From assembly GCA_947625305.1 (NCBI GenBank), contig CANQNW010000016.1:1-40687 (forward strand): a DNA stretch of 40,687 nucleotides, written 5' to 3'. Under the pieces are notes generated by a model, which was not told the DNA's origin, ran no database searches, and was given only the letters and a program-made list of their open reading frames with translations. Shown here piece by piece: positions 1 through 40,687 of this stretch. The position numbers and the translations under genes are program-made. How positions within the stretch are numbered: position 1 is the first letter of the stretch; each line of letters begins with the position of its first letter. This stretch comes from Candidatus Gastranaerophilales bacterium (GTDB taxonomy: Bacteria > Cyanobacteriota > Vampirovibrionia > Gastranaerophilales > Gastranaerophilaceae).

Positions 1-202
1 TAAAATCTTGAGCTGTCATGCCTTCTGCAGCATATTCCATTTGCAGACCCGAGTTCATGGTTTCGATAGCTTTTTTAAATGCGGTTTTATACTCTTGAGC
101 ATTGGTGTTATTCATAACCGTAGGAATTGCCATCGCGGCGATAACACCTATAATTACCAAAGTAATTAAAACTTCGGCAAGGGTGAAACCTAATTTTTTC
201 AT
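1..202 (-). CDS. Type IV prepilin-like protein, N-terminal part (cut by window start)
   Basis: The first 67 codons of a type IV pilin or pseudopilin are visible; the rest lies outside the window. The protein begins MKKLGFTLAEVLITLVIIGV. This is the class III (prepilin) signal: a short basic leader, the peptidase cleavage site after Gly5, Phe at mature +1 and Glu at mature +5, then a hydrophobic helix that anchors the subunit and packs in the pilus core. Family knowledge: PilD cleaves and methylates such proteins, and they assemble into type IV pili or a type II secretion pseudopilus. After the helix comes NNTNAQEYKTAFKKAIETMN, typical of minor pilin/pseudopilin alpha1 helices. The start ATG is at 202-200, with AAAGGT at 213-218 ten bases upstream. 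A strong promoter lies at 251-279. Whether it is a major pilin, minor pilin or pseudopilin cannot be decided from this fragment. Confidence 0.9.
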   Translation of the reverse strand, partial: MKKLGFTLAEVLITLVIIGVIAAMAIPTVMNNTNAQEYKTAFKKAIETMNSGLQMEYAAEGMTAQDF

Positions 203-250
203 ATCTTTTTTTACCTTTCGTTTGATTTTAAACTTATCCTATACCTGTAA

Positions 251-279
251 ATTGTATACTTTTTTTAACATCTCGTCAA
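251..279 (-). promoter_or_regulatory. Predicted sigma70-type promoter of the prepilin gene
   Basis: On the minus strand, TTGACG (279-274) and TACAAT (256-251) are separated by exactly 17 bases. Each differs from consensus at one position. Transcription should start near 244, giving a leader of about 42 bases before the ATG at 202. Confidence 0.7.
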
Positions 280-697
280 TAGATTACAAAATGTTAATAA
301 TGAAACGGTGATACATTGTCTAATTTAGCAATGCAGCACTTTCAGGTACTTTTTTGTTTCGAAAAAATACACCATTTACAGTATTTAGGATATATATATC
401 TGTTTTTTTATTATATTTATATCAAATTTTCATAAGCATATTAATGCAAACTTATTCTAAATATAAACACATTCAAATAATAAAACTTTTTTAATTACTA
501 CATCCCCCGAAAAAATCAGACAGGGCAAAAATAAGATTTTATCTATATGTCCGCTTATTTTATATTTTTGAACTTATGCACTGATATGTCTTATGAATAT
601 ATATTTTTAATGCCCAATCTGCTTAAATTTATTCATATAAATATATGATTTTTTACTAAATATTTAAAAATTTTAACAATTAATTATATAATATAAT

Positions 698-815
698 CTA
701 GTGTCGCACTCTGCCACCGACTCCTCGTCGCTGTACGAGTGCTCACCTTTTCAATATGCCACTCTCAAAATTTTACTCACACCACTTCGCGGCTTATCGT
801 AAAATTTTGTTCGGA
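698..815. repeat. Palindromic element A (two hairpins)
   Basis: This segment is visibly richer in G and C than its surroundings. The first hairpin pairs GCACTC (706-711) with GAGTGC (737-742). Inside it, CGAC (718-721) pairs with GTCG (727-730), with a symmetric 6x6 internal loop between the two stems. The second pairs CAAAATTTTAC (766-776) with its perfect complement GTAAAATTTTG (799-809), around a 22-base loop containing the GC-rich CACTTCGCGG. It may be a miniature repeat element, an RNA structure in the leader of the next gene, or a degenerate terminator pair. Confidence 0.45.
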
Positions 816-878
816 CAATTAATGACAAAGGATTTAATTTCATTATAAAAATATTGTGTATGTAAAAAAGGGATTAAT

Positions 879-1112
879 ATGATAGAACGATTAAAAAGTA
901 TGGTATCACAAGTATTATATGCGCCTGTTTCAACAAGAACAACGGCAATAGAGGTTAATAATTATAATCCGTATGAAAATCCTTTTTTACAGCCGAATAA
1001 TACGGCAAGAAAAAATTATGCCGTAAATAAACCCGTAAAAGGCGGATACTTTGCGGGATACTATAACGGAAAACCAAATATAGTAGGCAGAAGACTTTTT
1101 ATTGAGGCTTAA
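879..1112 (+). CDS. Small hypothetical protein (77 aa)
   Basis: I do not recognise a family. The start ATG is preceded by AAAAGGGA at 866-873, an acceptable ribosome binding site. The protein has no signal peptide, membrane helix or cysteine. It is rich in Asn, Tyr and Pro (NNYNPYENPFLQPNN in the middle) and ends with a Gly/Tyr-rich segment, GGYFAGYYNGKPNIVGRR. The composition is protein-like, with regular codon use and no run of rare codons, so it is probably a real gene. It sits alone between palindromic elements A and B, facing away from the prepilin gene and towards the end of dnaB. The Gly-Tyr tail could be a binding or assembly motif, but nothing in the sequence proves a function. Confidence 0.6.
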   Translation: MIERLKSMVSQVLYAPVSTRTTAIEVNNYNPYENPFLQPNNTARKNYAVNKPVKGGYFAGYYNGKPNIVGRRLFIEA

Positions 1113-1160
1113 TTTTATATTTTTTCTGAATGTTTCTGAAAATTATCTATTTCTTATATT

Positions 1161-1364
1161 GCGGAAATTAATAAATTTGTAAGCCTTGCGGAATATAGTA
1201 CAACTTCTTAGCGAAGAGACAGCATTGCCCCGTCTGTTTGAGGGCAAAGCCCGATACTAAGCGAACCACCGTTGAACTTAAAGCAAAGCCCGAGTTACGG
1301 GGCATTGGCTGAGCTTAGAAGTTATCTATATGGAGCATCAGATTACAAATTCATTAATTTCCGC
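1161..1364. repeat. Palindromic element B (about 204 bases, nested inverted repeat)
   Basis: The outer arms are 1161-1182 and 1343-1364: 22 bases that are reverse complements with a single mismatch, both carrying GCGG/CCGC at the outer edge. Pairing continues inward with small bulges: ATATAG (1193-1198) with CTATAT (1325-1330), AACTTCT with AGAAGTT, and GCCCCGT with ACGGGGC. The centre is GC-rich and contains the 11-base word GCAAAGCCCGA twice (1244-1254 and 1283-1293). The whole can fold as one long imperfect hairpin. No transposase is present; a miniature inverted-repeat element or structured RNA are the main options. Confidence 0.6.
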
Positions 1365-1429
1365 TGATATATTAAAACAAAAAACTAACTAAGCATTAGA
1401 ACGAAACTTTATTTTTCTGAAATAATTAA

Positions 1430-1579
1430 TACGAAAAAAATAAAATTTGAGGGCATATATTCTGTTTTGTCTTATTGCTTAACGACGCAGCAGCAAGGCG
1501 GAGTTCTCTTTACGGAGCCTCGGGCGGAGTTTAGCAATACAAAAACAAATATCCGACCTCAAATTTTATTTTTTTCGTA
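1430..1579. repeat. Palindromic element C (150 bases, 23-bp perfect arms)
   Basis: The outer arms at 1430-1452 and 1557-1579 are perfect reverse complements over 23 bases, beginning TACGAAAAAAATAAAATTTG. The next roughly 30 bases on each side also pair with bulges (ATATT..GTTTTGT..TATTGCT against AGCAATACAAAAAC..ATAT). A GC-rich loop of about 45 bases (about 1484-1527) remains. It lies 26 bases past the dnaB stop, and its arms carry A7/T7 runs, so it could end transcription from both directions. Its length and complex loop are unusual for a simple terminator. Confidence 0.6.
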
Positions 1580-1605
1580 ATTTACACTAAAAATTTAAAT
1601 AAAAA

Positions 1606-2976
1606 TTAATACAACTCTGCTGCGGGTCTGGTTTTATTCTTAAATTTGGTTATGTTCGACTGGAATAACAACTCAAAAGAACCTGTAGGCCCGTTCCTGT
1701 GCTTGGCTATTATTATCTCCGCCTTGCCTTTATTTTCAACATTATCCTTATTGTAATATTCATCTCTGTATATAAACATTACTATATCCGCATCCTGCTC
1801 TATTGCACCCGAATCCCTTAAATCCGATAACATCGGCCGTTTATCGTTTCTCTGCTCAACTCCCCTTGATAACTGAGAAAGCGCAATTACGGGAACATTC
1901 AGTTCTCTGGCTAATCCCTTTAACCCTCTTGAAATCTGCGAAATCTGCTGGTTTCTGTCATTAGGATTGCCTCCCCCCTCCATTAACTGTAAATAATCAA
2001 TTACAACAAGCCCTAAGTCTTTTTCCTCCATCATTAATCTTCGGCACTTCGCCTTGATATCCGTTACGGTTACACCTGAGGCATCATCTATATATATCTT
2101 TGTATCGGATAACCTTGTCATAGCATCAACAAGCTTTTCCCAATCTTTACTCTGCAGATTGCCTGCCGTTACCCGTGATGTATCAACTTCTGCCTCGGAA
2201 CACAGCATACGTTTTACTAACTGCTGTTTTGGCATTTCCAATGAAAATATGGCAACCGCCTTTTTCCCTTTTAATGCAACATTTTGCGCTAAATTTAGTG
2301 CAAATGCGGTTTTCCCCATCGATGGACGCGCCGCAAGGATTATTAAATCAGACTTTTGAAACCCTGAGGTTATATCATTTAACTCATAAAACCCTGTTGT
2401 TACACCTACTAAATCATCTTTATTGTTGTATCTCTGCTCTATCATTTCATAGCTTGATACAACCAGTTTTTGAATGGGAACTAAATCACTGGTATCTTTT
2501 TGTGAGGCTATATCAAAAATCAGCTTTTGAGCATTATCAAGTACAATATCGGTTTCCTCGTTCTCATAAGACATGGAAACAATCTCGGAACCTGCACTTA
2601 TTAAAGACCGCTTTATTTCTTTTTCTTGAATTATTTTCGCATAATACTCTATATTTGCCGTTGTAACAACATTTAAGGCAAGGTCATTGATATAAGACCT
2701 TCCGCCTGCTTTTTCCAGTTTATCTTCATTACGAAGAAATTCAGAAACGGTAACTATATCAACAGGCTCGCCCTTTTTAAACAGTTCGGATACCGCCTCA
2801 AAAATTACTTTATGAGCCGGTTTATAAAAACTCTCAGGCTTTATGTAATCTATTATTTTACCTATTGAAGACGGATTAACCAATACAGCCCCGAGTACCG
2901 CCTCCTCCGCCTCTATACTTTGAGGCAGAAGTTTTAACATTCCGTCATCTTTTTGTTGTACAAGCTTTCCTGCCAT
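1606..2976 (-). CDS. dnaB: Replicative DNA helicase DnaB
   Basis: A 456-residue RecA-fold hexameric helicase that unwinds DNA at the replication fork and recruits primase. The N-terminal DnaB domain (about 15-115, beginning PQSIEAEEAVLGAVL) is followed by a linker and the ATPase domain (about 185-445). The Walker A motif is ARPSMGKT at 216-223 with Lys222, and Walker B is LVVIDYLQL near 323-331. The DNA-binding and sensor segments (QLSRGVEQR, RPMLSDLRDSGAIEQDAD) are intact. Length is normal and there is no intein, which is worth noting because dnaB is a common intein site. It is the last gene of a coaD - coiled-coil - dnaB run, 28 bases after the preceding gene. The ribosome binding site AAAGGA lies rather far (about 14 bases) from the ATG. 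Confidence 0.97.
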   Translation of the reverse strand: MAGKLVQQKDDGMLKLLPQSIEAEEAVLGAVLVNPSSIGKIIDYIKPESFYKPAHKVIFEAVSELFKKGEPVDIVTVSEFLRNEDKLEKAGGRSYINDLALNVVTTANIEYYAKIIQEKEIKRSLISAGSEIVSMSYENEETDIVLDNAQKLIFDIASQKDTSDLVPIQKLVVSSYEMIEQRYNNKDDLVGVTTGFYELNDITSGFQKSDLIILAARPSMGKTAFALNLAQNVALKGKKAVAIFSLEMPKQQLVKRMLCSEAEVDTSRVTAGNLQSKDWEKLVDAMTRLSDTKIYIDDASGVTVTDIKAKCRRLMMEEKDLGLVVIDYLQLMEGGGNPNDRNQQISQISRGLKGLARELNVPVIALSQLSRGVEQRNDKRPMLSDLRDSGAIEQDADIVMFIYRDEYYNKDNVENKGKAEIIIAKHRNGPTGSFELLFQSNITKFKNKTRPAAELY

Positions 2977-3004
2977 TAATTATGAACCATTCCTTTTATC
3001 AATA

Positions 3005-3577
3005 TTATTGCGCAATTACTTTTTCATTATCATAATTATTTATGGGATTTTTCTCTTTTGCTTTCTGCTGGGCAATATAATCTTGACCGTTTTTAACAAT
3101 TCTGTGTACTTCGTCAATATCACGTTCCAAACTTTCAAGAACTTTTTCGGCATAATTTTGTGCGCCTTCTCTTGTCTGCATTGCATCTTGATATGCTGCC
3201 CTTCTGACAGAATCTGCCTCTTCTATTGCTTTATTTTTCATCTCATCACAGCTTTCTTTAACCTGTTCTTGAATTTTAGCTGCTTTTTCTCTTACTGCTC
3301 TTATTAATTCGGATTGGCTTAATATATTAGCTGCGGTATTCTGCGCCTCGCTAATTATTCTGTCTGCCTTGCTTTGAGCCTCCATATAAATGTCATCCCG
3401 CCTTTTTAATATCATTTCGGCAGTCTTAATTTCTTCAGGTAATATGGCTCTTATTTTGCTTAATATATCCTGAATATCATCAGTATTCATAAATAAACAA
3501 TAGCTTCCTACGTGAAATTTGTTATCCAGCATTTCATCCGCTTCGTCTATTAAATGACTAACTCTTAACTCTGTCAT
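3005..3577 (-). CDS. Coiled-coil protein (190 aa) between coaD and dnaB
   Basis: No specific family is certain. From about residue 50 to 165 the protein is one long, strongly charged alpha-helical heptad pattern rich in Ala, Glu, Lys, Gln and Arg (AEMILKRRDDIYMEAQSKADRII, AKIQEQVKESCDEM), resembling the stalk of ATP synthase subunit b or the tail of DivIVA-like proteins. Such genes are often labelled 'ATPase' next to coaD in databases, but there is no nucleotide-binding motif here. No membrane helix or signal peptide is seen, so it is probably cytoplasmic and oligomeric. The residues before the coil (FMNTDDIQDILSKIRAILPEEI) form a short globular start. It begins 4 bases after the coaD stop, with AAAGG eight bases before its ATG, so it is co-transcribed with coaD and dnaB. 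Confidence 0.75.
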   Translation of the reverse strand: MTELRVSHLIDEADEMLDNKFHVGSYCLFMNTDDIQDILSKIRAILPEEIKTAEMILKRRDDIYMEAQSKADRIISEAQNTAANILSQSELIRAVREKAAKIQEQVKESCDEMKNKAIEEADSVRRAAYQDAMQTREGAQNYAEKVLESLERDIDEVHRIVKNGQDYIAQQKAKEKNPINNYDNEKVIAQ

Positions 3578-3581
3578 GGCT

Positions 3582-4064
3582 TTAACCTTTCATATATTTT
3601 TCTTCTAAATAATTCTTTACGGGTTCAGGGACAAACTTTGAAATATCACCTTTCATAAGCGCTATTTCCTTTACGGTACCCGATGAAATAAAATTGTATT
3701 TGGGCTTGGTTATTAAAAATACGGTATGTATATCAGAGCATAATGCACTGTTTGCCTGCGATAACTGCATTTCATACTCAAAATCCGATACGGCTCTAAG
3801 CCCTCTTATTATCACATTTGCATTCCTCTTTTTTGCATATTCAATAGTCAAACCGTCGAAACTGTCTACTTCCACATTTTCTAAATCTTGGCATGACCTT
3901 TTTATTAAGTTAATTCTATCTTCTACAGGTATAAAACTTTTCTTGCTGATATTAACACATACAACTACTATAACTTTATCAAATATATCCGCAGCCCTTT
4001 TGAGGACATCTAAATGTCCTTTGGTAACAGGATCAAAACTCCCCGGATATATAGCCGTTTTCAA
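3582..4064 (-). CDS. coaD: Phosphopantetheine adenylyltransferase
   Basis: Catalyses the reversible transfer of AMP from ATP to 4'-phosphopantetheine, the penultimate step of coenzyme A synthesis, in the cytoplasm. The 160 residues match the usual family length. The nucleotidyltransferase signature is complete: YPGSFDPVTKGH (6-17) with the T/HxGH-type motif ending in His17, NVIIRGLRAVSDFEYE (83-98), and the second ATP motif ISSGTVKE (126-133). The start codon is TTG at 4064-4062. No better ATG exists upstream, the Met-Lys-Thr-Ala-Ile start fits the family, and AAGG (4073-4076) lies eight bases before it. It is first in a run with the coiled-coil gene and dnaB. A TATAAT box (4105-4100, minus strand) precedes it. 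Confidence 0.95.
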   Translation of the reverse strand: MKTAIYPGSFDPVTKGHLDVLKRAADIFDKVIVVVCVNISKKSFIPVEDRINLIKRSCQDLENVEVDSFDGLTIEYAKKRNANVIIRGLRAVSDFEYEMQLSQANSALCSDIHTVFLITKPKYNFISSGTVKEIALMKGDISKFVPEPVKNYLEEKYMKG

Positions 4065-4099
4065 TTTTTTCGCCTTTTTGTTATGTTTGTTATAATTTC

Positions 4100-4137
4100 A
4101 TTATATTGCAAGCATGGATTTTAGATTATTTCCATGC
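4100..4137 (-). promoter_or_regulatory. Candidate coaD promoter with dyad symmetry at the -35 region
   Basis: On the minus strand a perfect TATAAT lies at 4105-4100. The -35 region at the usual distance (4128-4123) is poor. It falls inside an inverted repeat, GCATGGA (4112-4118) with TCCATGC (4131-4137), seven perfect pairs around a 12-base centre. A weak -35 overlapped by a dyad is the usual layout of a regulated promoter. Alternatively the dyad is a weak hairpin after the upstream gene, although no T-run follows it. Confidence 0.4.
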
Positions 4138-4176
4138 CCGAATTGTTTCTAACTTTTTACAAACTTTTAATGATTT

Positions 4177-5772
4177 TTAAGGATTTTGTCTTGTAAATTT
4201 TCCGTCAAAATAAAGGTGAATGCAATTTTTACCGTTTTCTTTAGAAACATATAATGCTTTATCAGCCCAGTCGATTAAATCCTTTATATTATCAGCGGCA
4301 TTCGGAAATTCTGCTATACCCATACTGACAGTAGGTCTTATTATTGTATTATCATCAACTTTAACTTCAATTTCGCTGATTTTTTGTCTCAGACGTTCGG
4401 CAATAGTTGCGGCATTTAATGCTGCAGTTTCGGGAAGAATAATTGTAAATTCTTCACCGCCGTACCTCGCAGGAATATCTACATGCCTGATTGTCTTTTG
4501 GATTGTTGCCGCTATTTCTTTTAATACCATATCACCAACCAAATGACCGTAAGTATCATTTACCTGTTTAAAGTTATCAATATCCATCATTATTAATGAC
4601 AATACATGGTGATACCTTTGAACCCTTTTAATTTCTGATTCCAACAAGAAATAGAAGTGCCTGTGGATATATAATTTTGTCAAACCGTCTTTTGTAGCCA
4701 GTTCATATAATTGAGCATTATCAACCGCAATAGCAGCCTGGTTTGCCAGAGCCTCAACAAACTCTAAGTCCTTTTTATTAAACAGTTTCCCGTTCTTTTT
4801 ATTCGTAATATTAATAATACCGATACATTCGCCTTTTGCAATCAACGGCACGCATATTAATGATGATACATTGCTGTCTGCGGATAATTGGTTAAATCTG
4901 GGATCGTTTCCGCCTAAGTTGGTTATAATAGACTTCTTTTCGGTAAATACTTTACCTGCAATCCCGCTATCAGGCTTTAATTTAGCACATTCTACTATAC
5001 CGTTATTAATATCATCCTCATGCTTTTTATCTTTTAAACCGAATACTACTTTTACCTGCAATGTATTATCGGAGGAATCATAAAGCATTAACGAGCCTTT
5101 TTCGGCATTAACGGTTTCTATTGCTTTATCAAGAATTATGCTTATTAACCGCTTTAAATCATCAATAAAGTTGACCGCCTGCGAAATATTATAAAGTATT
5201 GAAAGATTATGAATTGTTTTATTTAATTCTTGTATTTTACTTTCCTGCTCTTTATCTTTTATAAATTTAAGCAAAATCGGGTCAATGCAATTAAAAACCT
5301 GTTCAAGATATTTGTAATCTTCTTCGTTTAGGCTGTTACCATCTTCTTTTTTACTTAATGAACAAAGGCAAAATGCTTTACCTTCGTTATAAAATACTTT
5401 TATATACTCCGTTTCAAGTTCATTTAATTTATATGTATTCCAAAATGCTTTATAAATATAGCTTCCGTCATTGTTCACAGCTTTTATAAGCTTATCTGTA
5501 GGAGTTTGTAAAAACGGAGCACTATCCGCATTAAATTCAAACTCTAAATCACTTTCACTGCCTATATTTTTTGTTTGAAAAGTACCGCCGTTGTTAATAA
5601 AAAATCTTACATTTTTTAGCAGTAACGAAGATTTTACCAAAAAAGAAACCTTTGATAATAACTCTTCAATTGTTCTTGACTGGTTTGCAGCCATATTTAA
5701 ATCAAAAAGATTGTGCAGTTCAAGCACATTTTTTTGTAAATTATAAACTTTTTCAGCTAATTCATTTGTCAT
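4177..5772 (-). CDS. Diguanylate cyclase with GAF domain
   Basis: Makes cyclic di-GMP from two GTP, a second messenger that usually controls attachment, motility and biofilm. The 531-residue protein is cytoplasmic, with no signal or membrane helix. Residues 1-175 are a poorly conserved, possibly GAF-like sensor. Residues 195-352 are a clear GAF domain (GSLMLYD, DSGIAGKVFTEKKS, SLICVPL, GIINITNKK). Residues 360-525 are a GGDEF domain with MMDIDNFKQVNDTYGH and the active-site variant GGEEF at 438-442. The inhibitory I-site RHVD sits five residues before it, so product feedback is expected. It follows the small membrane gene by 37 bases and probably belongs to the ribD operon. No ribosome binding site is visible before the ATG, but a TATAAT box lies 7 bases upstream (5784-5779), so an extra, near-leaderless transcript is possible. 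Confidence 0.92.
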   Translation of the reverse strand: MTNELAEKVYNLQKNVLELHNLFDLNMAANQSRTIEELLSKVSFLVKSSLLLKNVRFFINNGGTFQTKNIGSESDLEFEFNADSAPFLQTPTDKLIKAVNNDGSYIYKAFWNTYKLNELETEYIKVFYNEGKAFCLCSLSKKEDGNSLNEEDYKYLEQVFNCIDPILLKFIKDKEQESKIQELNKTIHNLSILYNISQAVNFIDDLKRLISIILDKAIETVNAEKGSLMLYDSSDNTLQVKVVFGLKDKKHEDDINNGIVECAKLKPDSGIAGKVFTEKKSIITNLGGNDPRFNQLSADSNVSSLICVPLIAKGECIGIINITNKKNGKLFNKKDLEFVEALANQAAIAVDNAQLYELATKDGLTKLYIHRHFYFLLESEIKRVQRYHHVLSLIMMDIDNFKQVNDTYGHLVGDMVLKEIAATIQKTIRHVDIPARYGGEEFTIILPETAALNAATIAERLRQKISEIEVKVDDNTIIRPTVSMGIAEFPNAADNIKDLIDWADKALYVSKENGKNCIHLYFDGKFTRQNP

Positions 5773-5809
5773 ATCAATATTATATATAAAAATTATTTTT
5801 TTACTATAC

Positions 5810-6133
5810 TTATTTCTTATTTTCTATAATCGCAGAGGCAACCGAGGTGATAAGTAAAACAGGAGCAAATACCCACTTAAAATTGTTTTTTACCGCATCT
5901 TTTAAAGGTACTTTCCTTATAAGATTATCAACAGCAGTAAACCCGCCCGTCAGCAAAAGCAGAAAAGGCGCTCTGTCTATTGCGTTTCTTACAAAAGAAT
6001 CTCCAAATTGACTTATTTTAGAAGTATTTTCATTGGGAACATTTGGGTTTTTCCCTTTAAAAGTACTCACCCCGCCGTGAATTAAATTACCTCCGCGAAA
6101 TGCCGATTCACCGAATGATACCTTTTTAATCAT
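5810..6133 (-). CDS. Small membrane protein (107 aa), lineage-restricted
   Basis: I do not recognise a family. The N-terminal half is polar and Gly/Asn-rich (begins MIKKVSFGESAFRGGN, then VSTFKGKNPN). Two hydrophobic segments follow, around 54-70 (APFLLLLTGGFTAVDNLI) and 87-103 (WVFAPVLLITSVASAII), and the tail is ENKK. It overlaps the end of ribD by 8 bases, suggesting translational coupling, with AAGGGG about 14 bases upstream. The short SFG/TFKG words near the start resemble those of other small proteins in this window (see findings). It is probably an inner-membrane protein of unknown function. Confidence 0.7.
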   Translation of the reverse strand: MIKKVSFGESAFRGGNLIHGGVSTFKGKNPNVPNENTSKISQFGDSFVRNAIDRAPFLLLLTGGFTAVDNLIRKVPLKDAVKNNFKWVFAPVLLITSVASAIIENKK

Positions 6134-7241
6134 CTGTATTTTTGCACCCCTTCTTAAATCTGCTGATAATCATTATATCGTTTTTGAGTAATTTAGTCGA
6201 CAGAAATTTTAAATTGTTACATTTTGATATCTCGTTTCGTTGAAAACCTTCAACAAAACTTATTCCTGTTTTATCTCCGAGTATTTTAGGCGCAATAAAT
6301 TCAATAAGTTCATCCGCCAGTCCCATTTCAATTATTGATTTATTTATTCTCGCTCCCGCCTCAACAAGTATGCTCATTATCCCGTTTTCATATAAAATTT
6401 CAACTGCAGATTTCATATCAATTTTATTATCATTCAAAGGACATTTTATTATCTCTGTGTTGGAAGGGTACTCTTTAACCCTTTTCGCAGAAACTTTTTC
6501 GCCAGCTAATATTATTACCCTTGTTCCGTCATCAGCAAAAATTTTGGAATCTATCGGGCATAAAAGGTTTGTATCCGCAACAATCCTTATAGGGTTTCTT
6601 CCGCCCTTTATACGGCACGATAACATCGGATTATCTTTTATAATCGTTGAACTGCCTGTCAGTATTCCGTCATAGATATTCCTTAATTTTTGGACTTCTT
6701 TTCTTGAAGTTTCATCGGTTATCCATTTTGATTGATAACTGCCTGAAGCTATTTTACCATCCATAGTAACAGCGGTTTTTATCGTTATATAAGGAAGTTT
6801 TTCCGTTTGGTTTTTTATAAATATCTTGTTTAATTCTCGGCATTCATTCTCAAGAATACCTTCTATAACTTCAATACCCGCATTTTTAAGTTTTTCTATG
6901 CCTCTGCCCGATACTTTCGGGTTAGGGTCAACCAACCCCGAAATAACCCGCTTTATACCCTTTTCAATTATCAAATCGGCACAGGGCGGAGTTTTACCAA
7001 AATGCGAGCATGGCTCAAGATTTACTATTATGGATTTTCCTTTTAAATCTTCTTTTGCATTTAATATTGCATTTCGCTCGGCATGGTTTTGACCGCATTT
7101 TGCATGATAACCTTCTGAAATTATTCTAAAATCATCATCAAATATAACAGCACCGACCAAAGGATTTGGCGAAACCCTGCCGTATCCTTTTTTAGCAAGA
7201 TTTATACACCTTTTCATCAGTCTGTTATATTCTTTTTGCAT
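6126..7241 (-). CDS. ribD: Bifunctional riboflavin deaminase/reductase RibD
   Basis: Carries out two consecutive steps of riboflavin synthesis: deamination of the pyrimidine from GTP cyclohydrolase II, then reduction of its ribose side chain. The 371 residues are normal for the fused form. The deaminase domain (about 1-145) has the zinc site HAERNAI (His53, Glu55) and PCSHFGKTPPC (Cys78, Cys87). The reductase domain (about 150-360) starts PYITIKTAVTMDGKIASG and contains SILVEAGA for the NADPH site. The other riboflavin genes are not in the window, so this is a lone copy rather than a rib operon. Its ATG overlaps the stop of the preceding gene by one base (TAATG at 7243-7239), and its end overlaps the following small membrane gene, so all three are translationally linked. 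Confidence 0.96.
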   Translation of the reverse strand: MQKEYNRLMKRCINLAKKGYGRVSPNPLVGAVIFDDDFRIISEGYHAKCGQNHAERNAILNAKEDLKGKSIIVNLEPCSHFGKTPPCADLIIEKGIKRVISGLVDPNPKVSGRGIEKLKNAGIEVIEGILENECRELNKIFIKNQTEKLPYITIKTAVTMDGKIASGSYQSKWITDETSRKEVQKLRNIYDGILTGSSTIIKDNPMLSCRIKGGRNPIRIVADTNLLCPIDSKIFADDGTRVIILAGEKVSAKRVKEYPSNTEIIKCPLNDNKIDMKSAVEILYENGIMSILVEAGARINKSIIEMGLADELIEFIAPKILGDKTGISFVEGFQRNEISKCNNLKFLSTKLLKNDIMIISRFKKGCKNTDD

Positions 7242-7846
7242 TATTCCTTAACCTGTCCGTAGAATGTATTAGCAATAATTTGCGAATATTTACCCTTTTC
7301 ATTTATTGATATAATTATTAAATTTTTGCCGTTTTTAAGCTGGGCAACCCCTACAATTCCTTCCATATCTTTAATAGGAAGATTTGCTATCTCTGCAGTT
7401 ACTTTTGCATAGGGAATATCTTGATTAATCCCTGTTAAACTTCCTTTTTTTGAAACTTCTATTTTATCAAATTTAACGGGCTTATACTTATATTTATTAA
7501 TTGCATTCTCTATTTTCGCCTGAAGATTATCGCTTTTTATATCTTCTTTAGTTAAAATATCTTCTTTAGCAGGCTCTATCATAATCATCTTTTGCCCTGA
7601 TGCGTTATGGTCTGCTATAATCATCCTGTTTTTAAGAAATTTGAGGTTTTTATCAATAGTATACTCATCATCAATATTTGATAAATCAATAATATCTTTT
7701 GTTTTTTCAAGCATTTGCTCCTGAGAGGGCGACTTTGATTCATTAATTTTATCTTTTATAAAATCAATAACACCTAAATGCAAAAGTCCGAAGAATACTA
7801 AAACTGCAATAACAGTCTTTATTATTAAACTAAAACAGCCTTTCAT
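7241..7846 (-). CDS. Membrane-anchored hypothetical protein (201 aa)
   Basis: Family unknown. One hydrophobic segment near the start (about 7-28, SLIIKTVIAVLVFFGLLHLGV) anchors it, probably with the polar remainder outside the cytoplasm. The rest is Lys/Asp/Ile-rich with several strand-like stretches (QKMIMIEPAK, YAKVTAEIANLPI, NGKNLIIISINEKG), compatible with a small alpha/beta domain. No catalytic motif or cysteine pair is seen. The ribosome binding site is strong: AAAGGAG, six bases before the ATG. It is the first gene of the run into ribD, the small membrane protein and the diguanylate cyclase, and is divergent from mutS. A lipid-anchored form is unlikely because the cysteine at position 4 has no lipobox. 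Confidence 0.75.
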   Translation of the reverse strand: MKGCFSLIIKTVIAVLVFFGLLHLGVIDFIKDKINESKSPSQEQMLEKTKDIIDLSNIDDEYTIDKNLKFLKNRMIIADHNASGQKMIMIEPAKEDILTKEDIKSDNLQAKIENAINKYKYKPVKFDKIEVSKKGSLTGINQDIPYAKVTAEIANLPIKDMEGIVGVAQLKNGKNLIIISINEKGKYSQIIANTFYGQVKE

Positions 7847-7876
7847 TACAACTCCTTTATATATCTCTTAATTTAT

Positions 7877-7905
7877 TTGAAATTAACTAAAATTTGTAAT
7901 ACATT
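7877..7905 (+). promoter_or_regulatory. Predicted mutS promoter
   Basis: TTGAAA (7877-7882), 17 bases, then TACATT (7900-7905): four matches of six to each consensus hexamer at ideal spacing. Transcription would begin around 7912, only a few bases before the preferred ATG at 7916, so the mRNA would be nearly leaderless. This agrees with the absence of a Shine-Dalgarno sequence there. Confidence 0.4.
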
Positions 7906-7915
7906 AAGTATAGCT

Positions 7916-10489
7916 ATGATAAATGAAGAAATCAAGAATACTAACAGTCTGGATGTTGATTATGAACTTGCTACACCTATGTTTAAGCAGTTCCTCAATA
8001 TTAAGAAAAAATATCAAGGGGTAGTTCTTCTCTACAGAATGGGCGACTTCTATGAGGGGTTCTTTGAAGATGCAATTTTGTTCCAAAAAGAACTCGGATT
8101 AACATTGACCCACAAAGAAGGCGGGGATTTGGGCAAAGTCCCGATGGCAGGGATTCCCGTTAAGTCTTTAAACACATATATCCCCAAGCTTTTGGAAAAA
8201 AATTTTAAAGTCGCTGTCTGTGAACAACTTGAAAACCCTAAAGAAGTTAAAGGACTTGTTAAACGGGATATTGTTAAAACAATTACCGCAGGCACTATTA
8301 CGGAAATTAACCTGCTTGAACCTACGGGAAATAACTATCTTGCCTCCATTATTCAAGAAGGAAACTTGTTTGGACTTGCTTATACTGATATTTCTACAGG
8401 CGAGTTTAAAGTTACACAGGGCAGGCTTGATGATATTTTATCCGAACTTGCCAGAATTAAACCCGCTGAGATATTAACTCCCGTAAAAAAACAAAAAATC
8501 ACTCCCTTTCAAATAGTCCCCGATGAAAAAATTGACCTGCCAGATAAAATTACTTCTGTTTACCCCTGCACTAAATTGTCATACTCATCTTTTAACGATT
8601 TAAGAGCAGTTGAAAATATAAAGAAAATCTTTAATGTAATATCTTTAGATTCCTTCGGCTACAGCGAAAATAAACTTGCTTTTAGAGCAGCAGGTGCAAT
8701 AATCGATTACATCTCGGAAACTCAAAAGGGTGTTTTCCCTAAATTTGATATAATTACACCATATAATATATCCGAATTTGTTTCAATAGATGCATCAACA
8801 AGAAAAAACCTTGAATTAACCGAAACTTCAAAAGATAAGACTAAATTCGGAAGCCTGCTTTGGGCAATAGATAAAGTTAAAACCTCCATGGGCTCAAGAT
8901 TATTAAAATCTTGGATAACTCAGCCCGTTAAAAATATTAATGAAATTACCCTGAGGCAAAACGCAGTCGAAGAATTAATCAATAATTCGCAGGCAAGAAT
9001 TACACTTTCCAATCTGCTCGAAAGAATGACGGATATTGAAAGATTAGCGGTAAAATTAAGCAACTCGACAATTAACCCGAGGGACTTTCTGGCGCTTAAA
9101 GAGACTCTTTCACTTTTCCCAAACTTTAAAGCCGTTTCCGATAATTTTAAAAGCCCGTATCTTAATGAATTTTCAAATTCCGTTAATGAACTTGTGGAAT
9201 TTGCTTCCGTTATCAGCCGTACAATTCAAGATGACCCTCCCATAAACATCAAAGACAGCGGAATTATTAAAGATGATGTTAATGCCGAACTTGATTACTA
9301 CAGAAATCTTATAACGGGCGGTGAAAATTGGCTTAAAGATTTTGAAGAAAAACAAAAAGAATTAACGGGAATTAAAAATTTAAGGGTTAGTTATAACCGC
9401 AATTTCGGTTTCTTTATTGAAGTTACAAAATCTAACCTAAATCAGGTGCCTATGAATTATGTAAGGAAACAAACCCTTACAAATGTTGAAAGATTTACAA
9501 CTCAAGAACTTAAAAAACACGAGGATGATGTATTTTCGGCACAGTTTAAATCTTCGGAACTTGAACAAAAAATATATAACGATTTAGTAGAATACTCGAA
9601 AACCTATGTTGACGATATAAAATCAGCAGCACACTTCCTTTCAAGGTTTGATGTCCTGCTTTCTTTTGCAGTAAACGCAATAGAATCCGACTATACAAAG
9701 CCTGAAATTACAAATACTGAAGAATTATACATTAAAGACGGCAGACATCCGGTTGTAGAAAAGATTTTACCCATGGGACAATATGTACCTAACGATTTAA
9801 AACTTATTGCGGATATTCATAATTTTGAAGATACCCAATTTATGATACTTACAGGCCCTAATATGGCAGGAAAATCCACATATATGCGCCAAAATGCGCT
9901 TATTGTTCTTTTGGCTCAAATAGGCTCTTTCGTTCCCGCTTCTTACGCAAAAATCGGGATTGTCGATAAAATCTTTACAAGAGTAGGCGCCGTGGATGAT
10001 TTATCACTCGGTCAATCTACTTTTATGGTGGAAATGAGCGAAACTGCTTATATTCTTAACAGCGCAACAGAAAAAAGTCTTATTCTGCTTGATGAAATAG
10101 GAAGAGGAACTTCTACTTACGATGGTGTTGCTATCGCTTGGTCAGTTGCAGAGTATATTGCCACTAAAATTAAAGCCAGAACTATCTTTGCAACGCATTA
10201 CCACGAGTTAAACGTTATGCCTAAATCTATTGAGCAGATTAAAAATTACAGAATTACCATCTCGGAAGAAGACGGTGAAATAAGATTTTTAAGAAAAGTT
10301 ATTCCTGGGAGCGCAAGCAAAAGCTATGGTATTCAGGTCGCTAAAATGGCAGGACTGCCTGATAGTGTCATTTCGAAAGCTCAAAGCCTTATGACAAGAA
10401 TGCAAAAAGATTACTCTAAAGACTTATCGGCTAAAAAATCAAAACAAAATACACCCGATGTCCCTCAACTGACTTTATCTTTTGATTAG
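7916..10489 (+). CDS. mutS: DNA mismatch repair protein MutS
   Basis: Recognises mismatches and small loops in DNA and starts repair with MutL. The 857 residues match MutS1. The mismatch-binding domain carries the diagnostic Phe-x-Glu in YRMGDFYEGF near the N-terminus, the step that wedges Phe into the mismatch. The clamp and lever region (about 390-550) includes NRNFGFFIEVTKSN. The ATPase domain has Walker A GPNMAGKSTYMRQ (about 646-658), the Walker B segment LILLDEIGRGTSTYDG and the conserved ATHYHEL. The C-terminus ends QLTLSFD, similar to a sliding-clamp-binding motif. An in-frame TTG at 7877 would add 13 residues, but that TTG coincides with a likely -35 hexamer and has no ribosome binding site, so the ATG at 7916 is preferred. 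The next two genes follow closely and are probably co-transcribed. Confidence 0.96.
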   Translation: MINEEIKNTNSLDVDYELATPMFKQFLNIKKKYQGVVLLYRMGDFYEGFFEDAILFQKELGLTLTHKEGGDLGKVPMAGIPVKSLNTYIPKLLEKNFKVAVCEQLENPKEVKGLVKRDIVKTITAGTITEINLLEPTGNNYLASIIQEGNLFGLAYTDISTGEFKVTQGRLDDILSELARIKPAEILTPVKKQKITPFQIVPDEKIDLPDKITSVYPCTKLSYSSFNDLRAVENIKKIFNVISLDSFGYSENKLAFRAAGAIIDYISETQKGVFPKFDIITPYNISEFVSIDASTRKNLELTETSKDKTKFGSLLWAIDKVKTSMGSRLLKSWITQPVKNINEITLRQNAVEELINNSQARITLSNLLERMTDIERLAVKLSNSTINPRDFLALKETLSLFPNFKAVSDNFKSPYLNEFSNSVNELVEFASVISRTIQDDPPINIKDSGIIKDDVNAELDYYRNLITGGENWLKDFEEKQKELTGIKNLRVSYNRNFGFFIEVTKSNLNQVPMNYVRKQTLTNVERFTTQELKKHEDDVFSAQFKSSELEQKIYNDLVEYSKTYVDDIKSAAHFLSRFDVLLSFAVNAIESDYTKPEITNTEELYIKDGRHPVVEKILPMGQYVPNDLKLIADIHNFEDTQFMILTGPNMAGKSTYMRQNALIVLLAQIGSFVPASYAKIGIVDKIFTRVGAVDDLSLGQSTFMVEMSETAYILNSATEKSLILLDEIGRGTSTYDGVAIAWSVAEYIATKIKARTIFATHYHELNVMPKSIEQIKNYRITISEEDGEIRFLRKVIPGSASKSYGIQVAKMAGLPDSVISKAQSLMTRMQKDYSKDLSAKKSKQNTPDVPQLTLSFD

Positions 10490-10498
10490 GAAAACTTT

Positions 10499-12019
10499 AT
10501 GACGAAATTTTTTAAAAATGATTTTTTTATTTTAACAATTATTTTTATTATAGTTTTGCCGTTCTTCTTTCTTCATCAGGGATTATTATTGATTGATACG
10601 GGCAGAGAATTTTATATTCCTGAGCAAATCTCAGGCGGGGCTGTTTTATATAAAAATATTTTTAACAACCTTTACGGCCCGTTTGCTTACCTGTTTAATT
10701 CCCTGCTATTTTTGATTTTCGGCTCCAAAATCAATACTCTTTATTGTGCGGGAATTATAAATTCTTTTTTTATTATCTCGGCTGTTTATTTTATCTCCAA
10801 AGAATTTTTTGTTAACCGTTATCCCCTTTTAATCTCTTTAACAATAATGTTTTCGCTTGTCTTCGGGACTTTTCTTTATAACTCGAATATTTCTTATACT
10901 TATGCTATTTCTTATGCACTGAGCACTTTTTTAATTTCGGTTTTATTTTTAATTAAATACATAAAAACTCAAACTCCTAAATTTGCCTATATATCATGCC
11001 TGTCTGCTGGCTTGTGCTTTGCAAATAAATATGAATTTATTTTTTATGGAATTATTTTATTGTACGGTTTAATATTTTTAAAGCCTATAGGCGGGAAAAA
11101 TTTTGTAAAAGCCTTTTTATTCTTAGCTTTATTTCCTTTAATATGCTTTCTTGTTCTTATATTTCAAGGACTTGACATACAAGATATAAAAAGAAACTTA
11201 CACCTGCTTAGTAATTTTTATAATTCTCCGATTTTAAAAGTATTCTTTTTAAAATTCGGTATGTTTTTTGATTTTAAAGCAATACTACTTTCAACAATAC
11301 ATAACGGATTTTATTCAATTTTTGCATTTTTACCCATTATAAATACTTCTTTATTAATCCTGTTTTTTAAGAAAATATATGAAGATAAACCTTTATTTAT
11401 TCTTGTTTTATGTGCAATATTTGCAAGTGCTAAATCATTTTTCTACTTAAATGTAAATCATATGGGAGCTTTTATTTTTCCAATCTGCTTTATATGCACT
11501 ATTAGCATATTACAAAAGATAAATTTCCCTAAAAATATTATAAAAACGGCGCTTGCTGTATTTTTAATATTTTTTGCCGTCAATGATTTTAACTCGCTTC
11601 AATTTAAAAATTATAAACTTATTTCAGATAAAGGAATAATTTATACCTACAAAAAAGACGGTGAAACCATTAAAAATGCTGTTGATTTCATAAATCAAAA
11701 CACTAAAAACACGGATAAAATAGTCATCCTGCCTGAAGGAATTATTATAAACTATCTGACAGACAGAAACTCAGATAATACATACTATAATCTTAACCCT
11801 ATGTTTTATGAAGATATTTTTGGCGAAACGGAAATTATAAAACATTTTGAAGAAAATAAACCCGATTACTTTATTATCCTTCCGATTGATAATATAGAAT
11901 ACGGAAAAAGTTTCTTCGGGATTGATTATGCACAAAATTTTTATGAGATGATAAAAAATAATTACAGCCTGATTTCTGATAAAAATAATATGAAAATATT
12001 TGCAAAGGATAATAAATGA
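10499..12019 (+). CDS. Polytopic membrane glycosyltransferase (PMT/ArnT-like, GT-C fold)
   Basis: A 506-residue integral membrane protein with roughly ten or more hydrophobic helices, beginning at residue 9. The first periplasmic loop contains DTGREFYIPEQ (33-43) and then NNLYGPFAYLFN (56-67). This pattern of an acidic residue near Arg-Glu followed by YGP is characteristic of GT-C enzymes that move a sugar from a polyprenyl-phosphate carrier (Pfam PMT families). The soluble C-terminal part (about 385-500) contains KIVILPEG and PDYFIILP, as in family members with a C-terminal domain. The acceptor is not deducible; cell-surface glycan, lipid or protein are all possible. It starts 9 bases after mutS with TTAGGA upstream, and its stop overlaps rimO by 4 bases (ATGA). 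The link to mutS and rimO looks like simple packing, not a shared pathway. Confidence 0.75.
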   Translation: MTKFFKNDFFILTIIFIIVLPFFFLHQGLLLIDTGREFYIPEQISGGAVLYKNIFNNLYGPFAYLFNSLLFLIFGSKINTLYCAGIINSFFIISAVYFISKEFFVNRYPLLISLTIMFSLVFGTFLYNSNISYTYAISYALSTFLISVLFLIKYIKTQTPKFAYISCLSAGLCFANKYEFIFYGIILLYGLIFLKPIGGKNFVKAFLFLALFPLICFLVLIFQGLDIQDIKRNLHLLSNFYNSPILKVFFLKFGMFFDFKAILLSTIHNGFYSIFAFLPIINTSLLILFFKKIYEDKPLFILVLCAIFASAKSFFYLNVNHMGAFIFPICFICTISILQKINFPKNIIKTALAVFLIFFAVNDFNSLQFKNYKLISDKGIIYTYKKDGETIKNAVDFINQNTKNTDKIVILPEGIIINYLTDRNSDNTYYNLNPMFYEDIFGETEIIKHFEENKPDYFIILPIDNIEYGKSFFGIDYAQNFYEMIKNNYSLISDKNNMKIFAKDNK

Positions 12020-13323
12020 AAACAATTGCTTTAATAAACCATGGGTGCGCTAAAAATCTTGTAGATTCAGAATTAATGCTTGGTAAACTCGCTCAGGCAG
12101 GCTATAAAATCACTCTTGATGAAACAAATGCCGATGTTGTTATTATTAACACCTGCTCGTTTATCCATGATGCCGAAAAAGAATCCGTTGCATCAATATT
12201 TGACATGATAAAATCAGGTAAAAAGATAGTAATAACAGGCTGTCTGCCTCAAAAACATAAAAAAGAACTCCAAGAATTAATCCCTGAAGCATCAGCATTT
12301 TTAGGCACTTCTGATATTGATAAAATTGTTGATGTAATAAAAAAAATTACAAGAGATAATAAAGTTGACTATGAAGTCAATGAAACTCCGGAATATATCT
12401 ACCCCGAGGATGTAGAGCGGCAGCAAATTACAATGGGGGCAAGCTCTTATATAAAAATAGCAGACGGATGCGACTTTAACTGCGGATACTGCATAATCCC
12501 GCAATTAAGAGGGCCTTATAAATCAAGAACAATAGAAAATATTATTAAGGAAGCAAAAGACCTCGCTAAAAAAGGCACATCGGAAATTGTCTTAATCGCC
12601 CAAGATACAACAAGCTACGGAAAAGATATTTACGGAAAACCCTCTCTTGATATACTTTTAACCGAACTCAATAAAATTGAAGAGTTAAGCTGGATTAGAA
12701 TTATGTACACTTATCCGTCTTTGCTTACGGATGAACTTTTATTGACAATTAATAAACTGGATAAAGTTGTTAAATATATTGATGTCCCGCTCCAGCATGT
12801 AAGCGAAAATATGCTCAAGCTTATGAATAGACCTGTTATGGACTATAAAAAACTTATAAGAAAAATAAGAAAGTTAATTCCAAACTGCGCAATAAGAACT
12901 ACATTTATAACAGGCTACCCTAATGAAACCGAACAAGATTTTAATGAACTTTATAACTTTATAAAGGAAATGAAAATAGACAGGCTCGGAGTTTTTGAAT
13001 TTTCCCGTGAAAAAAATACAAAGGCATATTCTCTGAAACCTCAAATAAGTGCAAAAATTAAAAGACAACGAAAAAAAATACTAATGGAACTTCAACAGGG
13101 AATTTCAAAATCACTAAACGAAAAACTTATCGGTAAAAAAATTGATTGTATTGTTGAAACCGTAAATGAAGACAATAACACGGTTATAGCCAGAACATAT
13201 AAAGATGCACCCGAAGTAGACGGACTTGTTTATATAAATACAACAACTCCCGTTATTCCGGGTGATATAATCACCGCTAAAATTACGGGAGCTGTTTCTT
13301 ACGATTTAATTGCAGTTTATTAA
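12016..13323 (+). CDS. rimO: Ribosomal protein uS12 methylthiotransferase RimO
   Basis: A radical-SAM enzyme that adds a methylthio group to an aspartate of ribosomal protein S12. The 435 residues comprise an N-terminal UPF0004 domain with three iron-sulfur cysteines (Cys11, Cys47, Cys76), a radical-SAM domain with Cys152, Cys156 and Cys159 in CDFNCGYC, and a C-terminal TRAM domain (about 370-435). The opening INHGCAKNLVDSE is the RimO form; the tRNA-modifying relative MiaB has a different sequence there. PLQHVSENMLKLMNR is also conserved. It begins in the last codon of the glycosyltransferase with AAAGGAT upstream. Its 3' end overlaps that of the convergent protease gene by 4 bases. Confidence 0.95.
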   Translation: MKTIALINHGCAKNLVDSELMLGKLAQAGYKITLDETNADVVIINTCSFIHDAEKESVASIFDMIKSGKKIVITGCLPQKHKKELQELIPEASAFLGTSDIDKIVDVIKKITRDNKVDYEVNETPEYIYPEDVERQQITMGASSYIKIADGCDFNCGYCIIPQLRGPYKSRTIENIIKEAKDLAKKGTSEIVLIAQDTTSYGKDIYGKPSLDILLTELNKIEELSWIRIMYTYPSLLTDELLLTINKLDKVVKYIDVPLQHVSENMLKLMNRPVMDYKKLIRKIRKLIPNCAIRTTFITGYPNETEQDFNELYNFIKEMKIDRLGVFEFSREKNTKAYSLKPQISAKIKRQRKKILMELQQGISKSLNEKLIGKKIDCIVETVNEDNNTVIARTYKDAPEVDGLVYINTTTPVIPGDIITAKITGAVSYDLIAVY

Positions 13324-14891
13324 TTACCTAAAACTTTGCGGTATTTTCTAACTCTTCTATCGTTAACCGCTCTTGGGTTATTTTTAATAAGATTGTTTAT
13401 TACAAGTTTTTCTTTTTCTTTATCTTTTTGCTTGTAATATACTTCTACTAACTTAAGTGCGACTTCAATATTATCAGGATAAACTTTATTTAAGTGAATT
13501 AATTTTTCTCTTGCAATATCTATTCTTCCAAGCCTGTAATCCAAGAAAGATTCAAGAATTTGAGTATCCATATCATCTTTTATATTAGTTGCAAGATGAA
13601 GATATTTTTCTGAAGTTTTATAATCTCGCATTTTATAATAATTTGCTGCTAAATTATATAATACAACTTGTTCATTAGGTAAATCATTATATGTTAATGG
13701 CAGTACTTTATTTAAAATGTAGTTGGACTTTGCATATTGTCTTTTATATCCGTAATTTATAGCTAAATCTACCCAGGTTACAATATTGTTTCTGTCCTGT
13801 CTTAATCTGTCAAATAATCTTTGTATTTCAACTTCAAAATTTTCACCGGGATATGTTGTTAAAATATAATGATAATACATATTTTTCATTTGTTCAGGTG
13901 TTAAAGGTTTATCAATAACATCAGGAATCATATTGTATACAAGTAATAATGTATTTACATCTCTCTGTGATATAGGTTTAACAGTTTCATCATTGTAAAC
14001 ATAATCACCATTATAAGACATAACATCATTATCATAAGCACTATGACCCCAAAGACCAAGAGCATGCCCGATTTCATGCTGAGCAAGTTCCAATACCTGG
14101 TTATCTTTTAATGATTGCCCGTTATTATCTGTTCCTCTTAAATTTACATTCATTTTTAACAACGAAGAATCTTTTATATTCGGTTCAACATTACCAAATC
14201 TGTTAGGATCATAGTTATTATCAACGGTAATATTATCGGTAAAAGTAACAGCAATTTGAGATGCAGATGAATTAGCAATTTCTTTAAATACAATAGCACC
14301 GTTTGTTGCACTTTGCCAATTTCTGAAGGCATTTCTTACATCATCATAAAATGAATTAGGAACATTATAGTTACTTGTTATAGAAAATGTAATCGGTTCT
14401 GAGTTATTCCATCTTACAAGCTTATCTTCATATAGAACGTTATCGGAATAATTCGGACCTATTTGTCTGTCAAAATCCTTTTTTAAATTCATTAAAGTTT
14501 GGTCGGCATAATCACTTGCTTTATCACAGTCATCAAGCTGGGCAATTTCATATAAAGCCTTTTGATTTTCAGAAGTAGGAGGCATTTTTGATAATGTTAT
14601 AGCTCTGTAATAAACAGGCTCTTCACTTAAAGGCATTCCGTTTTCTGCGGATTCAAACATCTTAAGCGCTTTATCATACTGACCTGCCTCTAAATATTTT
14701 TTACCCTGATTTAACATATATTCAGGCATCAATTTTGTTAAGTAAAACTTAAAACCCAAAATTAATAATAACAAAATGATAAATATAATAACTGTTGTTG
14801 TTATATTTTTTTTATCATTATTTTTTTGTTTTCCGGATTTATCGGGATAACTGCGATTTTTAGATTTTTCATTAAATTCTTGTTCTTCCAT
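13320..14891 (-). CDS. Membrane-anchored metzincin-type zinc protease with TPR repeats
   Basis: The 523 residues have three parts. Residues 1-30 are a charged cytoplasmic stretch, followed by one membrane helix (about 31-50). A tetratricopeptide-like pair follows (about 57-100, with AGQYDKALKMFESAENG). A zinc protease domain (about 155-320) contains HEIGHALGLWGHS (272-284): His272, Glu273, His276, then a third His at 283. A methionine turn, DVMSY, follows at 289-293. Both the extended zinc motif and the Met-turn identify the metzincin/matrixin group. The C-terminal 200 residues are again TPR-like (YNLAANYYKMRDYKTSEKYLHLA). It probably faces the periplasm. It starts 12 bases after scpB with AAAGGAG upstream, so it is the last gene of the smc-scpA-scpB operon. 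The substrate is unknown. Confidence 0.8.
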   Translation of the reverse strand: MEEQEFNEKSKNRSYPDKSGKQKNNDKKNITTTVIIFIILLLLILGFKFYLTKLMPEYMLNQGKKYLEAGQYDKALKMFESAENGMPLSEEPVYYRAITLSKMPPTSENQKALYEIAQLDDCDKASDYADQTLMNLKKDFDRQIGPNYSDNVLYEDKLVRWNNSEPITFSITSNYNVPNSFYDDVRNAFRNWQSATNGAIVFKEIANSSASQIAVTFTDNITVDNNYDPNRFGNVEPNIKDSSLLKMNVNLRGTDNNGQSLKDNQVLELAQHEIGHALGLWGHSAYDNDVMSYNGDYVYNDETVKPISQRDVNTLLLVYNMIPDVIDKPLTPEQMKNMYYHYILTTYPGENFEVEIQRLFDRLRQDRNNIVTWVDLAINYGYKRQYAKSNYILNKVLPLTYNDLPNEQVVLYNLAANYYKMRDYKTSEKYLHLATNIKDDMDTQILESFLDYRLGRIDIAREKLIHLNKVYPDNIEVALKLVEVYYKQKDKEKEKLVINNLIKNNPRAVNDRRVRKYRKVLGN

Positions 14892-14902
14892 ATATTCTCC
14901 TT

Positions 14903-15418
14903 TTATTTATTGAGTTCCAATATTTCGGATAATTTTTCGGTTTCCAGTTTTGATAAAATATCAGCACTATTTTTTATTTTAAAATATTCTGCAAATTTTG
15001 GTGTAGTTTTTAAGTTATATGAACGACCGTTCTTATCTTTTTTCCTGCTTATAAGCCCTTTATCAACAAGTTCTTGGACATGCTCATATGCACTTGCTCC
15101 TCTTAAATCTTTTAAAACCGATTGCCTTATAGGCTCTTTTAAAGCAATTACCGTAAGAGTTTTTAATACGGAATTAGAAATATCTACAGGGCAGAGTTTT
15201 TCTACTATATCCATATATTCACTTTTCACTTGAATAATATACCCGTTTTCATCATCTATTTCAAGTGCGCCGTCTCTCGAGGAATAATCCATTATAAGTG
15301 AAAGCATTGCATCTTCTACTTCCGCTTCATCCGCATCAAGAATTTTAGCTATTTCTTTTAACTCAACAGCTTTTCCTGTTACATATAATACAGCTTCTAT
15401 TCTTGATTTTAAATCCAT
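14903..15418 (-). CDS. scpB: Segregation and condensation protein B
   Basis: The kite subunit of the bacterial condensin, which binds ScpA and helps SMC compact and separate chromosomes. The 171 residues fold as two winged-helix domains: about 1-80 (KSRIEAVLYVTGKAVELKEIAKIL) and about 85-150, with SVLKTLTVIALKEPIRQSVLKDLRG and LVDKGLISRKKDKNGR typical of the family. It follows scpA by 9 bases, and the ribosome binding site AGCGGGG overlaps the scpA stop region. A short C-terminal tail (ILSKLETEKLSEILELNK) is ordinary. Confidence 0.93.
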   Translation of the reverse strand: MDLKSRIEAVLYVTGKAVELKEIAKILDADEAEVEDAMLSLIMDYSSRDGALEIDDENGYIIQVKSEYMDIVEKLCPVDISNSVLKTLTVIALKEPIRQSVLKDLRGASAYEHVQELVDKGLISRKKDKNGRSYNLKTTPKFAEYFKIKNSADILSKLETEKLSEILELNK

Positions 15419-15427
15419 AAAACCCCG

Positions 15428-16288
15428 CTATGCCGTCATTTCTTCATCTTCCCGTATAGGTGATTTCTTTTTTACATATAAATCAGAATAAAATTCTTTC
15501 TGCTCTAATTCAAAATCACTTTCTTCAGTTAAAAATAAAAGTGAAATATATGCGGTTATCTTATCTAAACCCAATAAAGTTAAAGTATTAAGTTCAACCT
15601 TTTCTTCTTTTTCAAAAATCTTTATAAGATTTTCATGCAGGATTTTTACACCGTTTTCAATGTATTCCTCTTGTGCAAGATTTATAATGTCATCGGAGGA
15701 CATATTTTTATAACTGTGAACTCTTCTTTTTGCCCGCTCAAGCGAGTTTTTTACGGCTTGTTTTTTATCAAGTTCTTCATAAAATTCCAGCTGTCTTATT
15801 AAATCTTTTAAGGTTACAATCCTGTTTCTGTTTAATTTTACACTCGTTCTTCTTTGGATAATATCTTCAATAGGTATTACATTATCGGGATAATCCTGAT
15901 AATACATATCATCCTCAGGCGGAAGTTCATTATCAAAATCCTCAGAAACCTGTTCTTGCACTTCAAACTCCATAGGGTCAAGCCCTACAAGTACATTTGA
16001 TTTTAGTTTCAATAAAACAGCAAGGAAAAATAATGCCCTTGAACTGTTTCTTAAATTATTTAATTTGCTTTCTGCAAGATGTATCATATATTTATCCGCA
16101 ATATCTGCTATATCAATATTCCAAGGGTCTATTTTGCCTTGCTTTGCCATCTGAACAAGTATTTCTATTCCGTCATGTTCTTCTATCGGTGTATCTATGA
16201 TGGAATCAACAGAAAAACCCGAATCCGTTTTATAAAATTCTCTTGAACTTTCTATATAAAAATTATCTGCAGCCTTTGGATTTAACAT
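15428..16288 (-). CDS. scpA: Segregation and condensation protein A (kleisin)
   Basis: The kleisin that closes the SMC ring by binding both SMC heads, with ScpB on its middle segment. The 286 residues contain the hallmark IEILVQMAKQGKIDPWNIDIADIADKYM (about 43-71) and AALFFLAVLLKLKSN-like sequence (SSRALFFLAVLLKLKSNVLVG). An acidic middle follows (DFDNELPPEDDMYYQD). The C-terminal winged helix (about 200-265) has FLTEESDFELEQKEFYSDLYVKK. It lies 4 bases after the smc stop. The roughly 35 N-terminal residues before the conserved core are longer than usual; an internal start is possible, but no better ribosome binding site was found. Confidence 0.93.
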   Translation of the reverse strand: MLNPKAADNFYIESSREFYKTDSGFSVDSIIDTPIEEHDGIEILVQMAKQGKIDPWNIDIADIADKYMIHLAESKLNNLRNSSRALFFLAVLLKLKSNVLVGLDPMEFEVQEQVSEDFDNELPPEDDMYYQDYPDNVIPIEDIIQRRTSVKLNRNRIVTLKDLIRQLEFYEELDKKQAVKNSLERAKRRVHSYKNMSSDDIINLAQEEYIENGVKILHENLIKIFEKEEKVELNTLTLLGLDKITAYISLLFLTEESDFELEQKEFYSDLYVKKKSPIREDEEMTA

Positions 16289-16292
16289 TTAA

Positions 16293-19200
16293 CTAGTCCC
16301 TAAATTTTACCCCTGTAACATGGGTTTTTCCATGTTCTTTTTGTGTTACACCTATTGTCCTATTAGCTGATTTTACCATAGATTTCTTGTGACTAACTAC
16401 TATAAATTGCGTATTTTTTGACTGCTCCTGTATCATATCCGCAACTCTACCTACGTTAATCTCATCAAGGCTCGCATCTACTTCATCCAAAGCATAAAAC
16501 GGGGCAGGCATGTATTTTTGTATTGCGAAAACCAAAGCTAATGCCGTAAGCGACTTTTCTCCGCCCGACATAGCTCCCAATTTCTGCCGTTTTTTATCCC
16601 TGTGCTGTGCTTCAATCGTTAGACCGCCTTCAAAAGGATTATCAGGATTTTCTAACACTAAAGCACCTTCTCCTTCAGATAATCTGGCAAAAATATCTTT
16701 AAAGTTTTCATTAATATTATTAAATGTCTTTAAAAATGTTTCTTTTTTAACCTGCTCATAGCCTGTCATTTTAGCTAAAATTTCTTTTCTCTCATTTGTC
16801 AGTGTTGCTATCTGTTCTTTCTTCTCGTCCTGCTTGGCTTTTACTTCATCATATGCCTGTATTGCCAGCATATTAACAGGTTCCATTTCCTCCATCCTCT
16901 TTTGCAAACGCTGAATTTTCCCTGTTATTTCATCTGTTGAAATCTCTGTAGGAGTTAATGTGCTTATATCAATTTGATTTTCTTTTAATTCATTTCTGAT
17001 TTCTTCCATTTGAGGCTCTAAATCCTGCCTTCTTGCTTTAAAGGATTCAACCTGCTCGGTTAACTTTTCAATTTCATTATTAATCTTATTTTTTTGAGTT
17101 TCATTCGAAAGCATTTCTTCTTGAATTAAATCTCTTTGTTTTTGAAGTTCAACAAGTTTTTCGCCTAATGTTTTTATTTTTTCCTCAAGTTCATTAGCCT
17201 TTACTTCTATTTCTTTTATTTCTAAAGCAAATTTTTCTTTATCCAGCTGAGCCGTTTCATTATCTTTTAAGAGTTTTTGTATTTGTTCTTCTTTTGTACC
17301 GATAAAAACCTGATTAAAATCAATATCCCTTTTAAAATCATTGATTTCATTGTTACATCTTAATATTTTATTTTGGTATTCTTTAATTTGATTTTCAATG
17401 GCAGAGGTCATTTCTTTTAGTTTTTTAAGTTCGCCTTCTGACATTTTGCTTTCTATTTCGGCAATTTTATCTTGTAAAACCGCCATTTTTTCATTTAAAC
17501 CGACAAGTTTTTCTTCATATTTTTCAAGTTTTTTCTCAATATTTTGAATTTTTGGTTCATTTTCTTTAATTGTTTTATTGTATTCTTCAATTTTACTTTC
17601 ATTATTTTGAGAATTATTATTTAAGTTGTTAAGTTCTATTTTTACACTATTCAAGGCAGTCATTGTATTAGAGTAATTTACTCTGATTTTTTCTCTTTGA
17701 TTTTCTAAATCTTCTCTGGATTTTTCAAGTGCGGAATATTGTTTTTGCAACTCGGCAAATCTTTCTCTATATTTATTCAGTTCTTCATCTTGATTTTGAG
17801 AAAATCTTAACCCCGAGGACTGTCTGTCCCCGCCTGTTATTGCACCTGATTTTTCAAACAAACTGCCGTCAAGTGTAACCAAACGATATTTGCCGATTAA
17901 CCTTTTGGCGCTGTCATAATCTTCCACAATAAGAGTTTCACCAAGCGCATAATAAAATGCATCTAAATATTTGTCGTCAAAATCAACAAGATTTACGGCA
18001 TAATCTATAACACCTTTTTCTTTAGGCATTCTTAAGCTGTTAGGTGCTTTTTTCATTCTGTTTAAAGGAAGGAATGTAGCACTTCCGGCTCTTGCTGATT
18101 TTAAATACTCAATGCAGTGTCTTGCAACTTCTTCATCATCAACAACTATATTTTTCATTCTTCCGCCCATGGCAACTTCTAAAGCTGTTGAATATTCTTT
18201 ATCTGCAGTGCCCAATTGAAGTAAGGGAGCATGAACCCCTTTAATCTTAGCCTTTAATATAGTATCCGTTGCCCTGCCAAGTGTTACTTCTTCATTTACG
18301 GAATTTTGCGCCTCAAGAGTTAACAGTTTTCTTTGCGCCATCTGAACATTGTGCATCATATCAGACAGTTCATTTTTGTTTTTGTCCAGATTATAAACAA
18401 TATTTTCCTGCGCTATTTTGCAGGATTCAAGTTCTTTTGTAAGTTCCTCCGATTGAAGTGTAAGTTTATCTTTATTATCTTTATAATTTGCTTTAAAAGA
18501 GGCAAGTTCAGTTAATGACTTTTTGGCATTTTCAATATCTTTTTTATAAGATGCAAGTTCCGTTTCTAAAGGTAAACTCTCATTTCTGATATTCCACTCT
18601 TCTTCTTTTAATTTTTCAAGTTCTTTTTTAAGATTATTCCTCTGCTCAATCTGCTTATCGGCATTCTCGCTTAAGCCGGAAACTTCTTCTAGTATTTTTT
18701 GAAGTTCTTTTTCCTGGATTTTAATATTTTCTTCAATAGAAGCTATTTCAGCTTTTTTATTTTCTATTTTTAAATTAATTTCTTCGATTTTTAATTTATT
18801 ATTTTCAATTCCGTTTTTAGCATTTTCGATAGTCTTTAAATTATCATGAACAGTTTTTTCAACGGAATTTATAGCCATTTCTTTTCTGGAAATCTGCCCT
18901 TTTAATTCCTCCAGCTGTTTTTTTGTTTCAATTTGTTCCGCTTCACCGTTATTTTTAACAAGTTCGGATATTTCATTATATCTTTTTTTAATTTCGACAA
19001 AAGATTCTTCCAGTTTTTTTAGATTTTCTTCTTCTTCTTTTTTCCTTTTATTTGCATCTAAAATATTTTGATGTGCAATTTCAAGATTTCTTTTAATATC
19101 AAAGTATTTTACGGTTGTAATTTGGCTTTCCAGCTGAATTTTTTCCGTTTTAAGTTTTTGATATTTAAGCGCCGTTTCTTTTTCACAGGCAAGCCTTTCA

Positions 19201-19790
19201 ATAGTTTCATCAATCTGGCTTAAAATTAAATTAGCATCATCCACCCTTTTTTCAACCGTTAAGAGTTCTTCCTGCGCCTTTTCAATTCTTCTGTTAAAAT
19301 CGGCAACACCTGCTATTTCATCAATTATTCCCCGTCTTTCTTTCGGAGAACAATTTGTAATACTCATAACATCATTTTGCATCATAACATTATAACTGTT
19401 TGGAGTTACTCTGTATTTTTCAAGCTTGGTATGGATTTCCGTTAATGTTGCAGTTTTATCGTTCAAATAATAAGTACTTGTATATCCTTGAGTAGACTTT
19501 CTTAATCTTCTTGCAACGGAAATTTGTTCTTCTTCATTATTTTCAGGAGCAAAAACGACCTTAACAAATGCCTCGTTTTTTTTGGTATGGGTGGATATAA
19601 ATTCTGAAACCTGCTCCATACGCAAATTTCTTGCACTTGCAAAACCTAAAGCAAACAATATTGAGTCAATGATATTACTTTTTCCCGAACCGTTCGGCCC
19701 CGCAATGGTGGTAAAGCCCTTAAGAAACGGTATTGTCATATCATTTGCAAATGATTTAAAATTGTCGACTTCCAGTTCTTTAATATACAT
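16293..19790 (-). CDS. smc: Chromosome segregation ATPase SMC
   Basis: The 1165-residue structural maintenance of chromosomes protein, of normal bacterial length. The N-terminal head has the Walker A motif GPNGSGKSN (31-39). Two antiparallel coiled-coil arms (about 170-490 and 660-1010) flank the hinge (about 497-655), whose end has SLFEKSGAITGGDRQSSG. The C-terminal head has the ABC signature MSGGEKSLTALAL (about 1073) and Walker B FYALDEVDASLD (about 1095). All ATPase elements are intact. It is the first gene of a four-gene operon (smc, scpA, scpB, metzincin-TPR). The promoter and a perfect palindrome lie just upstream (19807-19853). No good Shine-Dalgarno sequence precedes the ATG. Confidence 0.97.
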   Translation of the reverse strand: MYIKELEVDNFKSFANDMTIPFLKGFTTIAGPNGSGKSNIIDSILFALGFASARNLRMEQVSEFISTHTKKNEAFVKVVFAPENNEEEQISVARRLRKSTQGYTSTYYLNDKTATLTEIHTKLEKYRVTPNSYNVMMQNDVMSITNCSPKERRGIIDEIAGVADFNRRIEKAQEELLTVEKRVDDANLILSQIDETIERLACEKETALKYQKLKTEKIQLESQITTVKYFDIKRNLEIAHQNILDANKRKKEEEENLKKLEESFVEIKKRYNEISELVKNNGEAEQIETKKQLEELKGQISRKEMAINSVEKTVHDNLKTIENAKNGIENNKLKIEEINLKIENKKAEIASIEENIKIQEKELQKILEEVSGLSENADKQIEQRNNLKKELEKLKEEEWNIRNESLPLETELASYKKDIENAKKSLTELASFKANYKDNKDKLTLQSEELTKELESCKIAQENIVYNLDKNKNELSDMMHNVQMAQRKLLTLEAQNSVNEEVTLGRATDTILKAKIKGVHAPLLQLGTADKEYSTALEVAMGGRMKNIVVDDEEVARHCIEYLKSARAGSATFLPLNRMKKAPNSLRMPKEKGVIDYAVNLVDFDDKYLDAFYYALGETLIVEDYDSAKRLIGKYRLVTLDGSLFEKSGAITGGDRQSSGLRFSQNQDEELNKYRERFAELQKQYSALEKSREDLENQREKIRVNYSNTMTALNSVKIELNNLNNNSQNNESKIEEYNKTIKENEPKIQNIEKKLEKYEEKLVGLNEKMAVLQDKIAEIESKMSEGELKKLKEMTSAIENQIKEYQNKILRCNNEINDFKRDIDFNQVFIGTKEEQIQKLLKDNETAQLDKEKFALEIKEIEVKANELEEKIKTLGEKLVELQKQRDLIQEEMLSNETQKNKINNEIEKLTEQVESFKARRQDLEPQMEEIRNELKENQIDISTLTPTEISTDEITGKIQRLQKRMEEMEPVNMLAIQAYDEVKAKQDEKKEQIATLTNERKEILAKMTGYEQVKKETFLKTFNNINENFKDIFARLSEGEGALVLENPDNPFEGGLTIEAQHRDKKRQKLGAMSGGEKSLTALALVFAIQKYMPAPFYALDEVDASLDEINVGRVADMIQEQSKNTQFIVVSHKKSMVKSANRTIGVTQKEHGKTHVTGVKFRD

Positions 19791-19806
19791 TAAATGTGAT
19801 GATACC

Positions 19807-19820
19807 CATGTCTAGACATG
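19807..19820. promoter_or_regulatory. 14-bp perfect palindrome at the smc start region, candidate operator
   Basis: CATGTCTAGACATG reads the same on both strands. On the minus strand it begins 4 bases after the predicted smc -10 box, so it should cover the transcription start. It is 16 bases upstream of the smc ATG. This is the typical position for a dimeric repressor. It does not match the LexA boxes known to me from Gram-positive bacteria. Confidence 0.5.
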
Positions 19821-19824
19821 TATT

Positions 19825-19853
19825 ATTACACAACAAATAAACTTACTAGTCAA
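19825..19853 (-). promoter_or_regulatory. Predicted smc operon promoter
   Basis: On the minus strand TTGACT (19853-19848), 17 bases, TGTAAT (19830-19825). Each hexamer differs from consensus at one position, and the spacing is ideal. It is directly followed by the palindrome at 19807-19820. Confidence 0.6.
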
Positions 19854-19857
19854 AAAC

Positions 19858-19886
19858 TTTACATAATTGTAAATTTATTTTCTAAT
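19858..19886 (+). promoter_or_regulatory. Possible pilT operon promoter
   Basis: TTTACA (19858-19863), 17 bases, TCTAAT (19881-19886), five and four matches of six to the consensus hexamers. A second -10-like box, TATACT, is at 19901-19906 without a good partner. The promoter is back to back with that of smc in a 141-base divergent region. Confidence 0.4.
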
Positions 19887-19931
19887 TAATAAAAAAAGTA
19901 TATACTGTTGTTAAAACTCGGGAGTAGATTA

Positions 19932-21026
19932 ATGGAAGATTATTCAATAGATTCTCTGCTAAAAAAAGCAACTGAAATTAACGCATCAGACCTTCATTAT
20001 ATAGTAGGTGAAGTACCCTCATTTCGTATAGACGGTAAGATTATTAAAACAAAACTTCCGCCTGTTACTGAAGATGATATGATAAAAGCAATAGACCATA
20101 TTGCACCCGTTTCAATGAGAGATACAATATTTAACTCATTTGACAGTGATTTTCCGTATGAGATAGAAGGAGTATCCCGTTTCAGAGTAAATCTTGCAAT
20201 GTCGTTTGGTTATCATGCAATGACGATAAGACTTGTATCATACAACATACCAGATACAAAAGACCTTAACTTACCTCCAAGCATTGAAAAACTGTCTCAA
20301 TTTGATAACGGAATTGTAATAGTAACAGGAGTTGCAGGCTCCGGGAAATCTACAACCATTGCTTCAATTATAGAACATATTAATCAAAATCAAAAAAAAC
20401 ATATAGTAACTATTGAAGATCCTATTGAATATGTATATAAAAGTAAAAAATCAATTTTTACTCAAAGACAAATAGGAATAGATACCGCCAGTTACTTGGA
20501 TGGGCTTAAATTTGCGCTAAGACAAGACCCTGATGTTATATTAATAGGCGAAATAAGAGATATGGAAACAGTAGAAAGCGCACTGCATGCAGCAGAAACA
20601 GGACACCTCGTTTTTGCTACATTACATACTTTTAATGCCATCCAAACAATAAACAGAATATTAAGCTTTTTCCCGCCGTCAGAAAGAGATGCGGTAAGAG
20701 GTCAATTCGCAGAAGTTTTTAGAGGCTCTGTTTCACAAAAACTTCTTCCCAAAGCTGACGGAAAAGGCAGAATCCCTGCCGTAGAACTTTTAATCTCAAC
20801 TCCGACAATTAAAGATTTTATTATTAAAGATAAACTTGAAGAAATATATAAACTTGTTCAAGCAGGCTCATATAACGATATGATTACTTTTAATATGTCT
20901 TTATACGATTTTTATAAACAAGGACTTATTACAAAAGAAACGGCTCTTGATAATTCAGATAACCCGAATGAACTGATGCACCTAATGCGAGGTGTTTATA
21001 CGGGAAGCGGGCAAATGGAATACTAG
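19932..21026 (+). CDS. pilT: Type IV pilus retraction ATPase PilT
   Basis: A hexameric cytoplasmic motor that depolymerises type IV pili, powering twitching motility and DNA uptake. The 364 residues match the family. It opens SIDSLLKKATEINASDLHY, the PilT-type N-terminal domain. Walker A is GVAGSGKSTT (133-142). The Asp box runs VTIEDPIEYVY. Walker B is GEIRD (206-210) in DVILIGEIRDMETVESAL. The His box is ATLHT (229-233). The retraction-type C-terminal AIRxGR region is not obvious here. The ATG at 19932 has GGGAG seven bases upstream (19920-19924), which decides the start over an in-frame TTG at 19908. recO follows one base after the stop. The partner prepilin-like gene is at the left edge of the window. 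Confidence 0.93.
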   Translation: MEDYSIDSLLKKATEINASDLHYIVGEVPSFRIDGKIIKTKLPPVTEDDMIKAIDHIAPVSMRDTIFNSFDSDFPYEIEGVSRFRVNLAMSFGYHAMTIRLVSYNIPDTKDLNLPPSIEKLSQFDNGIVIVTGVAGSGKSTTIASIIEHINQNQKKHIVTIEDPIEYVYKSKKSIFTQRQIGIDTASYLDGLKFALRQDPDVILIGEIRDMETVESALHAAETGHLVFATLHTFNAIQTINRILSFFPPSERDAVRGQFAEVFRGSVSQKLLPKADGKGRIPAVELLISTPTIKDFIIKDKLEEIYKLVQAGSYNDMITFNMSLYDFYKQGLITKETALDNSDNPNELMHLMRGVYTGSGQMEY

Positions 21027-21027
21027 T

Positions 21028-21795
21028 ATGAAAGAACAATTTGTTACGGACGTTATTAATTTAAAATCTTACAATATCAGCGAGGCCGATAAAATTATCG
21101 TCATGTATTCCAAAGATAAAGGACTTATTAAAGGTATTGCTAAAGGAATAAAAAAAACAACAAGTAAACTCGGCGGAAGAATGGATATGCTTGTTGCCAA
21201 TAAATTAATGCTTAACAAAGGCAGAAACCTTGATACAATTTGTCAGGCTGAAGCTTTAAATACTTTCTTTAACTTAAGAAATGATATGAATAAACTTTTT
21301 TATTCCATGTATTGCGCCGAAATTGTCGCCAATTTCGGAATAGAAAATGACCCGAACAGTGAAGAAATTTATAATTTATTTTATACATTTTTAGAGCAGA
21401 TTTCTTTATCTCAAACAAAAATTCAGATAATGCTCACGGTTTTAAAATTTCAGCTTAAAATTATGGATATAACGGGATATTCGCTTGAACTAAACGAATG
21501 CGTTAAATGCGGCTGCAATTTAAATGAAAATGAAGAAATTTATTTTTCCATAGAACAAGGCGGCATTTTCTGCAGGCAATGTGCAAAAGAAATAGTTAAA
21601 AAAATAAAAATTCCGTTTAAAATAAAAGAATTTTTAAATACATTACTAAAAGAAGATTTTAATGTTCATACAAGGTATGAAGAACTTACAACCGAAAAAA
21701 TCTGCGATATATGTATTAATCTTTTAAAAGATTATATTCAATACTATTCGCCTAAAAGATTTAAGACAGTGCAAATACTTGAAAGTATAAGGTAA
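21028..21795 (+). CDS. recO: DNA repair protein RecO
   Basis: Helps RecR load RecA onto single-stranded DNA covered by SSB and anneals strands. The 255-residue protein has an N-terminal OB fold (about 1-80, NISEADKIIVMYSKDKGLIKGIAKGIKK), a helical middle, and a zinc finger CVKCGCNLNENEE...GGIFCRQC (about 157-185) with two CxxC pairs. An in-frame GTG at 20992, inside pilT, would add 12 residues unlike the family, so the ATG at 21028 is chosen. A weak TGGA lies about 10 bases upstream. It is placed directly between pilT and deoC and is likely co-transcribed with them. Confidence 0.92.
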   Translation: MKEQFVTDVINLKSYNISEADKIIVMYSKDKGLIKGIAKGIKKTTSKLGGRMDMLVANKLMLNKGRNLDTICQAEALNTFFNLRNDMNKLFYSMYCAEIVANFGIENDPNSEEIYNLFYTFLEQISLSQTKIQIMLTVLKFQLKIMDITGYSLELNECVKCGCNLNENEEIYFSIEQGGIFCRQCAKEIVKKIKIPFKIKEFLNTLLKEDFNVHTRYEELTTEKICDICINLLKDYIQYYSPKRFKTVQILESIR

Positions 21796-21797
21796 TT

Positions 21798-22460
21798 ATG
21801 GATTTATCACAATATATAGAACACACTCTTTTAAAACAGGATGCAACAAAAGAAGAATTAATAAAACTGTTTGATGAGGCTAAAAAATACCATTTTAAAG
21901 GTGTTTGTGTAAACAGTTCCAATGTGGAATTTGCAAAAGAATATCTTGAAAACAGCGGAATTAAAATAGTAAGTGTAGTAGGATTTCCTTTAGGCGCATG
22001 CCTGAGTGAAGTTAAAGCATTTGAGGCTCAAAAAGCAATAGAACTTGGTGCTGATGAAATAGATATGGTTATATCCGTTCAATCAATAAAAGATAAAGAT
22101 TTCGGCTATACTCTAAAAGATGTTCAAACCGTAAAACAAGCTTGCAGAGATATTCCTCTAAAGGTTATTATAGAAACCGATTTACTTACAAAAGATGAAA
22201 TAGAAAAAGCCTGCAAAATAATAAAACTATCGGGTGCTGACTATGCAAAAACTTCAACGGGATTTGTTAAAAACGGAGCGGGCGCAAAAGTTGAAGATAT
22301 AAAATTAATGCACGAAATTTTAAAGGATTCTGATGTTAAGATAAAAGCCTCAGGCGGGATAAAAACATATGAAAAAGCAGTTGAACTTATTAATGCGGGA
22401 GCATCAAGACTTGGTACAAGTTCAGGGGTGCAATTGGTCGAAAATTCTAATAACCTATAA
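21798..22460 (+). CDS. deoC: Deoxyribose-phosphate aldolase
   Basis: Splits 2-deoxyribose-5-phosphate into glyceraldehyde-3-phosphate and acetaldehyde in deoxynucleoside breakdown. The 220-residue class I aldolase has the expected TIM-barrel motifs: IEHTLLKQDATKEE at the start, EIDMVIS (87-93), VIIETDLL (123-130), the Schiff-base lysine in YAKTSTGF (Lys151), and the second conserved lysine in IKASGGIK (Lys183). It starts two bases after the recO stop, with AAGG upstream. No other nucleoside catabolism gene is nearby. Its last 14 bases overlap the end of the convergent 99-aa gene. Confidence 0.95.
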   Translation: MDLSQYIEHTLLKQDATKEELIKLFDEAKKYHFKGVCVNSSNVEFAKEYLENSGIKIVSVVGFPLGACLSEVKAFEAQKAIELGADEIDMVISVQSIKDKDFGYTLKDVQTVKQACRDIPLKVIIETDLLTKDEIEKACKIIKLSGADYAKTSTGFVKNGAGAKVEDIKLMHEILKDSDVKIKASGGIKTYEKAVELINAGASRLGTSSGVQLVENSNNL

Positions 22461-22746
22461 ACGGTTTTACACTTAAATCCTTTTTAGGAGCAAGTAATTT
22501 TGACTTTCTTATCTGCCTTAAATTAAATAACTCAATTTTCTTATATTTACCTGCTCTTTTCATTGCAAAATAAATAACGGAAAGGTTTAACGCAACAAAA
22601 ATACACTCAGCTATTGTTCTTTTAGTTCTTTTTATAAGTTCATCATTACTGTTATTTTTATTAAAAATAATTGATTTTTTTTGTTCAAGAATATTGGAAC
22701 AAAAAGCAAGATTATTACAACCGTTATTTATAGTGTTGATTTGCAT
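22447..22746 (-). CDS. Small membrane protein (99 aa), end of the lineage-specific block
   Basis: Unrecognised. It begins MQINTINNGCNNLAFCSN and has one hydrophobic segment (about 66-83, IAECIFVALNLSVIYFAM) followed by strongly basic residues (KRAGKYKK). The expected topology places the Lys/Arg-rich tail inside the cell. AGG lies six bases before the ATG, supporting the start. It follows the GH13 gene by 10 bases and is the last of four genes transcribed together. Its 3' end overlaps deoC, but the coding-like composition, the ribosome binding site and the tight spacing argue that it is real. Confidence 0.6.
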   Translation of the reverse strand: MQINTINNGCNNLAFCSNILEQKKSIIFNKNNSNDELIKRTKRTIAECIFVALNLSVIYFAMKRAGKYKKIELFNLRQIRKSKLLAPKKDLSVKPFIGY

Positions 22747-22756
22747 AAGAGACCTG

Positions 22757-24496
22757 TTATTTTTGTTTCGATACTTTTAAACCCGATTTTTCAATATTAG
22801 GTGTATTTATTTCAAATAAATGAATTCTGCCCGGCCCAAGATCGGTAATAATTTGACCGTCAGAAACCTGAAATTCGCTTTTATCACCATATGACATAAA
22901 TAAATTATTTAATTTTTGGTCAGCACTCAAGCCGGGGATATTAATAATACCTGATTGTCTTGCGTTAACATCTCTGTTTGCTATAACAAGCAAAGTCTTA
23001 CCGTTCAAATGTCTTGCAAATGCAATGATTTGATCATTTCCGTTTTTATCAACGGTTAAAGGAATGAAAGAACCTTTTGTTAAAATTTTATGATATTTTT
23101 CATTATTTCTTACATCGAGTGTATTTTTCATGAAAACACCGCATTCGGGGTGGTTCCCGATTAAAGGTCTTGAGAAATTAAATATATCGGGTTTTCCTTT
23201 ATGAACATCACAATTATTAGTATCCGTATCAGTTTCATTATCTTGTCCATCTTGGAAGTCATATATATAATCATCACCTGATTGATATCCGTCAAAGTAA
23301 TAAGGATTTAACATCGGTAATGTTGCTTGAAGACCTGAAACAAGGTTTGTAAAAGTAACACCGCCATGGTTCATTATTGAAATATCATCGTGAGTGCCGA
23401 ATGAGCCGATTAAAGATTTGCCCGAATTTAAGTTTTGGGACATATTTAAGTTTTCATTAACATAATCATATAATTCATGAGCACTTGTCCATTCATTAAA
23501 GATATGATATTGGCCATAGTAGCTGTCAAATCCTGCTCTTAGTGAATCTTCGGGTCTGTCATAATCCATATTTAATTGAGGAGATGCATCTTCATAAGTA
23601 TAACTTTCTGCAAGCCAAGCAAATTCGGGGTCTAATTTTCTTGAATAAGTTATTAAGTTATCCCAGAATTCCGTCGGTTTAGTTCTTGCAACATCGCTTC
23701 TTATACCGTCAACACCTAATTCAACGCACATATCAACGAAGTCTTTGTGCATTTTAAATAATTCATGATTTAATTCTCTTTTAGTTTCGTCCTGCCAAGG
23801 ATTAAACATTCTGATATCATCCCAGCCGCCGGGGGTCTTAGGAGTACCGTCTTTTTCAACTGCCATTAACTCGGGTCTTGCCAAATATAAATCATAAGAT
23901 GCGCAGCTTGGTAAATCAAGCATTACACTAATACCTCTTTTATGGCATTCGTTTATAAAGTTTTTAAATTCTTCTTTTACTGTTCTCGGGTCATTTTTAT
24001 CGTCTAAAGCAGGGTCTATCTGTAAAAAGTCCTTTGGCGCATAAACAGAACCTGCTGTTCCTTTCGCATTCATTTTACCCGGAGGATTTACAGGCAGTAC
24101 ATGCAGTGTATTTACACCTAAATTCTTTAATTCATCCAGCCTTTCAACCGCATTATTAAAGTTTCCTCTGATATCACCGTCTCTTAAAAGCTGATTGCCC
24201 GTTTTATCCTTTGCACCAAAACTTCTCATAATTATACCCATTATAACGGCATCATTATTCTGAAATTTTGTTCTTAAATTATTTTTGTATTCCTGAACTC
24301 CGTTATTATTTGCCTGATTAATTCCTGCAGCTGCATTTACACCTTGACTGTGAAGAAATTTTTCAAGAACATTTGTTCCTTTTGGTTCTGCTTCTTTTTG
24401 AACATTAACAGCCGAAGCAACACAATTGACCTGTTGTACCTGATTTGGCAGGGGTTGTGCAATTTTATTCAGATATAATTTTAAATAGTTAGCCAT
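22757..24496 (-). CDS. GH13-family alpha-amylase-like enzyme with atypical region I
   Basis: A 579-residue glycoside hydrolase family 13 protein acting on alpha-glucans or transferring glucose units. After an Asn/Gln-rich leader of about 75 residues, the barrel starts at DAVIMGIIMRSF. Catalytic residues are present: Asp268 in GIRSDVAR (nucleophile), Glu297 in WLAESY (acid/base), and Asp370 in GTHDD (transition-state stabiliser). Conserved region I reads VMLDLPSCAS (191-200) instead of the usual D-x-V-x-N-H, so the normal Asn and His are replaced. The C-terminal beta domain (about 470-560) includes LVIANRDVNARQ. There is no signal peptide, so it should be cytoplasmic. Its first 8 bases overlap the 867-aa membrane gene upstream. 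An intracellular glycogen-degrading or branching role, alongside glgC elsewhere in the window, is an inference. Confidence 0.85.
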   Translation of the reverse strand: MANYLKLYLNKIAQPLPNQVQQVNCVASAVNVQKEAEPKGTNVLEKFLHSQGVNAAAGINQANNNGVQEYKNNLRTKFQNNDAVIMGIIMRSFGAKDKTGNQLLRDGDIRGNFNNAVERLDELKNLGVNTLHVLPVNPPGKMNAKGTAGSVYAPKDFLQIDPALDDKNDPRTVKEEFKNFINECHKRGISVMLDLPSCASYDLYLARPELMAVEKDGTPKTPGGWDDIRMFNPWQDETKRELNHELFKMHKDFVDMCVELGVDGIRSDVARTKPTEFWDNLITYSRKLDPEFAWLAESYTYEDASPQLNMDYDRPEDSLRAGFDSYYGQYHIFNEWTSAHELYDYVNENLNMSQNLNSGKSLIGSFGTHDDISIMNHGGVTFTNLVSGLQATLPMLNPYYFDGYQSGDDYIYDFQDGQDNETDTDTNNCDVHKGKPDIFNFSRPLIGNHPECGVFMKNTLDVRNNEKYHKILTKGSFIPLTVDKNGNDQIIAFARHLNGKTLLVIANRDVNARQSGIINIPGLSADQKLNNLFMSYGDKSEFQVSDGQIITDLGPGRIHLFEINTPNIEKSGLKVSKQK

Positions 24497-27092
24497 TTTG
24501 TTTGTTCTTTTCCAATTCTTTTTCTATTTTACTTTTTCTTCCTATAAAAAGCCCTGCAATAAGTGTAATACCAAGAATTACTGCCATTGCAATACCGAAG
24601 GTTTTAAGCCATTTTCTTGAATTATACATTTTTTCGGCTGTTTCTTTCACAAGGTCTTTTACCGGTTTACCGATAAGATTACTTCTTTCAACAGCATTTG
24701 CGTTCTCTGTTCCTGTTGCATTAAAAGATATCCTGTTTGACAGTTCGGGGGTGATTGTATTTTTCCAATCCCAAACTTTAGTCTTTAAATCTTTTAAATA
24801 AGCATTAAAGCCTTTAAGTCCTTCTTTTCCGCCTTGAGGTTTTGTTAAAAGAATTACATCATCTGCTTTATCAAATAAAACCTCTGATATTATACGATAT
24901 TCATCTGCCGTAATATTAAATTTAGAAGTTGTGAATTTTTCAACATAATCTGTAGGAGTAGCCTCCATAAGCATTTTTTTAATAATTTCTGACAATCTGT
25001 TTACTGTTTCTGTATCTACTTCCGTATCTGCTTTTAGATTTTTAATTTTCCTGAATGCCATTCTGATTTTATCGTCAAGTTGTGCTTTATTAGCCGGATT
25101 TAATATATCTATTGTTTGAATTAATCTGTACAATGATGATTTAGTACCTAAAGCTCTTTCTGCCGCCATTAAGTTAACAGTGTTTTCAACAGTGCCTCTT
25201 TTTGAAGCATATAATGCTTGTTTTATTGCGTGAATAGTATTATAACCAAATTTCTTTTCTTCTTCTTCTATTAATGGAGTTTCTTTTAGAAGTTTCAAAG
25301 CTCCTTTAATATCATCTGCATTTACTTTGTTTTTAAATTCTTCTATTAATTTAGCAGCAGTTTCTTTAGCTATTTTGTTATTTTCACAGAACTTACTGAT
25401 TAAATCAGAAGCATTATCAATTCCACTTTCGCCTATTTCTTTAAAAATATTTTCGGATAATGCTTTGAAATCGTCGCCTTTTATATTTTTAACAGCATCT
25501 CTGCCGATAGTTCTCATATTTTTTTCAACTGTAGCAAGAAAATCTTTTCCTGCTTTTGATTCATAATCATCCATAAGGTTAAGTAAATCCTTCAATAAAG
25601 AGTCTACCGTATTTTTACCTTTAGAATCAGATAATTTCTGAAGTTTTTCGAAGAAGATTTGCATATTGCCGTTTTGTAATTCCATAAGATCTTTTTCGCT
25701 GAATTTTAAAGTCTTAAAGAGTTTTTTACAAGTTCTGCCCCACTGATTAGCTATATAAGTACCTGCTTTATCACCAACTCTGGCATTAATATATTCGTCA
25801 ACAACTATTTTTTTGGATTCAAAATCTTTTAATATTTTATTTAAAGATTTAATTTTTGATGAAATATCTTCTAAAGTTACTGCTTTAGGTTCAAATTTTC
25901 CTGCTAATCTGCTTTGTATTTCTCTTAATTTTTGTTGTTTTTGAGGTCTGTTTAAACGTTGAGAATTAGAAAGCAACGTAACTAACCTGCTTGCAGCTTC
26001 ATTAGATTTTCCTGTTGCCAATAAATCAGTAATATATTCTTTTTCCATATTTGAGAATGAAGAAATAAAGTTATCAGGAACAACATCTTTTAACATATCC
26101 GATAAAGAATTAATATCTACTGGAACTTTTGTTTGAGCTTTTTTAGTTAAATTTTTTAATATGTCTTTAACGGTTCTTGATAAATCAGCGGAATTAGCAT
26201 CGGGTAAAAGTCCGTTTGCTATTTTATCAAGCATTACTTCATTTACTTCATTTCCTGCATTTTGTTTAAGATATTTCATTAAAGCTTTTTCTTTTGATGT
26301 GGTACGGAATTTATTTATTAATGTACTGAATGTTCCTGATAATTTACCTTCTTGAATAGCTTTTTGTGTTGATTTAAGGGCGGATTTTTCAAATGCTTCA
26401 TTAATAGGTGTTTCAAGTGCATTACAAGCTAAAGCGCTCATAACTGGGCTTGCAAATCCTGCAGACAGCATCCATAAAGTATTACCTTGTATTGCTGTTT
26501 TCTTTGCTCTTTGCTTAATAAAATTATCACGGTCGGGAAGATTTTCGCTAACTTTAAGTTTTTTGCCTATTCTGTCTAAATCTTCTCTTGAATATAAATC
26601 GGTTAAATCGTACTGCGGGTCAAGGAAGAGATTCTTTTTACGACCTTGAGAATCTATATATTTTTGATGAATATCAACACCTGTTCTTGCTTTAATCGGT
26701 GCCTGAAGTGCTATTTTCGGCCATAAAGCCATTGAACCCAAGAATGTTCCCATTCCGACAAATTCCATTGACTTGCTCAATTTAAGCGGATTTTTCACGA
26801 ATAAATAAGAGGCTATTGCAAGCGATCCGAGTTTTAAAGCTATATCATTTATTCTGCCGAGTTCATGGTCGTTTGATTGTCCGTTTGCCGCACGGCCTAT
26901 ATTTACTATATCTTTTTTAATATCTTTTACATATTCTATCGGAGAACCGAAAATTCTTGAAGGAAGTAATCTGCCTTTATCCTCCAAGGGTTTAATTTTT
27001 CCTTTCGTATCTATTGTATATGTATGTTTATAAACAGGCGAAGGATTATATATTTTTTGATTAGAACTATATGTTTCAAGTAAATTTGTCAT
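24489..27092 (-). CDS. Large membrane protein of unknown function (867 aa)
   Basis: No family recognised. The N-terminal 230 residues contain three hydrophobic segments (about 86-104, 111-131, 205-227). The middle (about 235-830) is long, charged and predicted mostly helical, with repeated Leu/Lys/Glu patterns but no catalytic motif. A C-terminal helix (about 839-858, GIAMAVILGITLIAGLFIG) is followed by a lysine-rich tail. Residues 130-227 align in order with the upstream 359-aa protein: QAPIKARTGVD with ELPVKWKHGID, DRIGKKLKV with DKVAKKMHL, then a hydrophobic segment ending in ALE/PFE. The two genes thus share a module, and this one has gained a 600-residue extension. It begins one base after the preceding stop, and its end overlaps the GH13 gene by 8 bases. 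Confidence 0.8.
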   Translation of the reverse strand: MTNLLETYSSNQKIYNPSPVYKHTYTIDTKGKIKPLEDKGRLLPSRIFGSPIEYVKDIKKDIVNIGRAANGQSNDHELGRINDIALKLGSLAIASYLFVKNPLKLSKSMEFVGMGTFLGSMALWPKIALQAPIKARTGVDIHQKYIDSQGRKKNLFLDPQYDLTDLYSREDLDRIGKKLKVSENLPDRDNFIKQRAKKTAIQGNTLWMLSAGFASPVMSALACNALETPINEAFEKSALKSTQKAIQEGKLSGTFSTLINKFRTTSKEKALMKYLKQNAGNEVNEVMLDKIANGLLPDANSADLSRTVKDILKNLTKKAQTKVPVDINSLSDMLKDVVPDNFISSFSNMEKEYITDLLATGKSNEAASRLVTLLSNSQRLNRPQKQQKLREIQSRLAGKFEPKAVTLEDISSKIKSLNKILKDFESKKIVVDEYINARVGDKAGTYIANQWGRTCKKLFKTLKFSEKDLMELQNGNMQIFFEKLQKLSDSKGKNTVDSLLKDLLNLMDDYESKAGKDFLATVEKNMRTIGRDAVKNIKGDDFKALSENIFKEIGESGIDNASDLISKFCENNKIAKETAAKLIEEFKNKVNADDIKGALKLLKETPLIEEEEKKFGYNTIHAIKQALYASKRGTVENTVNLMAAERALGTKSSLYRLIQTIDILNPANKAQLDDKIRMAFRKIKNLKADTEVDTETVNRLSEIIKKMLMEATPTDYVEKFTTSKFNITADEYRIISEVLFDKADDVILLTKPQGGKEGLKGFNAYLKDLKTKVWDWKNTITPELSNRISFNATGTENANAVERSNLIGKPVKDLVKETAEKMYNSRKWLKTFGIAMAVILGITLIAGLFIGRKSKIEKELEKNKQNG

Positions 27093-27093
27093 A

Positions 27094-28173
27094 TTAACAT
27101 ACTACCTTTTCTTTAGTTTCATCAATTAATGATACTGCTGCCTGATTTTTTGACCCCTTATCTTTATTAAAGTCAAAAAGTGTTTTAAAATTGCCTAATA
27201 AAGTTACACCAATTGCAGCACCTAACAAAATTCTTCCTGCTATTTTACAATTTTTGCTGCTATTATTGACGAAGGACTTGCAGCTTTCAATAAATCTTTT
27301 TGAGAATAACTTAACAAATTGTAACGGATTTCTAATGCCATAATCCAATTTTAACTTTTCGGGGATTAAAGAAATTCTTTCAAAAGGTTCTTGCATTGCA
27401 ACACCCACACCAACAGCAGCCCATAAATATGATGCTAATGTTGAGAATAATTTTGTTTGTATTATTTTTTCTCTTATTTTTGGTTTTACTTTTTGGTCAG
27501 AGGATGTTAAATCGCCGGTATCAAGGTGCATTTTTTTAGCAACTTTGTCATAATAAGCATTTCTGTCGTCTCCATAGTTTTTATTATCATAAAATAAATC
27601 CCATCTCGGAAATTCAACACTTTCATATGCTTTATGATATTCGTATTTTACTAAGTTTTTATTATTACCGTCTTCGGGCAATTCGTTTATTTTTTGTTTA
27701 AACGGAAGATTTACATCAATTCCGTGTTTCCATTTTACGGGGAGTTCAATTAATTTCTTTGAGAAAGTCTTGGCAAGACCGTAAAATAATACTCCTAATG
27801 CCATTTTTTGCCCATGTTTTAATGATTTTGTAAATGCTTCTGTTTTAAAATACTTTGAGGCATAATTAAATACAGCTATTAACATTGCACTGCCGGTTAA
27901 ATAAGGTACTGTTCCCATGGTTAAGAATTCATAAAAATTAGCATTTTTACTGCCTTTTAATCCTTTTTTAGGGTAAACGGTAAATGCTTTTGCCAATTTA
28001 TCTGCTTGGATTTTTGCACCCGTTAATAAAGGATGTTTTTTTCTTTCCTCTACCATTAAATATGCATTATTTACAAATGTTTTTTCTTTTTTGTCCTCTG
28101 TATCCTTTTTTTTAGCAAAAGAAACCGAATTTGCAAATTGATTATTATTTTGTATTCCTAACTGATAAACCAT
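27094..28173 (-). CDS. Membrane protein of unknown function (359 aa), first gene of the block
   Basis: Not recognised as a known family. It opens with an Asn-rich segment containing SVSFAKKK (16-23). Hydrophobic segments lie around 82-105 (FLTMGTVPYLTGSAMLIAVFNYA), 123-137, 245-261 (TLASYLWAAVGVGVAMQ) and 311-327 (KIAGRILLGAAIGVTLLG). The 143-265 region is homologous in order and spacing to residues 130-227 of the downstream 867-aa protein. The C-terminal Cys is the last residue and is not a lipobox. GAGGT lies four bases before the ATG. A possible -10 box, TATAAT (28204-28199, minus strand), precedes it in the 247-base divergent region shared with the zinc-ribbon gene. It is tightly linked to the three genes after it. 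Confidence 0.8.
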   Translation of the reverse strand: MVYQLGIQNNNQFANSVSFAKKKDTEDKKEKTFVNNAYLMVEERKKHPLLTGAKIQADKLAKAFTVYPKKGLKGSKNANFYEFLTMGTVPYLTGSAMLIAVFNYASKYFKTEAFTKSLKHGQKMALGVLFYGLAKTFSKKLIELPVKWKHGIDVNLPFKQKINELPEDGNNKNLVKYEYHKAYESVEFPRWDLFYDNKNYGDDRNAYYDKVAKKMHLDTGDLTSSDQKVKPKIREKIIQTKLFSTLASYLWAAVGVGVAMQEPFERISLIPEKLKLDYGIRNPLQFVKLFSKRFIESCKSFVNNSSKNCKIAGRILLGAAIGVTLLGNFKTLFDFNKDKGSKNQAAVSLIDETKEKVVC

Positions 28174-28293
28174 TTTACCTCACATATATATGCCGGTTAT
28201 TATAAACATGCTAAATATTTATTATTGCTACATTTCTGACCATTTTGATAAAATTTTTACAAAATTTTACATTACGTAGTTTAAGAAAAATTC

Positions 28294-28322
28294 TTGCTAA
28301 AAGTCAACTAAAATTATACAAT
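28294..28322 (+). promoter_or_regulatory. Predicted promoter of the zinc-ribbon gene
   Basis: TTGCTA (28294-28299), 17 bases, TACAAT (28317-28322), giving a leader of about 90 bases before the ATG at 28421. The leader is AT-rich, and I see no strong hairpin in it. Confidence 0.5.
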
Positions 28323-28420
28323 ATTTTTTGTAGATAACTACTTAGTAATAAATTTTCCGAAAAACTTTTATTCCTATCGCAATTATTTACAAATATTACC
28401 AAACTAAGGAGAAAACCAAC

Positions 28421-28711
28421 ATGTACGAAGACGAAAAACTCATTTGCGAAGATTGCGGAAGTGAATTTGTATTTACTGCCGGGGAGCAAGAATTCTATGC
28501 GCAAAGAGGTCTTGTTAACAAACCAAAACGTTGCCCTGAATGCAGAAAAAACAGAAGACAAAAGAACAGAAAAAAAATGTATGAAGTTACCTGTTCTAAA
28601 TGCGGATGTCAAACAAAAGTTCCTTTTAAACCGATTGAAGGTAAGGAAGTTTACTGTAAAGACTGTTATAATGCGATAAAAGAAGCCGCAGCAAACTCGG
28701 AAGCTAATTAA
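28421..28711 (+). CDS. Double zinc-ribbon protein (96 aa)
   Basis: A small protein with two four-cysteine zinc-binding units in tandem. The first uses Cys9/Cys12 and Cys38/Cys41 (ICEDCG...KRCPECRK), with the FYAQRGL segment typical of the 'probable zinc-ribbon' family (Pfam zf-trcl). The second uses Cys58/Cys61 and Cys79/Cys82 (TCSKCG...VYCKDCY), with the VPFKP core seen in the widespread CxxC-x17-CxxC ribbon. The two are joined by a very basic linker (RKNRRQKNRKK) suited to nucleic-acid binding. GGAG precedes the ATG by nine bases. It is a single-gene unit with its own promoter and terminator. The function is not established; regulation through, or stress-linked binding to, RNA or DNA is an inference. 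Confidence 0.85.
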   Translation: MYEDEKLICEDCGSEFVFTAGEQEFYAQRGLVNKPKRCPECRKNRRQKNRKKMYEVTCSKCGCQTKVPFKPIEGKEVYCKDCYNAIKEAAANSEAN

Positions 28712-28728
28712 TTTTTTATAAATTAATA

Positions 28729-28763
28729 AAAAAAAGAGATGATTTTTTATCATCTCTTTTTTT
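28729..28763 (+). terminator. Intrinsic terminator after the zinc-ribbon gene
   Basis: A 15-bp perfect stem (28729-28743 with 28749-28763) pairs AAAAAGAGATGAT with ATCATCTCTTTTT around a five-T loop and ends in a run of T. The A-run on the other side means it could also work in the opposite direction. Confidence 0.9.
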
Positions 28764-28826
28764 GTAATATTTCATTAATATTTTAATTGTGGTTTAATTA
28801 TTTTATAAATCTTAATCGGAGTAATT

Positions 28827-30098
28827 ATGAAATCATTAAATATAGGAATAATAGGTTTTGGCACGGTAGGATGCGGTGTTTTTGAAACATTAAAATCATT
28901 TAAAGATATTTCAATAAAAAAAATCGCAGTAAAAAATATTAATAAAAAAAGGAATATTGAAAATTTTGATAATTCTTTATTAACTGATAACCCTTATGAA
29001 ATCGTTAACAATCCTGATATAGATGTAGTTATTGAAGTTGCAGGCGGGGTTAATCCCATATTTGATATATTAAAAACCGCTATAAATAACGGTAAACATA
29101 TAATTACAGCTAATAAAGAACTGTTAGCGAAACACGGAAACGAACTGTTTTCAATGGCAAGAGAAAAAAGTACGGTAATCTTGTATGAAGCGGCAGTCGC
29201 AGGCGGTATTCCGATTATAATGCCGATAAAAACCATTTTATGTGCTAATAAAATTACAAAAATAGCCGCAATATTAAACGGAACAACAAATTATATCTTA
29301 ACAAAAATGGCAGAGCAGGAATTATCTTATGAAACAGCGCTAAAGCAGGCGCAGGAACTGGGCTATGCCGAAACAGATCCTACGGGCGATGTCGAAGGTT
29401 TTGATGCCGCTTATAAAATCTCTATCTTATCAACCATTTCTTTTAACAAAAGAGTTGATATAAATAAAATTTATCGTGAGGGAATAACAAAAATAACCTC
29501 GCAGGATATTAAATCGGCAAAAGAATTAGGCTACAGAATAAAACTTATCGCTATGGGCAGAGTGTTAGACGAAGGCAAAATTGATGTAAGAGTTCATCCT
29601 ATGCTTGTTGCAAAAAAACATCTGCTTGCGAAAGTAAACAATGCAACAAATTCTATAATGCTGTCAGGGTATCCTGTCGGTGATTTGGTATTTACAGGGG
29701 CAGGGGCAGGCGCTGAACCTACTTCAAGTTCCGTTGTCGGAGATTTGCTTGTTTTAGCCTCAGAACTTGAAATTACAAATTCTCCGCTCCCGCAATCAAT
29801 TTGTACTCACAATGAAACAGCAGAACAAATTGATATCGGTGATACCTATAACGACTATTATATTTCAATCACAACAAGCAATAACCCCGGAACTATCGGT
29901 ATTATAGGTACAATTTGCGGAAAAAATAACATTAACATTTCAACAATTATGCAAAAAGGCATTAACAAAGATAACACCGCTGAAATTGTCGTTTTAACGG
30001 AAACAAGTAAAGAATCGGATGTTCAAAACGCATTAAAAGAATTAATTCAATCTGAAAGTATAAAAAATATAAACAACCTGTTAAGGGTAATGAATTAG
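28827..30098 (+). CDS. hom: Homoserine dehydrogenase
   Basis: Reduces aspartate semialdehyde to homoserine with NAD(P)H, the branch step towards threonine and methionine. The 423 residues comprise an N-terminal Rossmann domain (GFGTVGCGVFETL, 11-23), the catalytic domain with TANKELLA, ILNGTTNYILTKM and DPTGDVEGFDAAYKI, and a C-terminal ACT domain (about 345-420, PGTIGIIGTICGKNNINISTIMQ) that usually gives threonine feedback. It is monofunctional, with no aspartokinase part. CGGAG precedes the ATG by six bases. thrC follows after 9 bases. thrB, the kinase needed between them, is not in this window. Confidence 0.96.
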   Translation: MKSLNIGIIGFGTVGCGVFETLKSFKDISIKKIAVKNINKKRNIENFDNSLLTDNPYEIVNNPDIDVVIEVAGGVNPIFDILKTAINNGKHIITANKELLAKHGNELFSMAREKSTVILYEAAVAGGIPIIMPIKTILCANKITKIAAILNGTTNYILTKMAEQELSYETALKQAQELGYAETDPTGDVEGFDAAYKISILSTISFNKRVDINKIYREGITKITSQDIKSAKELGYRIKLIAMGRVLDEGKIDVRVHPMLVAKKHLLAKVNNATNSIMLSGYPVGDLVFTGAGAGAEPTSSSVVGDLLVLASELEITNSPLPQSICTHNETAEQIDIGDTYNDYYISITTSNNPGTIGIIGTICGKNNINISTIMQKGINKDNTAEIVVLTETSKESDVQNALKELIQSESIKNINNLLRVMN

Positions 30099-30107
30099 GA
30101 GGCTTTT

Positions 30108-31175
30108 ATGAAAAAAAATCATTATCAGGGATTAATAAATAAATATAGAGAATATCTTCCCGTATCGGATTCAACCCCGATAATTACTTTAAATGAAGGG
30201 AATACTCCTTTAATAAAAGCCGATAATTTAGCAAAAAAAATAGGTTTAAAAGGTAATGTTTATTTAAAATATGAAGGAGCAAATCCTACGGGCAGTTTTA
30301 AAGACAGAGGCATGACAATGGCTGTTACAAAAGCCGTTGAAGATGGTTCTAAAGCTATTATTTGCGCCTCAACAGGCAACACAAGCGCCGCTGCTGCAGC
30401 TTACGGCGCAAAAGCAGGTGTCAGAGTTTTTGTTTTAATTCCTGACGGTTATATTGCGCTTGGAAAACTTTCTCAAGCAATGATGTACGGCGCTGAGATT
30501 ATTGCTATTCAAGGCAATTTTGATGAAGCGCTTGAAATGGTTATTGAAATCTCCAAAAATTCGCCCATTACATTAGTAAATTCGGTAAACCCTTACAGAA
30601 TTGAAGGTCAAAAAACAGGTGCTTTTGAAATTATAGAAGCTTTGGGTGATGCTCCTGATTATCATTTTATACCCGTAGGTAATGCAGGTAACATAACTGC
30701 CTACTTTAAAGGTTATGAAGAATTCTTTAATCTTCAAAAATGTACACAGCTTCCAAAAATGATGGGATATGAAGCAGAAGGTGCTGCCGCAATAGTTAGA
30801 GGTGAAAGAATTTTGCATCCTGAAACCATTGCAACGGCAATAAGAATAGGAAATCCTGCAAGCTGGAAACAGGCTGAAAGAGCAAGAGATTTATCAAATG
30901 GCAGAATTGACTGTGTAACGGATGAAGAAATTATTGAAGCATATAAACTTATGGCATCAACGGAGGGCATTTTAGCCGAACCGGGAAGTGCTGCTTCCGT
31001 TGCCGGCTTAATTAAAGCTAATAAAATGGGACTTATTAAAAAGGATTCAACATCTGTTTGTATTTTAACGGGTAACGGCTTAAAGGATCCTGATAGCGCA
31101 ATAAAATACGCAGGCGCTCAAGTTAAAAGAACCAAAGCGGATTTACATGAAATTCTTAATATAATTAACTTATAA
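30108..31175 (+). CDS. thrC: Threonine synthase
   Basis: A PLP enzyme that converts O-phosphohomoserine to threonine. The 355 residues correspond to the shorter type. The PLP lysine is Lys65 in GSFKDRGMT. The substrate and phosphate loops are visible in [31 protein letters not shown] and [15 protein letters not shown]. An ideal AGGAGG lies before the ATG. It is the second gene of the hom-thrC unit. Its 3' end overlaps the convergent tolC-like gene by six bases, so there is no room for an intrinsic terminator after it. Confidence 0.96.
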
Positions 31176-32840
31176 TAAATCCACATCCGATGTATTTAAC
31201 GGCACACCCATTAACTTTTCAAGATTTGCGGCAGATACATGGTAATTTAACAGTGTATTATAATAATCAAGCTGGGAATTTCTGTAGGTTGTTTCCGCAT
31301 CTTTAAGTTCTATTGCATCACCCAGACCAACCTTATATCTGCCTGAGGCTTGGTCATACTGCTCTTTTGCCTGATCCATTGATAGTTTTGCTACTGCTAT
31401 ACTTTCTTGAGCGGTTGTCATATTCAAATATGCCTGTTTAACCTCAAAATATATGGTTTGTTTTGTATTTTCATAATCCGCAAGGTCTTTTTTGTATGTA
31501 GCTTTTGCCTCATCAACCTGCTTTTTCAACTGCAGTAAATTAACCGTTTGATAGTTTAACTGCGCTCCGAATTGATACCCGTAATCGGTATCCATTCTTT
31601 TTCCGCCTCTTGAATAAGACGCAAACCCTGATAAATTAGGGGTAAATGCCCTTCTTGATGCTCGAACCAAAAGTTCAGATGCATCCGCTTTCTTTTTTGC
31701 CGCCAATAACTCGGGGCTTGTATCATATGCAGTATTTACGGCATCCTCTGCATTTATGTCATAAGCTTTTGTTGTTAAGTTATCAGTTACATCATAATCG
31801 GAATAATCAGGCATGCCCATTGCGTTGCTTAATTGTACATATGCGATCTTCAATGTATTTTTTGCCTGAAGCAGATTTAATTTAGCCCTTCCCAAATTAT
31901 GTTCCGCAGTTAGTACATCTATTTTTGCTTTTGTACCGATATCATAATATGCTTTTGCCTGTTCTAAGTGAAGTGTATAATCATTTACGGTATCTTCATA
32001 TACTTTTACCTGCTGTTGAGCAAAAAGCAAATTGTAATAAGCCTGTTTTACGGTAAATACGACGGTATTAATCGCTGTTTCAAGATTATATTTTGCGGAT
32101 TCATAGGTTCTTTTTGCTAAATCCGCCTGAGCCTTTGTTTTTCCGAAATCAAACAACAACATGTTGCCTGATACTGTCGGAGTATAGAACATATCATACA
32201 CTTGAGTGGGAAATGCAAAGTTTGATACCTGCATATCATTTCTTGAATAGCTTACTCCTGCCGAAAAAGTCGGGAAATAATTTGCCCAAGCCTGCGCTAT
32301 TTTACTTTTATATATCTCCGCATTACTCATTGCAGACTTAATTGCAGGATGATGTTCAAGCGCAAGTTTAACGCAATCATTAACTTCTATAATTTTATTT
32401 GTTTCAATACTGCCCTGATAAGCCGTATCTGTTAATACTTTTTCCGAATTTCCTTCAGAAACTGCCGGAATTTCTTTTAATTCAGTTTGTTTTTTCTTTT
32501 CCTGTTTTTTTTGTTTTTTAGCGAGTTTAGCTTTTTTCTTTTGTTCTTTTTGAACTTTTTCTATTGTTTTTATTTCTTCAATATCAGGCTTTTCTGCGTT
32601 TAATTCTTCAGCCTGTTCATTCTTTGTTTTTTTGTTTCTTACAAAGATATTCTTTAAAGACTTTTTACTTTTGGTTTTCTTTATCTCAACTGCATTTTGA
32701 GTTTGCTCCGTTGTTATTCTTGAAGGAAGTTCATTTATTATCTGAGGAATAATAATCTCATCCCTTATGGCATTTTCATCCTCCGCAAAAACAGGACTTG
32801 CCAATACTAATAATATAAATAACAATAATTTTTTATTCAT
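31170..32840 (-). CDS. TolC-family outer membrane efflux protein with charged N-terminal extension
   Basis: The outer-membrane channel of the RND system encoded just upstream. The start is placed at the ATG at 32840 because [19 protein letters not shown] is then a clean signal peptide. A longer in-frame start at 32909 would hide it and run back into the pump gene. The mature protein opens with about 110 residues that are very rich in Lys, Glu and Gln (for example [20 protein letters not shown]), unusual for this family. After that (about 150-550) come two outer-membrane efflux repeats with long helices ([55 protein letters not shown]) and the closing [27 protein letters not shown]. It follows the pump gene by 22 bases. 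Confidence 0.9.
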
Positions 32841-32862
32841 TTTTCCCACTCTACTCTTAAAA

Positions 32863-35800
32863 CTAATTATTTTCAGCTTTTTCTTTTTTCCTCTTTTCAA
32901 GATTTTCAACTAATGATTGAACAAGAACATAGAAAACAGGTGTTAAAATAGTACCTATGGTAGCAGCTGCCGTCATACCGCCGAATACCGTAGAACCGAC
33001 TGAAATTCTGCTCTGAGCGCCTGCACCGGTTGCAAATACCATCGGTAATACACCAAAGACAAATGCTAATGCAGTCATCATAATAGCTCTAAATCTTATT
33101 CTTGCAGCCTCTATTGCCGCCTCTTCTATGCTTAAACCTTTATTTTCATGTAAATCCTTTGCAAATTCAACAATTAAGATTGATTGTTTTGCCGCAATAC
33201 CGATTAGGGCTATCATACCAACCTGCGAATATAAGTCAAACGATTGACCCAGCATCATCTGGAATATTAAAGCACCTAATGCCGCAACTGGAGCGATTAA
33301 TAATACCGCAACAGGGATTGACCAGCTTTCGTACAATGCAACAAGGAACAAATATACGAAGGTTAAAGCAAGAGCAATTACTATACCTGTCTGCCCCGAG
33401 GATTCTCTTTCCTGAAGTGATGTACCTGACCAGTCATAGCCGACATCATGAGGCAGTGTTTTAACGGCAACATTTTCCATTGCCTTCATTGCCTCGCCTG
33501 AACTTTTCCCTGAAGCAGGCTGGCCTGAGAATTGTACACTTCTATACTGGTTAAACCTTGTAATGGAAGCTGCCCCAACTCTCTGCTCCAAGCTTATCAT
33601 CGTCATTAAAGGAACCATTTGACCGTTCATATTTTTTACATATATCTTTTCCAAATCGGTTGCTTTATTTCTGAAATCATCTTCTGCCTGTAATTGAACC
33701 CTGAATACACGGCCTAATTTATTGAAGTCATTAACATAATATGAACCTAAAGTTGAAGCCATTGTTGAATATAACTCCTGTATATTAACATTTTGCGCTA
33801 AAACTTTATCGTAATCAATATTTAATCTGTACTGAGGAACATTTGCCTGATATGTAGTATAAACACTGCTTAACGAAGGGTCTGTATTTGCCGCCATTGT
33901 TAATTGACCTGCAAATTTTTCAATATCCTGCAGAGAATGTTCGCCTTTTGAAAGCATTTGGAACTCAAATCCGCCCAGCATACTCATACCTGATATTGCA
34001 GGCGGTGAAAAGGCTGCTATTGATGCCTCATTTATTGTTGCTATTCTTGCTCTCAATTCTTTTAATATTCCGTTATGGGATAAGTCGGTATTTTTGCCTT
34101 GAATTTTTCTTATTACCCAAGTCCAAGGATATACTTTTCTTTCTCCCCATTCTTTAAGCGGAATTACACAAAATGCCTGGTTTGTAGGGCCAATACCCGC
34201 AAAAGTAATAATTCTTTCAGGCACAACTCCGTCTATCTGCTTTACTTCGTCGGTAAGTTTTAGTAAAACTTCCTGTGTTTTATTTAAAGCTGAACCCGGC
34301 GGTAATACTATTTGCGCCATTAATACAGCTTGGTCTTCATCAGGGATAAATCCTGTCGGGATAACTTTGAACAAAAATCCCATTAACAGTATAAATCCCG
34401 CATACAAGCAAAGGGTTAATTTTTTATTATAAACAAACTTTTTAACAACACCTAAATACCAGTGCGTTACTTTATCAAATCTTTCATCAAAAGCCGTAAA
34501 GACCTTTTTAATAAATGCCGTAAATGCGTTAGACGGCTTTCTGTTAGGATCTTCGGGTCTTAAAATTATAGAACACATTGCAGGCGACAAGGTCAAAGCG
34601 CATATTGCGGATAATGCAATAGATACCGCAATACATACGGCGAATTGCCTGTACATTAAGCCCGATAATCCCGATATAAATGAAACGGGGACAAATACGG
34701 CCATCAAAACCATAGCCATTGCGACCAAAGCTCCGCCTACTTCCTGCATTGTGGCTTGAGTTGCCTCTATAGGAGTTTTTCCTTCTTCTAAGTGTCTTTT
34801 TACGTTTTCAATTACAACGATAGCATCATCAACTACTACCGCAACCGCCAGCACCATCGCAAACAACGTCAACAGGTTTATTGACATTCCAAACACAGGC
34901 AAGGCGGCAAATGTACCTATCAAAGAAACGGGTATTGTTACGCAAGGAACTAACGTCGCTCTCCAATCTCCCAAAAATACAAATATTACTAAAATTACGA
35001 TTAACGAGGTCATTAAAATCGTAAATACAACTTCCTTCATTGATTCACGAATGAACTTTGAATCATCGTGCATCATTTTTATTTCCAAGGATTCAGGGAG
35101 TGTCTTATTAATTTCTGCAACTTTTTTATTAACAAGATTTACGATATTAATTGTATTAGCACCCGGCAGAGGTACAACCTGAATAACCGCAACAGGCTTA
35201 CCGCCGATTAGACCCAGCTTATCATAGCTGTATGCACCGAGTTCTACTCTTGCTATATCTTTTATTCTGATACTTGAGCCGTCCCTGTTTGCTCTTACAA
35301 TAATATTTTCAAATTCTTCAGGCTCTATTAATCTGCCCTTCGTCATTAAAGTCATTCTTAAAGTTTGATTGGATTTACTCGGCAAAGCGCCCAATGCGCC
35401 TGATGAGACCTGAACATTCTGAGTTTGAATTGCCGCTTGAACTTCACTTACCGATACATTTAAGTTAGCCATTTTTTGGGGGTCTAACCAAATTCTCATA
35501 CTGTAATCGCCTGCGCCGAATACATTTACATCTCCGACACCATCCAAACGTTTAATTTCATCTTTAATATAAATCGTTCCGTAGTTAGTTAAATCCAGCT
35601 GGCTCCAAGAACCATCGTTAGAAACCAAGTCTAAAATACAGGCACCTGCACCTGCTACCCTATTTGTAGCAGTAACACCCAGCCTTTTTACATCCTCGGG
35701 CAGCAGCGGTTCTACCTGCTGGAGCCTGTTTTGCACGTTTACAAGGTTAATATCTTTATTAGTTCCGACTTTGAAATATATACTAAGCTGATATGATTCA

Positions 35801-36075
35801 TCATAACAGGTTGATGACATATACAGCATATTTTCAACACCGTTTACCTGAGATTCTATTAATGATGCAACCGAAGATTCAATAACTTCCGCACTTGCAC
35901 CGGGATATGATGCGGAAACTACTACCTGAGGCGGTGTAATGTTCGGATATTTTTCTAATTGCAATCCAAACATTGATACTATACCTATCAAAGTTATAAA
36001 AATCGATATAACCATAGCAAATCTTGGCTTGGTTATAAAGAAATATAAATTATTTTTCTTTTTATTATCTTCCAT
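32863..36075 (-). CDS. RND efflux transporter, HAE-1 family (AcrB-like)
   Basis: A 1070-residue inner-membrane proton/drug antiporter that captures hydrophobic compounds and passes them to the TolC channel. Twelve membrane helices and two large periplasmic loops are expected. The sequence starts [24 protein letters not shown] and continues [28 protein letters not shown], the classic family opening. Proton-relay residues are present: the Asp-Asp pair in [15 protein letters not shown] (about 409) and the lysine in [14 protein letters not shown]. The G-loop region and the [16 protein letters not shown] segment are also typical. It is preceded by the adaptor gene (12 bases) and followed by the TolC gene. 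Its substrates cannot be read from sequence. Confidence 0.96.
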
Positions 36076-36087
36076 TTTCTTTTCCCG

Positions 36088-37263
36088 TTATTTTGTTTGT
36101 GTTTGAGCTTGTGTTTCTTCTTCTAAAGGCTTAGCATTAACTTTTTGCCCCGGCATACGAATATTTTGTATACCTTTTGCTACTATTACATCATCTTGGG
36201 TTAAACCTTCTTCCACTACCCAATTTTTATTTATTTCATCAGATACTTTAATATCTTTTCTGACTGTTTTACCGTCATTATCTATACCCCATACATAGTA
36301 GCCCTGAGCATCATTTAATGCACAACTTTGAGGTACAAGCATTACAGTTCTCGGTTCATTTGATTTAACAATAACTTTTACAAAATCCCCGGGGACTAAC
36401 AGTTCATCAGCATTTTCAAAGGTTGCTCTTAAACTTATCGTACCTGTTGTTTCATCTACTTCGTTATCAACAAATTCTATTTTCCCCGTTTCATTGTAAA
36501 TACTTCCATCCGCAAGCTGAATGGTTACATTCATATTGCTAAAATCAGCCGAGGAATCAATTTTTCTGAATTTTAAAAATTCTGCGCTTTTTAAATTAAA
36601 ATATACATAAATAGGGCTGACACTTACTATTCTTGCTAACGGCCCGGATTGAGTATTAACCAGATTGCCTTCCGTAATTATTATTTTACCTATTTTCCCG
36701 TCAATAGGAGATGTTACTTTTGTATAACTCAAATTTAGCTTAGCATCCGCTAACTGCGCTCTTGCCGCATCCAGTGCCGCGCGGGTTCTGTCACGGGTTG
36801 CCAATGCCTCATCATAGTATGATTTACTTACATAATCTTTTTTTACAAGTTCTTTTGCCCTTGTAAGCTCCTTTTCCGCATTTGTATATGATGCCTGACT
36901 TTGTCTTACATTTGCTGCAGCATTATTAACAGCTATTTGATATTGATCGGGTTCAATTAAAAATAATGTTTGACCTTTTTTTATTTTTGCACCTTCATCA
37001 AAAAATCTTTTTTGGAGCCAGCCGTTTATCCTTGCAACTACATCAACAGAGTATTTTGCATCAATTCTTCCTGCCGATTCCGATTCCGAATAAATTTCTT
37101 GTACAACAGGTTTCATTGTTTGTACTTCTTTTGGGGCATTCATAGCCCTTTGCTGCATATATCCTGCCACCATTCCTGATAATTGGTGCCATAATATAGG
37201 TGCAATTATTATTACCACAAGCCATAATATCCATCTGTGTTTTTTATCTTTTAAGTATCCCAT
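36088..37263 (-). CDS. RND periplasmic adaptor (membrane fusion protein)
   Basis: Links the inner-membrane pump to the TolC channel. The 391-residue protein has one N-terminal membrane helix (about 12-30, ILWLVVIIIAPILWHQL) rather than a lipoprotein signal. A barrel-sandwich half with INGWLQKRFFDEGAKIKKGQTLFLIEPDQY comes next, then a helical hairpin (about 108-180). The other lipoyl half follows (KLNLSYTKVTSPIDGKIGKI), then the beta-barrel and membrane-proximal domains (GTISLRATFENADELLVPGDFVKV). The C-terminus is Gln/Thr-rich. GAGG lies seven bases before the ATG. It is the second gene of the marR-led operon. Confidence 0.95.
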   Translation of the reverse strand: MGYLKDKKHRWILWLVVIIIAPILWHQLSGMVAGYMQQRAMNAPKEVQTMKPVVQEIYSESESAGRIDAKYSVDVVARINGWLQKRFFDEGAKIKKGQTLFLIEPDQYQIAVNNAAANVRQSQASYTNAEKELTRAKELVKKDYVSKSYYDEALATRDRTRAALDAARAQLADAKLNLSYTKVTSPIDGKIGKIIITEGNLVNTQSGPLARIVSVSPIYVYFNLKSAEFLKFRKIDSSADFSNMNVTIQLADGSIYNETGKIEFVDNEVDETTGTISLRATFENADELLVPGDFVKVIVKSNEPRTVMLVPQSCALNDAQGYYVWGIDNDGKTVRKDIKVSDEINKNWVVEEGLTQDDVIVAKGIQNIRMPGQKVNAKPLEEETQAQTQTK

Positions 37264-37274
37264 TGTATTTCCTC

Positions 37275-37709
37275 TTATATTATCTTTAAATTATCTCTAA
37301 ATATACTTACAGCTTTTATTAGTGCCTCTGTTTTTTCTTCCCCTAAGCTGTCCAGGGCTCTATATTCTATTTCTTTTGCCTTTTCTACAATTTTATAGAC
37401 ATATTTTTTCCCTTCAGGGGTAAGTTTTATAACTTTATTTCGTTTATCTTTGTCGGACTCAACCAAAGGCTCTATTATATTTTGTTTAATTAAACTTTTT
37501 ATTATTGCATTAACTGTTTGTTTAGGTAAATAAGTTAATTGGGTTATTGTGGATTGTGTACAATCAGGCACATCCAGAATTATAGCCAGAACCTTTAATC
37601 CCGCATAAGTTAATCCGCAGGATTTTGCATATTCATTATAAATCCCCGATATTTCTACGTGGAACTGGAATAGTTGTTCAGATTGTTGTTTTAGTTTCAG
37701 CTTATCCAT
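37275..37709 (-). CDS. MarR-family transcriptional regulator
   Basis: A 144-residue winged-helix regulator, usually a dimeric repressor released by small ligands. The core carries the expected helices: LTYAGLKVLAIILDVPDCTQSTITQLTYLPKQTVNAIIKSLIKQNII (helix-turn-helix) and the wing PLVESDKDKRNKVIKLTPEGKKYV. It starts at the ATG at 37709, with AGGG six bases before it. An in-frame TTG one codon upstream is less likely. As the first gene of the efflux operon, it most likely controls its own operon, through a dyad found between the -35 and -10 boxes (37748-37771). Confidence 0.9.
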   Translation of the reverse strand: MDKLKLKQQSEQLFQFHVEISGIYNEYAKSCGLTYAGLKVLAIILDVPDCTQSTITQLTYLPKQTVNAIIKSLIKQNIIEPLVESDKDKRNKVIKLTPEGKKYVYKIVEKAKEIEYRALDSLGEEKTEALIKAVSIFRDNLKII

Positions 37710-37747
37710 CAATTTCCCTAATTAAAATTTAAGTCCCATTACGGACT

Positions 37748-37776
37748 ATTGTATATCCATGAAAATACATTGTCAA
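37748..37776 (-). promoter_or_regulatory. Predicted marR-efflux operon promoter with overlapping dyad
   Basis: On the minus strand a perfect TTGACA (37776-37771), 17 bases, then TACAAT (37753-37748), one base from consensus. It is one of the strongest promoters in the window. Between and overlapping the boxes, ATTGTAT (37748-37754) and ATACATT (37765-37771) form an imperfect dyad (6 of 7) with a 10-base centre. It could be the MarR binding site, so that repressor binding blocks RNA polymerase. Confidence 0.65.
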
Positions 37777-37791
37777 ATAAGTTATAAATAT

Positions 37792-38268
37792 TTATTTATG
37801 AAGTTTTTTCCTTAATTTTAAGTGTTTTTCCAATTCGCCTTTAAATGATTCTTCGTCTTGAGTCGCAACAGAATTTATTTCGTATTCAAAATCCAAATCT
37901 TTATCACTGATATATAACGTCGGAAAATGATTAATACGATATTTCTCAACCAGCTCTTTATTTTCAGGATAATCACAATTTACGACGGAAAAAGTAAAAT
38001 TTTTATTTAACTTTCTAGAAACTTCGCCGAAAATAGGCATAAATCTTCTGCAATATCCGCACCAATCTACATAAAACATTGCAACAACAGGTTTTTCAAT
38101 TTGGTTTAAATCAAAACCTCTTACTATTGATTCATTAGGGATTTCTATCGGTGCCTGAAGATTAGTCTGAGGTTCATAAGATTTATTATGATTAAAAATT
38201 AAATGAAAAAATATCCCCAGTCCGATTACTGCAACAATAAAAAGACCTATAAAAAACTTTTTCTTCAT
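37792..38268 (-). CDS. Membrane-anchored thioredoxin-like protein
   Basis: The 158 residues begin with a signal-anchor (about 5-24, FFIGLFIVAVIGLGIFFHLI), so the domain faces the periplasm. The thioredoxin fold (about 55-150) carries the active site WCGYC (Cys70, Cys73) and a cis-proline segment, NHFPTLYI. WCGYC resembles the CxYC-type reductant/oxidant proteins rather than cytoplasmic thioredoxin (WCGPC). A role in disulfide exchange or cytochrome and protein maturation is plausible but not shown. It overlaps the glgC stop by four bases (ATGA), so it is translated from the lepA-glgC transcript. The marR promoter lies just after its stop codon. Confidence 0.88.
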   Translation of the reverse strand: MKKKFFIGLFIVAVIGLGIFFHLIFNHNKSYEPQTNLQAPIEIPNESIVRGFDLNQIEKPVVAMFYVDWCGYCRRFMPIFGEVSRKLNKNFTFSVVNCDYPENKELVEKYRINHFPTLYISDKDLDFEYEINSVATQDEESFKGELEKHLKLRKKLHK

Positions 38269-39500
38269 AATTTTGCTCCTTTCGGTACTACAGTTATTCC
38301 GCCTTGCGATACAAGAAAACCTCTTGCCTTATCTTCATCAGGGTTTATACCTATTTTTGTATAAGGCGGAATATCTACATTTTTATCAATTATCGCTTTC
38401 CTAATTTCGGAATATCTTCCGACATTTACATTCTCCATTAAGATAGAATCCGTTACATTTGAAAAACTGTTAATTCTTACCTGCGGAGATAATACACATC
38501 TTGAAATGCTCCCGCCTGAAATTATACATCCCTCTGATACAAGTGAATTTGTTGCCATACCTACTCTGTCGCCTTCTTCCCAAAGGAATTTTGCAGGCGG
38601 TAAATTATAATTGTATGTTCTTAAAGGCCAATCTGTAGAATATAAATTTAATTCGGGTTCATAACTTAATAAATCCATATTTGCCTGCCAGTAGCTGTCT
38701 ATGCTTCCTACATCCCGCCAGTAACCTCTTTCTGAATCCGTCATGCCCGTATATTCGTTTTGAGAAAAGTCATATACAAAAATTCTTTTGCCTTCTTTTA
38801 ACATTTTAGGAATTATGTTTTTCCCGAAATCATGATTAGAATCAGGGTTTTTTGCATCTTCAATTACTTCTTCTGTTAGGTCAACGGTTTCAAAGATATA
38901 GTTTCCCATAGAAGCTAAGCACATATCGGGTCTATTTGGCATTGGTTTAGGCGGAGTTTGAGGTTTTTCCTGAAATCCCGTTAATCGCCATTCATCATCT
39001 ACTTCTATTATGCCAAATTCGCTTGCTTCTGATATCGGAATAGGTATTGCAGATATTGTTAATTGTGCATTTTGTTTTTTATGAAATCTCATCATTTGAG
39101 AGACGTCCATTCTGTAGATATGGTCACCGCCAAAAACACAAACGTGTTTGGGGTTTTCGTCTTTAATATGAGTTAAATTCTGATAAACGGCATCGGCAGT
39201 TCCTCTGTACCAGCTTCCGTCCGTACGCATTTGAGCAGGCACTAAATCTATATACTGACCTAATATAGGAGATACGGGCCAGCTTCTTGCTATATGCTGA
39301 TTTAGAGAATCCGATTTATATTGAGTAAGTATTTTAATTTTATAAAAACCCGAGTTAATGAAATTGTTAATAACAAAATCAATAATTCTGTACCTTCCGC
39401 CGAACGGTACAGCAGGTTTTGCTCTGTCACGAGTAAGGGGATAAAGTCTTTTACCTTCTCCTCCTGCTAATATCATAACAAGTGCCGTATCAAGAGCCAA
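38265..39500 (-). CDS. glgC: Glucose-1-phosphate adenylyltransferase
   Basis: Makes ADP-glucose from ATP and glucose-1-phosphate, the committed step of glycogen synthesis. The 411 residues are normal for the bacterial enzyme. The nucleotidyltransferase core has AGGEGKRLYPLTRDRAKPAVPFGG (12-35), RGTADAVYQN (99-108) and FGGDHIYRMD (123-132). The C-terminal left-handed beta-helix (about 300-400, VSEGCIISGGSISRCVLSPQVRI) is the allosteric/oligomer part. The start codon is TTG at 39500-39498, decided by a perfect AGGAGGT (39506-39512) five bases upstream. It begins 11 bases after lepA. With the GH13 gene at 22757-24496 it indicates glycogen storage, although glgA and glgB are not seen here. Confidence 0.95.
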   Translation of the reverse strand: MALDTALVMILAGGEGKRLYPLTRDRAKPAVPFGGRYRIIDFVINNFINSGFYKIKILTQYKSDSLNQHIARSWPVSPILGQYIDLVPAQMRTDGSWYRGTADAVYQNLTHIKDENPKHVCVFGGDHIYRMDVSQMMRFHKKQNAQLTISAIPIPISEASEFGIIEVDDEWRLTGFQEKPQTPPKPMPNRPDMCLASMGNYIFETVDLTEEVIEDAKNPDSNHDFGKNIIPKMLKEGKRIFVYDFSQNEYTGMTDSERGYWRDVGSIDSYWQANMDLLSYEPELNLYSTDWPLRTYNYNLPPAKFLWEEGDRVGMATNSLVSEGCIISGGSISRCVLSPQVRINSFSNVTDSILMENVNVGRYSEIRKAIIDKNVDIPPYTKIGINPDEDKARGFLVSQGGITVVPKGAKL

Positions 39501-39505
39501 AATTT

Positions 39506-39512
39506 ACCTCCT
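39506..39512 (-). promoter_or_regulatory. Shine-Dalgarno site deciding the TTG start of glgC
   Basis: On the minus strand this reads AGGAGGT, the full complement of the 16S rRNA tail, with five bases to TTG at 39500. It touches the last base of the lepA stop codon, so lepA and glgC are closely coupled. Confidence 0.7.
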
Positions 39513-40687
39513 TAATCATCATTTAAGCTTAACACTGCCATAAAAGCCTCCTGCGGAACTTCAACTTTTCCGACAGCTTTCATTCGTTTTTTGCCTCGTT
39601 TTTGTTTTTCAAGCAGTTTTCTTTTTCTTGAAATATCACCGCCGTAGCATTTATCTAATACACTTTTCCTCAGTGCTTTTATGTTTGTTCTTGCTATTAT
39701 TCTTCCGCCTATTGCTGCTTGTATTGCCACTTCAAACATTTGACGGGGGATTATATCTTTTAATTTTGTTGTAAGTTTTTGTCCGACATAAAATGCGTTA
39801 TCCTTATGTACTATAGCACTTAATGCGTCTACGGTTTCACCCGCAAGCAGAATATCCAGTTTGACTAAATCCGATCTTTTATAGTCGCTGAATTCATAGT
39901 CCATACTTGCGTAACCTTTTGAACGGGATTTTAACTGGTCGTAAAAATCCGTTATAATTTCACTTAAAGGCATTTCATAATGAAGCGACACTCTTACTTT
40001 ATCAAGATATGTCATATTGTTAAATATTCCTCTTTTAGACTGTGCAAGCTCCATTAACAGCCCGACATACTCATTTGGAGTAATAATAGTAACTTTTACA
40101 TAAGGTTCTTCTATATAATCCCTATACTGCGCATCAGGCAGATTTGCAGGATTATCAATCTCTATTACTTCGCCGTTTGTTTTATGAACTCTGTATATTA
40201 CACTCGGAGCAGTTGTTACGAGTGTTAAATTATACTCTCTTTCAAGCCGTTCCTGAGCAATTTCCATATGGAGCATACCCAAAAAACCGCACCTAAATCC
40301 AAACCCAAGAGCAGATGAGGTTTCAGGCTCAAAGGTTATGCTTGAATCATTTAATTTTAATTTTTCCAAAGCTTCTTTTAAATCTTGATACTGGTCGTTA
40401 TCAACCGGATACATGCCCGAAAACACCATAGGTAATGCTTCTTTATATCCTTCGAGAGGTTCATCGGCACCATTTTCAACATGGGTTATAGTATCACCTA
40501 CAAACCTTGTAACCTCTTTTATGGAACATCCCATATAACCTACATCTCCTGTTTTTAGTGATTTTACGGGAACTCTATGGGGGTTAAGGTAGCCAAGCTC
40601 GGTTATTTCATATTCCTTACCCGTCGCCATAAACTTAATTTTATCGCCGAGTTTTATATCGCCGTCTACTACTTTAAAAAAGCATAA
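39512..40687 (-). CDS. lepA: Elongation factor 4 (LepA), C-terminal two thirds (cut by window end)
   Basis: A ribosome-associated GTPase that back-translocates stalled ribosomes or aids initiation-complex assembly. The reading frame runs in from the right edge with [18 protein letters not shown] before the Met at 40630, matching domain II of LepA, so the Met at 40630 is internal and the true start lies outside the window. Visible are domain II, domain III ([29 protein letters not shown]), domain V ([24 protein letters not shown]) and the unique C-terminal domain ending [20 protein letters not shown] and [10 protein letters not shown]. The GTP-binding domain is not in this window. It is upstream of glgC by 11 bases. 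Confidence 0.95.

Follow-up and report, generated by a model that had tools for sequence, protein, structure and literature searches.

Organization of the locus

The window, i.e. the whole stretch of 40,687 nucleotides that was analyzed, corresponds to contig C16 of a Candidatus Gastranaerophilales genome (Melainabacteria) of 1.97 Mb; the named genomes closest to it are MAGs of the same order, obtained from animal guts. Two reading frames for membrane proteins lie next to each other on its minus strand. Gene A (27094..28173) encodes 359 amino acids and gene B (24489..27092) encodes 867; both were found exactly where the original prediction had placed them, with the start of B 1 nt past the stop codon of A. 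An enzyme of the GH13 (alpha-amylase) family with 579 amino acids is encoded directly after B (22757..24496, minus strand), the start of its gene and the stop of B sharing an overlap of 8 nt. The original prediction was correct about the A-B pair and missed this context: the GH13 gene adjoining B is a fixed third member of the arrangement and is fused to B in some genomes. Ten nucleotides past GH13, a lineage-specific fourth gene on the same strand (22447..22746) encodes a small protein of 99 amino acids with one hydrophobic segment. Similar small proteins (about 70-166 aa) trail GH13 in close relatives of the window's genome and in a few others, and such a gene was absent from most other genera compared. 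Elsewhere in the window, an RND efflux operon (TolC-like protein, permease, and adaptor) occupies positions 31170-37263, and GlgC is encoded further along (38265-39500).

Homology of A and B

A and B had been proposed to match in three collinear blocks. The BLASTP alignment of the two proteins alone passed through all three, at a borderline level (22.3 bits, E 0.041, 21% identity over 150 columns, A130-269 versus B117-239). Iterated HMM searches linked A to B at very low E-values, but these were discounted. Because iterated profiles absorb each other, only profiles built separately from A and from the N-termini of B, using homologues of other genera, were counted. Alignment of these two profiles with hhalign was significant (Prob 95.8, E 8.2e-9, 204 columns) and reached a score of 70, well over the controls: reversed B scored 27, 60 column shuffles at most 22.7, and 60 shuffles of ten-column blocks at most 36.3. 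Enlarged sets of 121 A and 116 B sequences gave Prob 96.6 and E 5.4e-10 over 201 columns, and ten loci belonging to a different order of the class gave Prob 98.5 and E 2.4e-15. Structure prediction with AlphaFold2 also bore out the proposed relationship (A, pLDDT 80.6 and pTM 0.75; B, pLDDT 82.4 and pTM 0.73). As judged by the order of secondary-structure elements, without superposition of coordinates, both modules consist of a helix, a helix, a long helix, two strands, a short helix, a helix, and a long helix. These elements are H48-64, H80-84/H89-108, H112-150, E157-164, E174-181, H191-194, H206-214, and H222-259 in A and H51-69, H75-100, H104-137, E144-146, E152-154, H163-166, H169-178, and H188-248 in B.

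The E-value of 0.041 from pairwise BLASTP, taken alone, would leave room for mere convergence of hydrophobic helical proteins. With a profile score far above the shuffled and reversed controls, its repetition in another order, and a common element order that takes in two strands, convergence is scarcely credible. A and B are homologues with a common module some 200 residues long. The limits first given for it (A 143-265, B 130-227) were too narrow; according to the profile alignments and the predicted secondary structure, the module spans about residues 43-270 of A (27364..28047, minus strand) and about residues 29-244 of B (26361..27008, minus strand).

Protein architecture

According to AlphaFold2 and hydropathy analysis, A consists of a disordered leader (residues 1-40), the module with three hydrophobic segments, a short linker, and a C-terminal hydrophobic helix. 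Hydropathy peaks were located at residues 84-102, 124-142, 242-260, and 315-333 of A and at 81-99, 111-129, 205-223, and 832-850 of B, and the fourth segment recurred in most of the A and B proteins examined. With mean values of 1.0-1.6, the segments of the module are moderately hydrophobic, and some of them may not span the membrane. In B, a helical domain of about residues 249-805 (24678..26348, minus strand) lies between hydrophobic segments 3 and 4, the latter being a strongly hydrophobic C-terminal anchor (residues 832-850, mean hydropathy 2.58; 24543..24599, minus strand). B looks like a version of A with a helical domain set between segments 3 and 4. This domain differs in length between lineages, and its median pairwise identity is 17% versus 36% for the module.

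B had been thought to have gained both a large helical domain and a C-terminal anchor. The domain was confirmed. Because A has a fourth segment of its own (315-333), in a position corresponding to that of the anchor of B, the helical domain is probably all that B gained. Profiles of the two C-terminal anchors aligned with Prob 11-27 and E 0.0026-0.00066; one of 40 shuffles matched the real score in a first test and none of 50 in a second, and the global A-B alignment beat all 30 C-terminal shuffles. Homology of the anchors is suggestive only. Either B gained the helical domain or A lost it.

The long helices of the module (39 and 61 residues) and their moderate hydropathy would also suit a coat that covers a membrane or a storage granule, in which A, B, and GH13 would organize the granule surface; that GlgA and GlgC are encoded in the genome agrees with this. 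The strongly hydrophobic segment at the C-terminus of B, the recurrence of a fourth segment in the majority of the A and B proteins inspected, and the failure to match any granule-protein family speak against such a coat, and we consider it quite unlikely.

Relation to known protein families

Neither A nor B gave a match above cut-off in Pfam or NCBIfam or any match in PHROGs or PADLOC, and a sequence profile search of the PDB gave none. Comparison of the models with PDB structures gave no convincing counterpart either: the best Foldseek E-values (A 0.3, B 0.12) were at background level, as were the best VIA-align Z-scores (A 5.8, B 6.5), which do not by themselves prove the fold to be new. 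A phage origin was considered and dropped, as no match was found; the A model matched viral-protein folds at background level only. The searches of sequence collections support the suggestion that A and B are members of one hitherto undescribed membrane-protein family. Thus, two of the three cassette proteins fit no catalogued family, although the cassette is near universal in the order. A description of an A-B-GH13 cassette was not found in the literature covered, which left out most subscription journals.

Conservation of the A-B-GH13 cassette

A was located immediately 5' of B on the same strand at 40 of 40 loci of a first set, with gaps of -16 to +6 nt, and in a further named set the two genes were adjacent at all 76 loci (-32 to +33 nt). 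In the first set, the contig extends far enough past B at 39 loci, and at each of them a GH13 gene comes next on the same strand; the same held for every such locus of the named set. The remaining neighbors differed from genus to genus in the first set. The commonest A-B spacing in the named set was +1 nt, and B and GH13 were often spaced by -8 or -4 nt; such near-zero spacing would be expected for translational coupling.

The genes also occur together across genomes. Within the order, 184 of 192 genomes encoded A, and A and B were found in the same 108 of 117 genomes of the family. The cassette GH13 or a GH13 relative was detected in 182 of the 184 genomes bearing A. Genomes lacking A yielded weak or paralogous GH13 matches or none, with the exception of one genome of 66% completeness (G132). 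The association of A, B, and GH13 is well supported, and we read the three as one functional cassette.

Occurrence beyond the order and fusion of B with GH13

A search of the phylum with the A profile, in which just one other family of the class was sampled, retrieved nothing outside the order. The family was first read as restricted to the order, a view that was overturned by a search of the class with the B profile. Among the matches listed were 13 further genomes from two families (f46 and f51), both belonging to a second order of the class. At ten loci from nine of these genomes, A, B, and GH13 were arranged in the same order, except that the contig of L235 stops before GH13. In three of the loci, B and GH13 form a single reading frame (L237, 986 aa; L239, 1082 aa; L240, 1030 aa), with GH13 placed past the C-terminal hydrophobic segment of B. 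The three fusions form one clade and so may go back to a single event. Unfused B proteins of that order comprise 502-604 amino acids, indicating a shorter helical domain there. One genome (G402) holds two complete cassettes, one fused (L237) and one unfused (L241). A very large, divergent reading frame of 1278-1444 aa was seen directly upstream of A at four loci of the other order (L234:11019-15353, L237:4092-7928, L239:3452-7534, and L240:3345-7412).

The three genes might simply be co-transcribed without physical association of their products, A and B serving in an unrelated membrane role. Adjacency and spacing would be equally expected then, and no complex would be required. Order and near-zero spacing hold across orders, however, the genes have almost always been lost together, and some genomes carry B and GH13 as a fusion, which makes mere co-transcription improbable. 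In a small genome, near fixation, joint inheritance, and partial fusion of a cassette suggest that its function is central.

Age of the duplication

A tree of 78 modules resolved A and B as two clades with support of 100/100, and the same two clades were obtained, again at 100/100, in a second module tree that included another order of the class. Since the clades are separate in both orders, the duplication dates from the split of these orders or from an earlier time, in line with the idea that A and B are ancient tandem duplicates. In the genome of the window, a combined profile search returned A and B as sole members. Distance matrices were compared for four parts (A, B module, B domain, and GH13) and correlated with coefficients of 0.82-0.90 (A-B module, 0.83; A-GH13, 0.90), against at most 0.28 in a shuffled null. 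Correlated distances of this kind are to be expected under joint inheritance.

The GH13 enzyme

The cassette enzyme belongs to GH13 by its score against Pfam PF00128 (30.6 bits, cut-off 22). Its catalytic residues Asp268 (region II), Glu297 (region III), and Asp370 (region IV) were kept in 110 of 110 cassette sequences. The Asn-His pair that ends region I is typical of most GH13 subfamilies, without being absolute. The cassette enzyme lacks it: the His position is taken by Cys198 in all 110 sequences and by Ala in the fused proteins that were read. This His is near-universal in GH13 (PMC11239784), and activity or specificity may be altered by its replacement. Immediately before the nucleophile, 67 of the 110 sequences have Ala, 38 have Ser, 3 have Val, and 2 have Ile.

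The best PDB sequence matches were 3dhu (E 3.9e-18) and 4gkl (E 6.6e-17), the latter of which we take to be AmyB, the maltogenic amylase of Thermotoga neapolitana. With GH13_48, the subfamily of T. neapolitana AmyB (PMC11239784), the cassette enzyme has the catalytic Asp/Glu/Asp and GxRxD in common. It differs in lacking the region-I NH pair, in reading THD rather than NHD in region IV, and in carrying Ala or Ser before the nucleophile, where GH13_48 has Cys; Cys occurs there in 81% of GH13_48 and GH13_49 together (PMC11239784). Unlike AmyB, it also sits with two membrane proteins, to one of which, B, it is fused in some genomes. By E-value, the top NCBIfam match was haloarchaeal MalA (NF041321, 9e-14), yet the score of 50.8 bits was far from the cut-off of 875. 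Two features given for GH13_49, Cys before the nucleophile and Asp before the general acid (PMC11239784), are both absent. On these sequence features, the cassette enzyme should be filed neither in GH13_48 nor in GH13_49.

No signal peptide was seen in the cassette GH13 of the window, and 39 cassette GH13 proteins that were checked were devoid of a strong hydrophobic signal or segment. A second GH13 of the same genome (L185:8104-9651, contig C12), 41% identical to the cassette enzyme, begins with a signal-peptide-like stretch and stands apart, with no A or B neighbors. Extracytoplasmic use of GH13 is thus probable in this lineage. This paralogue, together with the adjacency of two multi-segment membrane proteins to a glucan enzyme, could be taken to mean that A and B form a device for export or surface assembly, with an extracytoplasmic GH13 that, for example, makes or trims a surface alpha-glucan. 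The cassette enzyme, however, lacks the signal peptide that its paralogue appears to have, and neither A nor B matched a known transporter or channel fold. In the fusions, moreover, GH13 follows four segments and would be cytoplasmic, given an uncleaved cytoplasmic N-terminus and provided that all four cross. We regard an export device as unlikely.

Proposed role of the cassette

We consider it fairly probable that A and B form a two-paralogue membrane scaffold that holds an alpha-glucan-active GH13, probably at the cytoplasmic face. According to this proposal, A and B would assemble via their shared module into a scaffold in the inner membrane. The extra helical domain of B and its C-terminal end would bear or display GH13, a catalytically competent enzyme that would act on alpha-glucan, probably the glycogen-type polymer of the cell itself. 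A heteromer of A and B is the simplest reading because of their old paralogy and fixed adjacency. B and GH13 are likely to associate physically, given that their genes are closely spaced, are lost together, and are fused in some genomes. The lack of a signal peptide together with four segments would place the N-terminus and the GH13 end both in the cytoplasm if all four segments cross. GlgC is accompanied by GlgA, encoded elsewhere in the genome, so ADP-glucose-derived alpha-glucan is probably made. From enzyme family and genome content we infer the substrate; the physical A-B complex and the cytoplasmic side are likewise deduced.

The scaffold would give an enzyme of alpha-glucan metabolism a membrane platform of its own, and with three genes in one operon the complex is testable. 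Members of this order, which is abundant in the gut, are known almost solely from genomes.

N-terminal motifs

The motif N[LIVM][LIVM]xx[YFK][LIVM] was observed in 42 of 116 B proteins, within the N-terminal 20 residues, and in 76 of 110 GH13 proteins, within the N-terminal 60. It was present in 2 of 370 proteins of the window's own genome, drawn from about 400 kb of that genome, and in 1 of 243 other neighbors. The motif was found by eye and post hoc, and the counts pool related sequences. A stricter test with a position-specific scoring matrix from GH13 only was weaker: 33 of 116 B proteins, and 7 of 40 one-per-genus representatives, lay above 99% of the background. The stretch may be a docking peptide. 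A further-reaching and rather doubtful extension of the scaffold proposal would make A and B the core of a membrane platform of new type and new fold in these non-photosynthetic relatives of cyanobacteria, localizing alpha-glucan metabolism at the membrane via short N-terminal docking peptides common to B and GH13.

Another motif, resembling [VI][ST]F[KG][GA], was noticed near the N-terminus of several unrelated proteins, among them A (at residue 19). The others are encoded at 5810-6133 and 22447-22746 of the window and at L193:4550-6451, L201:6672-7688, and L205:14313-14963. Its strict form occurred in 4 of 396 N-termini versus 3 of 3518 internal windows. Phe19 of A was invariant in 63 sequences; the rest of the leader is variable and disordered. 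Finally, two near-identical proteins of 116 amino acids with signal-peptide-like starts are encoded about 2.4 kb apart in the window's own genome (L192:2728-3078 and L192:5127-5477).
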